A DNA stretch of 53,311 nt, taken from Palleronia salina (GTDB lineage Bacteria; Pseudomonadota; Alphaproteobacteria; Rhodobacterales; Rhodobacteraceae). The translations under genes were made by a program, and so were the position numbers. The stretch is taken from contig NZ_FQZA01000017.1 of the NCBI RefSeq assembly GCF_900141995.1, positions 1 to 53,311 on the forward strand. The letters are read 5' to 3'. Below, piece after piece: positions 1-53,311 of the stretch (its first letter is position 1; each line of letters begins with the position of its first letter). The notes under the pieces are model-generated. The model searched no databases, was not told the origin of the DNA, and saw only the letters and a list, made by a program, of their open reading frames with translations.

Positions 1-346
1 CGATCTGTATTTCGAGATCGAGAACCTGGTGGGCTCGGCGTTCGACGACCGTCTGACGGGGTCGGAGGCGCGCAACCAGCTCAACGGGCTGGGGGGGGAT
101 GATTTCCTCTTCGGCTATGGCGGGATCGACTACCTGAAGGGGGGCCTGGGCGACGACACGATCAACGGCGGGGCGGGCTCGGACTACGCGCTCTTCGACG
201 GCGACCGGGCGAGCTACACGCTGACGCGGAGCTCGGGCACGGAGGTCACCGTGAGCGGCCCCGACGGCACCGACAGCCTGACCAACGTGGAGTATTTCCG
301 CTTCGACGACATGGACGTGACCATCTGGGACCTCGCGATCGTGTAG
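1..346 (+). CDS. RTX-repeat protein, C-terminal fragment (gene starts before the window)
   Basis: The reading frame is open from base 2 and ends at a TAG at 344-346, so only the last 114 codons are seen. It contains glycine/aspartate nonapeptide repeats of the GGxGxDxxx type (for example GGAGSDYAL and GGLGDDTIN), which in this family bind calcium and fold as a parallel beta-roll after type I secretion. The end is a short non-repeat segment finishing in NVEYFRFDD...TIWDLAIV, typical of the C-terminal secretion-signal region of RTX proteins. The same segment, diverged, closes the decayed RTX gene at 24253-27459, so the two genes are paralogues. The function of the missing N-terminal part cannot be told. 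No type I secretion genes are in the window. Confidence 0.8.
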   Translation, partial: DLYFEIENLVGSAFDDRLTGSEARNQLNGLGGDDFLFGYGGIDYLKGGLGDDTINGGAGSDYALFDGDRASYTLTRSSGTEVTVSGPDGTDSLTNVEYFRFDDMDVTIWDLAIV

Positions 347-831
347 AGGGGGGCAATGCCCTGAGAACGCGGAGGAGGCTCGACGTCGCATGAAGGTATC
401 GGCGTTCACGGTTGCGCAGAGAATGTGGCGACCACGGCTATCGACGCTGCGAACCGCCGGCGGGAAGAGATCCTTGCCGACCTGACATCCGGTGGGGCGA
501 GGGTGCAGGACGATGTCCGCCGCAATCTCGGACGTCGACTTCGAAGCGCTACGGGTGAATGCACACCCGCGGGCCTCTTCGGCCATCCTCCCTTCGTGTC
601 CACCTCCGCCGACCGGCAACGCGGTGCTTTCGGACGGATATCCTGCGTGCCGAACCGCGCCGCCCATTCGTGTCGCATCGCCGGGCCACTGCCCGCAAAA
701 AGGGCAGCGCGACGGTCCTTGCGGAGACGAACCCGTGCGTGTCCGACAGTGCGCGCAAGCCGGCGCACGATCCAGATTGACAGGCGACGGGAAGCGATCC
801 AAAGCGTTCCAGAACAACATGTCTGGAATCG
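347..831. other. Intergenic stretch without a recognisable gene
   Basis: About 485 bases lie between the RTX stop and the ligase gene. Open frames exist on both strands, but they are arginine- and proline-rich, lack convincing ribosome binding sites and match no family I know, so I regard them as chance frames in GC-rich DNA. I see no strong hairpin with a T-tract after the RTX stop. A promoter for the polyamine block would be expected near the right end, but no clear -35/-10 pair is visible. Confidence 0.5.
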
Positions 832-834
832 GTG

Positions 835-2187
835 ATGGAGAAGACCGCGCCTGTCTCGCATCTCGAGGACGACCACCCCGAGCTTGACGCCATTTTCGCG
901 TGCATCTGCGACCTGAACGGCGTGATGCGCGGAAAACGGCTTCCCGCCGACCAGATCCAGAAAGTCCGCGACGGCGGCTTGCGCATGCCCTTGTCGCTTC
1001 TGGGGATGGATATCTGGGGCGAGGACGTCGAGGGCTCGGACCTGGTGTTCGACACCGGCGATGCCGACGGCATCTGCGAACATACCGACCGCCCCGCGAG
1101 CCTTCTGGGCTGGACCGAAAGACCCACCGCGTTCATCCAGCTCTGGACCCGGACCGAGGACGGAACGCCTTTCGCGGGCGATCCCCGCCGGGCACTGGCC
1201 GATGTCGTGGCCCGGCTGGATCGGCGCGGCCTTCGGCCCGTCGTCGCGACCGAGCTCGAATTCTACATCGTCGATCCCACCAAGGCCGCTCCGCAACCGC
1301 CGCGCTCGCCCGTCACCGGCAAGCGGCTGGACACCGACGGCGCGCTCAGCCTGGACGAGCTGCAACACTTCGACGTCCTTCTGAACGAGATCTACGACGG
1401 CTGCCGGGCGCAGGGGATCCCTGCCGACAGCGCGATCTCGGAAAACGGCGCGGGCCAGTTCGAGATCAATTTCGTCCACCAGTCCGACCCGCTGAAGGCC
1501 GCCGACGATGCGGTGCTCTTCAAGCGGCTGGTCCGGGGCCTTGCCCGCAAACACGGCTTCGCGGCGACCTTCATGGCCAAACCCTATGGCGAGCGGGCGG
1601 GATCGGGCATGCACGCCCACCTGTCGCTCGTGGACGCGGAGGGCATGAACCTGTTCGACGATGGCGGACCTGAGGGCACGCCCCTGATGCGCCAGGCCGT
1701 CGCCGGCCTGATCGCCACGATGCAGGAAAACGGACTGGTCTTCGCCCCGCACGAGAACTCGTATCGCCGCCTGCTGCCCGGGGCCCACGCGCCGGCGGCG
1801 GTCGCCTGGGGATACGAGAACCGGACGGTGGCCATCCGCATCCCCGGCGGCGACAACCGCGCGCGCCGGATCGAGCATCGCGTGGCCGGCGCCGATGCCA
1901 ATCCGTATCTCGTGCTGGCCGCCATCCTTGGCGGCATGCTGCTGGGCATCGAAAAGGGCATGGAGCCGCCCCCGCCCGTGACCGGCGACGCGTATTCCAT
2001 GCGGCTGGACCGGCTGCCGCCGGACTGGGCCTCGGCGATCGACGCCTTCGCCCGCGGCGCGGCCCAGACCGGGATCTTCGCGCCCCGGCTGGTGCGGATG
2101 TTCGAACAGATGAAGCGCCAGGAGCTCGGCCGTTTCACCCGGCACGTCACCGACTTCGAATACCATTCCTACCTCGAGGCGGTGTAG
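835..2187 (+). CDS. Glutamine synthetase family ligase, probable gamma-glutamylpolyamine synthetase (PuuA-like)
   Basis: The 450-residue protein has the glutamine synthetase fold. Near the N-terminus is the beta-grasp signature DLNGVMRGKRLP. Around residue 250 is the ATP-binding motif KPYGERAGSGMHAHLS, followed by NRTVAIRIPGGDN-type residues of the C-terminal catalytic half. The family joins glutamate to ammonia or an amine using ATP. The neighbours (FAD amine oxidase overlapping by one base, then a polyamine ABC importer) argue for gamma-glutamylation of putrescine or a similar amine, as PuuA does, rather than primary nitrogen assimilation by GlnA. Both GTG 832 and ATG 835 are possible starts; ATG is preferred because GGA at 825-827 sits seven bases upstream. 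Substrate is inferred from context only. Confidence 0.85.
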   Translation: MEKTAPVSHLEDDHPELDAIFACICDLNGVMRGKRLPADQIQKVRDGGLRMPLSLLGMDIWGEDVEGSDLVFDTGDADGICEHTDRPASLLGWTERPTAFIQLWTRTEDGTPFAGDPRRALADVVARLDRRGLRPVVATELEFYIVDPTKAAPQPPRSPVTGKRLDTDGALSLDELQHFDVLLNEIYDGCRAQGIPADSAISENGAGQFEINFVHQSDPLKAADDAVLFKRLVRGLARKHGFAATFMAKPYGERAGSGMHAHLSLVDAEGMNLFDDGGPEGTPLMRQAVAGLIATMQENGLVFAPHENSYRRLLPGAHAPAAVAWGYENRTVAIRIPGGDNRARRIEHRVAGADANPYLVLAAILGGMLLGIEKGMEPPPPVTGDAYSMRLDRLPPDWASAIDAFARGAAQTGIFAPRLVRMFEQMKRQELGRFTRHVTDFEYHSYLEAV

Positions 2188-3497
2188 TGGACGGCACGTC
2201 GCCCCCGGCCGCGCAGGCCACCCCGTATCCCGACAGCTACTACGCGGCCAGCAGGAACCCCGCGCCGCCGCGCCCCCGTCTCGAGGGGCGGCATAGCGTC
2301 GATGTCTGTGTCGTCGGCGGCGGGTATTCGGGCCTGTCGACGGCCATCACCCTGCTGGAACGGGGCCATTCGGTCACGCTGCTGGAAGGTGCGAAGATCG
2401 GCTGGGGCGCCTCGGGCCGCAACGGGGGCCAGATCGTCAACGGCCTGAACGCCGGGCTGGACGTATTCGAACGCCGCTTCGGCCGCGATGTGGCGGCGCG
2501 CGTGGCGAAGCTGGTGCTGGAGGGCGGCGACCTGATCCGCGAGCGGGTCGCGCGTTATGACATCCGGTGCGACCTGAAGGATGGCAACGTCTTCGCCGCC
2601 TTCAACGCGCGCCACATGCGCGGTCTGGAGGCCAAGCGCGACCTGTGGGCTTCGCACGGGCTGACCAACCTGGAGATGCTGGACCGCGCCGGCATGCGCG
2701 CCCATGCCGACACGGATCTTTACTGCGGTGGCATGATCGATACGCGCGGTGGCCACATGCACCCCCTGAACCTGGCCCTGGGAGAGGCCGTCGCGGTCGA
2801 GCGTCTGGGCGGCACGATCCACGAGGATTCGCCCGTGATCCTCGCCGAACCCGAGCGCGCCCGACCCCTGGTGCGCACGGCCCATGGAGAGATCGAGGCG
2901 CGCACCCTCGTGCTGTGCGGCAACGCCTACCTGAAGGGCGTCGTGCCGGGGCTGGAATGGCGGGTCATGCCGGTCTCGACCCAGGTGATGGCGACGGCTC
3001 CGCTGGGACAGGACCTCGCCCGCGCCCTGATGCCGTCAGACACCTGCGTGGAAGACGTCCGTTATATCCTGGACTACTACCGCATGTCCGCCGACCACAG
3101 GCTGCTGTTCGGGGGCGGAACGGTCTATGGCGGCACCGACCCGCGCGACATCAAGCGCAAGCTGGTCGCGTCGATGCGCAAGGTCTTTCCCGCGCTCGCG
3201 GGCACCGCGATCGACCACGCGTGGTCGGGCAATTTCGCCCTGTCCTTCCTGCGGGTGCCGCAGATGGGGCGGTTGGGCGCCTCGACCTATTTCGCGCACG
3301 GCTACTCGGGGCACGGCGTCACCGGATCGCATCTCTTCGGCCGCATCCTGGGCGAGGCGATCAGCGGCGACCTGGGCCGGTTCGACATGTTCGCCGGTCT
3401 TCCCTGGCTTCCTTTCCCCGGCGGGCGGACGTTCCGCGTGCCGTACTCGGTTCTCGGATCGTGGTGGTACGCCACCCGCGATCGCCTTGGCGTCTGA
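2187..3497 (+). CDS. FAD-dependent amine oxidoreductase (DAO family, PuuB-like)
   Basis: The 436-residue protein starts at a GTG sharing one base with the preceding TAG stop, so the two are translationally linked. A dinucleotide-binding motif GGGYSGLS lies near residue 40 and is followed by SGRNGGQIVNG, typical of the DadA/glycine-oxidase/PuuB group. The C-terminal half contains RYILDYYRMSAD and the flavin-contacting segment HGYSGHGVTG. The family oxidises C-N bonds of amines or amino acids with release of an aldehyde. With the adjacent glutamyl-ligase, the likely substrate is gamma-glutamylputrescine or a related glutamylamine. There is no aldehyde dehydrogenase (PuuC) or gamma-glutamyl hydrolase (PuuD) next to it, so later steps must be encoded elsewhere. 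Confidence 0.87.
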   Translation: MDGTSPPAAQATPYPDSYYAASRNPAPPRPRLEGRHSVDVCVVGGGYSGLSTAITLLERGHSVTLLEGAKIGWGASGRNGGQIVNGLNAGLDVFERRFGRDVAARVAKLVLEGGDLIRERVARYDIRCDLKDGNVFAAFNARHMRGLEAKRDLWASHGLTNLEMLDRAGMRAHADTDLYCGGMIDTRGGHMHPLNLALGEAVAVERLGGTIHEDSPVILAEPERARPLVRTAHGEIEARTLVLCGNAYLKGVVPGLEWRVMPVSTQVMATAPLGQDLARALMPSDTCVEDVRYILDYYRMSADHRLLFGGGTVYGGTDPRDIKRKLVASMRKVFPALAGTAIDHAWSGNFALSFLRVPQMGRLGASTYFAHGYSGHGVTGSHLFGRILGEAISGDLGRFDMFAGLPWLPFPGGRTFRVPYSVLGSWWYATRDRLGV

Positions 3498-3521
3498 CTT
3501 AACCCCTCCATGGAGCATCCC

Positions 3522-4604
3522 ATGACCTGCACGACCCTGACGGCCCTTCTCCTGACCATGCCCCTCGCGGCACAGGCGCAGGAAACGCTGAACTTCTACA
3601 ACTGGTCCGACTACATCGCCGAGGACACGATCCCGAACTTCGAGGCCGAGACCGGTATCGACGTGAATTACGACGTGTTCGACTCCAACGAGGTGGTCGA
3701 GGCCCGCATGCTCACCGGTTCGACCGGCTACGACCTGGTCGTGCCCTCGCTGGAATTCATGGCCCGCCAGGCGCAGGCCGGTGTGTTCCAGCCGATCGAC
3801 ACCTCGAAGATCGCCAACTACGGGAACCTCGACCCCGAGATCATGCGCATCATCGCCACCAACGACCCGAACAACACCTACGGCGTGCCGTGGATGATGT
3901 ACTCGGTCGGTCCGGGCTACAACACCGCCATGGTGACCGAGAGACTGGGCGCCGAGGCCGATCTCGACACCTGGGGCATGGTGTTCGACCCCGCCAACGC
4001 CGAGCGGCTGGCCGATTGCGGCATCGCCCTGCTGGACAGCCCGTCCGAGATCGTGGGCGCCGCGCTCAACTATCTCGGGCTCGACCCGAATTCCGAGGAC
4101 ACCGCCGACCTCGAGCAGGCCGTCGAGCTGCTGGACGGCATCCGTCCGCACATCCGCTATTTCCACTCGTCGCAATACATCAACGACCTGGCGAACGGTG
4201 ATATCTGCGTGTCGGTCGGGTATTCCGGCGACATCCTCCAGGCGCAGGACCGCGCCGCCGAGGCCGGGAACGGGGTCGAGATCACCTATACGATCCCGCG
4301 CGAAGGCGCGCTTCTGGGCTTCGACATGATGGCCATTCCGGCGGACGCACCCAACCCCGATGCCGCGCACGCCTTCATCGACTACTTCCTGCGGCCCGAG
4401 GTGACGGCGGCGGTGTCCGACGCGGTCTTCTACGCCAACGCCAACAAGGCGGCGACACCGCTGGTCTCGGACGAGGTGCGCAACGATCCCGGCATCTACC
4501 CGCCCGAGGAAACCGTCGCCAAGATGTATACGCCCACGCCGAAATCGGCGCGGTTCGACCGGGCCCTGACGCGGGCCTGGACCACGTTGAAAACCGGTCG
4601 CTGA
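3522..4604 (+). CDS. Periplasmic polyamine-binding protein (PotF/PotD-like)
   Basis: The mature protein begins ETLNFYNWSDYI, the hallmark opening of spermidine/putrescine-binding proteins, after a short signal peptide ending AAQAQ. It belongs to the periplasmic solute-binding fold of ABC importers and hands polyamine to the permease encoded just downstream. ATG 3522 is preferred over ATG 3510 because GGAG at 3512-3515 lies six bases upstream of it and the resulting signal peptide (about 18 residues) has a normal shape. Conserved segments YGVPWMM and the acidic DLVVPS region fit the family. Specificity for putrescine or spermidine cannot be decided by eye. Confidence 0.9.
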   Translation: MTCTTLTALLLTMPLAAQAQETLNFYNWSDYIAEDTIPNFEAETGIDVNYDVFDSNEVVEARMLTGSTGYDLVVPSLEFMARQAQAGVFQPIDTSKIANYGNLDPEIMRIIATNDPNNTYGVPWMMYSVGPGYNTAMVTERLGAEADLDTWGMVFDPANAERLADCGIALLDSPSEIVGAALNYLGLDPNSEDTADLEQAVELLDGIRPHIRYFHSSQYINDLANGDICVSVGYSGDILQAQDRAAEAGNGVEITYTIPREGALLGFDMMAIPADAPNPDAAHAFIDYFLRPEVTAAVSDAVFYANANKAATPLVSDEVRNDPGIYPPEETVAKMYTPTPKSARFDRALTRAWTTLKTGR

Positions 4605-4616
4605 CACGTCGGGATC

Positions 4617-4642
4617 GCCCCGGACCGGGGCGGTCCTTCTTT
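4617..4642 (+). terminator. Weak intercistronic hairpin behind the binding-protein gene
   Basis: GCCCC (4617-4621) can pair with GGGGC (4627-4631), or alternatively GGACC (4622-4626) with GGTCC (4632-4636). The second is followed by TTCTTT. The position between the binding-protein gene and the ATPase gene suggests a partial terminator or an RNA-stabilising element that lowers expression of the membrane genes. The stems are only five pairs, so this is tentative. Confidence 0.35.
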
Positions 4643-4654
4643 CGGGATCGAGCG

Positions 4655-5746
4655 ATGTCCAACCCCTTCATCCGCATCGACGGCGTCACCCGCACATTCG
4701 GTGAGGTCTACGCCGTCGATGACGTCTCTCTCGACATCCAGCAGGGCGAGCTGTTCTGTCTGCTGGGCGGATCGGGTTCGGGCAAGTCCACCCTGCTCAG
4801 GATGCTGGCGGGGTTCGAACGGCCCACGACCGGCCGTATCATCATCGACGGGCGCGACATGACGGATGTGCCGCCCCATGCGCGCGACGTGAACATGATG
4901 TTCCAGTCCTACGCGCTGTTTCCGCACATGAGCGTCGAGCGTAACATCGCCTACGGTCTGCACCGCATGGGCATGCCCAGGGCCCAGATCGCCACGCGCG
5001 TGACCGAGATGCTGTCCCTCGTGCAGATGGAAAAGCTGGCCCGCCGCAAACCGGACCAGTTGTCGGGCGGCCAGCGCCAGCGGGTGGCGCTGGCCCGGGC
5101 GCTGGCACGGCGGCCGAAACTTCTTCTGCTCGACGAACCGCTGGGCGCGCTGGATCGCAAGCTGCGCGAGGAGACTCAGCTTGAGCTGAAGAAGATCCAG
5201 TCGAGCCTTGGCATCACCTTCATCGTCGTCACCCACGACCAGGAGGAGGCGATGACGCTGGGCGACCGGCTGGGCGTCATGAACGAGGGGCGAATCGTCC
5301 AGGTGGGCGCGCCGCACGAGGTCTACGAGTTTCCGCAAAGCCGTTTCGTGGCCGATTTCATCGGCACGGTGAACCTGTTCGATGGCACCATCGCCGAGGA
5401 TCGCGACACCGATGCCGTCATCGCGAGCCCGGAGGCCGGCATCGACATCCGTATTCCGCACGCCGTGGCCGGAACCGCGGGGCAACCCGTGGCCGTGGCC
5501 CTGCGGCCCGAGAAGATCGTCATCTCGCGCACGTTGCCGGACCCCTACGACAACGTTCTGACGGGGCAGGTCACCGACATCGTCTACAGCGGCAACCTGT
5601 CGGTGTTCCACGTCACGCTGGCCTCGGGCAAACGCGTGCGCGTCAGCCGCACCAACCGCCTGCGCGCCGAAAGCGAGGGCATCGGCGCCGGCGATGCCGT
5701 GCAGCTTGGCTTCACCGGACACTCCGCCGTGGTGCTGGCTTCGTGA
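4655..5746 (+). CDS. Polyamine ABC transporter ATPase (PotA/PotG-like)
   Basis: The 363-residue protein is the energy subunit of the importer. Walker A GGSGSGKST is at residues 38-46, the Q-loop MFQSYALFPHM near 87, the ABC signature LSGGQRQRVALARAL near 135, Walker B LLLLDEPLGALD just after, and the switch histidine in VVTHDQEEAM. A TOBE-type regulatory domain fills the last 110 residues (LRPEKIVIS segment). Length and layout match PotA/PotG. It hydrolyses ATP at the inner membrane face to drive uptake through the two permeases that follow with four-base overlaps. Confidence 0.93.
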   Translation: MSNPFIRIDGVTRTFGEVYAVDDVSLDIQQGELFCLLGGSGSGKSTLLRMLAGFERPTTGRIIIDGRDMTDVPPHARDVNMMFQSYALFPHMSVERNIAYGLHRMGMPRAQIATRVTEMLSLVQMEKLARRKPDQLSGGQRQRVALARALARRPKLLLLDEPLGALDRKLREETQLELKKIQSSLGITFIVVTHDQEEAMTLGDRLGVMNEGRIVQVGAPHEVYEFPQSRFVADFIGTVNLFDGTIAEDRDTDAVIASPEAGIDIRIPHAVAGTAGQPVAVALRPEKIVISRTLPDPYDNVLTGQVTDIVYSGNLSVFHVTLASGKRVRVSRTNRLRAESEGIGAGDAVQLGFTGHSAVVLAS

Positions 5747-6612
5747 AGCGGCTGGTCGCCCTCATCCCGATGGCGTGGCTGGGGCTGTTCTTCCTGGTGC
5801 CGTTCCTGGTGCTTCTGAAGATCTCGGTCTCCGAGCCGGCCATCGCCCAGCCGCCCTACATGCCGCTTCTCGACTGGGCCGACGGGATCCTGACCATCGC
5901 GCTGAACCTCGGGAACTACATCTTCCTGACCGAGGACCCGCTCTACCTGCTGTCATACCTGTCCTCGGTGAAGATCGCCGCGATCTCGACCATCCTGACC
6001 CTGCTGCTGGGCTATCCCATGGCCTACGTGATCGCGCGGGCGCCCGAACACCGGCGCGGGCTGCTTCTGATGCTGGTGATCCTGCCCTTCTGGACGTCCT
6101 TCCTGCTGCGGGTCTACGCCTGGATCGGCCTGCTGAAGGCGAACGGGATCGTCAACAATGCCCTGCTGGCGGTCGGGGTCATCGACCAGCCTCTGGTCAT
6201 GTTGCAGACCGATTTCGCCGTCTATCTCGGCATCGTCTATACCTACCTGCCATTCATGATCCTGCCGCTCTACGCCACGCTGTCGAAGCTCGATGCCGAC
6301 CTGCTGGATGCGTCCGCCGATCTTGGCGCACGGCCCGGGACCACCTTCCTGACCGTGACCCTGCCGCTGTCTCTGCCGGGGGTCGTGGCGGGATCGATGC
6401 TGGTCTTCATACCGGCGGTGGGCGAATACATCATTCCCGCGCTGCTGGGCGGCCCGGGGACCCTCATGATCGGCTCGGTCCTGTGGAACGAGTTCTTCCT
6501 GAACCGCGACTGGCCGGTCGCCGCGGCCGTGGCGATCGTCATGGTTCTGGTCCTGGCGCTGCCCATCGGCCTTCTGCGGCGGGTTCAGGCCCGCGAAGGC
6601 GAACGGCCATGA
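5743..6612 (+). CDS. Polyamine ABC transporter permease 1 (PotB/PotH-like)
   Basis: The 289-residue integral membrane protein starts at a GTG that overlaps the stop of the ATPase gene by four bases. It has about six hydrophobic helices and the cytoplasmic EAA loop of ABC importers (DASADLGARPGTTF near residue 190), through which it docks to the ATPase. FWTSFLLRVYAW is a conserved PotB/PotH segment. It pairs with the next gene product to form the channel. Confidence 0.92.
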   Translation: MKRLVALIPMAWLGLFFLVPFLVLLKISVSEPAIAQPPYMPLLDWADGILTIALNLGNYIFLTEDPLYLLSYLSSVKIAAISTILTLLLGYPMAYVIARAPEHRRGLLLMLVILPFWTSFLLRVYAWIGLLKANGIVNNALLAVGVIDQPLVMLQTDFAVYLGIVYTYLPFMILPLYATLSKLDADLLDASADLGARPGTTFLTVTLPLSLPGVVAGSMLVFIPAVGEYIIPALLGGPGTLMIGSVLWNEFFLNRDWPVAAAVAIVMVLVLALPIGLLRRVQAREGERP

Positions 6613-7412
6613 GCCGCACCGTCCTGCGCCTTGTCGTGATCGCGGGCTTCGTGTTCCTCTACGCCCCGATCGTCAGCCTGGTGATCTACAGTTTCAACGA
6701 AAGCCGCCTCGTCACGGTCTGGAGCGGTTTTTCCACCAAGTGGTACGGCGAGCTTCTGCGCGACCCGCAAATCCTGGGCGCGGCCTGGATAAGCCTGAAG
6801 GTCGCCTTCCTAGCCGCGTGCCTGGCCACGGTCCTCGGCACGCTGGCGGCGACGGCCCTTGTGCGCCACGGGCGGTTTCGCGGGCAGACCCTTCTGGGCG
6901 GGCTGGTGACCGCCCCGCTGGTGATGCCCGAGGTCATCATCGGGCTGTCGCTGCTGCTGCTGTTCGTGGCCCTGGACAATGCCCTCGGCTGGCCCGGCGG
7001 TCGCGGCCTGAGCACCATCGTCATCGCCCATGCCACCTTCGGCACGGCCTTCGCGGTGGTGGTCATCCAGGCGCGCATGGTCGCGCTCGACCGTTCGGTC
7101 GAAGAGGCCGCTCAGGATCTTGGCGCGCGTCCCCTGCGGGTGTTCTTCGACGTGACGCTGCCGGGGCTCGCGCCCGCGCTGGTGGCGGCGTGGCTGCTGG
7201 CGTTCACCCTCAGCCTCGACGACGTGGTCATCGCCAGCTTCGTGGCGAGCCCAGGCTCGACCACCCTGCCGATGGTGATCTTTTCCAAGGTCCGTCTCGG
7301 CGTCTCGCCCGAGGTCAATGCCCTGGCGACACTGGTCATCGCGACCGTCTCGATCCTGGCGCTCATCGCGGCATGGCTTTCGGCGCGCCGACGCGGCGCG
7401 GTTTCGGTCTAG
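6609..7412 (+). CDS. Polyamine ABC transporter permease 2 (PotC/PotI-like)
   Basis: ATG 6609 overlaps the preceding TGA in an ATGA arrangement, giving a 267-residue protein with about six transmembrane helices. The EAA loop reads EEAAQDLGARPLRVF. The opening FLYAPIVSLVIYSFNES and the segment FTLSLDDVVIASF are characteristic of PotC/PotI. It is the last gene of the polyamine block; a small hairpin follows. Confidence 0.92.
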   Translation: MSRTVLRLVVIAGFVFLYAPIVSLVIYSFNESRLVTVWSGFSTKWYGELLRDPQILGAAWISLKVAFLAACLATVLGTLAATALVRHGRFRGQTLLGGLVTAPLVMPEVIIGLSLLLLFVALDNALGWPGGRGLSTIVIAHATFGTAFAVVVIQARMVALDRSVEEAAQDLGARPLRVFFDVTLPGLAPALVAAWLLAFTLSLDDVVIASFVASPGSTTLPMVIFSKVRLGVSPEVNALATLVIATVSILALIAAWLSARRRGAVSV

Positions 7413-7428
7413 GCCACGCGGTTCGAGG

Positions 7429-7457
7429 CGGGCAGGGCGGCTGGACTGCCCGTTTCC
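7429..7457 (+). terminator. Possible terminator after the polyamine block
   Basis: CGGGCAG (7429-7435) pairs perfectly with CTGCCCG (7446-7452) around a 10-base loop, followed by TTTCC. It lies 17 bases after the last permease stop and ahead of the separate alpha-glucosidase operon. The T-tract is short. Confidence 0.45.
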
Positions 7458-7589
7458 ATTGGCTCTTGTCCCGCGACGGATAGCGTTGAAACGTGCCCGC
7501 CTTTGCCGGAGGGCTTCGCCGAACCGTGTAAAATCAGGAACTCGCCCGCTGCCGTCCCTATTGATCTATGACAGCAACGGAGGACCGGC

Positions 7590-9218
7590 ATGACCGAGAC
7601 GCAAGAGCCAAATTGGTGGCAAGGCGCCGCGATCTACCAGATCTACCCGCGCAGTTACCTCGACACGACGGGCAATGGCGTGGGCGACCTGAAGGGCATA
7701 AGCGAGAAACTGCCCCATATCGCCGAGCTGGGCGCGGATGCCGTCTGGATCTCGCCTTTCGTGCGTTCGCCCATGCTCGATTTCGGCTACGACGTTTCCG
7801 ACTACCGGGCCGTCGATCCGCTTTTCGGCACGCTCGAGGATTTCCAGGCGCTTCTGGACCGGGCCCACGAACTGGGCCTGAAGATCATCATGGACCAGGT
7901 GCTGTCGCACACGTCGAACCAGCACCCCTGGTTCCTGGAAAGCCGCGAGGGGCGCGAGAACGCCAAGGCCGATTGGTACGTCTGGGCCGACCCGAAGAAG
8001 GACGGCACGGTGCCGAACAACTGGCTGTCGGTCTTCGGCGGCTCATCCTGGCAATGGGAGCCGCGGCGCGGCCAGTACTACCTGCACAATTTCCTGCGCG
8101 AGCAGCCCGACCTGAACTACCACAATCCCGAGGTGCAGGACGCCGTACTGGATGTCTGCCGCTTCTGGCTGGACATGGGCGTCGACGGGTTCCGGCTGGA
8201 TGTCTGCGCGTTCTACTTCCACGACAGCGACCTGCGCGACAATCCCGACAACCCCGATATCAATCCGGGCGCCCATTTCCGCTTCAATCCCTACTCGATG
8301 CAGCGCCATACGCGCGACATCGCCCAGCCCGAGAACCTGGCCTTTCTCGAACGGCTGCGCGCGCTCAGCGACGCCTACGAGGATCGCGCGCTTCTGGGCG
8401 AGTTGCACGAGGGCGACGGCGCGCGGCTGCATCGCGAATACACCGCGCCGGACCGGTTGCAGCTGGCCTATGGTTACTGGTTCCTCGGCGCCGACGAGAT
8501 CGACGCCGGGCTGATCCGCGACACCGCCGCGGCGCTGGGACACGAGACACGGGACGGCTGGCCCTGCTGGGCGCTGGACAACCACGACTTTCACCGCGCC
8601 GTCACCCGCCTCGGCAAGGAGGATTGCCCCGAGGCGGTGACGGTGATCCTGGCCGCGCTGACCTGCCTGCGCGGCGCGTGCTGCATCTACCAGGGCTCCG
8701 AGTTGGGCCTGGCCCAGGCGCACGTGCCCTACGACCGTATCGTCGATCCCTACGGGCGCGAGTTCTACCCTTCGTTCCAGGGCCGGGACGGCGCGCGCAC
8801 GCCCATGCCCTGGGAGGGCGGCGAACCCCACGGCGGCTTCTCGAAGACCGAGCCATGGCTGCCGGTTCCGCCCGAGCACCTGGACCGCGCCGTGGACCGG
8901 CAGAAGACGCTGCCGGGCTCGACGCGGAACCAGATGAGCCGTTTCCTGAACTGGCGGCGCGAACAGCCGGCGCTGCGCCATGGCGGCATGGCGTTCCTGG
9001 ATCTGCCGCAGCCGGTGCTGGGCCTGACCCGCGAACACGGGGGCGAAACCGTGACCTGCCTGTTCAACCTCGGCGCCGACGAAGCCGTGATCGAGATGCC
9101 CGAGACCCGCTGCGGCGCCGCGCTGGAGGGCCACGGCTTCGGCGCCCCGCGCGAGGGCGACCTGGTCCGCCTGCCGGCGCACGGAGCCTTCTTCGCCAGC
9201 ACGGGAGGCGCGGGATGA
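7590..9218 (+). CDS. GH13 alpha-glucosidase (AglA/oligo-1,6-glucosidase type)
   Basis: The 542-residue protein is a complete cytoplasmic-type GH13 enzyme without a signal peptide. The opening WWQGAAIYQIYPRSY is characteristic. The catalytic triad is present: nucleophile Asp204 in GVDGFRLDV, acid/base Glu271 in LLGELHE, and transition-state Asp333 in DNHDF. It would hydrolyse alpha-glucosidic bonds in imported disaccharides or short oligosaccharides, or transfer the glucosyl group. ATG 7590 is preceded by GGAGG at 7579-7583. The next gene is a paralogue overlapping by four bases. Unlike rhizobial aglA loci, there is no sugar ABC transporter beside it. Confidence 0.92.
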   Translation: MTETQEPNWWQGAAIYQIYPRSYLDTTGNGVGDLKGISEKLPHIAELGADAVWISPFVRSPMLDFGYDVSDYRAVDPLFGTLEDFQALLDRAHELGLKIIMDQVLSHTSNQHPWFLESREGRENAKADWYVWADPKKDGTVPNNWLSVFGGSSWQWEPRRGQYYLHNFLREQPDLNYHNPEVQDAVLDVCRFWLDMGVDGFRLDVCAFYFHDSDLRDNPDNPDINPGAHFRFNPYSMQRHTRDIAQPENLAFLERLRALSDAYEDRALLGELHEGDGARLHREYTAPDRLQLAYGYWFLGADEIDAGLIRDTAAALGHETRDGWPCWALDNHDFHRAVTRLGKEDCPEAVTVILAALTCLRGACCIYQGSELGLAQAHVPYDRIVDPYGREFYPSFQGRDGARTPMPWEGGEPHGGFSKTEPWLPVPPEHLDRAVDRQKTLPGSTRNQMSRFLNWRREQPALRHGGMAFLDLPQPVLGLTREHGGETVTCLFNLGADEAVIEMPETRCGAALEGHGFGAPREGDLVRLPAHGAFFASTGGAG

Positions 9219-10978
9219 AGAATACCGGACGCGAGGCCCTCGTCGCCGAAGCGATGCTGCACCGCCCGCGCCGTGACCGGTCGCGGGACGCGCAGGAATG
9301 GTGGCGCGGGGCGATGTTCTACGAGGTCTACATCCGTTCGTTCCGCGACAGCGACGGCGACGGTGTCGGCGACCTGCAGGGCGTCATCGAGAAGCTGGAC
9401 CATATCGCCAGCCTGGGCGTGGACGGATTGTGGCTTTCGCCCTTCTATCCCTCGCCGCAGGTCGATTTCGGGTACGACATCAGCGATTTCTCGAATGTCG
9501 ATCCGCTCTACGGCTCGATGGGCGACTTCCACGAGCTGACCGAGAAGGTCCACGAGAAAGGCATGAAGCTGCTGATCGACCTGGTGCCGTGCCATACCTC
9601 GGACCAGCATCCCTGGTTCAAGGAAAGCCGGCAGGACCGCGAGAACGAGAAGGCCGATTGGTACATCTGGGCCGACGGGGCCGAGGATGGCGGCCCGCCG
9701 AACAACTGGCTCAGCAGCTTTGGCGGCTCGGCCTGGCAATGGGATCCCCGGCGGTCGCAGTATTACTATCATCCCTTCCTGACCTGTCAGCCCGCGCTGA
9801 ACCTGCAGAACCCCGAGGCGCTCGAGGCTGTGCTGGACATCTTCCGCTTCTGGATGGACCGCGGGGTGGACGGGTTCCGCCTGGATGCCGTGCAATGCCT
9901 GTGCTGCGACCCCGCTTTGCGGTCGAACCCGCCGTCGCCCTCGGGCGAACAGAACATCATGGTGGGCGGCGGGCCGAACAATCCGTTCCGCAAGCAGTTG
10001 CACCTGTTCGACCGCGACGTCCCGCAATCCGCCAAGGTGCTCGAGGCGTTCCGCGGGGCGGTGCGCGAATACGAACCCGAGCGGGTGCTGATCGGCGAGC
10101 TTGCGGACGTGGACAGCTCGCGCTTCGCGGTCAAGTACACGCTTCAGGATCAGCGGCTGCACGCGGTCTATGATTTCGACCTCATCAACGCCGCCAACTC
10201 TCTGGACGACTGGCGCGACATCCTGCGCGTGCGGGTCGAGTTCATGGCCTCGGGCTGGATGATGAACGTGTTCACCAACCACGACTCGGTGCGCGCGGTG
10301 TCCAACCTGACGCTTTTCGCCGAGAGGGAAGGCTGTCACGACCAGGCGGCCAAGCTGCTGCTGTTCATGCAGTCCACGCTGCTGGGCGGCGGGATCATCT
10401 TCCAGGGCGAGGAGCTGGGCCTGCCGCAGCCCGAGCTGGAATACGAGGATCTGCAGGACCCCTGGGCGAAGGCCTTCTGGCCCGATTTCGAGGGGCGCGA
10501 CGGCGTGCGCACGCCGATCCCGTGGAAGAAATCCGGCAAGCAAGCGGGGTTTACCGACGCCGAGGAGGCCTGGCTGCCCGTGCCCGACGACCACCGCGAC
10601 CATGCCGTCACCACCCAGGAGAAGGATCCGGACTCGGTCCTGAACTTCACCCGGGCGCTGCTCGCGTGGCGGAAAGAGGAACCGCTGCTGCGCACCGGGC
10701 GCGAGCGGGTCTACGAATCCGACGTCGCGCCGGTGATCGCCTATGATCGCTACGACGACGAGCGCTGCCTGACCTTCGTCATCAACGTCTCGATGGACGA
10801 ACGCTGGTTTCCGATGGAGGCGGGTGACGCGCCCATCGAAATCGCCGGCGCCTGCCCGAGCCGGGACAAGAAGGGATTGCGCCTGGGCCCGCTCGATTTC
10901 GCCGTGATCCGCCGCGCCGGGAATTGCGTTCCGGAAACGGGATCGGCGGACCGGACGAAGACGATTGCGCCGGGGTGA
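9215..10978 (+). CDS. GH13 alpha-glucosidase family enzyme, second tandem copy
   Basis: The 587-residue protein starts at ATG 9215 inside the previous stop (ATGA), so the pair is co-translated. It has an extra 30-residue N-terminal segment before EWWRGAMFYEVYIRSF. The triad is intact: Asp224 in GVDGFRLDA, Glu295 in LIGELAD and Asp357 in TNHDSVRA. The pocket loop differs strongly from its neighbour (AVQCLCCDP versus VCAFYFHDS after the nucleophile), so the two copies probably differ in substrate or in hydrolysis versus transfer. Exact specificity (sucrose, trehalose, maltose, isomaltose) cannot be assigned by reading. Confidence 0.88.
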   Translation: MKNTGREALVAEAMLHRPRRDRSRDAQEWWRGAMFYEVYIRSFRDSDGDGVGDLQGVIEKLDHIASLGVDGLWLSPFYPSPQVDFGYDISDFSNVDPLYGSMGDFHELTEKVHEKGMKLLIDLVPCHTSDQHPWFKESRQDRENEKADWYIWADGAEDGGPPNNWLSSFGGSAWQWDPRRSQYYYHPFLTCQPALNLQNPEALEAVLDIFRFWMDRGVDGFRLDAVQCLCCDPALRSNPPSPSGEQNIMVGGGPNNPFRKQLHLFDRDVPQSAKVLEAFRGAVREYEPERVLIGELADVDSSRFAVKYTLQDQRLHAVYDFDLINAANSLDDWRDILRVRVEFMASGWMMNVFTNHDSVRAVSNLTLFAEREGCHDQAAKLLLFMQSTLLGGGIIFQGEELGLPQPELEYEDLQDPWAKAFWPDFEGRDGVRTPIPWKKSGKQAGFTDAEEAWLPVPDDHRDHAVTTQEKDPDSVLNFTRALLAWRKEEPLLRTGRERVYESDVAPVIAYDRYDDERCLTFVINVSMDERWFPMEAGDAPIEIAGACPSRDKKGLRLGPLDFAVIRRAGNCVPETGSADRTKTIAPG

Positions 10979-11294
10979 AAAGGCAGTCTTGGCAGTGGGG
11001 ATGGTTCTGGTGAAATTGAACCGACGAATTTTGCAGACTGCCAATTGCGCGGTCTGCCGCCGGGCCTGAAATTGCGGGGGTGCATGAACCGGGAGCCGGA
11101 CCGCCCGAATTTCAGGGTGCGGTTTGACTTCAATTCTTTGCGCGGGCTTGAAAAACGGTCTTGCAGCAATCCCGCACCGGCTTGCCGCCCGGATGGGATC
11201 CCGAGGGCCCCACAGGGTTGTCATCCCGCCCGTCCCTGCGCAGGCTGATCCGTGGACCCTCGTCGCCGCCGCGAGAAGAATACGGCGATAATCG
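10979..11294. other. Intergenic stretch between GH13 pair and PPC/RTX gene
   Basis: About 316 bases with GC clearly lower than the neighbouring genes and several AT-rich patches. I find no RNA gene or convincing small coding frame and no strong terminator hairpin. No ribosome binding site of the usual strength precedes ATG 11295. Confidence 0.5.
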
Positions 11295-12767
11295 ATGGAT
11301 GATTTTTCGAGCGACGTGACCACCACGGGGCGGCTGACACTCGACGGCCTGTCATTCGGGACGATCGAGGAGAGCGGTGACACCGACTGGTTCGAGGTCG
11401 AGCTGGTCGAGGGCGTCGCTTTTTCGATCCAAGTATTGGGTTTGGGAGTTTACAATCGGACCCTCTACGAGGCGCAGCTACGCCTGCTCGATGAGAACGG
11501 AGAGCTGTTCGCAGCTGCAACCCCGCCCGTACCTATCATTCCGCAGCGCAACGGTTACAGCCGAGCCGACGAGGATCCGGGCACCTATTACGTCGAGGTG
11601 AAAGGTTTTCTAGGGGCCACTGGAACGTATGCTCTCGAATATTTGCAAATGGTTCCCGAGACCGGGAGTTCCCGCGCAGATGCCACGGAGCTGACACTCG
11701 GGGCGTCTGTAGGAGCCGTCGACAATTCCACAGTTTACAATTTCCCCCGCGTGGGAACTGACGTACCTGACTTTGACTGGTTCTTCATGGATCTGGACGG
11801 AAACCAGTCTTATGTGATCGAAATCGACGGCGACCGGTTCTTCCCGTCCCGTTTACGCAGCGCCACTAGCCAGGTGTTCGATCAGGACGGCGAAATGATC
11901 GGCTCCAGTGCCGTCGTTGACGACGGGTTCGGAAACCAGGACATCATCCGGTTCGAGACCGGTGCGGCGGGCCGGTATGATCTGGAAGTCCGGAGCGTCG
12001 ATGGACGCGACGAACACTACTCCGTTGCTCTGAAGAGCCTCGTTGCGGTCTCCGGCACCGATGGCGCCGACTGGCAGGTGGTGCCCTCCAATATGGAGGC
12101 CGTGCCGGGTTCGATCTCGGGCGGGGCGGGGGAGGACATGATCTCCTTCGCTGGCCGCGAGCGCCTGGGCGTGCTGGTGAACCTCGACAGCGGCCTGGTG
12201 CAGGCCGAGATGCCGGGCTTCATATCCCTGATCATGGACAGCATCGAGCATGTCACCGGATCGTCCCATGGCGACACGCTCTACGGCGCCGAGGGGGGCG
12301 AGCGCATGCGCGCCCTCGGTGGCTGGGACATGGTCTATGGCTCGGCCGGCCGCGATACGCTCGACGGGGGCGGCGGGCGCGACACGCTCAGCTATCTCTT
12401 CTCCGACACCGGCGTGCAGGTCTCGCTCCTGCGCGGGCGCGGCTGGACGGGGGACGTCGCGGGCGACCGGATCGACGGGTTCGAGACGCTGATCGGAAGC
12501 TACCACGACGACTTCCTCTGGGGCGATCACGGCAACAACCGGCTGGAGGGCTCCACCGGTGACGACACGATCGTAGGTGCGGGCGGGGACGACTACATCC
12601 TCGCGGGGCAGGGCACCGACGTGATCGTCTACCTGGGCAACCGCGCGGATTACGAGATCATCCAAGACGGCATCCGCACGGACGTGATCAGCGACGGCTG
12701 GGAGGGCCACGACATCATCGGCCACGCCGAGGTGCTGCGCTTCGCCGACGGGGACGTGGTGCTGTAG
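11295..12767 (+). CDS. PPC-domain/RTX-repeat secreted protein
   Basis: The 490-residue protein has two parts. Residues 1-250 contain two bacterial pre-peptidase-C-like beta domains (recognisable by SGDTDWFEVEL, GTYYVEVKG, DFDWFFMDL and YDLEVRS). Residues 260-490 are RTX-type repeats (GGAGEDMIS, GSAGRDTLDGGGGRDTLSY, GSTGDDTIVGAGGDDYI) ending in a non-repeat FADGDVVL tail as in serralysin-like exoproteins. There is no N-terminal signal peptide, consistent with type I secretion via the C-terminus. There is no catalytic domain, so it may be a matrix, adhesion or binding protein. Base composition changes sharply inside the gene: near 50% GC at 11401-11460 against about 78% at 12421-12480 (counted by eye), suggesting a recombined N-terminal part. 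Confidence 0.8.
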   Translation: MDDFSSDVTTTGRLTLDGLSFGTIEESGDTDWFEVELVEGVAFSIQVLGLGVYNRTLYEAQLRLLDENGELFAAATPPVPIIPQRNGYSRADEDPGTYYVEVKGFLGATGTYALEYLQMVPETGSSRADATELTLGASVGAVDNSTVYNFPRVGTDVPDFDWFFMDLDGNQSYVIEIDGDRFFPSRLRSATSQVFDQDGEMIGSSAVVDDGFGNQDIIRFETGAAGRYDLEVRSVDGRDEHYSVALKSLVAVSGTDGADWQVVPSNMEAVPGSISGGAGEDMISFAGRERLGVLVNLDSGLVQAEMPGFISLIMDSIEHVTGSSHGDTLYGAEGGERMRALGGWDMVYGSAGRDTLDGGGGRDTLSYLFSDTGVQVSLLRGRGWTGDVAGDRIDGFETLIGSYHDDFLWGDHGNNRLEGSTGDDTIVGAGGDDYILAGQGTDVIVYLGNRADYEIIQDGIRTDVISDGWEGHDIIGHAEVLRFADGDVVL

Positions 12768-12914
12768 CGCCGCCATCTCGCCCGTCCCGAGCATCCCGGC
12801 GGCGGACCGGATGACGGGACGCATCCCCGCAACAGCCGCTGTCGACGACCCCGCCCGGACGGCATCGGGAGGACAGGGCGTCCGTCACGGGAAGTGGCCC
12901 GTTCGCGCGTGGCG

Positions 12915-13841
12915 TCAGTCGGTGAAGGCGGCGACGGTTTCGCGACGGCCGAGCATGAAGGCGTCGGCGACATGGATCAGCGGCTCGGGATCCACGTCGC
13001 TTTCAGCCTGCTCGATCAGTTCTGCAAAGCGGCGATAAAGGCTCGGGTATTCGCCCGGGGCCTCGACCGGCTGTTCGGTGCCGTCGATCATCAGCCGCGC
13101 GCCCCCGTCGACGAGCCTCAGCGTCCCGGCATCGGTCCCGATCTCGATCTGCCAGACTTCGCCGCCGTCCTGCCGCCAGTCGAATGCGGCTTCGGCGCTT
13201 AGCCCGTCCGGGCCCGCGAAGGCCAGCGCCGCGGCGATGGGGGCGGCGCGGTTCTCGGGGAAGGACAGGGTGGCCTCGGTCAGGTGCAGTTGGACCGGCA
13301 GGATCTTCGTGACGAGCGACAGGGCGTTGATGGCGGGATCGAATACGCCCAGCCCGCCGGGCTGCCAGATCCAGTCCTGGCCCGGGTGCCACTTGCGCAC
13401 GTCCTCCTTCCAGTCGATGCGCACCGACCGGATGGCCTTGTCCGCCAGCCAGTCGCGGGCCGCGTCGGCGGCCTCGGCGTTGCGGCTGTGCCAGGTCGCA
13501 AAAAGCGTGACGCCCCGGGCACGTGCCTGCCGTTCCAGCTTCAGTACCTCGGCGACCGAGGCGCCGGGCGGCTTTTCCAGCATGACGTGGCGGCCCGCGG
13601 CGATGGCGGCCGCGGCGGCGGCATAGCGCGGCACCGGCGGCATGGTGAGCGACACCGCCGGGATATCGGGCCGCGCCGCCAGCAAAGCGGGAAGGTCGGC
13701 GTGGGTCTCGACCCCGTCGATGCCGCCCGACCGGCTGACCGTGGCGGCAAGGCGAAAGGCCGGATCGGCCGAGATCGCCGGGATGTGCTGGTCGCGGGCG
13801 ATCTTGCCGATGCCGACCAGCGCGATGTCAGTGACTGTCAC
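12915..13841 (-). CDS. D-galactose / L-arabinose 1-dehydrogenase (Gfo/Idh/MocA family)
   Basis: The 308-residue protein opens with the Rossmann segment DIALVGIGKIARDQHIP and contains the family core LEKPPGASVAEV, FATWHSRNAEAA and WIWQPGGLGVFDPGIN-like residues (here VFDPAINA). It closely recalls Azospirillum L-arabinose 1-dehydrogenase, which also oxidises D-galactose. It would convert the sugar to its 1,4-lactone with NAD(P). GTG 13841 is chosen because GGAGG lies seven bases upstream and the codons before it do not resemble the family. It overlaps the dehydratase gene by 14 bases and is the last gene of the chvE-gguAB operon, so it acts on the imported sugar. No lactonase gene is adjacent. 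Confidence 0.88.
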   Translation of the reverse strand: MTVTDIALVGIGKIARDQHIPAISADPAFRLAATVSRSGGIDGVETHADLPALLAARPDIPAVSLTMPPVPRYAAAAAAIAAGRHVMLEKPPGASVAEVLKLERQARARGVTLFATWHSRNAEAADAARDWLADKAIRSVRIDWKEDVRKWHPGQDWIWQPGGLGVFDPAINALSLVTKILPVQLHLTEATLSFPENRAAPIAAALAFAGPDGLSAEAAFDWRQDGGEVWQIEIGTDAGTLRLVDGGARLMIDGTEQPVEAPGEYPSLYRRFAELIEQAESDVDPEPLIHVADAFMLGRRETVAAFTD

Positions 13842-15570
13842 GCGGCACCTCCGATCCCCGGCAGCCGCGCAGGAAGTCGAAATCCGCGCCCGTATCCGCG
13901 CCCTCCACGTGGTCGTGGAACAGCTTGGCGTAGCCACCCGACGGGACGTCGACGCTGGACGACCACGCGGCCAGGCGCTGGGCCAGCTCCTCGTCGCTGA
14001 TATCGAGATGCAGCCGCCGCGCGGGCACGTCGAGCTCGATCATGTCGCCCGAGCGCACGACGGCCAGCGGCCCGCCCACCGCCGCCTCGGGCGCGGTATG
14101 CAGCACGACCGTGCCGTAGGCGGTCCCCGACATGCGCGCGTCCGAGATGCGGACCATGTCGGTGATGCCCTTCTTCAGGACCTTGGGGGGCAGGCCCATG
14201 TTGCCGACTTCGGACATGCCGGGATAGCCCTTGGGCCCGCAGTTCTTCAGCACCATCACGCAGGTCTCGTCGATGTCGAGATCGTCGTCGCCGATGCGCG
14301 CCTTGTAGTCGTCGATATCCTCGAAGACGACCGCGCGGCCCCGATGTTTCATCAGGTGCTCGGACGCCGCCGAGGGCTTCAGCACCGCGCCATCGGGGGC
14401 GAGGTTGCCGCGCAGCACGGCGATGCCACCCGAGGCCGTCAGCGCCCGGTCTGCGGGGCGGATGACGTCCTCGTTCCAGTTGACCGCGTCCTTTACCTCG
14501 TCCCAGACCGGTCCGCCCGAAACGGTCAGCGCGTCCTTGTTGAGCATCCCGGCCTCGCCGAGACGTTTGAGCACCACGGGCAGGCCGCCGGCGTAGAAGA
14601 ACTCCTCCATCAGGTACTTGCCGGACGGCATCAGGTTCACGATGGTCGGCACGTCGCGGCCCAGCCGGTCCCAGTCGTCGAGCGTCACGTCGACGCCGAC
14701 CCGGCCCGCCAGCGCCAGCAGGTGCACGACCGCGTTGGTCGACCCGCCGATGGCGCCGTTGGTGCGGATCGCGTTCTCGAATGCCGCCTTGGTCATCACG
14801 TCCGACGGCTTCAGGTCGTCCTTGACCATCTGCACGATGCGCCGCCCCGACAGCTGCGCCATGACCCGCCGGCGCGCGTCCACCCCGGGGATCGCGGCGT
14901 TGCCCGACAGCGCCATGCCCAGCGCCTCGGCCATGCTGGCCATCGTGCTCGCGGTGCCCATGGTGTTGCAGGTGCCCGATGACCGGCTCATGGCCTGCTC
15001 GGCCTCCAGGAATTCCTCCTGGGTCATCTTCCCGGCCTTGATGTCCTCGCTCATCTGCCACAGCGCGGTGCCCGAGCCTACGCGCTCGCCCCGGAACCAG
15101 CCGTTCAGCATCGGGCCGCCGGTCACGACGATGGACGGGATGTCGGTCGAGGCCGCGCCCATCATCAGCGACGGCGTGGTCTTGTCGCAGCCCACCAGCA
15201 GCACGGCGCCGTCGATGGGCTGGGCGCGCATCGTCTCTTCCACCGCCATGGCGGCGAGGTTTCGGTACATCATCGCCGTGGGGCGGAACGTGTTCTCGGA
15301 CGCCGAGAAGACCGGCACCTCGAGCGGGAAGCCACCGGCCTCCCAGATGCCCGCCTTCACCTTCTCGGCCAGTTCGCGCAGGTGGCCGTTGCAGGGCGTC
15401 AGGTCCGACCAGGTGTTGAGAATGCCGATGACAGGCCGCCCGTCGAACAGGTCGTGGGGGTAGCCCTGGTTCTTCAGCCAGCCGCGGTGGTAGATGTTGT
15501 CGCGGCTGGTGCCGCCGTACCATTCCTGGCTGCGCAGCTTGCGGGGCCACTCGGCGGGTTCAAACGGCAT
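13828..15570 (-). CDS. L-arabinonate dehydratase (IlvD/Edd family)
   Basis: The 580-residue protein matches the sugar-acid branch of the IlvD/Edd dehydratases almost block for block. It has the three iron-sulfur cysteines expected for that branch: Cys60 in TPCNGH, Cys128 in GCDKTTP and Cys201 in GTCNTMGTAS. The active-site serine lies in SDARMSGTAYG. From recall it is very similar to Rhizobium L-arabinonate dehydratase, which turns L-arabinonate (and D-fuconate or D-galactonate more weakly) into the 2-keto-3-deoxy acid. The start is supported by GGAG six bases upstream. Together with the 1-dehydrogenase it supplies two of the five steps of non-phosphorylative arabinose breakdown. Confidence 0.9.
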   Translation of the reverse strand: MPFEPAEWPRKLRSQEWYGGTSRDNIYHRGWLKNQGYPHDLFDGRPVIGILNTWSDLTPCNGHLRELAEKVKAGIWEAGGFPLEVPVFSASENTFRPTAMMYRNLAAMAVEETMRAQPIDGAVLLVGCDKTTPSLMMGAASTDIPSIVVTGGPMLNGWFRGERVGSGTALWQMSEDIKAGKMTQEEFLEAEQAMSRSSGTCNTMGTASTMASMAEALGMALSGNAAIPGVDARRRVMAQLSGRRIVQMVKDDLKPSDVMTKAAFENAIRTNGAIGGSTNAVVHLLALAGRVGVDVTLDDWDRLGRDVPTIVNLMPSGKYLMEEFFYAGGLPVVLKRLGEAGMLNKDALTVSGGPVWDEVKDAVNWNEDVIRPADRALTASGGIAVLRGNLAPDGAVLKPSAASEHLMKHRGRAVVFEDIDDYKARIGDDDLDIDETCVMVLKNCGPKGYPGMSEVGNMGLPPKVLKKGITDMVRISDARMSGTAYGTVVLHTAPEAAVGGPLAVVRSGDMIELDVPARRLHLDISDEELAQRLAAWSSSVDVPSGGYAKLFHDHVEGADTGADFDFLRGCRGSEVPRDSH

Positions 15571-15601
15571 GGCAATCTCCAGAGAAGGGCAAGACGGTCC
15601 G

Positions 15602-15621
15602 CCCGGCGCGGACGCGCCGGG
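15602..15621 (-). terminator. Intercistronic hairpin between gguB and the dehydratase gene
   Basis: CCCGGCGC (15602-15609) and GCGCCGGG (15614-15621) form a perfect eight-pair stem with a four-base loop. There is no T-tract, so it is more likely an RNA-processing or stability element than a full terminator. Confidence 0.5.
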
Positions 15622-15647
15622 TCGCTGGGGGCGTGATGGCCAAAGGC

Positions 15648-16862
15648 TCAGCCCTTTTTCTTGTTCATGACGTCGAAGATCACGGCGGCCAGTAGGACGA
15701 GTCCCTTGATGACCTGCTGGTAGTCGATACCGATCCCGAGGATCGACATCCCGTTGTTCATCACGCCCATGATGAAGGCGCCGATCACCGCGCCGACCAC
15801 CGTGCCGACGCCGCCCGCCATGGACGCGCCGCCGATGAAGACGGCCGCGATCACGTCGAGTTCGAAGGTCGCGCCGGCCTTGGGCGTCGCGGTGTTAAGG
15901 CGCGCCGCGAAGACGAGCCCCGCGAGCGCCGCGAGCATCCCCATGTTGGCGAAGGTCAGGAAGGTCAGCCGCTGGGCGTTGATGCCCGACAGCGACGCGG
16001 CCTTCTCGTTGCCGCCGATGGCGTAGATGCGGCGCCCGATGGTCGTGCGGCTGGTGATGAAGGAATAGATCGCGATCAGCAGCGCCATGACGATGAACAC
16101 GTTGGGCAGGCCGCGGAAATCGGCCATCAGCCAGCTCATCCAGATGATGCCGAAGAAGATCAGCGCGGTCTTGGCGGCGAAGAAGGCGAAGGGCTCGGAC
16201 GGTGCGCCGGTCCGGGCCTGCGCCTGCCGGTTGCGGATCGCCAGCCCCGCGAGGATCGTGGCCACCGCGATGCCGATCAGCAGCGACAACAGGTTGAAGC
16301 CGTCCATGCCGAACGGGTCGGCGATGAAGCCCGACGAGATCAGCTGGAATTCGCGCGGGAAGGGGCCGACCGACTGGCCGGCCAGCAGCCACAGCGTCAG
16401 GCCCTTGAACACGAGCATCCCGGCCAGCGTCACGATGAAGGACGGGATGCGGAAATAGGCCACCCAGAACCCCTGTGCGGCCCCGATCAGCGCGCCCGCC
16501 GCAAGGCAGAGGATGCCCGCCAGAAGGTAATGCATGTCCCAGTTCACGATCATTACCGCGGCGAGCGCCCCGATGAAGCCCAGGACCGAGCCCACCGACA
16601 GGTCGATATGCCCCGCGACGATCACCAGCAGCATGCCCACGGCCATGATGATGATGTAGGAGTTCTGGAGGATCAGGTTCGTCAGGTTCACGGGCCGCAG
16701 CAGGATGCCGCCCGTGGCGACCTGGAAGAACGCCATGATGGCGATCAGCGCGAAAAGGATGCCGTATTCGCGCAGGTGCCCCTTGAGGAAGCGCCAGCTT
16801 GCCTTGGCCTGTTCCCCGGCCGGTGCGTCGGCCTCGATACCGCGCTCGGTCGTGTCGCTCAT
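15648..16862 (-). CDS. gguB: Sugar ABC transporter permease (GguB-like)
   Basis: The 404-residue membrane protein has about ten hydrophobic helices and the ribose/xylose-permease core [31 protein letters not shown] and [18 protein letters not shown] are typical of the XylH/GguB group. A soluble N-terminal stretch of about 30 residues precedes the first helix. It forms the channel for sugars delivered by ChvE. Its start overlaps the gguA stop by four bases. Confidence 0.92.
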
Positions 16863-18394
16863 GTCGCGGGCTCCCCTGACTTGATGATGCGGGCCATGAT
16901 CTTCTCCTGGCTGGCCTCGTTGGTGGGCATCTCGCCCACGAAGCGGCCCTCGTTCATGACGTAGAGCCGATCGGTGATGCCCAGAAGCTCGGGCATCTCG
17001 GACGATATCACGACGATGGCCTTGCCCTGTTTCGCAAGGTCTCGGATCACCGTGTAGATCTCGAACTTCGCGCCGACATCGATGCCGCGTGTGGGTTCAT
17101 CGAGGATCAGGATGTCGGGATCGGCGAACAGCCACTTGGACAGGACGACCTTCTGCTGGTTGCCGCCCGACAGGTTCACCGTCTCCTGCTCGATCGAGCT
17201 CGACTTGATGTTCAGCCGCTTGCGGTATCGCTCGGCCACTTCCGTCTCGCGCGCGCGGTTCAGAACGATCCCGTCGGCCACCGCGTCGAGCTTGGCCATC
17301 GAGATGTTGCGCCGGATCGTGTCGTCGAGCACGAGGCCATAGGTCTTGCGGTCCTCGGTCGCATAGGCAAGTCCGGCGTTGATCGCGGACCGCACGCTCG
17401 ACAGGTCGGCGGGCTGGCCGTTGATCTTCGCACTGCCCGAGATGTCGCGCCCGTAGGAGCGGCCGAACAGGCTCATGGCAAGCTCGGTCCGGCCCGCGCC
17501 CATCAGGCCGGCGATGCCCACGACCTCGCCCTTCTTCACGTGGAAGGACACGTCGCGCACCACGATCCGTTCGGCGTCGATGGGGTGGTGCACGGTCCAG
17601 TTCGAGACCTCCAGCGCCACCTGGTCGCTGATCTCGGGGTCGCGCGGCGGATAGCGGTCGTCCAGCGACCGGCCCACCATGTCGCGGATGATGTCGTCCT
17701 CGCTGATGCCGTCCTTGCAGTCGAGCCGCGCCACTGTCGACCCGTCCCGCAAGACGGTGATCGTGTCGGCGACGCGCGATATTTCGTTCAGCTTGTGGCT
17801 GATGAGGATCGAGGTCACGCCCTGGCGGCGGAACTCGGTCAGAAGGGCGAGCAGCTTCTCGCTGTCCTGTTCGTTCAGAGACGAGGTCGGCTCGTCCAGG
17901 ATCAGAAGGCGGACGTCCTTCGACAGCGCCTTGGCGATCTCGACCAGCTGCTGCTTGCCCAGGCCAAGGTCGCCCACGGGCGTCTTGGGATTTTCCTTCA
18001 GGCCCACGCGGTCCAAGAGCTCGGCGGCGCGGGCTTCCGTCTCGCGCCAATCGATGATGCCGCCCGAGGCGCGTTCGTTGCCCAGGAAGATGTTCTCGGC
18101 CACCGACAGAAGCGGGACAAGCGCCAGCTCCTGGTGGATGATGGCGATGCCCATCGCCTCGCTGTCGCGGATGGTGCGGAAGGACTGTGGCGCGCCGTCG
18201 AAGGCGATCTCGCCCTCGTAGGAGCCGTGCGGGTAGACGCCCGACAGCACCTTCATCAGCGTCGACTTGCCCGCGCCGTTCTCGCCCACGAGGGCGTGGA
18301 TCTCGCCCCGCTCGACGCTGAGGTTCACCCGGTCGAGCGCCTTCACCCCCGGAAATTCCTTGGTGATGTCGCGCATTTCGAGAATCGTCGGCAT
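16859..18394 (-). CDS. gguA: Sugar ABC transporter ATPase with two ABC domains (GguA-like)
   Basis: The 511-residue protein carries two ATP-binding cassettes, as usual for monosaccharide importers. The first has Walker [10 protein letters not shown] and Walker [12 protein letters not shown]. The second has the degenerate P-loop [11 protein letters not shown] followed by [16 protein letters not shown] and [11 protein letters not shown], also normal for the family. I start at ATG 18394 (MPTILEMRD) rather than 33 bases upstream because AAGGGG precedes it and family members begin there. It couples ATP hydrolysis to import of ChvE ligands. Confidence 0.93.
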
Positions 18395-18442
18395 GACGCG
18401 CCCCTTGCGTGGAAAGGCCCCCGGCATGACGCCGGAGGCAGT

Positions 18443-18468
18443 CGTGGCCGCGCGGGGGCGCGGCCACG
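18443..18468 (-). terminator. Strong intercistronic hairpin behind chvE
   Basis: CGTGGCCGCGC (18443-18453) and GCGCGGCCACG (18458-18468) are perfectly complementary, giving an 11-pair stem with a GGGG loop. It begins eight bases after the chvE stop in the transcript and has no T-tract. It fits a 3' protecting structure that keeps chvE mRNA abundant relative to gguAB. Confidence 0.7.
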
Positions 18469-18475
18469 TCGGGAT

Positions 18476-19540
18476 TCACTCGATCTCGGAGGCGTCGTAG
18501 TAGCCCGAGTCGACCAGCACCTCGGTGATGTTCTCCTCGGTCACCGGCACCGGCTCCAGCAGGTACGACGGCACGACCTTCAAGCCGTTGTCGTAGGTCT
18601 CGGTGTCGTTGATCTCGGGCTCGCCGCCCTGAAGCAGCGCGTCGACCATGCCCACGGTCACACGCGCCAGTTCGCGGGTGTCCTTGAAGATCGTCGAATA
18701 CTGCTCGCCCCGCTTGATCGCCTTGATCGACGGGATCTCGGCGTCCTGGCCGGTGACGATGGGCATTTCCATGTCGCCCGAGCCGTAGCCGACGCCGCGC
18801 AGCGACGAGATGATGCCGATGGACAGCCCGTCATAGGGCGACAGGACGCCGTGCACGCGCTGGTCGGTGTAGTTGGCCGACAGCAGGTTATCCATCCGCG
18901 CCTGGGCGACCGAGCCGTCCCAGCGCAGCGTGCCCACCGTGTCCATGCCCATCTGGCCCGACACGATGTTGATGCTGCCATCGTCGATCAGCGGTTGCAG
19001 CACGCTCATCGCGCCATTGTAGAAGAAGTAGGCGTTGTTGTCGTCCGGGCTTCCGCCGAACAGCTCGACGTTCCAAGCCTCCGCATCCGGGAACCGCTCT
19101 TCCAGGCCGTTCACGAGGTTCGTGGCCTGCTGCACGCCGACCTGGAAGTTGTCGAAGGTGGCGTAGTAGTCCACGTCGCCCGAATCGCGGATCAGGCGGT
19201 CATAGGCGACCACGGGGATGTCCATCGCGGCGGCGTTGGCCAGCGCGTTGGTCAGGGTGGTGCCATCGATGGCCGCGATCACCAGCGCGTCGACGCCGGT
19301 GGTGATCATGTTCTCGATCTGCGCCAGCTGGTTGGGGATGTCGTCCTCGGCGTATTGCAGGTTCGTCTCGTAGCCGGCTTCCTCGAACTGGGCGACCATG
19401 CTTTCGCCGTCCGAGATCCAGCGCGCCGAGGATTTGGTGGGCATCGCGATGCCGATGGTGCCCATGTCCTGCGCGAAGGCGGGCATGGCGATCAGGGTCG
19501 CCAGGGCGGTCGCGCCAAGGGCGCGTCGTGTGAATGTCAT
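18476..19540 (-). CDS. chvE: Periplasmic monosaccharide-binding protein ChvE
   Basis: The 354-residue protein has a signal peptide ending AMPAFAQD and then [16 protein letters not shown], the diagnostic ChvE opening. Other nearly invariant blocks are YADDDIPNQL-like, [42 protein letters not shown] and TGQDAEIPS. ChvE of Agrobacterium binds L-arabinose, D-galactose, D-glucose and relatives, feeds GguAB, and there also signals to VirA; no vir genes are present, so here only transport is implied. A strong GGGAGG lies upstream of the ATG. It is the first structural gene after the regulator. Confidence 0.94.
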
Positions 19541-19654
19541 GTCTTCCTCCCTTGAAGCAGCTCCAGTCGGGCGGGCTGCGTTCTTGTCGCGGTCATTGCC
19601 GCGTTGGAACCGTCGCGGAAGATCGCTATGCCGACAAATTCAAAAACGGCGAAC

Positions 19655-19673
19655 GAATATACCAATATTGGTA
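19655..19673 (-). promoter_or_regulatory. Candidate GbpR operator upstream of chvE
   Basis: TACCAATATTGGTA (19660-19673) is a perfect 14-base palindrome with the T-N11-A spacing of LysR-type boxes. It lies two bases beyond the regulator stop and about 120 bases upstream of chvE. The flanking decamer GAATATACCA (19655-19664) recurs exactly at 20724-20733, upstream of the regulator itself. The shared motif at both transcription units suggests one regulator controls both; binding is inferred. Confidence 0.6.
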
Positions 19674-19675
19674 AG

Positions 19676-20653
19676 TCATTCGGTCGGCGTGGGTGCGCGC
19701 TCCATCAGCTGCCTTATCACCCGTTCGGCCGCGGGCGTCGCCTCGTCCTCGATCCGCCGGACCAGGCCATAGGTCTTGACCCGCAGGTCGGGCGCGACGT
19801 CAAGCATGTCGACCCGCCCGCCGATCCCCGTCTCGCGCACGTAGAACTCGGCCACCGCGCGGGCGAGGGGGGCGATGGCGTCGGTATCGTGGACCAGGGC
19901 CAGCGTGAACAGCGTCGACGTGGTCCCAAGCGTGCGCTCGGGCAGGCGGAAGCCGTGCGAGACCAGGTAATTCTCGGTCGTCTGGCGCAGCAGCCCGCCC
20001 GGCGGCTGCATGACCCAATCGAAGTCGAGGCAGTCGTCGAGGGTCAGTTCGGTGCGTCCGGACAAGGGATGCCCGCGCCGCACCACCAGCGCGATGGGCT
20101 CTTCGCTCACCGGCTCGAACCGGAACGGTCGCGGATCGACCCCGTCCGGCACGCGGCCGAGGAAGAAATCAAGCTCGCGGGACAGCAGCGCGTCGGTCAG
20201 CTTGACCGAGGTGTCCACGTGCACGGTCAGTTCGATCTGCGGGAACTCGGCGCGCAGATCCCGCACGGTGGGCAGCAGCCACTGCATCGACGGACCCGTA
20301 ACCGAGCCGATCCGCACGATACCGTGCGCCCCCTGCAACGTCTGGTCGATCCGTTCCTGCGTCAGGTCGAGATCCGAGAGCATCCGCGTCGCCCCCTTGG
20401 CAAGAATTTCCCCCACCTCGGTCAGCTTCACACCGCGAAGGTGGCGGCGGAAGATCGGCGCGCCCACCGCCTTTTCCAGCTGCGCCAGCAGGCGCGACGC
20501 CGCCGGCTGGGTCATGCCGACCTTCTCGGCCGCCGACAGGACCTGCCCCGTCTCGGCGATGGCGGCGACGAGCTGGAGATGGGTCATCTTCACCCCGCGC
20601 CGGATCAGGACGTTGAACGAGTTGCTGCGGGAGTATTCGGGGGGCGGTGGCAT
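19676..20653 (-). CDS. gbpR: LysR-type regulator of sugar uptake (GbpR-like)
   Basis: The 325-residue protein has an N-terminal winged helix (THLQLVAAIAETGQVLSAAEKVGMTQPAASRLLAQLE) that places recognition residues near 40-60, then the LysR ligand-binding domain (VRIGSVTGPSMQWLLP, FDWVMQPPGGLLRQ). The long N-terminal lead before THLQLV and the GV.LTEVGE segment are as in GbpR, the galactose-binding-protein regulator next to chvE in Agrobacterium. The start could also lie at an internal ATG (residue 23), but upstream residues look family-like. It likely senses a sugar or sugar acid and controls chvE-gguAB and the two catabolic genes. Confidence 0.82.
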   Translation of the reverse strand: MPPPPEYSRSNSFNVLIRRGVKMTHLQLVAAIAETGQVLSAAEKVGMTQPAASRLLAQLEKAVGAPIFRRHLRGVKLTEVGEILAKGATRMLSDLDLTQERIDQTLQGAHGIVRIGSVTGPSMQWLLPTVRDLRAEFPQIELTVHVDTSVKLTDALLSRELDFFLGRVPDGVDPRPFRFEPVSEEPIALVVRRGHPLSGRTELTLDDCLDFDWVMQPPGGLLRQTTENYLVSHGFRLPERTLGTTSTLFTLALVHDTDAIAPLARAVAEFYVRETGIGGRVDMLDVAPDLRVKTYGLVRRIEDEATPAAERVIRQLMERAPTPTE

Positions 20654-20723
20654 CGGGCGCTCGGACTCTCGGGCTGGAAGGATCGCGCAAGCCTAGGAAG
20701 CCGTGAGGACGGACCACAAGTTG

Positions 20724-20733
20724 GAATATACCA
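20724..20733 (-). promoter_or_regulatory. Second copy of the candidate GbpR motif, upstream of gbpR
   Basis: GAATATACCA is identical to 19655-19664 in sequence and in orientation relative to transcription. It lies about 70 bases upstream of the gbpR start. The palindromic half present at the chvE copy is not conserved here (TTGGAATATACCATGAGG instead). It could be an autoregulatory site. Confidence 0.45.
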
Positions 20734-20936
20734 TGAGGGGCATGAAGCGGGCCGAATTCGTGCCATTCTGTGAAGTCCGTCCGCCTGGATGGTCGCGGCA
20801 TCGGGGGCGCCGATACCGCACGCGCTTGTAATGCCGTGCCGCGGCGTCATCGAAAGCCTTGCGTTACCCTTGCGGCACCCTGATCGTGGCTGGCACGGGG
20901 CACTCCCGATCACACCGTGTGAGGGCGAGGTACAGG

Positions 20937-21980
20937 ATGGGCGAAACGGTTGAAAACACCTGGCGCGGATCCGGGATGCCGCTCGACGCGCCCTGGCCGC
21001 GCTCCGACGCGGCCCCCGTCTCGGCCCTGCTTGCGCGATGCCCGTCCCACGCTCCGACGGACCTGATCGACAGTGAGGCCCTGGCTGGGCTTTTCGGCGT
21101 CCGTCGGATGCATCTCAAGGATGAACGGTCCCGCATGGGACTGGGCAGCTTCAAGGCGCTGGGGGCGGCGCACGCCATCGCCCGCGCGGCAACGGCGGTC
21201 GACGCGCCGGACCCCTCGCGCGCGTTGACGGGCCGCGTTTTCGTCGCGGCCAGCGCCGGCAACCACGGATTGTCGGTCGCCGCGGGGGCGCGGATCTTCG
21301 GCGCGCGCGCCGTGATCTACCTTGCCGACACCGTGCCGGAGTCCTTCGCCGACAGGCTGCGCGCCAAGGGGGCCGAGGTCGTTCGCGCGGGGGAGACCTA
21401 CGAGAACAGCATGCGCGCGGCCGAAAGGGACGCCGCCGCGAAAGGGTGGACCCTGCTCTCGGACAGCTCGTGGCCCGGCTACACCGATCTGTCGATGTCG
21501 GTGATGGAGGGCTATCTGCAACTGGCCGCCGAGGCCGTCGAACAGGTCGGTGCGCCGCCCAACCATATCTTGTTGCAGGCCGGCGTGGGCGGGCTGGCGG
21601 CCGCGGTCGCGGCCCATGCCCGACGGGCCTGGGGGGACGCGCCGACCATCATCGTGGTCGAGCCCGAGGCCGCGCCGGCCCTGGCCGCCGGTATTTCCGC
21701 CGGTCACGTGGTCGACACCGTCGGGCCGGTGTCGTGCATGGGGCGGCTCGACTGCAAGACGGCGTCGATGATCGCCCTCAAGGGGCTGTCCCGCGACGCG
21801 GATCTGTTCGTCACGGTCAGCGAGGATGCCGGCCGCCGGGCCGCCGCGATACTGGCCGATGCCGGCTATCCGACCACGCCGTCGGGCGCCGCGGGGATCG
21901 CGGCGCTGCTGGAAGGTGTCGCGCCCGGGCCGGACGCGCGGGTCATGGCCATTCTCAGCGAGGGCGGCGAGGGTGGCTGA
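20937..21980 (+). CDS. PLP-dependent ammonia-lyase (diaminopropionate ammonia-lyase / EutB-like)
   Basis: The 347-residue protein has fold-type II PLP features. The Schiff-base lysine is Lys73 in GLGSFKALG, the phosphate or substrate loop is SAGNHG, and a glycine-rich loop LLQAGVGGLAAA follows. The block MGRLDCKTASMIAL is typical of diaminopropionate ammonia-lyases (YgeX/DpaL) rather than of classical threonine dehydratase. It would eliminate ammonia from a beta-substituted or diamino acid. ATG 20937 was chosen because AG-rich bases precede it and the upstream codons look non-coding. The next gene overlaps by eight bases. The substrate is unknown; the neighbours suggest an unusual or D-amino acid released by hydrolysis. 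Confidence 0.8.
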   Translation: MGETVENTWRGSGMPLDAPWPRSDAAPVSALLARCPSHAPTDLIDSEALAGLFGVRRMHLKDERSRMGLGSFKALGAAHAIARAATAVDAPDPSRALTGRVFVAASAGNHGLSVAAGARIFGARAVIYLADTVPESFADRLRAKGAEVVRAGETYENSMRAAERDAAAKGWTLLSDSSWPGYTDLSMSVMEGYLQLAAEAVEQVGAPPNHILLQAGVGGLAAAVAAHARRAWGDAPTIIVVEPEAAPALAAGISAGHVVDTVGPVSCMGRLDCKTASMIALKGLSRDADLFVTVSEDAGRRAAAILADAGYPTTPSGAAGIAALLEGVAPGPDARVMAILSEGGEGG

Positions 21981-23139
21981 CCGCTCGGCCATCTTTCCCG
22001 CCGACGAGTTCCGGGGCCGCATTGCCCGGATCCAGGACCAGATGCACACGCGGGGTGTCGATGGGCTGCTGCTGACCACCGCAGCGGACATCTTTTATAC
22101 CACGGGCTTCCTGACCCGGTTCTGGGACAGCCCGGCCCGCCCGTGGTACGTGGTGGTTCCGGCCTCGGGCGACCCGGTCGCCGTGATCCCGTCGATCGGC
22201 GGTGAGCTCATGGCCGAGACCTGGATCGGCGATATCCGCAGCTGGGACGCACCGGACCCGCGAGATGACGGGATTTCGCTCCTGGCAGAGACGGTCGCGG
22301 GCCTCGTCCCCGGAAACGGTCGGATCGGCGTGCCCATGGGCCCCGAAACGCACCTGCGCGCACCGCTGTCCGACTACGAGACGCTGCGCGCCCGGCTGTC
22401 GCCCATGGCCTTCGTCGATGCGACGGCCTGCATCCAGCGCGTGCGCGAGATCAAGTCCGAGGCCGAGATCCTCAAGATCCGCGAGGCCTGCCGCATCGCG
22501 GGCCGGGCCTTCGACCGGGTCACCGACTTCGCAAGCTGCGGGCGGGGTTTCGACGCTGTCATGCGCGACTTCCAGATGGCGCTGATCGGCGAGGGCGCCG
22601 ATTGGGTCAGCTATGTCGCGGGCGGGATCGGACCCGACGGATACGGCAGCGTGATCTCGCCGCCGGGGCCGGTCCCCCTGCGGCGCGGCGACGTCTTCAT
22701 GCTGGATGCCGGGGCGGTTCGGGATGGCTATTACTGCGACTTCGACCGGAATTACGCCGTCGGCAGCGTCTCTTCCGTCATCGGCCGGGCACACGCCGGG
22801 TTGTGGCAGGCGACCGAAGACATGCTGACCCTACTGCGCCCCGGGATGCTTGCGCGCGAGGTCCATGCCCTTTTCGGCGAGGCCATGCGCAAGGCGGGGG
22901 TCGTTCCCAGTGGCTGGCGTCTTGGCCATGGGCTCGGGATCGCCTTGACCGAATGGCCGTCGTTCTCGGCGGTGGACGAAACACCGCTGCGCGCGGGCAT
23001 GGTCCTGACGCTGGAGCCCGGTTGCGTCACCGAAGCCGATCGCATCCTGCTGCACGAAGAGGTCATCGTGCTGCGGGCCGAGGGCGCCGAGCTGCTGTCG
23101 CCCAGAACGCCGGTCACGCTGCCACAGGTCGCGGCATGA
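21973..23139 (+). CDS. M24-family metallohydrolase (Xaa-Pro peptidase/creatinase/ectoine-hydrolase type)
   Basis: The 388-residue protein starts at GTG 21973, overlapping the lyase stop. The N-terminal domain (RIARIQDQMHTRGVDGLL) is that of creatinase/prolidase-like enzymes. The C-terminal pita-bread domain keeps all five metal ligands: Asp245 (FMLDAG), Asp256 (CDFDRN), His319 (LGHGLG), Glu348 (LEPGC) and Glu363 (LHEEV). Such enzymes cleave amide bonds next to imino or cyclic groups; EutD/DoeA opens ectoine. By eye this protein is not especially close to DoeA, so another small cyclic or acylated amino acid is equally possible. Confidence 0.83.
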   Translation: MADRSAIFPADEFRGRIARIQDQMHTRGVDGLLLTTAADIFYTTGFLTRFWDSPARPWYVVVPASGDPVAVIPSIGGELMAETWIGDIRSWDAPDPRDDGISLLAETVAGLVPGNGRIGVPMGPETHLRAPLSDYETLRARLSPMAFVDATACIQRVREIKSEAEILKIREACRIAGRAFDRVTDFASCGRGFDAVMRDFQMALIGEGADWVSYVAGGIGPDGYGSVISPPGPVPLRRGDVFMLDAGAVRDGYYCDFDRNYAVGSVSSVIGRAHAGLWQATEDMLTLLRPGMLAREVHALFGEAMRKAGVVPSGWRLGHGLGIALTEWPSFSAVDETPLRAGMVLTLEPGCVTEADRILLHEEVIVLRAEGAELLSPRTPVTLPQVAA

Positions 23140-23873
23140 GCGGGCGGGCCGATCCGATCGAGACGCTGCCGAACCCCCGCCTGGGGCTGGTCGTGCTTCA
23201 GGCCGACGAGACCATCGAGCGGGATTTCAGGCGGATCTTTCCGGCCGACGATGTCGATCTATTCGTCACGCGGATCCCGTCAGGGGCGATGCTGACGCCC
23301 GAGACGATCGCGGCCATGGAAGCCGACCTTCCGTCCGCCGTGGCGCTGTTGCCGTCGGCGTCCCCCTTCGCGACCGTTGCCTATGCCTGCACCTCGGGCA
23401 CGGCGCTGATCGGCGCGCGGCGGGTCCGCGAACTGGTCGAAGGCGCGACAACGACGGCCTCGGTGACCAATCCGCTCTGCGCCGCGCTTGCGGGGTTCGG
23501 GGCCCTGGGCCTCCGCCGCATCGGGCTGGTTTCGCCGTATGGCGCTGCGGTTTCGTCGGGCTTTCGAAATGCGCTCGAGGCACGGGGCATCACGGTCGTC
23601 GCGACCTTTTCCTTCGACGAGGAGTCCGAGGCGCGTGTCGCGCGCATCGCTCCGGCCGCCATCGCCGAGGCCGCCAGACGCCTGGCGTCGGGCGGCGGAC
23701 TGGATGGCCTGTTCCTGTCCTGCACGAACCTTCGGACGCTCGATATCCTCGACCCGCTCGAGGCGGAGTTGGGGATTCCGGTTCTCAGTTCGAACCAGGT
23801 CCTGGCGTGGCACATGGCGCGCAGTGCCGGACTTGACCGACCGCCCGTGCCCGGCTGTCTGAGAGACAGGTAG
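23136..23873 (+). CDS. Asp/Glu racemase superfamily enzyme (maleate isomerase / EutA-like)
   Basis: The 245-residue protein overlaps the M24 gene by four bases. Both catalytic cysteines of the racemase/isomerase type are present: Cys85 in AYACTSGTALIG and Cys196 in LFLSCTNLR. This excludes arylmalonate decarboxylase, which keeps only one. EutA of ectoine clusters and maleate isomerase share the CTSGTALIG block. It would invert a stereocentre or isomerise a double bond by proton transfer between the cysteines. It is the third and last gene of the operon; no transporter is attached. Confidence 0.82.
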   Translation: MSGRADPIETLPNPRLGLVVLQADETIERDFRRIFPADDVDLFVTRIPSGAMLTPETIAAMEADLPSAVALLPSASPFATVAYACTSGTALIGARRVRELVEGATTTASVTNPLCAALAGFGALGLRRIGLVSPYGAAVSSGFRNALEARGITVVATFSFDEESEARVARIAPAAIAEAARRLASGGGLDGLFLSCTNLRTLDILDPLEAELGIPVLSSNQVLAWHMARSAGLDRPPVPGCLRDR

Positions 23874-24252
23874 GCGCGCCTCGCCCGGCAGAAAGGCGGT
23901 CGAACAGGGGCGGTGACGGGTATCGACCGCGCGACGCGAAATTCAAGCGGCGACCGAACCGATCGTTATTGCGGGCGCACCCCGGCATGCGGACGAGACC
24001 GGAAGATCCGGCGGCAAAACCTTCGAGTGATACGAAATCATTTATGCGCAAACGCTCGCGCTGTTGGAAAGCGCGGCTCGATATTGCATCGCTTGATTTT
24101 ATATAACTTGCTGCGTTTCAGGGGTATAGCTGCTGTCGGCAGTGGCCAATTTCCGGGATTTTTACGTCCCTTCATTGCGTGACTGCCCGCGCCCCGCTGC
24201 GGTCCGATTAAGAAAAGGCACCCAAATTCATATCCATAGATTGCATAGCGTA
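23874..24252. other. AT-richer intergenic stretch before the decayed RTX gene
   Basis: About 380 bases. The part 24040-24120 is notably AT-rich and includes TTTTATATAACTT, which would suit a promoter for the RTX gene, but I cannot fit a good -35/-10 pair. No RNA gene or small protein is recognised, and no ribosome binding site is obvious before ATG 24253. Confidence 0.45.
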
Positions 24253-27200
24253 ATGAGCGTCAATCTTCCCGAATTTCCGTCCATTCCCAGCCCCAACTAT
24301 ATCGAGGTGACGCTGACGGACGGTCCGGATCTCTACGGCGAACAAGGCGGTTTCGTGCTCGGGGTGGCGGCCCTGGCGGGGAACGACACCATCACGGCCG
24401 GAGATTTCGACGACTCCCTGGTCGATGCGGGTGACGGTGACGACCAAGTGCTCGGTTCGATGTACAACGGCGTGATCCTTGGGGGGCCGGCAACGACACG
24501 CTCGAAGCGGGTGCACGAACCTGGATTGACGGCGGGATCGGGGACGACCTGATCCGGGCCGACGGGACCAGACCGTCCAATTCCGGCGGAGACAGTGACA
24601 CTGGATCGTGGGAGGCGACGGGAACGACACGATCGAGGCGGCGTCTCTCCGGGATCTCAGCTACACGACGATTTTCGATGGGTCGGCTGCCCGGAACCAG
24701 ACGATCATCGTCGGCGGTGCGGGGATCGATCAGCTGGTCATCGCGTCGGACTTGGCGGATGTCAGCGCCTTCCGCGATAGCGACGGGGGGATCTACCTGC
24801 GTGACGGCAGCACGGATGTCCCGGTGGTTGTCCACGAGGTCGAGCAATTCGTCTTCGATGACCAGACCGTCCTGCTAGAAGATCTCGACGTTTCGGTTCC
24901 GGTGATCGGCACGACCGGAGACGACACGCTTGACGGGACCGATGGCCCGGAGCGGATCGAAGGCAAAGATGGTGACGATCTTATCCTTCCCGGCAGCGGT
25001 CTTGATACCGTCGACGGGGGCGACGGCGAGGATACCGTCAGTTTCGCCGATGCCGCCGGGCCGATCTTCTTCCGTCTCCAGCCGAACGAGACGGGCGATT
25101 ACTTCCGCTTTCCGGTTGCCGACGGGCCGGATGGCAACGCGCTGGACCTGTCCAACATCGAAAGCTTCACGGGCACCGGCTTCGATGACACGTTTCAGGG
25201 CACCGACGGGGACAACACGATCCTTGGCCTTGGAGGAGACGACCTGCTCCGCGGCAGCCGGGGGGCGGATCATTTTGACGGCGGGGACGGCGTGGATACC
25301 GACCGCTATCTCCAGGGCGGGGCGCTGTCGGCATCGTTGATGGACGGCACGGGCACCGGCGGGGAGGCCGATGGCGACAGCTCTACCGGGGTCGAGAACC
25401 TGACGGGGGGTCATGACGACGACCTGCTCGAAGGCGATGACGGGGCGAACGTCCTGCTGGGGGACACGACCGAATCCCTTTACTTCGACGTGCGCGGCGC
25501 CGGGTGGGACACCCTGATCGGACACGGCGGTGACGATACGCTGGACGGCGGCACCTACAGATCGGATTACTCCGGATCGGGCTCCACGGCGGATGTGGCG
25601 GTCTATGCCGGACCAAGGGCGCGCTACGATATCACCGGCACCGCGAATGACGGATCCTCCGCGATGACCGTGGCGGACAGCGCGCCGGGGGGCGACGGCA
25701 CCGATACGCTGTTCAATATCGGATCCCCGGTCTTCTCGGACGGGGTCATGGTCATGGCCACGCCCCGTTCCGCGCCGTTGAACATGCCGACGACCGAAGA
25801 GGACGACACGATCTACGGCTCGGCGGTCTACGTGCAGGACTTCATGCTCTAGGGAAAGGGCGGTGACGACGTGTTCCTGCCCGGCCTCTACGCCCGCAGC
25901 TTCCACGGGGGCATCGGGACGACCGCGTCGATTTCTCGGCCTTCACCACCGGTGTCGTCGTCGACCTGGCGACCCGGTCCGGCACGGGCGACGGCGCGAT
26001 GACCTTCGTGTCGATCGAGGACATCACCGGCACGGGCTATGGCGACCGCCTGGCGGGCGACGACGCCGCGAACCGGTTCACCGGCGGGCGGGGCAACGAC
26101 ACCATCGAAGGCGGCAGCGGCCAGGACGCGGTCGTGTTCGGCGTGTCCCTGGCCGATGCCGCGTTTTCGCTGGACGCGGACGGATTGATCGTATCCTCGG
26201 CGGAGGGTGCCGACCTGCTGATGCCCGATGTCGAAAGCCTGGTCTTTTCCGACGCCACGCTGGGATTCCAGCAAGCCGTGGCCCAGGCCGGGACAGGGCC
26301 GGACATCGACGGCACCGAGGTGCGCGACGTGCTCGAGGGCACGTTCATGGGCGAACGGATCACGGTGCTGGGTGGTTCGGACTGGGTCACGCCGGGCCGC
26401 GGCAACGATACGGTCGACGGCGGCGCGGGCAACGACATGGTCGCCTAGTCCGACGTTGAGAATGTCGCAGACCGCGGCACGGGTTTCCTGCTGCAGCTCG
26501 ACCTGGGCGCCGGGACGGCGCAGGTGTTCGGCGACGAGACCGACACGCTGATCTCGGTGGAGCGGGCCACCGGCACGATCTCGGAAGACGTGCTGATGGG
26601 GGACGACGGCAACAACCAGCTGCGCGGACTGGGCGGATACGACTGGTTCATCGCCACCGAGGGTCAGGACACAATCGACGGTGGGGCGGGGCAGGACATG
26701 ATCTCGTTCGTCGAGTACGAGACCACGTCCACCGATGCCTTGCTGGACGTGTTCGGCACCGATGGCCTGCCGCCCGCCGCCGACGTGGCAAGCGGGATCG
26801 TGATCGATCTGGCCGCGCCCGAAAACAACTCGGGTCTTGCGGCGGGCGTGACGCTGACATCGATCGAACGGGTGACCGGATCGTCCTTCCAGGACGTCTT
26901 CTTCGGTGATGACGGTCAGAACAATTTCCGCGGCCTCGGCGGATACGACTGGTTCGTGTCCTCGGCGGGCGGGCGCGAGCGCTATTACGGCGGATCAGGC
27001 CTGGACACGGTCAGCTACGTGGATGCGGACGGGGCCATCACGGCGCACCTGTCCAACGGCGCCGGGGTGGCCGGCCAGGAAACCGGCTATGGCACGCGGG
27101 GCGACGCCGCGCTGGATCTCTACTTCGAGATCGAGAACCTGGTCGGGTCGCGCTTCGACCACGCGCTTCGGGGCTCGTCCGGGCGCAACCAGCTCAACGG

Positions 27201-27459
27201 GTTGGACGGCGACGACCTGATCTTCGGGTTCGGCGGCACCGATTACCTGAAGGGCGGGGATGGCAACGACCGGATCGACGGCGGCGCGGACTCGGACTAC
27301 GCGCTCTACGATGGGGCGCAATCGGACTACACACTCACCCGCAGCTCGGCGACCGAGGTCACGGTGACGGGGCAGGGCTTCACCGACACGGTCAGCAATG
27401 TCGAGTATTTCCGGTTCGACGATGGCACCACGTCCATCTGGGAGCTCAGCATCGTCTGA
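24253..27459 (+). pseudogene. Decayed RTX-repeat protein gene
   Basis: Joining the frames gives one protein of about 1,070 residues, starting MSVNLPEFPSIPSP and composed mainly of calcium-binding RTX repeats, ending FRFDDGTTSIWELSIV. Five lesions break it. Single bases appear lost in the G run at 24481-24486, near 24602, and in GGG at 25916-25918. In-frame TAG codons stand at 25850-25852 and 26446-26448 (repeat sequence continues in frame after both). The last 115 codons are paralogous to the gene at 1-346. Two internal near-copies of DDGxNxxRGLGGYDWF occur in the last third. Indels in G runs could be assembly errors, but two stops as well argue for real decay. Whether the 3' open piece from about 26524 is still expressed is unknown. 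Confidence 0.75.
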
Positions 27460-27748
27460 CCAACAGCCCGGTCGCGGGGGCGGGCGGGGTGACGCCCTGC
27501 GCGACTGCCTGATGGCACCCCGGGGGTATCCGAACGCACCGTTCCGCGGTGCGTGAGGGCGCAGCACGCCGACGCGGGGCGTGGCGCGAAACGGGCTTGA
27601 TCCCCACCCACGCGGGCGCGCGTCTCGTGGCTGGCACGACCCGATTGCCCCTTGGGTGCGGGTTCCTGTATCGGAGCCCCTGACAGAGGACGGCACTGCG
27701 ATCGCGGCTTGGTGGCCGCGTTGCGGCCGGCATTCATTGGAGGCGCGA

Positions 27749-29200
27749 TTGCGATTTTCCACTCTCATCGCGCTGATCTGCGTGCTGTCGGCGGTCGGCC
27801 TGACCTACGAGATCGCGGCCGGTCGCGTGCTGGCGCCGTTCTTCGGCACGTCGCTCCTGACCTGGACGGCCGTGATCGCGGTGGTGCTGGCGGGTTTTTC
27901 CGTGGGCAGCGCCTGGGGTGGCCTACTGGCCGAGCGGCCCCGCCCCGAGGCCCTGGCCCATGCCCGCCGCGCGCTGATCTGGACCGCCGTGCTGGCCGCG
28001 CTGTCGCCCACGCTGCTGGCGCTGGTCTACGCGCTGGGCCTGCGCGGCACCTCCGGCATGCTGCTGAGCGTCGTGGTCGCCTTCTTCCCCGCCTCGGTGC
28101 TGGTCACGGTGCCGTCGCCCCTGCTGGCCAAGCTGGCGGTCGAGGCGCGGCCGGGGCGCGAAGGCTCGTCTCTGGGGCTGGTGCTGGCCGCGGGGTCGCT
28201 GGGGGCCATCGTGGGGGCAATCGTCGCCGGGTTCGTCACGCTGCCTCTGGTGGGTTCGTCGGCCACCTTCGCGGGCTGTGGCGCGGTGGCGCTGATCTGC
28301 GCGGCGCTGCTGCGGGCGCCGGATGCAAGGCCGGACCTCGGGGCGCGGGCGGCCATGCTGACGGCGGCGGTGGTGGTGGCGGCCAGCCTGCTGACCGGGC
28401 CGCTCTGCCGGTTCGAATCCGGGCTGTCCTGCATCGACGTGGTGCGGCGCGGCGCGACCGTCAGCCTGGTCTCGGACCGGACCCAGCAGGCGGCCGAGCG
28501 GGACCTTGCCCCCGGGGCCGATCCGGCCGAGGCGCTGACGCTGGAATACACCCGTTGGCTGTGGCAGCGGATGGCGCAAGATCTGGGCGCCGCGCCGTCG
28601 GTCCTGTTCATCGGCGGGGGCGGCTACAGCCTGCCCACGACCTTGCTGGCGACCCGGCCCGCGGCCACGGCCACCGCGGTCGAGATCGATCCGCTGATCA
28701 CCGAAGTCGTGCGCGATCACCTGCCGCGCGCCGGAGCCATGATCGACGCCGAGGGGCGGGGCGACATCGCCCGGCCCGCACTGGACGGGCGGCTGCGCGT
28801 GGTTCACGAAGATGGCCGCGTCTTCCTGAACGAGACCGACAGGCGCTTCGACGCGGCGGTGATCGACGCGTTCTCGTCCGGCTCGGTCCCCGCGTATCTT
28901 GCGACGCTCGAGACCTATACCCGGCTGCGCGACATCGTGAACGGGCCGGTCTACGTGAACCTGATCGACCGCCCCAATGGTGATCTGGCACGGGGGGTGC
29001 ATGCGATCCTGACGCAGATTTTTCCCCACGTGCGGGCGGCGCAGGGGCCGGTCAGCGGGCGCGGGCTGGCCAACATCCTACTCGCGGCGAGCCGGACGCC
29101 GCTGGAAGGGCTCGACGCGCCACCCGAGGGCTACGGCCCTGTCACGCTGTCCGATGCGCGCGCCTTCACCGACGATCGTGGCTGGGTCGGGCACCGCTGA
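27749..29200 (+). CDS. Membrane protein fused to a spermidine-synthase-like domain
   Basis: The first 210 residues are about seven hydrophobic helices (LTYEIAAGRVLAPFFGTSLLTW is the typical first pair). The rest is a Rossmann methyltransferase-like domain related to spermidine synthase: SVLFIGGGGYSLP binds the nucleotide, VEIDPLI is the acidic ribose-binding end, and FDAAVIDAFSS follows. Such fusions are widespread and of unproven function; aminopropyl transfer should not be assumed. The start is uncertain: TTG 27749 has GGAGG five bases upstream, while the frame is open further 5' with poor coding character. The 289 bases before it hold nothing I recognise. Confidence 0.75.
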   Translation: MRFSTLIALICVLSAVGLTYEIAAGRVLAPFFGTSLLTWTAVIAVVLAGFSVGSAWGGLLAERPRPEALAHARRALIWTAVLAALSPTLLALVYALGLRGTSGMLLSVVVAFFPASVLVTVPSPLLAKLAVEARPGREGSSLGLVLAAGSLGAIVGAIVAGFVTLPLVGSSATFAGCGAVALICAALLRAPDARPDLGARAAMLTAAVVVAASLLTGPLCRFESGLSCIDVVRRGATVSLVSDRTQQAAERDLAPGADPAEALTLEYTRWLWQRMAQDLGAAPSVLFIGGGGYSLPTTLLATRPAATATAVEIDPLITEVVRDHLPRAGAMIDAEGRGDIARPALDGRLRVVHEDGRVFLNETDRRFDAAVIDAFSSGSVPAYLATLETYTRLRDIVNGPVYVNLIDRPNGDLARGVHAILTQIFPHVRAAQGPVSGRGLANILLAASRTPLEGLDAPPEGYGPVTLSDARAFTDDRGWVGHR

Positions 29201-29275
29201 GCCGCGTCAGCGCGCGCAATTGACCTGATCCGCGCGCCGTCCCATCGTCCTGGTGACGCTACGGAAAGGACGGCC

Positions 29276-30055
29276 ATGGCCCAACGTTTCATCCCGCTCT
29301 GCACGGTCGCCCTGGGCGGTGCACTGGCGACCGGGGCCAGCGCGCTCGACCTGCGCGCCACCGGGACTTACCAGCTGAACCGCCCCGCCAGCCTGGAATA
29401 TGACCCGACATTCTGCGGGCTATGGATCGCGAACGAGGGGCCCGAGGCCATCCTCGTCACGCTTCAGGGAGACGAGTTGCGCCGCATCAGCAGCGATCTC
29501 TACCGCATCAAGGCCATCGCGATCGAGGGCGACAACCTGATCGTGGGCGACGGGCTGGGCCGGTTGCAGCGCCTGACCAAGGACGGCGCGCCTTTGGCAG
29601 CACCTTTCCGGCTGGGCGGCGGCGCGTCGGATACCGAGGGCATCGCGATCGACGCCACCGGCGACATCGTGACGGTCGAGGACGACCCCGAGCGGCTGAC
29701 GTGGTTCACGCCGGACGGCGCGTTGCGCATGCGGATCGACACGATGGATTTCGACCCGCCGATCAGCGAGGCGCAGGGCATCGCCATCGACCCGCGGACC
29801 GGTCACCTGGTGATCGTGGATGACTGGGAAGGCTCGAACAGCCTTTACGAGTTCACGGCGGACGGAGAGCTTCTGGGGCAGGCGAGCCTGATCGAGTACG
29901 GGACCGACCCTGAAGGCATCGCGATCCGACCGGGCTCGGACCAGTTGTTCGTGGCCTTCGACGGCGGCGCGCGCATCGTCACGTTCGACTACACGCCGAC
30001 CCTGCCCGAGGGCGCCGAGCCCCTGCCGCCCGGGGCCGACTGCATGCTGTTCTGA
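29276..30055 (+). CDS. Exported beta-propeller-like protein (SMP-30/NHL or SdiA-regulated type)
   Basis: The 259-residue protein has a signal peptide ending ATGASALD. The body is built of repeats with the pattern I-A-I-x-G/D-x-T-G (KAIAIEGDNLIVGDG, EGIAIDATGDIVTVED, QGIAIDPRTGHLVIVDD, EGIAIRPGSDQLFVAFD), consistent with a four- to six-bladed propeller. Two cysteines (FCGLW and DCMLF) could form a disulfide. It is probably periplasmic or secreted, binding or hydrolysing a small ligand. A GGAAAGGA sequence precedes the ATG. It converges on the lacI-type gene with only 27 bases between. Confidence 0.7.
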   Translation: MAQRFIPLCTVALGGALATGASALDLRATGTYQLNRPASLEYDPTFCGLWIANEGPEAILVTLQGDELRRISSDLYRIKAIAIEGDNLIVGDGLGRLQRLTKDGAPLAAPFRLGGGASDTEGIAIDATGDIVTVEDDPERLTWFTPDGALRMRIDTMDFDPPISEAQGIAIDPRTGHLVIVDDWEGSNSLYEFTADGELLGQASLIEYGTDPEGIAIRPGSDQLFVAFDGGARIVTFDYTPTLPEGAEPLPPGADCMLF

Positions 30056-30082
30056 GCAAGGCGCCGCACCTGTCGCGGCCTT

Positions 30083-31117
30083 TCAGGCCGGTGCGGGCCC
30101 CAGCGTATCGCGCCACTTGATCGGGGCTTCCAGCCGGACCCGTTCGCCCGCGCTGTCACCGCCGCGCATGTCCAGAAGCAGGCGGGCGGCGCGGCGGCCC
30201 ATCTCGCGGTGGGGCACGTGCACGGTGGTCAGCGCAGGGGTCACGATCTCGCACAGCTCGATATCGTCGAAACCGGTGATCGACACATCGCCCGGCACGT
30301 CCAGCCCCATTTCGCGGGCCTGCCGCAGCGCTCCGGCCGCCAGCACGTCGTTGCCGCACAGCACGGCGGTGGGGCGGGGCGTCTGCCGCATCAGCCGGTC
30401 GAAGGCCGCTGCCCCGTGGTGAAAGCTGTACTCGGTCTCTTCCAGGGGCATGGTGGCGGGGTCCAGTCCCCGGTCGGCCAGGGCGGACCGGGCGCCCTCG
30501 ACGCGCAGGCGGGCGCGGTCGTTGCCGTTGGTCATGGCCGAGATGAAGGCGATCCGGCGATGCCCCCGCTCCAGCACCTCCGCCGTCAGGGCGGTCATGG
30601 CCGCCCGGTTGTCGAAACCGATGGACGACCGGGGCGCGTCGGGGTCGAAGGCCCAGGTCACCACGTGGGGGATCTGGCGCCGCTCCAGCATGGCGTAGGA
30701 CTCGGCCGTCCGGTCATGGCCGATCAGCAGCAGCGCATCCGCGCCCCGCGCGATCAGCGACCGGATCTGCTCTTCCTCGGCGGCCGGCCTGTAGCCCGAG
30801 CTTGCCACCAGCAGGGTCACGCCCTCGTCCGTCAGCACCTCCTGGAAGGCCTGAAGCCCACGCGCGAAGATCGCGTTCTCCATGGTGGGAATGATGGCAC
30901 CGAACGTGTTGGTGCGCCGCGCCGCCAGCGCCTGCGCGCCGAAATTCGGCGCATATCCAAGCTCCTGCACCGCCGCCATGACACGCGCGCGCGTCACCGC
31001 CGACACCCGCTGCGGCGCGTTCAGGCAGCGCGACACCGTCGCGGTCGAGACGCGCGCGCGCTCGGCCACGTCTTCCAGCGTCGGTACGGGTTTCGATTGT
31101 GGTCGGCGGGACGTCAC
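30083..31117 (-). CDS. LacI-family transcriptional regulator of the sulfonate operon
   Basis: The 344-residue protein has the LacI helix-turn-helix (TLEDVAERARVSTATVSRCL) followed by the hinge helix and a periplasmic-binding-like sensor domain (FGAIIPTMENAIFARGLQAF, VSITGFDDIELCE). GTG 31117 is preferred because AAGGA precedes it and the residues upstream look non-coding. It is transcribed away from the TRAP/sulfonate operon, and a perfect LacI-type palindrome lies between the two. It most likely represses the operon until a pathway metabolite binds. Which sulfonate acts as inducer is not visible. Confidence 0.88.
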   Translation of the reverse strand: MTSRRPQSKPVPTLEDVAERARVSTATVSRCLNAPQRVSAVTRARVMAAVQELGYAPNFGAQALAARRTNTFGAIIPTMENAIFARGLQAFQEVLTDEGVTLLVASSGYRPAAEEEQIRSLIARGADALLLIGHDRTAESYAMLERRQIPHVVTWAFDPDAPRSSIGFDNRAAMTALTAEVLERGHRRIAFISAMTNGNDRARLRVEGARSALADRGLDPATMPLEETEYSFHHGAAAFDRLMRQTPRPTAVLCGNDVLAAGALRQAREMGLDVPGDVSITGFDDIELCEIVTPALTTVHVPHREMGRRAARLLLDMRGGDSAGERVRLEAPIKWRDTLGPAPA

Positions 31118-31212
31118 GAGGGCAGGTCCTTTTCGCAATCTCTCGCCACGTGCGATGCAACAGTCGGATCAATGCCGGTCACGAGACATGCGTCGGGCGC
31201 TCATGTAAAGGC

Positions 31213-31241
31213 TTGCCGGATGAAATGTAAGCGCTTACACT
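31213..31241 (+). promoter_or_regulatory. LacI-type operator overlapping the promoter of the sulfonate operon
   Basis: TTGCCG (31213-31218) and TACACT (31236-31241), separated by 17 bases, form a plausible -35/-10 pair. TGTAAGCGCTTACA (31226-31239) is a perfect palindrome with the central CG of LacI/GalR operators and covers the spacer and most of the -10 box, so a bound repressor would block RNA polymerase directly. A partial half-site ATGTAAAGGCTT starts at 31203. The implied start of transcription near 31248 disfavours translation from ATG 31255. Confidence 0.8.
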
Positions 31242-31278
31242 TCTCCAGAATCACATGCTTTTCGGGGAGGAGAAGCGG

Positions 31279-31461
31279 GTGGCCCTTTTGATTTCGATAC
31301 TGCTTTTTGCCGTCTTCGCGCTGGACGTGGTCCTGGGCGCGACGTCGGGTGCCGAATTCCTGAGCGACGTGCAGGCGATGCTGCTGCTCTTCGCCACCTC
31401 GATCGCGTTCACGGTCGCCATTCTACGGCGCGAACGCGAGGCGGGGAAACGCAAGCCATAA
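31279..31461 (+). CDS. Small two-helix membrane protein leading the TRAP operon
   Basis: A 60-residue protein beginning at GTG 31279, supported by GGGGAGGAG at 31264-31272 (an ATG at 31255 in the same frame has no binding site). It has two hydrophobic helices (residues about 1-20 and 33-52) with a basic tail RREREAGKRKP, implying a hairpin with both ends in the cytoplasm. I do not recognise the family. Its place as first gene under the LacI operator, 29 bases before the TRAP binding-protein gene, suggests a role in assembly or function of the transporter, but this is inference. Confidence 0.65.
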   Translation: MALLISILLFAVFALDVVLGATSGAEFLSDVQAMLLLFATSIAFTVAILRREREAGKRKP

Positions 31462-31490
31462 CGACCAAGCTGTTCATAGGGAGGAACACC

Positions 31491-32636
31491 ATGAGGAAAG
31501 ATCTTGGACTGGCGTCGGAAGAGCGGCGCAATTTCCTGAAACTCGCGACGACCGGCAGTTTCACCGCCGCGCTGGTCGCGGGGGCGGGCGGTATGCTCTG
31601 GTCGTCCGAGGCCGCAGCCCAGACCGCGCAGGAGGAGCGCGCGCGGGAAGAGGCGGCCGAGCACACCATGACGCTGGCCACCGCCTACGTTCTCGGCGCC
31701 TCGCGCAGCTACCCGATCATGCAGCTGGACCTGAAGGAAAACATCCAGAACGCCACGGCCGGGAAGGTCTACGTCAAGCTGGCCCCGGGCGGGCAACTGG
31801 GCGCGGGCGGCGCGCTGGCCCAGGGCGTGCAAAGCGGCACGATCCAGTGCGCGCAGCACTCGCTGTCGAACTTCGCCCCCTTCGCCAGCGCGGTGGACCT
31901 GATCAACCTTCCGTATTTCTGCGGCTCGAACCAGCGCTTCACCAACCTGGTGACGTCGGACGCGTGGAAATCCGAGGTGCACCCCAAGATCGAAAGCTCG
32001 GGCTTCAAGGCGCTGTTCTATGTGGTCATTGATCCGCGCGTCGTTGCCATGCGGCAGGGCGGCGCCGGGCCGGTCCTGACCCCCGGTGACCTGGCGGGCG
32101 TGAAGTTCCGCGTGCCGGGCAGCCAGATGCTGCAACAATACTACCGGATGGTGGGCGCCAACCCGACCCCCGTGGCCTGGGGCGAGACGCCGTCGGCGAT
32201 CAAGCAGGGCGTGGCCGACGCGCTCGACCCGTCGGTGGGCGCGCTGTACGTGTTCGGCTTCAAGGACATTCTCAGCCACGTGACCTTCACGCAGGCCGTG
32301 CCGGACAGTCAGGTCTACTCGGTCAACCTCGAGTGGTTCAACAGCCTGCCCTCGGACGTGCAGATGGGCATCGAATGGGCGGGCGAGATGACCGCGCACC
32401 AGAACCTCGCCAAGGTGCCGTCGGCCCGCGCCCACGCCATGGCCGAGCTCGAGAAGTCGGGCGTCCAGTTCCATTCGCTCAACGACGACCAACTGGCCGA
32501 ATGGCAGGAGGCCGGAGGCTACCAGCGCAGCGAGTGGGACGAGTTCAAGACCGAGCTTGCCGGGTCGATGGAGACGTTCACCAAGCTGGAAGAAGCCGCG
32601 GGCACCATGGGCAAGTACTACGTCCACGACGCCTGA
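31491..32636 (+). CDS. TRAP transporter solute-binding protein, probable DHPS uptake (HpsK-like)
   Basis: The 381-residue DctP-type protein carries a twin-arginine signal (ERRNFLK followed by a hydrophobic stretch and AAAQ), so it is exported folded. The mature part shows the DctP features LDLKENIQNATAGKV and GGQLGAGGALAQGVQSG at the ligand-binding side and GVKFRVPGSQM around the conserved arginine that binds an acid group. It would deliver an anionic substrate to the two membrane subunits that follow. The catabolic genes downstream point to 2,3-dihydroxypropane-1-sulfonate (DHPS) as ligand. A good GGGAGGA precedes the ATG. Confidence 0.85.
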   Translation: MRKDLGLASEERRNFLKLATTGSFTAALVAGAGGMLWSSEAAAQTAQEERAREEAAEHTMTLATAYVLGASRSYPIMQLDLKENIQNATAGKVYVKLAPGGQLGAGGALAQGVQSGTIQCAQHSLSNFAPFASAVDLINLPYFCGSNQRFTNLVTSDAWKSEVHPKIESSGFKALFYVVIDPRVVAMRQGGAGPVLTPGDLAGVKFRVPGSQMLQQYYRMVGANPTPVAWGETPSAIKQGVADALDPSVGALYVFGFKDILSHVTFTQAVPDSQVYSVNLEWFNSLPSDVQMGIEWAGEMTAHQNLAKVPSARAHAMAELEKSGVQFHSLNDDQLAEWQEAGGYQRSEWDEFKTELAGSMETFTKLEEAAGTMGKYYVHDA

Positions 32637-32653
32637 CGGTATCACCTGACCCG

Positions 32654-32682
32654 GCCGGTGCGCGGTCCCGCCGCGCACCGGC
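32654..32682 (+). terminator. Strong intercistronic hairpin behind the TRAP binding-protein gene
   Basis: GCCGGTGCGCGG (32654-32665) and CCGCGCACCGGC (32671-32682) form a perfect 12-pair stem with a TCCCG loop, 18 bases after the stop. There is no T-tract, so it is probably a 3' stabiliser or partial attenuator that raises the ratio of binding protein to membrane subunits, as behind chvE. Confidence 0.7.
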
Positions 32683-32766
32683 AGACGATCCCGAATTCAC
32701 CCCAACGCCAGGACCACCCGGTCGGGCGCGACGATGGTCGCGTGTCCCGAAACGAAGGAGGCTTGC

Positions 32767-33282
32767 ATGTCCCGCATCCTGTCCGAGCTGAACCGGAACG
32801 CCGAAAGGTGGCTGCTGCTGGTTTTCTACGTGATGCTCGTCGCGACGATGTCGATCGAGGTGCTGCGGCGCGAGCTGCTGTCCTACTCGTCCATCTGGGG
32901 CGAGGAGATCGTGCGCTACAGCTTCATCTACCTCGCCTGGATCGGCGCCGCCGCCGCGGTGAAGGAGCGGGGGCACATCCGCATCGTCGTGCTGATGCAG
33001 TATGTCGGGCCGAGGGTGAAGGCGCTTCTCTACATCTTCGGCGACCTGGTGATGCTCGGGGTGTCCTTCATCGCGCTCTACTACTCGTATGAAACGGCGC
33101 ACGTGGCCGCCAAGTTCGGCAACGTGACCCACGGGCTGCGCATCGGGCAGGTCTGGTTCCTGGCCGCCGTGCCAATCGGCTTCTCGCTGGTGGTGCTGCG
33201 TCTCATCCAATCGCTGATCCGCGACATTCGCGACCTTCGTGACGGCAGGCCCGTCTACGAGGGCGACAAGCTGTTCGACTGA
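32767..33282 (+). CDS. TRAP transporter small membrane subunit (HpsL/DctQ-like)
   Basis: The 171-residue protein has four predicted helices and the DctQ signatures SSIWGEEIVRYSFIYLAWIGAA and VKERGHIRI. ATG 32767 is chosen because AAGGAGG (32755-32761) stands directly before it; an in-frame ATG 33 bases upstream has no site. It scaffolds the large subunit encoded 10 bases after its stop. Confidence 0.9.
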   Translation: MSRILSELNRNAERWLLLVFYVMLVATMSIEVLRRELLSYSSIWGEEIVRYSFIYLAWIGAAAAVKERGHIRIVVLMQYVGPRVKALLYIFGDLVMLGVSFIALYYSYETAHVAAKFGNVTHGLRIGQVWFLAAVPIGFSLVVLRLIQSLIRDIRDLRDGRPVYEGDKLFD

Positions 33283-33292
33283 GGAGGACGTC

Positions 33293-34624
33293 ATGCTCTG
33301 GCAACAAATGGGCGCCCAGACGGTCGAGCTCGGCTGGGATTTCTACGGCCCGATCCTTCTGTTCGTCTTCCTCGTGGCGCTGGCGGTGCCGGTCTGGGCG
33401 GCGATCGGTGCGGCGGCCAGCCTGATGCTGGTCTGGTCCGGCGCGCTGCCGCTGGACCTGGTGGGTAAGAAGCTGTTCTCGGGCATCGACGCCTTCGCGC
33501 TGACGGCCGTGCCGCTGTTCATCCTGACGGGCGACGTGCTGGTGCGCACGGGCCTGTCGCGCAAGTTCCTGGACGTGGCCGAGGCGCTGACGCAGTTCGC
33601 CAAGGGCGGCTTCGGCTCGCCCACGGTGCTGGTCTGCGGCATGTTCGCCGCGATCTCGGGCTCGGACGCGGCGGGCGCGGCGGCGGTGGGGCGCATGACC
33701 ATCGACCGGCTGGTCGAAAGCGGCTACCCGCGCCCCTATGCCTGCGCGCTGGTGGCCGCGGGCGCCTGCACCGGCATCCTGATCCCGCCTTCGATCGCGT
33801 ATATCATCATCGGCCTCGTGCTGGGGATCTCGGTGTCGACGCTGTTCCTGGCGGCGGTCATCCCCGGGCTGGCGATCCTGATCTCGATCCTGGCCACCAA
33901 CATCATCATGAACCGCCTCTACGGCTGGGAGGGGGGCGGCAATATCGGCGCGGGCGAGTATTTCCGGCGGCTGGGAACGTCGCTGAAATCCGGCTGGTAT
34001 GCCTTCATCGTGCCCGGCATCATCTTCTACGGCATCTTCTCGGGCCGGCTGACGCCGACCGAGGCGGGCGCCACGGCGGTCGTCGTGACGATCATCATGG
34101 GCTTTATCCTCGGCACGCTGAAGCTGTCGGATTTCCCGGCGATGCTGGTCAGCTCGGCCAAGGTCAACGGCGTCATCCTGCCCATCATCGCCTTCTCGAT
34201 CCCGCTGGCCGAGGCGCTGGCGATCATCGGGGTGCCGCAGGGTTTCGTCGCCGTGGCCACCGGCGTCAGCGACGAGCCCTGGGTTCTGATCCTGATGATG
34301 ATCGCCATCCTGATCGCCTCGGGCTGCGTGATGGAGACGACGCCCAACATCGTGATCCTGGCGCCGATCCTTAAGCCGTTGGCCGATAATATCGGCATGA
34401 ACGAGATCCAGTTCTGCATCATGATGATCACCGCGCTGGGGGTGGGGTTCATCACGCCGCCGCTGGGGCTCAACCTGTTCGTGGTCGCCGGGCTGACGGG
34501 CGAGTCGATCCTGAAGATCGCCTATCGCGCGATCCCCTTCGTGCTGTTCATGCTGCTGGTCACGCTGCTGATCGGCTTCGTACCCGCGATCTCGACCACG
34601 TTCCTTCCCGAGATCTACAAATAG
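33293..34624 (+). CDS. TRAP transporter large membrane subunit (HpsM/DctM-like)
   Basis: The 443-residue protein has about twelve hydrophobic helices. It contains the DctM blocks FFAISGSDAAGAAAVG-like (here MFAAISGSDAAGAAAV) and CTGILIPPSIAYIIIG, and the C-terminal GVGFITPPLGLNLFV. It is the sodium-driven transport subunit of the system. GAGGAGG overlapping the previous stop supports ATG 33293. In contrast to the TRAP large subunit at 41781-43826 it has no C-terminal extension. Confidence 0.92.
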   Translation: MLWQQMGAQTVELGWDFYGPILLFVFLVALAVPVWAAIGAAASLMLVWSGALPLDLVGKKLFSGIDAFALTAVPLFILTGDVLVRTGLSRKFLDVAEALTQFAKGGFGSPTVLVCGMFAAISGSDAAGAAAVGRMTIDRLVESGYPRPYACALVAAGACTGILIPPSIAYIIIGLVLGISVSTLFLAAVIPGLAILISILATNIIMNRLYGWEGGGNIGAGEYFRRLGTSLKSGWYAFIVPGIIFYGIFSGRLTPTEAGATAVVVTIIMGFILGTLKLSDFPAMLVSSAKVNGVILPIIAFSIPLAEALAIIGVPQGFVAVATGVSDEPWVLILMMIAILIASGCVMETTPNIVILAPILKPLADNIGMNEIQFCIMMITALGVGFITPPLGLNLFVVAGLTGESILKIAYRAIPFVLFMLLVTLLIGFVPAISTTFLPEIYK

Positions 34625-34634
34625 GAGACGTCCG

Positions 34635-35942
34635 ATGGTGCGCGAATACCTGAAGAAAGCCACACTCACCTCGCAAAGCGATGCCGGCGAGACCCAGGCC
34701 ATCGTGCGCGGTATCCTCGACGACATCGAAGCAGGCGGTGATGCAGCCGCGCTGGAATACGCGGCCAAGTTCGACAAGTACGACGGCAACGTGCTGCTGA
34801 CCGACGACGAGATCGCCGCCGCCATCGCCCAGGTGCCCGAGCGGCTGAAGCGCGACATCGATTTCAGCCATGCCAACGTGAAACGCTTCGCCGAGGCGCA
34901 GAAGAAGACCGTCGCCAATTTCGAGACCGAGGTGCTGCCGGGCCTGATCGCGGGGCAGAAGGCGATCCCGGTGAAGGCGGCGGGCTGCTACGTGCCCGGA
35001 GGGCGCTACAGCCATATCGCGTCGGCAATCATGACGGTGACCACCGCCAAGGTCGCGGGCTGCAAGCACATCGTCGCCTGTTCCCCGCCGCGTCCGGGCG
35101 TCGGCATCGCGCCGGCCATCGTCTATGCCGCGCATATCTGCGGCGCCGACAGGATCCTGGCCATGGGCGGGGTGCAGGGCGTGGCGGCGATGACCTTCGG
35201 CCTGTTCGGGCTGCCCAGGGCCAACATCCTCGTCGGGCCCGGCAACCAGTTCGTGGCCGAGGCCAAGCGCATCCTTTTCGGCCGGGTGGGCATCGACATG
35301 TTCGCAGGCCCCACCGACAGTCTTGTCCTGGCCGACAAGACCGCCGATCCCGAGGTGGTGGCGGTGGACCTGGTGGGGCAGGCCGAGCATGGCTACAACT
35401 CGCCCGTCTGGCTGGTGACGGACGACCGAGGCGTCGCCGAGACGGTGATGAAGCGCGTGCCCGAGCTCATCGAGGAGCTGCCCGAGCTCAACCGCGACAA
35501 CGCCCGCGCGGCCTGGCGCGACTATGCCGAGGTGATCCTGTGTCCCGACCGCGAGGACATGGCCGCGACGTCGGACGCCTACGCGCCCGAGCACCTGACC
35601 GTGCAGGCGGCGGACCTCGACTGGTGGCTGGACCGGCTGGAATGCTACGGCTCGCTGTTCCTGGGCGAGGAGACGACCGTGGCCTTCGGCGACAAGGCGT
35701 CGGGCACCAACCACGTGCTGCCCACAAGCGGCGCGGCGAACTACACCGGGGGCCTGTCGGTCCACAAGTACATGAAGATCGTCACCTGGCAGCGGTCCAC
35801 CAAGGAAGGCGCAAAGCCGGTGGCCGAGGCCACGGCGCGCATCTCGCGGCTTGAAGGGATGGAGGGGCACGCCCGCACCGCCGATATACGACTGAGGAAA
35901 TACTTCCCGAACGAAACCTTCGACCTGACGGCCGAGGGCTGA
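34635..35942 (+). CDS. hpsN: Sulfopropanediol 3-dehydrogenase (HpsN, histidinol dehydrogenase family)
   Basis: The 435-residue protein has the histidinol-dehydrogenase fold: VPGGRYSHIASAIMT, GPGNQFVAEAKR, GPTDSLVLAD, and the zinc ligands in GQAEHGYN and NHVLPTSGAANYTGGLSVH. It is not placed in a histidine operon but between a TRAP importer and sulfolactate genes, as HpsN is in Roseobacter DHPS clusters. HpsN oxidises the terminal alcohol of (S)-DHPS in two NAD-linked steps to (R)-sulfolactate. TAGGAG precedes ATG 34635. Confidence 0.9.
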   Translation: MVREYLKKATLTSQSDAGETQAIVRGILDDIEAGGDAAALEYAAKFDKYDGNVLLTDDEIAAAIAQVPERLKRDIDFSHANVKRFAEAQKKTVANFETEVLPGLIAGQKAIPVKAAGCYVPGGRYSHIASAIMTVTTAKVAGCKHIVACSPPRPGVGIAPAIVYAAHICGADRILAMGGVQGVAAMTFGLFGLPRANILVGPGNQFVAEAKRILFGRVGIDMFAGPTDSLVLADKTADPEVVAVDLVGQAEHGYNSPVWLVTDDRGVAETVMKRVPELIEELPELNRDNARAAWRDYAEVILCPDREDMAATSDAYAPEHLTVQAADLDWWLDRLECYGSLFLGEETTVAFGDKASGTNHVLPTSGAANYTGGLSVHKYMKIVTWQRSTKEGAKPVAEATARISRLEGMEGHARTADIRLRKYFPNETFDLTAEG

Positions 35943-35945
35943 TCG

Positions 35946-36704
35946 ATGGCGGTGCCCGGCCTTTTCGACGTGCGGGGCAAGGTGGCCCTGGTCACCGGCG
36001 CAAGCTCGGGGCTGGGCCGCCGGGCCGCCGACACGTTGTCAGGGGCAGGGGCGAACGTCGTGGGCGTCGCCCGCCGTCGCGAGGCGCTCGGGGACTGGCA
36101 GGCCGAGGCCCCCGAGGCCCGCGCCGCCGTGGCCGGCGACGTGGCCGCGCGTGCGGATTTCGATGACCTGGTCGCGCGGATCCGCGCGCCTTTCGGCGCG
36201 CCCGAGATCATCGTGAATGCCGCCGGCCTCAATACCCGGCAGGCGGCCGACGACGTGACGGCCGAGGGCTGGGACGCGACGCTGGCGGTGAACCTGTCGG
36301 CGCCGTTCTTCCTGGCGCAAGCCTTCGCCCCCGGGATGCGGGCAAAGGGCTGGGGCCGGATCGTCAATTTCGCGTCGCTGCAATCCTTCCGGGCGTTTCC
36401 GGGCGGCATCGCCTACGGCGCGTCCAAGGGCGGGGTGGCGCAGCTGACCCGCGCCATGGCGCAGGCGTGGTCGGGCCATGGCATCACCGCCAACGCCATC
36501 GGTCCGGGCTTTTTCCCGACCGAGCTGACGGCGGCGGTGTTCGACGACCCGGAACGCGCCGCCCGCAACGCGGCGCAGACCTGCGCGGGGCGCAACGGGC
36601 GGCCCGAGGACATGGACGGGCCGCTGCTGTTCCTCTGTTCCGACGCATCGGCTTATGTGACCGGACAGATCCTGATGGTCGACGGGGGGTTCACCGCGAA
36701 ATGA
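35946..36704 (+). CDS. hpsO: Short-chain dehydrogenase, probable (R)-DHPS 2-dehydrogenase (HpsO-like)
   Basis: The 252-residue classical SDR has the cofactor motif TGASSGLG, the NAAG-type segment VNAAGLNTRQA, and catalytic Tyr and Lys in YGASKGG. It closes with GQILMVDGGFTAK. It starts three bases after the hpsN stop. In DHPS catabolism HpsO oxidises the secondary alcohol of the (R) isomer to a ketone which HpsP reduces to the (S) isomer. The assignment to HpsO rests on gene order. Confidence 0.82.
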   Translation: MAVPGLFDVRGKVALVTGASSGLGRRAADTLSGAGANVVGVARRREALGDWQAEAPEARAAVAGDVAARADFDDLVARIRAPFGAPEIIVNAAGLNTRQAADDVTAEGWDATLAVNLSAPFFLAQAFAPGMRAKGWGRIVNFASLQSFRAFPGGIAYGASKGGVAQLTRAMAQAWSGHGITANAIGPGFFPTELTAAVFDDPERAARNAAQTCAGRNGRPEDMDGPLLFLCSDASAYVTGQILMVDGGFTAK

Positions 36705-37666
36705 AAGCTTTGGTTTATCAAGGTCCCGAGGAGCTGGTCTATCGCACCGTGTCGACGCCCCACGTGGCGCATGGGGCACAGGTCGTGCACATCCAGTCCT
36801 CGGGGATCTGCGGGTCGGACATGCACGCCTCACTGGGCCACGACGAACGGCGCCCGCCGCCACTGATCCTGGGCCACGAGGTCTCGGGCGTCACCGATGG
36901 CGGGCGGCGGGTCACCGTCAACCCGCTGGTCGGCTGCGGCGTCTGCCGGGCCTGCCAGTCGGGGCGCGACAACCTGTGTCCCAACCGGCAGATCATCTCG
37001 ATGCCGCCGCGCGAGGGTGGCTTTGCCGAGGCCGTGGCGCTGCCCCCCGAGAACCTCGTCGACATTCCCGACACGCTCAGCTTCGACCAGGCCGCGCTGG
37101 CCGAGCCCATTGCCTGCGGCTGGCACGCGGTGCGGCTGGCGCGCGAGGCAGGCGGCAGCGCGCCCGCGCTGGTCATCGGCGGCGGGGCCATCGGCGTCGG
37201 CGCGGCGCTGTGCCTCGCCGCGCAGGGCGTGGACGAGATCACGCTGGTCGAACCGTCGGTCGCGCGGCGCGACTACCTCGCCCGTCACGTGGGGATCGAT
37301 GCGCTGGACGCGGCCGCGCTGCACGACACGCCGCGCTTCAACCTGGTCGTCGATGCCGTGGGCATCGCCGCCACCCGCGCCATGGCGTCCAGCCACGTGC
37401 GCCCCGGCGGTGTGATCGCCCATATCGGGCTGGGCTCGGCCGAAGGCGGGCTCGATATCCGGCGCATGACGCTGCAGGAAATCACCTTCATCGGCACCTA
37501 TACCTACACCTCCGCCGACTTCCGCGCGACCGTCGCGGCCATGGGCGACGGGCGGCTCGGGCGGCTCGACTGGACCGAGACCCGGCCGCTGGCCGACGGC
37601 GCCCGCGCCTTCAGCGATATCCGCGCGGGCACCGTCGCCGCGCCCAAGATCATTCTGAAACCGTAA
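36701..37666 (+). CDS. hpsP: Zinc-dependent dehydrogenase, probable DHPS epimerising step (HpsP-like)
   Basis: The 321-residue protein starts in an ATGA overlap with hpsO. It is a medium-chain zinc alcohol dehydrogenase with catalytic-zinc residues in GICGSDMH and GHEVSG, four structural-zinc cysteines in CGVCRACQSGRDNLC, and the NAD motif GGGAIGVGAA. With HpsO it would interconvert DHPS isomers through the ketone. By recall this is the expected neighbour in hpsNOP clusters. Confidence 0.84.
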   Translation: MKALVYQGPEELVYRTVSTPHVAHGAQVVHIQSSGICGSDMHASLGHDERRPPPLILGHEVSGVTDGGRRVTVNPLVGCGVCRACQSGRDNLCPNRQIISMPPREGGFAEAVALPPENLVDIPDTLSFDQAALAEPIACGWHAVRLAREAGGSAPALVIGGGAIGVGAALCLAAQGVDEITLVEPSVARRDYLARHVGIDALDAAALHDTPRFNLVVDAVGIAATRAMASSHVRPGGVIAHIGLGSAEGGLDIRRMTLQEITFIGTYTYTSADFRATVAAMGDGRLGRLDWTETRPLADGARAFSDIRAGTVAAPKIILKP

Positions 37667-37685
37667 CCTCCCGAAGGAGACTGAA

Positions 37686-37976
37686 ATGGCCGAAATACCC
37701 CATCTTCTGGTGCACGAGCACGACGACAATGTGGGCGTCGTCGTCGTCGAGGGCCTGACCGCGGGCACCGACATGCTGTGCTGCGTCACCCACGACAATT
37801 CCACCTTCCGCCTGAAGGCCGAGGCCGACGTGCCCATCGGCCACAAGATCGCCCTGAAGGATTTCAAGGCGGGCGACACGGCCATGAAATACGGCGAGGA
37901 CATCGGCAAGATCATCGCCGACATCCCCAAGGGCCACCACGTCCACACCCACAACTGCAAGACCAAGCGCTGGTAA
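37686..37976 (+). CDS. suyA: (R)-sulfolactate sulfo-lyase small subunit
   Basis: The 96-residue protein is a single SAF-type domain ([33 protein letters not shown]) ending [13 protein letters not shown], as in SuyA. It pairs with SuyB; together they resemble the N- and C-terminal parts of altronate dehydratase. The enzyme removes sulfite from (R)-sulfolactate to give pyruvate and needs iron. GAAGGAGA precedes the ATG. Confidence 0.92.
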
Positions 37977-38022
37977 GACGCGCGGCCGCCCCGGCGGCGC
38001 GCCATCCCGAGAGGACACTGAT

Positions 38023-39204
38023 ATGGCATCGAAATATTCCAACATGACCGTCAAGGCCTACCGGCGCGAGAACGGTCGCGTGGGCGTGCGCAACCACGTC
38101 ATCATCCTGCCCGTCGACGATATCTCGAACGCCGCCTGCGAGGCGGTGGCGAACAACGTCAAGGGCACGCTGGCCCTGCCGCACGCCTATGGCCGCCTGC
38201 AATTCGGCGAGGATCTCGACCTGCATTTCCGCACCATGATCGGCACCGGGGCGAACCCCAACGTCGCCGCCGTGGTCGTCATCGGGATCGAGCCGGGCTG
38301 GACCAGGCGCATCGCCGACGGCATCCGCGAGACCGGCAAGCCCGTGGCCGAGTTCAGCATCGAGCAGAAGGGCGATTTCGAGACGATCCGCGCCGCGAGC
38401 TGGGCCGCAAAGGAGTTCGTGCACAAGACGACCGAGTACCAGCGCGAAGAGGTCTCGATCTCCGAGCTTTGGGTCTCGACCAAGTGCGGCGAAAGCGACA
38501 CGACCACCGGCCTTGGATCCTGCCCGACGGTCGGCAACATGTACGACAAGCTGCTGCCCGAGGGCATCACCGGCTTCTTCGGCGAGACCTCCGAGATCAC
38601 GGGGGCCGAGCACATCTGCAAGACGCGCGCCATCAACGAGGAAGTGGGCGAGCGGTGGTACAATATGTGGAAGGCCTACCAGGACGACGTCATCTTCGCG
38701 CACCAGACCGATGACCTTTCCGACAGCCAGCCCACCAAGGGCAATATCGAGGGCGGCCTGACCACCATCGAGGAAAAGGCGCTGGGCAACCTCGAGAAGA
38801 TCGGCCGCACGTCGCAATATATCGACATCCTCGACCCGGCCGAACGGCCGAACTCGGGTCCCGGCCTTTACTTCATGGACAGCTCCTCGGCGGCGGCGGA
38901 ATGCGTGACGCTGATGGCTGCGGGCGGTGCCGTGATCCACACCTTCCCCACGGGGCAGGGCAACGTGGTGGGCAACCCCATCGTGCCGGTAATCAAGATC
39001 ACCGCAAACCCGCGCACGGTGCGCACCATGGGCGAGCACGTGGACGTGGACGTGAGCGGTATCCTGCGGCGCGAAATGACCATCGACGAGGCGGGCGACG
39101 CGCTGATCGACAGCATCTGCCGCACCGCCAACGGGCGCTTCACCGCGGCCGAGGCGCTGGGTCACCGCGAATTTTCCATGACCAAGCTCTATCGCAGTGC
39201 TTGA
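38023..39204 (+). CDS. suyB: (R)-sulfolactate sulfo-lyase large subunit
   Basis: The 393-residue protein belongs to the UxaA/altronate dehydratase large-subunit family. Typical blocks are [15 protein letters not shown]-like (here [12 protein letters not shown]), [19 protein letters not shown] and [14 protein letters not shown]. Cysteines at the CGESD and GSCPT positions could hold the metal. It carries out the carbon-sulfur bond cleavage of the pathway. A strong hairpin follows the stop. Confidence 0.92.
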
Positions 39205-39212
39205 TCCCGCGG

Positions 39213-39242
39213 GCGGTCGCCCCCAAACGCGGGGGCGACCGC
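39213..39242 (+). terminator. Strong hairpin after suyB
   Basis: GCGGTCGCCCCC (39213-39224) pairs perfectly with GGGGGCGACCGC (39231-39242) around AAACGC. The stem is 12 pairs; no clear T-tract follows (AACAGACCTT). It could partly terminate transcription or protect the hps-suy message from 3' decay before the lower-demand genes. Confidence 0.7.
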
Positions 39243-39264
39243 AACAGACCTTACGGATGACCCG

Positions 39265-40278
39265 ATGCCCGACCCGATCCGCCTTGGCCTTGCCGAGGCC
39301 ACCGACCTCCTGACCCAAGTCTTCGCCGCCTGCGGCTGCACGCCGGCCGCCGCCGTGTCGGTGGCCAGCGCGCTGGTCGCGGCCGAGGCCGAGGGGCAGT
39401 CGGGCCACGGGTTCAGCCGCGTGGCGGACTATGCCGCTCAGGCGCGCAGCGGAAAGGTCGTCGCCGACGCGACGCCGGTCCTGGAGCGTGCCGACGGAAC
39501 GGCGCTGACCGTCGATGCGGGCTTCGGCTTCGCCTATCCGGCGCTAGACCTGGCGCTGACCGCGCTGGTCGAAGCCGCGAATACCCACGGCACCGCCTCG
39601 GTCGCGATCCGCAATTCGCACCATTGCGGCGCGCTGTCGGTGCAGGTCGAGAAGATCGCGCAGGCCGGGCTGGTGGGCCTGATGGTCGCCAACGCGCCCG
39701 CCGCCATCGCGCCCTGGGGCGCGCGCACGCCGATCTTCGGCACCAATCCCATCGCCTTCGCCGCGCCGCGCGCCGTGGGCGCCGCGCCCTTGGTCATAGA
39801 CCTTTCGCTGTCGAAGGTGGCGCGCGGCAAGGTCATGCATGCCCGCAAGTCCGGCCAGCCGATCCCCGAGGGTTGGGCCTTCGACTCCGATGGCAATCCC
39901 ACCACCGATCCCGAGGCCGCGCTGGCCGGGACTATGGCCCCCATCGGCGGCGCGAAGGGCACCGCGCTTGCGCTGATGGTCGAAGTGCTGGCCGCGACGC
40001 TGACGGGCGCCAATGCCTCGCGCGAGGCCGGGTCGTTCTTCACCGCGGATGGCGAGAGGCCCGGCACGGGGCAGTTCCTGCTGGCGCTGCGCCCGGGCGA
40101 TCCGGGCGGGTTCGCGGACCGGCTCGAGTCGCTTCTGACCGACATCGCCGCGCAGGAGGGCGCCCGTCTGCCCGGCACGCGCCGCGCCACCGCCATCGCC
40201 CGGGCCGAGGCCGAGGGCATCGACGTGCCCGCCGCCTACGTGGACGAGGCGCGCGCGCTGGCCAGCAGCCATGGATGA
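39265..40278 (+). CDS. comC: Ldh2/malate dehydrogenase family oxidoreductase, probable (R)-sulfolactate dehydrogenase (ComC-like)
   Basis: The 337-residue protein belongs to the Ldh2/MdhG family: SGHGFSRVADYA near residue 50, the catalytic-histidine block IRNSHHCGAL and GTNPIAFAAP, and GAKGTALALMVE late in the protein. The family interconverts 2-hydroxy and 2-keto acids with NAD(P). In suy clusters ComC reduces sulfopyruvate to (R)-sulfolactate, allowing (S)-sulfolactate or sulfopyruvate to enter the same route. No partner SlcC gene is present in this window. Confidence 0.82.
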   Translation: MPDPIRLGLAEATDLLTQVFAACGCTPAAAVSVASALVAAEAEGQSGHGFSRVADYAAQARSGKVVADATPVLERADGTALTVDAGFGFAYPALDLALTALVEAANTHGTASVAIRNSHHCGALSVQVEKIAQAGLVGLMVANAPAAIAPWGARTPIFGTNPIAFAAPRAVGAAPLVIDLSLSKVARGKVMHARKSGQPIPEGWAFDSDGNPTTDPEAALAGTMAPIGGAKGTALALMVEVLAATLTGANASREAGSFFTADGERPGTGQFLLALRPGDPGGFADRLESLLTDIAAQEGARLPGTRRATAIARAEAEGIDVPAAYVDEARALASSHG

Positions 40279-41314
40279 GACGGCGGGAAACTCGCGCCTC
40301 GCGGCGCTGCAGGACCGGGCGCGCGTGGTCTTTCCGGGCCTGCTGGTCGCGCTGCTGATCGCGCTGGCGTCGAAATTCGTGTCGGAGCATTACGGCGCGC
40401 CCGCGATGCTTCTGGCGCTGCTTTTCGGGATGTCGTTGAATTTCCTCGGGACCGAGGATCGCACGCGTCCCGGCGTCGAGTTCGGGGCGCGGCAGGTGCT
40501 GCGCCTCGGCGTGGCCCTTCTGGGCGCACGGATCAGCGTCGAGCTGTTGTCGAGCCTCGGCGCAGCCGTGGTTCTTCTGGTCGTCGCCGGGGTGCTGCTG
40601 ACCATTGGTTTCGGGATGCTGTCGTCGCGCATCTTCGGGTTCCGCTACCGCTTCGCGTTCCTGTCGGCCGGAGCCGTGGCGATCTGCGGCGCGTCGGCGG
40701 CCATGGCCATCGCCGCCGTCCTGCCGCGCGACGACCGGTCGGAACAGCGGCTGATCTTCACCGTGGTGGGCGTGACGCTTCTCTCGACGCTGGCGATGAT
40801 CGTCTATCCCATCCTCGCGCAGGCCATGGGCATGAGCGACCGCATCACCGGCATCTTCATCGGCGCGACCGTCCACGACGTGGCGCAGGTCGTCGGCGCC
40901 GGTTTTTCCGTCAGCCAGGAGGCCGGGGATACCGCGACCCTGGTCAAGCTGCTGCGCGTGGTCATGCTGGCCCCGGTCGTGCTGGTCACGACGCTGGTGG
41001 TCCGCTCGGTCGCCGGGGCGGAACCGGGGGAGGGCAAGCGCCCGCCGCTGGTGCCGGGCTTCGTGCTGGGGTTCATCGCGCTGGCCGTGCTCGCATCTCT
41101 CGGCGCCATCCCGGCGCCAGTGGTCGACGCGGCGTCCACGGCCTCGGGCTGGCTGCTTCTGGCCGCGATCGGGTCGGTGGGGATGAAGACCATGCCGAAG
41201 GACATCATGAACGTGGGCGCGCCCGCGGCCCTGTTTCTCGTGGCCGAAACCGCCTTCCTGGCGGTCTTCATCCTGCTGGGCCTGACGGTCCTGACCGGAT
41301 CGGCGCCCGGCTGA
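40271..41314 (+). CDS. YeiH/UPF0324 membrane protein, probable sulfite/sulfate exporter (SuyZ-like)
   Basis: The 347-residue protein overlaps the dehydrogenase gene by eight bases and has about ten helices. The family blocks LRLGVALLGARIS, GASAAMAIAAVLP and GATVHDVAQVVGAG are visible. COG2855-type proteins occur in sulfolactate and cysteate clusters, where they are proposed to export the sulfite or sulfate released. No sulfite dehydrogenase is encoded nearby, so export may be the main way of removing sulfite here. Confidence 0.8.
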   Translation: MDETAGNSRLAALQDRARVVFPGLLVALLIALASKFVSEHYGAPAMLLALLFGMSLNFLGTEDRTRPGVEFGARQVLRLGVALLGARISVELLSSLGAAVVLLVVAGVLLTIGFGMLSSRIFGFRYRFAFLSAGAVAICGASAAMAIAAVLPRDDRSEQRLIFTVVGVTLLSTLAMIVYPILAQAMGMSDRITGIFIGATVHDVAQVVGAGFSVSQEAGDTATLVKLLRVVMLAPVVLVTTLVVRSVAGAEPGEGKRPPLVPGFVLGFIALAVLASLGAIPAPVVDAASTASGWLLLAAIGSVGMKTMPKDIMNVGAPAALFLVAETAFLAVFILLGLTVLTGSAPG

Positions 41315-41339
41315 ATCCCTGCGCAAGGAGGCATCGCAG

Positions 41340-41753
41340 ATGTATGGCAATATCCTGATCGCCGTGGCGCTGGACCACGAAGAGCTGGTTCCCGGCAAGA
41401 TCGCCCTGGCCCGAAGGCTTCTGGCCGATGGGGGGCGCATCACGCTTCTGACGGTGCTGGAGAACGTGCCGGGCTTCGTGGCCGAGTTCGTGGACATGAA
41501 GCCTGAGAACCACCTGCGCGCGAAGGTCCTGCAGCGGCTCGAGGCGGCCCATGGCGGCGCGCCGGATATCAAGGTCGCGGTCGAGACCGGCAAGTCGGGC
41601 GTGGTGATTTCCCACTATGCCGAAGCGCAGGGCACCGACCTCATCATCGTCGGATCGCACAAGCCCGGGCTACAGGACTACTTCCTCGGCTCGACCGCTG
41701 CGCGGGTGGCGCGGCGTGCGCCGTGCTCGGTCATGATCTTCCGCGAGGATTGA
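41340..41753 (+). CDS. UspA-type universal stress protein
   Basis: The 137-residue single-domain protein has the Usp ATP-binding end LIIVGSHKPGLQDYFLG followed by STAARVARRAPCSVM. AAGGAGG lies upstream of ATG 41340. Usp proteins often accompany TRAP transporters (TeaD being the studied case), where they bind ATP and may tune uptake. Being last in the sulfonate operon, it could play that role for the hpsKLM-like system; this is inference. Confidence 0.87.
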   Translation: MYGNILIAVALDHEELVPGKIALARRLLADGGRITLLTVLENVPGFVAEFVDMKPENHLRAKVLQRLEAAHGGAPDIKVAVETGKSGVVISHYAEAQGTDLIIVGSHKPGLQDYFLGSTAARVARRAPCSVMIFRED

Positions 41754-41776
41754 CGGGCGGGCGCACGGGCCGCCCG
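41754..41776. terminator. Hairpin between convergent operons
   Basis: CGGGCGG (41754-41760) pairs with CCGCCCG (41770-41776) around nine bases. It sits in the 27-base gap between the uspA stop and the stop of the minus-strand TRAP gene, so it may serve both directions. Confidence 0.5.
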
Positions 41777-41780
41777 CCGT

Positions 41781-43826
41781 CTAGTTGCCGAAGTTCAGGC
41801 CAGGCGTGGCGTCGCTCTCGCTGTCCTGCGGGTCCGCGTCGCCGCCGCTCGTGTCTCCACCGCTGCCGCCGAAGTTGAACCCACCGGTCGCGTCGCCGCG
41901 GGTCCCGGCGTCCTCCGCACCGCCGGTGCTGTCGCCGGAGGTCTCGCCGCCACCCCCACCGAAGTTGAAGCCACCATCGCCGCTGCTGTCGGCCCCACTG
42001 GACGACGTGCCTCCGCCGGACGCCACGCTGTCGCCGTTCGACGCGCCGCCGCCGAAGTTGAACCCGCCGGTGGCATCATTGCCGCCACCCGAAGACTCCC
42101 CGCCGCCGGAGCCGCTGCCGCCACCGAAATTGAACCCGCCGGTCGCGTCGTTCGAGCCGCCCGACGAAGTGCTGCTGCCGCCGCCCCCGCCGCCGCCGAA
42201 GTTCAGCCCGCCGGTGGGATCACCGCTGGGGGCCGGGGCCGATTGGCGCGCGGCTTCGCGGTCGGCCTTGTAGTGGGTGACAAGTGACGGCACCGAGATC
42301 ACCAGGATGATCAGCAGGAAGTTGATCGCGATGAAGGGCAGCACGCCCTTGTAGATCTCGTTGGTGCGGATGCGCGGCAAGGTCTGGCCGGTCTGCTTGT
42401 CCTGCCAGTCCTCGGTCGGCGCCACGGATCGCAGGTAGAACAGCGCGAAGCCGAAGGGCGGCGTCAGGAACGAGGTCTGCAGGTTCATCGACAGGATGAC
42501 GCCGAACCAGATCAGGTCGATGCCCAGCGTGTCGGCCACCGGCGCCAGCAGCGGTACCAGGATGAACGCGATCTCGAAGAAGTCGAGGAAGCATCCCAGG
42601 ATAAAGACCACGATCGTCACGACAACGAGGAAGCCGAACTGGCCACCGGGCAGGCCCAGCAGCAGCTCTTCCAGCCAGACCTGCCCGTTGACGCCGTAGA
42701 AGGTCAGGCCGAAGACCCGCGCGCCGATCAGGATGAACAGCACGAAGGCGCTGAGCTTGGCCGTCGCCTCGACCGCCGAGCGCAGCATGGGGAAGGTCAG
42801 CCGCCGCTTGCCGATGGCCAGCAGCAACGCGCCCACCGCGCCCATGGCGCCGCCCTCGGTCGGCGTCGCGATCCCGAGGAAGATCGTGCCCAGCACCAGG
42901 AAGATCAGGGCCAGCGGCGGGATCAGGACGATGACCACCGTCTCGGCCAGGCGCGACAGGAGGTTCAGGTTGAAGAAGCGGTTAGCCAGCGCGATGCCGT
43001 AGCAGATCAGCACCGAGAAGGCCGAGGCGAAGACGATCCGCGTTGCATTCGCGTACTCGGTGAACAGCACCCACATCCCGAGGTAGTAGAGCACCACCGA
43101 CAGCACCGCCATGACGACCAGCGACAGGACGCCCGAGCCCAGCTTGCGTTCTTCCGGGGGAAGCGCCGGGACGGCGTCGGGCTTGATGAAGGTCAGAAGC
43201 AGGATGTAGGCGCAATAGGCCGCGATGATGATGAGCGCCGGATAGATCGCGCCCAGGTACATGTCGCCGACGCTGACGCCCAGCTGGTCGGCCATGACGA
43301 TCAGCACCAGGCTGGGCGGGACGATCTGAGCCAGGGTGCCCGCAGCCGCGATGGTGCCGGTGGCGGCGGGCGCATCGTAGGAATAGCGCTGCATGATCGG
43401 GAGCGAGATCAGGCCCATGGCGATGACCGACGCCGCCACGACGCCGGTCGTCGCCGCCAGAAGCGCGCCAACCAGCACCACCGCGAAGGCAACGCCGCCG
43501 CGCAGGGGGCCGAACAGCTGGCCCACCGTGTCGAGCAGGTCCTCGGCCATGCCGGATCGCTCAAGTATCAGGCCCATGAAGGTGAAGAACGGGATCGCCA
43601 ACAGCGTGTCGTTCGACATGATCCCGAAAACCCGCTCAGGCATCGCGCGAAGAAGCGGCCAGAACAGGTTGATTTCGTTCGAGTAATCGGAAAGCCCCAC
43701 GCCAACCACGAAGTAGAACAGCCCGCCCGCGGCAAGGGTCAGCGCCACCGGGTAGCCGAGGATCAGCATGCCCATCACCGAGATGAACATGATCGGGGCG
43801 AGGTTGTGTGCGATAAGCTCGATCAT
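41781..43826 (-). CDS. TRAP transporter large membrane subunit with an FNFG-repeat tail (TakM-like)
   Basis: The 681-residue protein has two parts. Residues 1-528 are a DctM-type transporter with about 12-14 helices (TGVVAASVIAMGLISLPIM, GTIAAAGTLAQIVPPSLVLI, FLTPPFGFALFYLRSVAP) and an internal variable region, larger than the 430-residue norm but as seen in the TakM/mannitol-type branch. Residues 529-681 are a glycine/serine/aspartate-rich tail with four FNFG (near 565, 589, 620 and 650) and two LNFG (near 541 and 677) motifs at 22-31 residue spacing. The tail has almost no lysine, arginine or aromatic residues other than phenylalanine, so it should be disordered and acidic. It pairs with the DctQ gene upstream and the TakP-like binding protein. 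Confidence 0.9.
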   Translation of the reverse strand: MIELIAHNLAPIMFISVMGMLILGYPVALTLAAGGLFYFVVGVGLSDYSNEINLFWPLLRAMPERVFGIMSNDTLLAIPFFTFMGLILERSGMAEDLLDTVGQLFGPLRGGVAFAVVLVGALLAATTGVVAASVIAMGLISLPIMQRYSYDAPAATGTIAAAGTLAQIVPPSLVLIVMADQLGVSVGDMYLGAIYPALIIIAAYCAYILLLTFIKPDAVPALPPEERKLGSGVLSLVVMAVLSVVLYYLGMWVLFTEYANATRIVFASAFSVLICYGIALANRFFNLNLLSRLAETVVIVLIPPLALIFLVLGTIFLGIATPTEGGAMGAVGALLLAIGKRRLTFPMLRSAVEATAKLSAFVLFILIGARVFGLTFYGVNGQVWLEELLLGLPGGQFGFLVVVTIVVFILGCFLDFFEIAFILVPLLAPVADTLGIDLIWFGVILSMNLQTSFLTPPFGFALFYLRSVAPTEDWQDKQTGQTLPRIRTNEIYKGVLPFIAINFLLIILVISVPSLVTHYKADREAARQSAPAPSGDPTGGLNFGGGGGGGSSTSSGGSNDATGGFNFGGGSGSGGGESSGGGNDATGGFNFGGGASNGDSVASGGGTSSSGADSSGDGGFNFGGGGGETSGDSTGGAEDAGTRGDATGGFNFGGSGGDTSGGDADPQDSESDATPGLNFGN
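41784..42242 (-). repeat. Six-copy degenerate repeat encoding the FNFG/LNFG tail
   Basis: On the plus strand the unit reads roughly CCGAAGTTGAACCCGCCGGT, with imperfect copies near 41788, 41871, 41961, 42054, 42125 and 42199, separated by variable glycine/serine/aspartate codons. Synonymous differences between units suggest the motif is kept at protein level and is not a recent DNA amplification. Confidence 0.8.
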
Positions 43827-43830
43827 GGCC

Positions 43831-44406
43831 TTACCCCCGGTTTCCGGCTTCTTTCGCCGCGGGCGGCAGGTCGTCTTCCTTCTGCGGCGGATCGGGCAGG
43901 TCCAGATGGCCGGTCAGCATCGCGGCCTTCTTGATGATCTCCGACACGCCCTGCGCCGCGAGCACGATGAACCCCAGCAGCACCCAGATCTTGGCGGGCC
44001 AGCGGATCAGCCCCCCCGCGTTCGAGGACTGTTCGCCGCTGGTGTAGGACGACACGAAGAACGGCCAGGCGAGATAGACCATCAGAACCGCGAAGGGCAT
44101 CAGAAACAGGATGTGGCAAATCAGGTCGATCCGGACCCGGGCGCGCGGGCTCAGCCGCTGCGACAGCACGTCGACGCGCACATGCTCGTCCTCGCGCAGG
44201 GTCCAGGCGGCGCACATCATGAAGACCGCGCCGAACAGGTACCACTGCGCCTCGAGCCAGGCATTGGACGAGATGTTCAGGGTTTTGCGGATGATCGCGT
44301 TGCCCGCCGAGACCAGGACGGCGACGAGTATGAGCCAGGCGAAAGATCGGCCGATGATGCCGTTCACGCGGTCGATGGCACGGGCGATCCCCAGCAGTCC
44401 GGACAT
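43831..44406 (-). CDS. TRAP transporter small membrane subunit (TakQ-like)
   Basis: The 191-residue protein has four helices and the DctQ hallmarks NAWLEAQWYLFGAVFMMCAAW and LREDEHVRVDVL. A charged C-terminal tail (PDPPQKEDDLPPAAKEAG) follows the last helix. GGGAGGAG precedes the ATG. It ends four bases before the large-subunit gene, so both are cotranscribed, divergently from takP. Confidence 0.9.
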   Translation of the reverse strand: MSGLLGIARAIDRVNGIIGRSFAWLILVAVLVSAGNAIIRKTLNISSNAWLEAQWYLFGAVFMMCAAWTLREDEHVRVDVLSQRLSPRARVRIDLICHILFLMPFAVLMVYLAWPFFVSSYTSGEQSSNAGGLIRWPAKIWVLLGFIVLAAQGVSEIIKKAAMLTGHLDLPDPPQKEDDLPPAAKEAGNRG

Positions 44407-44609
44407 CAGCGTCTCCTCCCAATTCGTCCGCGCCTGCGCGCGTTCGCCGGGAAAAGGGTGGGCCGCGTCCCGGCTGCGTCAAGGGCGCGAGGGCGGGCAC
44501 CGGCGCGGGACCGCTGCCATCGCGGATTGCGGGGATTCCGGCTGGAAAGGCGCGGGCCTGACCCTAGGTCGATCGCCATCAATCGAAGCAATTCGCAAGG
44601 GAGAGAGCC

Positions 44610-45722
44610 ATGGATCGTCGTCGTTTTCTGAAGACGGCCACGCTGGGCAGCGCGGGGGCCACGGGCCTTGCCGCACCGGCCATCGCACAGGAGAATCCGC
44701 AGATTAGCTGGCGGATGACATCATCGTTCCCCAAGTCGCTGGACACCATCTACGGCGGCGGGGCGGACGTGGCGCAATACGTGCGCGAAGCCACCGACGG
44801 GGCCTTCGACATCCAGGTCTTCGCGGGGGGCGAGATCGTCCCCGGCCTGCAGGCCGCCGACGCGGTCCAGAACGGCACGGTCGAGATGTGCCACACCGCC
44901 GCCTACTACTACGTCGGCAAGTCGCCGACCTGGGCGCTGGGCGGCGTGATCCCCTACGGCCTGAACAACCGGGGCATGAACGCCTGGCTGTATTACGGCG
45001 GTGGACTGGACCAGCTGAACGAGTTTTACGGCAAGAACGGCCTGCACTACCTGCCCGCCGGCAATACCGGCGCGCAGATGGGTGGCTGGTTCCGCAACGA
45101 GATCAACAGCCTGGCCGACATGGAAGGCCTGCAGATGCGCATCGGTGGCCTCGCGGGCCGGGTGATGGAGCGCGTGGGCGTGGTACCGCAGCAGGTCGCG
45201 GGCGGTGATATCTACCCATCGCTGGAGCGTGGCACGATCGACGCCGCCGAATGGGTCGGCCCCTACGATGACCAGAAGCTCGGCTTCTACCAGGTCGCGC
45301 CCTATTACTACTATCCCGGCTGGTGGGAGGGGAACCTGACCCTCTGCTGCTTCGTGAACCAGGAGCAGTGGGACGGTCTGCCCGACCGCTACAAGGCGTT
45401 GCTGCAAACCGCGAGCCGCGCCGCCAATACCGAGATGATGGCGGAATACGACTACAAGAACCCCACCGCCCTGCGCGAGCTCGTGCAGAACGGCGCGCAG
45501 CTGCGTCGCTATCCCGACGAGGTGCTGAATGCCACCTACGACGCGGCGATGGAGCTTTATTCCGAGCTGCGCGAAAGCGAGCCCGACTGGGGCCCGATCT
45601 ACGACAGCATGATGGCGTTCCAGGCCGAGCATTTCCTGTGGCAGCAGGTGTCGGAGTCGACCTTCGCCCAGTTCATGCAGGCCAAGCAGAGCGCGGGCGA
45701 ACTGCCGGCCCAGCAGCAGTAA
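44610..45722 (+). CDS. takP: TRAP solute-binding protein for 2-oxoacids (TakP-like)
   Basis: The 370-residue protein has a twin-arginine signal (DRRRFLKTA...AIAQ). The mature part closely recalls Rhodobacter TakP: SFPKSLDTIYGG, NTGAQMGGWFRNEIN, RIGGLAGRVMERVGVVPQQ, GGDIYPSLERGTIDA and EWVGPYDD. TakP is a dimeric periplasmic receptor for pyruvate and related 2-oxo acids. The membrane genes are on the opposite strand across 203 bases that must hold both promoters. GGGAGAG supports ATG 44610. Its stop is followed by the best terminator in the window. Confidence 0.9.
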   Translation: MDRRRFLKTATLGSAGATGLAAPAIAQENPQISWRMTSSFPKSLDTIYGGGADVAQYVREATDGAFDIQVFAGGEIVPGLQAADAVQNGTVEMCHTAAYYYVGKSPTWALGGVIPYGLNNRGMNAWLYYGGGLDQLNEFYGKNGLHYLPAGNTGAQMGGWFRNEINSLADMEGLQMRIGGLAGRVMERVGVVPQQVAGGDIYPSLERGTIDAAEWVGPYDDQKLGFYQVAPYYYYPGWWEGNLTLCCFVNQEQWDGLPDRYKALLQTASRAANTEMMAEYDYKNPTALRELVQNGAQLRRYPDEVLNATYDAAMELYSELRESEPDWGPIYDSMMAFQAEHFLWQQVSESTFAQFMQAKQSAGELPAQQQ

Positions 45723-45748
45723 ACCGCGCCCCTGCGCGCGACACCGGC

Positions 45749-45780
45749 CCCCGGCGCGACTTGCGCCGGGGGTCTTTTTG
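45749..45780 (+). terminator. Rho-independent terminator after takP
   Basis: CCCCCGGCGC (45749-45758) and GCGCCGGGGG (45764-45773) form a perfect 10-pair stem with loop GACTT, followed immediately by TCTTTTTG. Confidence 0.9.
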
Positions 45781-45820
45781 TTCCTATCGCTGTCGGGGTC
45801 ACAGCCGGAAGGAACGCGCC

Positions 45821-46504
45821 ATGAAACGATCCCGCATCAACCAGATCATGGCCGAGGCCGACGCGATGATCTCGCGCCACGGCTTCACCCTGCCGCCCTT
45901 CGCGCGCTGGTCGCCGGAAACCTTCCGCGACCGGGCCGATGCGGCCGCCCACGTCATCGACAGCCGCTGCGGCTGGGACATCACGGATTACGGGCAGGGC
46001 GATTTCGACGGGATGGGCCTGTTCCTGTTCACCCTGCGCAACGGCCTCCTGTCCGATCTGCAGGGCGGTGGTGGCATGTGCTACGCCGAGAAACTGCTGA
46101 TCTCGCGCCGCGACCAGCTCAGCCCGCTGCACACCCATGTCATCAAGGCCGAGGACATCATCAACCGGGGCGGCGCGACCCTGGCGGTGCAGCTTTACGG
46201 GTCGGACGACGCGGGCAACCTGGCGCGCGACCGCGGGGGCAGGGTGCTTTGCGACGGCATCGCCCGCGACTTTGCTGCCGGCGAGGTGCTGACCTTCGCG
46301 CCGGGCGAAAGCATCACCCTGCGTCCCGGCGACTGGCACGCCTTCTGGGGCGAGGGCGGCGACGTTCTGATCGGCGAGGTCAGCACGGTCAACGACGACG
46401 AGACCGACAACATCTTTGCCGAGCCCATCGGCCGGTTCTCGGAGATCGAGGAAGACGAGCCCCCGGTCCACCTACTGGTCAGCGATTACGCCCGCTGGCT
46501 GTGA
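45821..46504 (+). CDS. D-lyxose isomerase (cupin type, YdaE-like)
   Basis: The 227-residue protein matches the cupin D-lyxose ketol-isomerase family: opening MKRSRINQIM, and metal ligands His104 and His106 in SPLHTHVIKAED with Glu111 and His173 in GDWHAFWGEG. It interconverts D-lyxose and D-xylulose (and D-mannose/D-fructose) using Mn2+. GGAAGGA precedes the ATG. The following SDR gene, 70 bases on, is probably cotranscribed; a pentitol or lyxose route is the obvious common theme. Confidence 0.88.
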   Translation: MKRSRINQIMAEADAMISRHGFTLPPFARWSPETFRDRADAAAHVIDSRCGWDITDYGQGDFDGMGLFLFTLRNGLLSDLQGGGGMCYAEKLLISRRDQLSPLHTHVIKAEDIINRGGATLAVQLYGSDDAGNLARDRGGRVLCDGIARDFAAGEVLTFAPGESITLRPGDWHAFWGEGGDVLIGEVSTVNDDETDNIFAEPIGRFSEIEEDEPPVHLLVSDYARWL

Positions 46505-46574
46505 TCGAGGTTCTGGAAATCGGTGCGAAACCTGTCAGGGTGGCGCCGAAACACGCGGGGAGGAAAGCGTAACC

Positions 46575-47327
46575 ATGTCACTTCTTTCGGGAAAATTCGC
46601 CATCGTCACGGGGGCCGCGTCGCCGCGCGGGCTGGGCAAGGCCACGGCCAGGGCCTTTGCCGATCACGGCGCCACCGTTGCCATCCTGGACCTCGACGAA
46701 GGGAACGCGAAGGCCGCGGCGGCCGACCTGGGCGACGGCCATGTCGGGATTGCCTGCAACGTGACCGACAAGGCCGCCTGCGAAGCGGCGGCGGCGCAGT
46801 TGCTGGATACCTGGGGCCGTATCGACGTCCTGGTGAACAACGCGGGCATCACCCAGCCCCTGAAGATCATGGAGATCGAGCCCGGCAACTACGATGCGGT
46901 GCTGGACGTGAACCTGCGCGGGACGCTTTACATGACGCAGGCCTGCATCCCGGCGATGCGCAAGCAAAAGGCGGGCAGCGTCGTCAATCTTAGCTCGGTT
47001 TCGGCCCAGCGGGGCGGGGGTATCTTCGGCGGACCGCACTATTCGGCCGCGAAGGCGGGTGTCCTGGGGCTGACCAAGGCCATGGCACGGGAACTGGCGC
47101 CCGACCAGGTGCGGGTGAACGCCATCTGCCCGGGCTTCATCGACACCGACATCACCGCCGGCAAGCTGACCGACGAGATGCGCGCGCAGGTGCTTGCGGG
47201 CATTCCCATGGGCCGGGCGGGAACGGCCTCGGACGTGGCGGGCTGCGCGCTGTTCCTGGCCTCGGACCTGTCGGCCTATTGCACCGGAACCGAGGTCGAC
47301 GTGAACGGCGGTTCGCTCATCCACTAG
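46575..47327 (+). CDS. SDR-family NAD(P)-dependent oxidoreductase
   Basis: The 250-residue classical SDR has a slightly extended cofactor loop TGAASPRGLGKATA (one or two extra residues versus TGxxxGxG), NNAGITQPL, catalytic serine in NLSSVSAQ, and Tyr/Lys in YSAAKAG, ending TEVDVNGGSLIH. AGGAAAG upstream supports ATG 46575. Beside the lyxose isomerase it may be a polyol or sugar dehydrogenase; FabG-like 3-ketoacyl reduction is less likely outside a fab operon. Confidence 0.82.
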   Translation: MSLLSGKFAIVTGAASPRGLGKATARAFADHGATVAILDLDEGNAKAAAADLGDGHVGIACNVTDKAACEAAAAQLLDTWGRIDVLVNNAGITQPLKIMEIEPGNYDAVLDVNLRGTLYMTQACIPAMRKQKAGSVVNLSSVSAQRGGGIFGGPHYSAAKAGVLGLTKAMARELAPDQVRVNAICPGFIDTDITAGKLTDEMRAQVLAGIPMGRAGTASDVAGCALFLASDLSAYCTGTEVDVNGGSLIH

Positions 47328-47332
47328 GGCGG

Positions 47333-47605
47333 TCACCCGCCTGTCTTTTGCAGCAGCGCGATGAGTTCGTTGAACTTTTCGCGCTGCTCTTCCGCGTCGC
47401 CAGACGCGATGGCGTCGGTCACGCAGTGCCGCGCGTGGTTTTCCAAAAGCAACCGCTCCACCCCTTTCAGGGCCGACCGCACGGCGGCGGTCTGCGCGAG
47501 GATATCGACGCAATAGCGATCGTTCTCGACCATCTTGGCGATACCGCGCACCTGGCCTTCCAGCCGGGCCAGCCGATCCAGCGTCTTTTGCTTGTTTTCC
47601 TGCAT
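47333..47605 (-). CDS. CsoR-type copper-sensing repressor
   Basis: The 90-residue all-helical protein belongs to the CsoR/RcnR/FrmR family (RLARLEGQVRGIAKMVE). The ligand set Cys32, His57 and Cys61 (RYCVDIL, NHARHC) is the Cu(I) signature of CsoR; RcnR and FrmR differ, and CstR lacks the histidine. ATG 47605 gives the standard family start. It is divergent from the glutaredoxin/membrane fusion, with a palindromic operator between, so it probably represses that gene and itself until Cu(I), or possibly a reactive sulfur species, binds. Confidence 0.85.
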   Translation of the reverse strand: MQENKQKTLDRLARLEGQVRGIAKMVENDRYCVDILAQTAAVRSALKGVERLLLENHARHCVTDAIASGDAEEQREKFNELIALLQKTGG

Positions 47606-47635
47606 CCTGGTCCGTCCCCGGTCTGCTGCCTGTTG

Positions 47636-47658
47636 CATATACCTATAGGGGGTATATG
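47636..47658. promoter_or_regulatory. CsoR-type operator in the divergent promoter region
   Basis: CATATACC (47636-47643) and GGTATATG (47651-47658) are perfect inverted arms around TATAGGG, giving the G-tract dyad typical of CsoR-family operators. On the plus strand TTGCAT (47633-47638) and TATGTA (47655-47660), 16 bases apart, could be the -35 and -10 of the fusion gene, so the operator lies within the promoter. Confidence 0.75.
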
Positions 47659-47702
47659 TATGCGGCAAGAGAAAGTGCAACACGGCCGCGAAGGAGATAC
47701 CC

Positions 47703-48530
47703 GTGAAGGACCTGACCGATACGCCCGAGGTCGACAGCCCCGACATCGCCCGCGACAAGAGCCGGGGCGTCGGCAAGACCGCCGCGCTCTACCGGATGGC
47801 CATGCCCGGCCACCTGTGCCCCTTCGGCCTGAAGTCGAAATCCCTGCTCGAGCGGAAGGGCTACACGGTCGACGACAACCACCTGACCAGCCGCCCGCAT
47901 ATCGACGCCTTCAAGGCCGCGCATGGCGTGCAGACCACGCCGCAGGTCTTCATCGACGGTGAGCGCATCGGCGGATACACCGAGCTGAAGGAACATTTCG
48001 GCCAGCGCGTGCTGAAGAAGGGCGAAACGACCTATCGTCCCATCGTGGCGATCTTCGGCTCGACCTTCCTGATGGCGCTGGCGGTGGTGCTGAACCTCTA
48101 CGAGGGCTTCCCGATCCTGACGCTGGCCAAGTGGTTCTTCGCGATCTCGATGGTGGCGCTGGCGATCCAGAAGCTCCAGGACGTGGGCGGCTTCGTGAAC
48201 GGATTCCTGGGCTACGACCTGCTGGCGCGCCGCTACGTGCCATACGGCTATGCCTATCCGTTCCTGGAGCTCTGGGCCGGCGTGGGGATGATGGCCCTCA
48301 TCGGCACCGGCAGTGCGCTGATCTGGGCCGTGGCGCCCGTGGGCCTGTTCATCGGCACCATCGGCGCGATCAGCGTCATCAAGGCGGTCTATATCGACAA
48401 GCGTGAACTGACCTGCGCCTGCGTCGGCGGCGGATCGAACGTGCCGCTGGGCTTCGTATCGCTGTCGGAAAACCTCATCATGATGCTCATGGGCGTCTGG
48501 ATGCTGGGCGCCTGGGTCGCGGCGTCGTAA
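47703..48530 (+). CDS. Glutaredoxin-MauE/DoxX-like membrane fusion protein
   Basis: The 275-residue protein begins at GTG 47703 with AAGGAG upstream. Residues about 25-105 are a glutaredoxin domain with CPFG active site (Cys39) and cis-proline loop TTPQVFIDGERIGGYTEL. Residues 115-275 are a four- to five-helix membrane domain of the MauE/DoxX redox type, ending with a CAC motif (ELTCACVGG) followed by NVPLGFVSLSENL. It probably moves reducing equivalents or handles a thiol-bound metal at the inner membrane. Control by the CsoR-type sensor suggests a part in copper or thiol stress. Confidence 0.82.
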   Translation: MKDLTDTPEVDSPDIARDKSRGVGKTAALYRMAMPGHLCPFGLKSKSLLERKGYTVDDNHLTSRPHIDAFKAAHGVQTTPQVFIDGERIGGYTELKEHFGQRVLKKGETTYRPIVAIFGSTFLMALAVVLNLYEGFPILTLAKWFFAISMVALAIQKLQDVGGFVNGFLGYDLLARRYVPYGYAYPFLELWAGVGMMALIGTGSALIWAVAPVGLFIGTIGAISVIKAVYIDKRELTCACVGGGSNVPLGFVSLSENLIMMLMGVWMLGAWVAAS

Positions 48531-48542
48531 ACGGCACGGCAA

Positions 48543-48573
48543 GGGGCGCGCTTTGGCTTGCCGAGCGCGCCCC
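48543..48573 (+). terminator. Hairpin after the glutaredoxin fusion gene
   Basis: GGGGCGCGCT (48543-48552) pairs perfectly with AGCGCGCCCC (48564-48573) around 11 bases. No T-tract follows, so termination is likely partial or assisted. Confidence 0.6.
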
Positions 48574-48623
48574 CCGAGATGACAAGGCGCAAAACGCCCA
48601 CCCTTTCGGAGCCTTGCGCCCAC

Positions 48624-49505
48624 ATGACATATGCCCTTCGCGTCCGCTGCCCCTCGACCCGCGGTATCGTCGCCGCCGTCTCAACCCTGCTGGCCGAACA
48701 GGGCTGCAACATCATCGACAGCGCCCAGTTCGATGACCAGAAGACCGGCAATTTCTTCATGCGCGTCAGCTTCGTGTCCGAGAAGGGCGCCAGCGCGACG
48801 GATGTCGAAACGGCCTTCGCCCCGGTGGCGAAGAGCTTCGACATGGAGCTCGAGATCTTCGACGAGGCGATCAAGCGCCGCGCGATCATCATGGTCAGCC
48901 GCTTCGGCCACTGCCTGAACGACCTGCTGTATCGCTGGCGCATTGGCGCGCTGCCCATCGACATCGTGGGCGTGATCTCGAACCACCTGGATTACCAGAA
49001 GCTGGTGGTGAACCACGACATCCCGTTCCACCACATCCGCGTCACGCCCGAGAACAAGCCGCAGGCCGAGGCGCGGATCATGGAAGTGGTCGAGGATACG
49101 GATGCCGAGATGGTGGTCCTGGCCCGGTACATGCAAATCCTGTCGGACCGCATGTGTCGCGAGATGTCTGGCCGCATCATCAACATCCACCACTCGTTCC
49201 TGCCCAGCTTCAAGGGCGCCAACCCCTACAAGCAGGCGTTCGAGCGTGGCGTGAAGCTGATCGGGGCCACCTCCCATTACGTCACCGCCGACCTGGACGA
49301 GGGCCCGATCATCGAGCAGGACACGGTGCGCGTCACCCACGCCCAGTCGGCCGGCGATTACGTGTCGTTGGGCCGCGATGTGGAGGCGCAGGTGCTGGCC
49401 CGCGCGATCCACGCCCACGCCCATGGCCGCGTCTTCCTGAACGACGACAAGACGGTCGTTTTCCCGCCGCAGCCGGGATCCTTCGTGTCCGAGCGGATGG
49501 GCTGA
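48624..49505 (+). CDS. purU: Formyltetrahydrofolate deformylase
   Basis: The 293-residue protein has an N-terminal ACT domain (RVRCPSTRGIVAAVSTLLAEQGCNI) and a C-terminal formyltransferase-fold domain with NIHHSFLPSFKGANPY, GATSHYVTADLDEGPII and EQD, the PurU signature with its catalytic Asn-His-Asp set. It hydrolyses 10-formyl-THF to formate and THF, balancing one-carbon pools. ATG 48624 fits the family start; GGAG is about 12 bases upstream. Confidence 0.94.
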   Translation: MTYALRVRCPSTRGIVAAVSTLLAEQGCNIIDSAQFDDQKTGNFFMRVSFVSEKGASATDVETAFAPVAKSFDMELEIFDEAIKRRAIIMVSRFGHCLNDLLYRWRIGALPIDIVGVISNHLDYQKLVVNHDIPFHHIRVTPENKPQAEARIMEVVEDTDAEMVVLARYMQILSDRMCREMSGRIINIHHSFLPSFKGANPYKQAFERGVKLIGATSHYVTADLDEGPIIEQDTVRVTHAQSAGDYVSLGRDVEAQVLARAIHAHAHGRVFLNDDKTVVFPPQPGSFVSERMG

Positions 49506-49512
49506 GCCGGGA

Positions 49513-50640
49513 TCAGTCGAAGATCACGACCTGGCGCACGGCCTGCCCTGCGGCGAGCCGTTCGAACCCCTCGTTGATCTCGTCGAGCCGCAGCCGGTGG
49601 GTCACCAGCTTTTCCACCGGCAGCTTGCCCTGCATCATCATGCGGGCGAAGCGCGGGATATCGCGCACCGGCACGCAGGAGCCCACGTAGGATCCCTTGA
49701 GCGTCCTTTCCTCGGTCGTCAGCGATACCGGGGGCAGCGCCATCCGCGCGTCGGGGTGGGGCAGGCCGGCCGTGACGGTCGTGCCGCCGCGCCGGGTGAT
49801 GTCGTAGGCGAATTGCAGGGCAGGGGCCGCGCCCGCCAGCTCCACCGCCAGGTGGACGCCGCCGCCGGTGATATCGCGCGCGGCCGCGACCGCGTCCGGC
49901 GCGGCGGGGTCGATGGCGTGGGTGGCCCCCAGCTCCAGCGCCAGCGCGCGCTTGGCCGGGTCAAGGTCGGCCGCGACGATCTTGCCCGCGCCGGCCGCAA
50001 CCGCGCCCAGAAGCCCGGCCAGCCCGACGCCGCCGAGCCCCACGATCGCGCAGGCCTCGCCCATGCGCAGCGCGCCCGAGTTCAGCACCGCCCCCACGCC
50101 CGTCAGCACTGCGCAGCCCAGCAGGGCGGCGCGGTCCAGCGGGATATCCTTGTCGATCCTGACGCAGGAGTTCTCCGACAGCACCGCGTGGGTCGAGAAG
50201 GCCGAGACGCCCAAGTGGTGGTGTATTTCATCGCCCTCGACCGCGATCCGCCGGTGGCCACCCAGAAGCGTCCCCGCCGCACCGGCCGCCGCGCCCGGTT
50301 CGCACAGGGCCGGGCGGCCCTCGGCGCAGGGCACGCAATGGCCACAGGACGCGATGAAGACCGTCACCACGTGGTCGCCGGGCGCCAGCCGCGTGACGTG
50401 GGGGCCGACCGCCTCGACCACGCCCGCGCCCTCGTGGCCCAGCGCCAGCGGCGTGTCGCGCGGGCGGTCGCCGTTGATGACCGACAGGTCCGAATGGCAC
50501 AGACCGGCCGCCGCCATCCGGATCCGCACCTCGCCCGGTCCGGGCTCGGCCAGTTCGGCCTCGACCAGCTCCAGCGGGCGGCTGTCGGTATAGGGCCGCG
50601 CCGCGCCCCGTTCGCGCAGGATCGTGATGGTCGTTTTCAT
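49513..50640 (-). CDS. Zinc-dependent alcohol dehydrogenase
   Basis: The 375-residue medium-chain dehydrogenase has the catalytic-zinc segments GLCHSDLSV and GHEGAGVVE, four structural cysteines in CGHCVPCAEGRPALC, and the NAD motif GLGGVGLAG. The block SGALRMGEACAIVGLGG resembles class III/aryl-alcohol types, but the class III formaldehyde-dehydrogenase residues are not clear, so substrate is open. GGGAGGGG precedes ATG 50640. It converges on purU with seven bases between. Confidence 0.87.
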   Translation of the reverse strand: MKTTITILRERGAARPYTDSRPLELVEAELAEPGPGEVRIRMAAAGLCHSDLSVINGDRPRDTPLALGHEGAGVVEAVGPHVTRLAPGDHVVTVFIASCGHCVPCAEGRPALCEPGAAAGAAGTLLGGHRRIAVEGDEIHHHLGVSAFSTHAVLSENSCVRIDKDIPLDRAALLGCAVLTGVGAVLNSGALRMGEACAIVGLGGVGLAGLLGAVAAGAGKIVAADLDPAKRALALELGATHAIDPAAPDAVAAARDITGGGVHLAVELAGAAPALQFAYDITRRGGTTVTAGLPHPDARMALPPVSLTTEERTLKGSYVGSCVPVRDIPRFARMMMQGKLPVEKLVTHRLRLDEINEGFERLAAGQAVRQVVIFD

Positions 50641-50783
50641 GGCCCCTCCCGTGGCTCGCCTCGCCGGCATGAAGCCACACTGCCGGCCCCACGGCAATGT
50701 CGGCAGAGTGGCGGCGCCCGTCTCCGATTTTTCCAACATTTCGCCTTGCACCCGGTCGCGCGGGGCAGTATCCCGCCCGCAAC

Positions 50784-50860
50784 GCGCTGGTAGCTCAGTT
50801 GGATAGAGTATCTGACTACGAATCAGAGGGTCGGGGGTTCGAATCCTCCCCAGCGCGCCA
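50784..50860 (+). tRNA. tRNA-Arg (anticodon ACG)
   Basis: A complete 77-base cloverleaf. The acceptor GCGCTGG (50784-50790) pairs with CCAGCGC (50850-50856), followed by discriminator G and an encoded CCA. D-arm TAGCTCAGTTGGAT, anticodon stem TCTGA/TCAGA with loop CTACGAA, and T-loop GGTTCGAATCC are all canonical. Its 3' end is next to an integrase remnant, so it is probably an attachment site. Confidence 0.97.
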
Positions 50861-51030
50861 CCGCCTCTTATAAAGCGTTGTTTTTAAGGCACTTTTCCTG
50901 GGTTTGTCTATGGAAGACTGAGGCTTAGACAATTTGCGGAGTGTGGTCCGGCTCGGGATCATTTCGTTGTTCGTTATCACCATGGACTTTTCCGTTGAGA
51001 TGTTGCCGAGCGGCGACACGGCGGACGACG

Positions 51031-51056
51031 AAAAGGGCCGCACATCGTGCGGCCCC
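51031..51056 (-). terminator. Rho-independent terminator of the integrase gene
   Basis: GGGCCGCA (51035-51042) and TGCGGCCC (51048-51055) form a perfect eight-pair stem with a five-base loop. Read on the minus strand it is followed by TTTT, 20 bases beyond the integrase stop. Confidence 0.8.
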
Positions 51057-51075
51057 GTTGCTTGCTGACGCGGTG

Positions 51076-51612
51076 TCACTCTTTCAGAAAAAGCCCGGTC
51101 TCCAAGACCGACGGTTCCGGAGCCGATTGGTTCGGCGTGAGGATGCGACGCCTCTCGGCCTTCTTCGTGTAGCGCTCGATTTCCTTCAGGGTCTCATGAC
51201 CGCTCCATGCGGCGATCTGATGGATATTGGCGCCGCGCTCGGCATGAAGGATCATCCGGCTCTTCCGAAGTCCGTGGGATGTCTTGCCGGCCGGTAGCTT
51301 GGCCATCCGAGCCCGCTCCGAGAACCACTGCGAGGCTCCCTTGCTCGACCGGGCCTTGCCATGCTCGGTGAGCATGAACGTTGCCCGACGCGGCCCCATC
51401 GCGTCGATGGCGCGCCGCAGATGCACGAGGTCTTCCGCCACGGCGAAGTGCGGCAACGCGCGGTCGAAGGGCACGGAAACCTCGCTCTTGGTCTTCTTCT
51501 GGACGAAGACCAGCCAGCCATCTTCATCCACATTCGTCGGCCTTTTCCAAGTCTTGGAACTCAACGGTCGTCGGTTGAGATTCAGATTCAGCCACTCGCT
51601 GGCAGAGGCCAC
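51076..51612 (-). pseudogene. Truncated tyrosine-type site-specific integrase
   Basis: The 178-residue frame holds only the C-terminal catalytic domain of a phage/island integrase: beta-strands ending in GWLVFVQKKTKSEVSVPF, then SHGLRKSR (the His-x-x-Arg pair), GHETLKEIERYTKKAERRR with the second histidine and the nucleophilic tyrosine. The first catalytic arginine and the whole N-terminal arm-binding and core-binding part are missing. Upstream sequence on this strand does not restore them in any frame I can read. It sits 215 bases from the 3' end of tRNA-Arg and points toward it, the usual island arrangement. It is probably inactive. Confidence 0.8.
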
Positions 51613-52266
51613 GGCGCTCTACACCAAGGCAAAGTTCGCTATCCTGGACTGTGGGGTTATCGCTCAGCTTCACTCGCCCTCGCAGGTCTACTTCTACTCG
51701 CGCGCAGAGATGGTGCAGCGCCAAAAGCGGCCGATTTTCTACCTACCCGGTGTGTGTCCGGTGAATGAGCCCTGGAACCAGTCTAAGCGCACGTGGCTGG
51801 CTGCGGCTTCACGTGTCGGAGCAATCCTCGGGCATCACTACATCTTCATCCCCGAACTCGATGACCTCTGCGAGCATGTTGTGCGTGTCCGGGTGAAGAT
51901 CGTTCATAGCCGGACCGAATGGTCCCAAGGACGCCTCTTTCCTCGCCGCGCGCCCGAACCCGTGAGCATCGTCTCCAACGGAGGCAGCCGCACGTTGACA
52001 AGGGGTGAGCTGAGCAAGAGGGCAAACTGGACCCTGGTCGATGGGCCCGCGCCGCGGCCTGCATCCTGACCTGAGCGAGGCAAGGGCATCAATTGAATGG
52101 CACAGTGTTTCTTGGACGTCCCCGCAATTCGCTCCTTGCTGCGCAATGAAGGCGACCGACGACAGCATTTCATTCCGCGCGTGAATGCGCTTCAGGTTGC
52201 CGAGACCGCTCATAACTCATTACGCTGAAAAGATAGGATTGGTGATTATCCCGGGGAAACGCCTTC
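51613..52266. other. Poorly coding stretch inside the island
   Basis: About 650 bases with lower GC than the chromosome. Open frames exist on both strands (plus 51640-52069, minus 51809-52213) but they overlap each other, have no clear ribosome binding sites and resemble nothing I know. It may hold remains of the missing integrase N-terminus or of deleted cargo. Confidence 0.45.
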
Positions 52267-53311
52267 ATGCGATTTTGTGGCCGCGCCGATGAGATGGCGC
52301 AGATTGTCGACCGCTGGCATCGTGCGAGCAAAGTCGAGGCACCGGAGCCACAGCTCGTCGTCCTGAAGGCGGAACGCGGCGTAGGGAAGACCCGGCTGGC
52401 CCTGGAGTTCTATGGCTGGCTCAGCGAGACCTTGGATGGTGTCGGGCGCGAGGGATACTGGCCCGATGGTGTCGAGATCCTCGGTCGCAGTATCGACGTC
52501 AATCCTGATCCCGATGTCTGCCGCTACGACGTGCCGATCCCGTATCTTTGGTGGGGGCTGAGAGCATCGGACAAGGACGCAGAGAACGGAATCGCCGGGG
52601 ATGCAATCGCGACCTATGACAAGTTTCTCGCGCCGCATCTCGTGGCGTTGACGATGCGGGCCAAGATGATGAGCTCGGGCAAGGCCATTCTTGAGGTCTG
52701 GCGCGACGTTGCCAAGGGCGAGGCCGCCAGTTGGAGCGGCTACGACACGGTGGTGTCGGTCGGTGAAGGTTTGCTGAAGACTGCTGGAATTCTCCGAGGC
52801 ACGCTCAGGTCATCCGACGGAAGCGCACGCAACGAAGCAGGCAAGCGTGCGATGAGCCGTGTCGACGCCGTCATGCAGGACCTCGGCTCGAGAACGACAG
52901 CGTGGATGCGGATGTTGAGGAACAGGTTCTCACCTTTGGCCTCGCGGCGCAGACGTTCGCCGGAGATGACCACAGGGACCGTCATTACCTGATGCTGGCT
53001 CTGGCGCACTTGGCGCGGGCGGAGGCGGGACGTTACTCCCACGAGGCGGCAGTCGAGGCTGCATCCACATTCTATGCAGTATATCGGCGTGATCCTGCTG
53101 CGGCGAACGAGATCAACACATGGCTCCTCGCGGAGTGTGCCATCCTGCTTCGAGATGAGGGCCGCGTGAACGAAGCCCTTGAAATGCTTGATCCGCTCTT
53201 AACCCGCCATCGCGACCTGGCGGAGCGGCTGAAGACGCCGGAGAGCCTGCGGGACCTGTCGGTGTCGCTGGACAACGTGGGTCGGGCGGCGCAGACGGCC
53301 GGAGACCATGC
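52267..53311 (+). pseudogene. P-loop NTPase (STAND-like) with TPR repeats, apparently frameshifted and cut by the window edge
   Basis: The frame from ATG 52267 encodes RADEMAQIVDRWHR and a P-loop LKAERGVGKTRLALEF near residue 40, as in STAND/AAA-type signalling ATPases. It runs to a TGA at 52990-52992, but protein-like sequence switches to another frame near 52885. From there DSVDADVEEQVLTFGLAAQ continues without a stop to the window end with TPR-like helices (RHYLMLALAHLARAEAGRY, NEALEMLDPLL, TPESLRDLSVSLDNVGRAA). One missing base near 52880-52895 would join both. The NTPase-then-TPR order is that of sensor ATPases, including some defence proteins. Position in a tRNA-linked island fits mobile cargo. 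Function is not known. Confidence 0.6.

What the first reader, a model, noticed from the sequence alone, without database searches (positions are those of the whole stretch)
41784..42242. TRAP transporter large subunit with a nucleoporin-like FNFG-repeat tail
Residues 529-681 of the TakM-like protein form a Gly/Ser/Asp-rich, nearly lysine/arginine-free tail with four FNFG and two LNFG motifs evenly spaced at 22-31 residues; the last motif is at the extreme C-terminus. FxFG spaced by polar linker is the pattern of nuclear-pore FG proteins, which form selective, phase-separating meshes. I know of no role for such a tail on a membrane transporter. Synonymous variation between units suggests selection on the protein motif. 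It could tether the transporter, gather the binding protein, or form a dense phase at the membrane face.
Basis: partly seen in the sequence, partly recalled or inferred. Interest (0 to 1): 0.8.

Follow-up and report, generated by a model that had tools for sequence, protein, structure and literature searches.

The report
Disordered tail on a nutrient importer
A bacterial nutrient importer carries a floppy tail of evenly spaced sticky motifs on the outer face of its membrane; such tails turn up across a whole branch of importers that work with a two-headed binding protein, so the tail may be a leash that holds that protein close.

Summary
The tail is real: residues 529-681 of a DctM/TakM TRAP subunit (window 41784-42242, minus strand) hold four FNFG and two LNFG motifs. 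It is not a private expansion: 154 distinct relatives read from its branch carry a C-terminal tail (17-179 residues) and one M placed as their sister does not, while 11 of 11 measurable other DctM proteins of the same genome stop at the last helix. The core matches PpSiaM end to end, and PpSiaM is reported N-out/C-out, so the tail is periplasmic by homology, where the binding protein docks. It is predicted disordered. The nucleoporin-like FNFG form is one derived sticker, in 10 of 134 tails (the window's genus, apparently Palleronia, and Loktanella atrilutea); relatives use DLSQPPSFN, LGLPPL, PNFG or LGAP. In those ten tails 81 of 81 Phe sit in motifs, while spacers evolve fast. Tailed M subunits go with TakP-type binding proteins, known as stable dimers; the sister binding proteins checked pair with tailless M. 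Best explanation: a periplasmic sticker-and-spacer leash that captures the TakP dimer near its docking site. The leash function is inferred, not shown; clustering and anchoring remain open. Nothing listed in nine full-text searches was seen to describe the tail.

The parts
41784..43826 (-). TakM/DctM large TRAP permease subunit, 681 aa (stop codon 41781-41783)
42252..43826 (-). membrane core, residues 1-525; residues 9-524 cover the PpSiaM chain 1-427; last membrane helix 488-511
41784..42242 (-). disordered tail, residues 529-681, six [FL]NFG stickers; periplasmic by homology
   Evidence: (pLDDT under 50 for 539-681)
42195..42206 (-). sticker 1, LNFG (541-544)
42123..42134 (-). sticker 2, FNFG (565-568)
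42051..42062 (-). sticker 3, FNFG (589-592)
41958..41969 (-). sticker 4, FNFG (620-623)
41868..41879 (-). sticker 5, FNFG (650-653)
41787..41798 (-). sticker 6, LNFG (677-680), followed by the final Asn
43831..44406 (-). TakQ/DctQ small permease subunit, 191 aa
   Evidence: PF04290
44610..45722 (+). TakP-type solute-binding protein, 370 aa, divergent from Q and M; proposed partner of the tail
   Evidence: 2hzk/2hzl, deposited as SmoM, renamed TakP; 503 bits over residues 1-365

Best explanation
The tail is a periplasmic, intrinsically disordered 'sticker and spacer' leash of TakM-type TRAP large subunits. It hangs from the last membrane helix on the face where the substrate-binding protein docks. 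Its short hydrophobic motifs (FNFG here; DLSQPPSFN, LGLPPL, PNFG or LGAP in relatives) bind weakly and several at a time to the cognate TakP-type binding protein. TakP is a stable two-headed dimer, of which one head at a time would dock, so a leash would keep the dimer beside the transporter between delivery cycles and let the second head dock without escape. Shown here by computation: the tail is present through the clade, motifs are kept while spacers change, it is predicted disordered, and it goes with TakP. By homology to PpSiaM: it is periplasmic. Inferred: that the stickers bind TakP, and that this raises its local concentration.
For: Topology: model residues 9-524 align with the PpSiaM chain 1-427, and that M subunit is reported N-out/C-out (PMC9971032, passages); rare natural M-P fusions exist (PMC9352664, passages). 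Clade-wide: 134 of 134 distinct proteins from 139 loci have a tail of at least 18 residues, as do 20 of 21 further M subunits lacking the middle insert (17 or more residues); 154 distinct tailed proteins in all. In a tree of 97 rows the 81 tailed rows form one side of a branch (SH-aLRT 99). Constraint: in 10 FNFG-type tails, 81 of 81 Phe lie in an [FL]NF motif; over three species pairs 0 of 36 aligned motif codons changed the amino acid against 81 of 247 spacer codons. Partner: 66 of 80 named loci hold a TakP homologue (336 bits or more) on the stretch; of the other 14, three end at a contig end and 11 whole genomes were searched, of which 11 of 11 hold one. Where an M lay within 3.5 kb of a TakP-like gene (21 of 81 stretches), it was tailed in 10 of 11 with scores of 342 bits or more and in 0 of 10 with 300 or less. 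TakP is a stable dimer (Kd under 0.3 uM), and its authors propose that it stays bound to the membrane partner (PMC1839085, passages and Discussion). In HiSiaPQM the binding protein docks weakly, about 1 uM or weaker (PMC10942642, passages). A tether of this length would give low-millimolar effective concentration (crude polymer estimate), like the 4 mM quoted for OpuA (PMC11065425, passages).
Against: No binding of tail to TakP was tested or modelled; only single chains could be folded. Sticker chemistry differs widely between lineages while TakP stays similar, which is odd for a specific docking motif. M and TakP are inherited together, so their co-distribution may reflect descent rather than contact. 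Of 28 genomes with a TakP-like match of 340 bits or more but no tailed M, 7 gave no M at 1e-60 on closer search. 60 of 81 stretches around TakP-like genes had no M within 3.5 kb. The own genome has a TakP-like protein (283 bits, 42% identity) beside a tailless M. One M with a 342-bit partner has no tail (L199, the same gene in L271). Whole repeat units with their motif are gained or lost between species.
Confidence: 0.4

Rival explanations
1. Tail-to-tail cohesion: the stickers of neighbouring TakM molecules bind each other and gather transporters into a dense patch on the periplasmic face, as FG repeats cohere in nuclear pores (recalled).
For: FNFG stickers spaced by G/S/D linkers resemble cohesive FxFG repeats; six per chain in the window protein and in L047.
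Against: Only 10 of 134 tails have two or more [FL]NF motifs; some relatives have tails of 17-25 residues with one or two possible stickers, too few for a mesh.
Confidence: 0.15
2. Anchor to the cell wall or another periplasmic or outer-membrane partner: the tail holds the transporter in place or near a porin.
For: Periplasmic by homology and long (contour about 55 nm for 153 residues); a DLSxPP-like motif recurs in 52 of 134 tails.
Against: Tails of 17-25 residues in the same clade could hardly reach the wall. A partner gene other than TakP and TakQ was not searched for.
Confidence: 0.15
3. Regulatory or gating role on the transporter itself: the tail folds back on the periplasmic face of QM, keeps wrong binding proteins out, or tunes the elevator.
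For: A juxtamembrane stretch such as VDPxTIKIEVP recurs in many tails, and the genome has many DctP-family proteins (11 matches to the window binding protein, itself included).
Against: AlphaFold models of the window protein and of an Ensifer relative leave the tail without confident structure.
Confidence: 0.2
4. Little or no function: a tolerated low-complexity extension that grows by repeat slippage in GC-rich genomes.
For: The DNA is partly a tandem repeat (72-base unit, 2.5 copies); a sister species lacks one unit, and spacers change fast.
Against: Tail present in 154 proteins of the clade, absent only in sister-placed L199; Phe confined to motifs and no amino-acid change in aligned motif codons of three pairs.
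Confidence: 0.1

Closest known systems
SiaQM TRAP transporters (PpSiaM 7qha/8b01, HiSiaQM 7qe5/8thi)
   Different: The PpSiaM chain ends where the tail begins; window TakM also has an insert of about 60 residues (two helices, 233-254 and 260-285) between the two repeats.
TakPQM of Rhodobacter sphaeroides (TakP 2hzk/2hzl)
   Same: The window binding protein matches TakP from residue 1 to 365 (503 bits), the swapped C-terminal helix included.
   Different: The passages and Discussion seen of the TakP paper do not mention a tail on TakM; R. sphaeroides TakM itself was not read here.
Importers with covalently attached binding proteins (OpuA; M-P fusion TRAP of Acidaminococcus intestini)
   Same: Binding protein kept near its docking site by a flexible link; about 4 mM apparent concentration quoted for OpuA (fusion).
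   Different: Here the link would be non-covalent and multivalent, and the partner is a separate protein.
FG nucleoporins (FxFG repeats)
   Same: Disordered chain with Phe-containing stickers spaced by polar linkers (nucleoporin features recalled).
   Different: Bacterial, periplasmic, six stickers at most in the ten FNFG tails; FNFG is a derived form in one clade.

Membership tests
TRAP transporter large subunit (DctM, PF06808) | Match to the DctM profile above the curated cut-off | tested here: met
   317.7 bits against cut-off 23.8; TIGR00786 296.9 against 268.45
TRAP transporter large subunit (DctM, PF06808) | SiaM-like elevator fold | tested here: met
TRAP transporter large subunit (DctM, PF06808) | Neighbouring Q and P subunits | tested here: met
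   DctQ and DctP families beside it
TakPQM type | TakP-type binding protein with C-terminal helix region | tested here: met
   2hzk 503 bits over residues 1-365
TakPQM type | Binds alpha-keto acids as a dimer | not testable with these tools
   needs protein; reported for R. sphaeroides TakP
FG nucleoporin-like | Repeated FG motifs in a disordered chain | tested here: met
   six [FL]NFG; pLDDT under 50 for 539-681
FG nucleoporin-like | FG pattern conserved across the family of tails | tested here: not met
   10 of 134 tails with two or more [FL]NF
FG nucleoporin-like | Phase-separating, selective mesh | not testable with these tools
   needs protein
Transporter with fused binding protein | Binding protein on the same chain as M | tested here: not met
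   only DctM found on the chain; TakP is a separate gene

The most novel reading that the evidence does not exclude
A whole branch of TRAP importers uses a non-covalent, multivalent, disordered periplasmic leash to keep a dimeric, two-headed binding protein at the transporter, with stickers that lineages swap (LGLPPL/DLSQPPSFN to FNFG). This would be a third way of supplying an importer, between free and fused binding proteins, and would give the TakP dimer a role.
Probability: 0.35. Interest if true: 0.8.

Novelty: new variant of a known kind. Interest (0 to 1): 0.58.

Why it matters
TRAP importers are a major route of organic-acid uptake in bacteria (recalled). Why TakP is a dimer was left open by its discoverers in 2007, and a 2024 paper says there are no data on the role of such dimers. 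A clade-wide tail on the matching membrane subunit, on the right face, makes a leash model directly testable by deletion and binding assays. It also shows sticker-and-spacer tails evolving in the periplasm, with an FG form arising in one bacterial clade.

Tried and rejected
Private repeat expansion: rejected by clade-wide presence. Assembly artefact: rejected (other genomes). A genome-wide FNFG system: a DNA pattern for GFNFG in the own genome hit only the four copies here and one single copy in another ORF (L168); LNFG and other contexts were not covered by that pattern. A discrete clade by an E-value gap: I first drew this, but one search showed that the cut-off of 1e-120 (and only three candidates scored per genome) had hidden M subunits lacking the middle insert, whose matches split in two; the gap is not used. 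Folding of the juxtamembrane stretch: not seen in the Ensifer model, where 522-526 and 530-596 are below pLDDT 50. Binding-protein columns that differ between partners of tailed and tailless M were listed (27 positions, 77 against 11 sequences) but not placed on a structure. Length of the binding protein after window residue 345 does not separate the groups: median 21 (range 16-37, n 76) against 18 (range 11-24, n 11). Own-genome DctM controls: 11 loci whose alignment reached core position 515 or beyond end at most 2 residues past the place of core residue 525; L169, L171, L175 and L180 could not be measured that way, and L185 was a cut view of the gene in L186. Paper searches: 9 of 10 used; two returned nothing, one was swamped by unrelated words; only open-licence PMC papers are held.

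Full report
OBSERVATION. The minus-strand ORF 41784-43826 encodes a 681-residue DctM protein. Its residues 529-681 (window 41784-42242) hold LNFG at 541 and 677 and FNFG at 565, 589, 620 and 650, spaced 24-31 residues, with one Arg, no Lys, and all ten Phe inside motifs. Shuffled tails gave 0.017 motifs on average and never more than 2 in 20,000 trials. DctQ lies directly upstream in the same direction (43831-44406) and a DctP-family binding protein is divergent (44610-45722, plus). The binding protein matches TakP of Rhodobacter sphaeroides (2hzk) with 503 bits from residue 1 to 365, so the system is of the TakPQM type.

HOW WIDESPREAD. Among 100 genomes (the own one included), 85 had DctM matches. 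The 21 best-matching loci (L001-L021) all carry tails, while nine more distant DctM proteins (L022-L030) end 6-10 residues after the aligned core. A scan of named genomes kept the best 80 of 587 relatives, chosen by likeness to a tailed query; 80 of 80 have tails. A draw of 398 genomes of the phylum gave 38 genomes with 39 matches at E 1e-120 or better, with three candidates scored per genome, and 39 of 39 have tails. After leaving out the repeated window protein and dropping identical ones, 139 loci give 134 distinct proteins: shortest tail 18, median 68, longest 179. A closer search of the 28 genomes that had a TakP-like match of at least 340 bits but no M found M subunits without the middle insert in 21; one locus each was read, and 20 of 21 are tailed, the exception being L199; 7 of 28 gave no M at 1e-60. 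So 154 distinct tailed proteins were read. In the own genome, 11 of 11 other DctM loci that could be measured stop at most 2 residues past the place of core residue 525; one of them lies in this window (33239-34621).

EVOLUTION OF THE TAIL. In a quick tree of 147 rows (134 tailed, 13 tailless) the ten FNFG rows (nine of the window's genus, the window included, and Loktanella atrilutea) are one side of a branch (SH-aLRT 100), and their nearest relative, Mangrovicoccus (L052), has LGLPPL and DLSQPPSFN instead. The genus appears to be Palleronia, because L009, placed in the window's genus, encodes the same protein as P. marisminoris L046. By my own coarse pattern classes, 52 tails have DLSxPP-like motifs, 37 LGxP-like, 10 FNFG and 35 others. 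In a second tree of 97 rows (61 of the 134, the 21 insert-less, 15 tailless), with columns filled in at least 70% of rows, all 81 tailed rows lie on one side of one branch (99), and tailless L199 is their sister. Both trees are short searches and flag long branches. The simplest history is one gain of a tail and later swaps of stickers.

SELECTION. In the ten FNFG-type tails, 81 of 81 Phe are in [FL]NF motifs, and spacers hold 0-3 hydrophobic residues each. Spacer make-up drifts from G/S-rich (window) to P/E-rich (L009). Over three pairs (L001/L002, L001/L003, L005/L006), 0 of 36 aligned motif codons differ in amino acid against 81 of 247 spacer codons (Fisher p 2e-6, not corrected for descent); for L001/L002 the core has 3 non-synonymous and 44 synonymous differences, the spacers 20 and 16. 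Results that weaken this: the alignments are anchored by the motifs; 3 and 9 motif codons of the window protein fall in gaps against L002 and L003, so whole units come and go; the first motif letter is Leu or Phe; some last motifs lack the Gly (FNFN); and L004 has LNID where others align FNF. The confinement of every Phe to motifs does not depend on an alignment.

THE PARTNER. All 80 named loci have DctQ; 66 of 80 hold a TakP homologue of at least 336 bits on the stretch. Of the other 14, three end at a contig end (L071, L090, L098) and 11 were searched as whole genomes: 11 of 11 hold one (380 bits or more). In the phylum draw, 125 of 398 genomes have a TakP-like match at 1e-70, and all 38 genomes with a tailed M are among them. 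I then read 81 stretches around TakP-like genes across the score range, chosen by hand from the list (and L165). In 21 an M lay within 3.5 kb: with scores of 342 bits or more, 10 of 11 M are tailed; with 300 or less, 0 of 10 are. Several of these M are the same genes as (for instance L271 and L199, L266 and L157), and L281 and L288 are near-copies, so the rows are not independent. The 60 stretches without a nearby M say nothing on pairing. The tail thus follows the TakP branch of binding proteins. Because M and TakP descend together, this is association, not proof of contact.

MECHANISM. TakP is a helix-swapped dimer with dissociation constant below 0.3 uM, and its authors proposed that it stays more or less permanently at the membrane partner (PMC1839085, passages and Discussion). 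A 2024 paper says there are no data on the role of such dimers (PMC11065425, passages). The binding protein docks weakly in HiSiaPQM (about 1 uM or weaker; PMC10942642, passages). A leash of 68-179 residues would hold a bound partner at about 2-9 mM (crude polymer estimate). I therefore favour weak, multivalent capture of the TakP dimer. Shown by computation: presence, constraint, predicted disorder, association. By homology: side of the membrane. Inferred: binding and its benefit. Against it: sticker chemistry changes between lineages more than one expects of a specific docking motif; a 283-bit TakP-like protein in this genome lies beside a tailless M; and 7 of 28 genomes with a TakP-like match showed no tailed M.

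NOVELTY. Nine full-text searches of open-licence PMC papers, seen as listings, with passages or sections of six papers read, showed no description of such a tail on a TRAP M subunit; most subscription papers are not held, and three of the nine searches gave nothing useful. The transporter is a known kind, the tail a variant that I found nowhere described. The nuclear-pore likeness is convergence of one clade's sticker, not kinship.

Noticed in passing
window 42972-43130 (TakM residues 233-285): An insert of about 60 residues (two predicted helices) between the two inverted repeats is present in the window TakM; it is absent in L021 and in the 21 loci L187-L207, 20 of which still have tails.
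   Followed up: partly
window 44610-45722; L046 and L047: Binding proteins of the FNFG clade that were aligned have an extra C-terminal extension (window ...ELPAQQQ; L046 ...LLPAQISGAGSVGGGSAN; L047 ...LLPGQKTGGGN), Gly-rich in L046 and L047.
   Followed up: partly
L062, L074, L088, L111: Two TakP-like genes of over 470 bits stand in the same locus beside one TakQM; some genomes have up to five TakP-like matches at 1e-70, with at most five scored.
   Followed up: no
   Followed up: no
window 31491-32633 and 33239-34621, plus: A second TRAP system (DctP and tailless DctM) followed by a histidinol-dehydrogenase-family gene at 34635-35939.
   Followed up: no
window 36467-41753 and about 45823-46504, plus: Genes that look like sugar-acid metabolism around the TRAP operon: zinc alcohol dehydrogenase, altronate/galactarate dehydratase family, malate/L-lactate dehydrogenase family, D-lyxose isomerase; also a YeiH-family transporter and a universal stress protein.
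   Followed up: no
window 41785-42273, plus: An open frame of 162 codons runs opposite the tail; it mirrors the G-rich coding strand (Pro-rich), and no evidence for a gene was sought.
   Followed up: no
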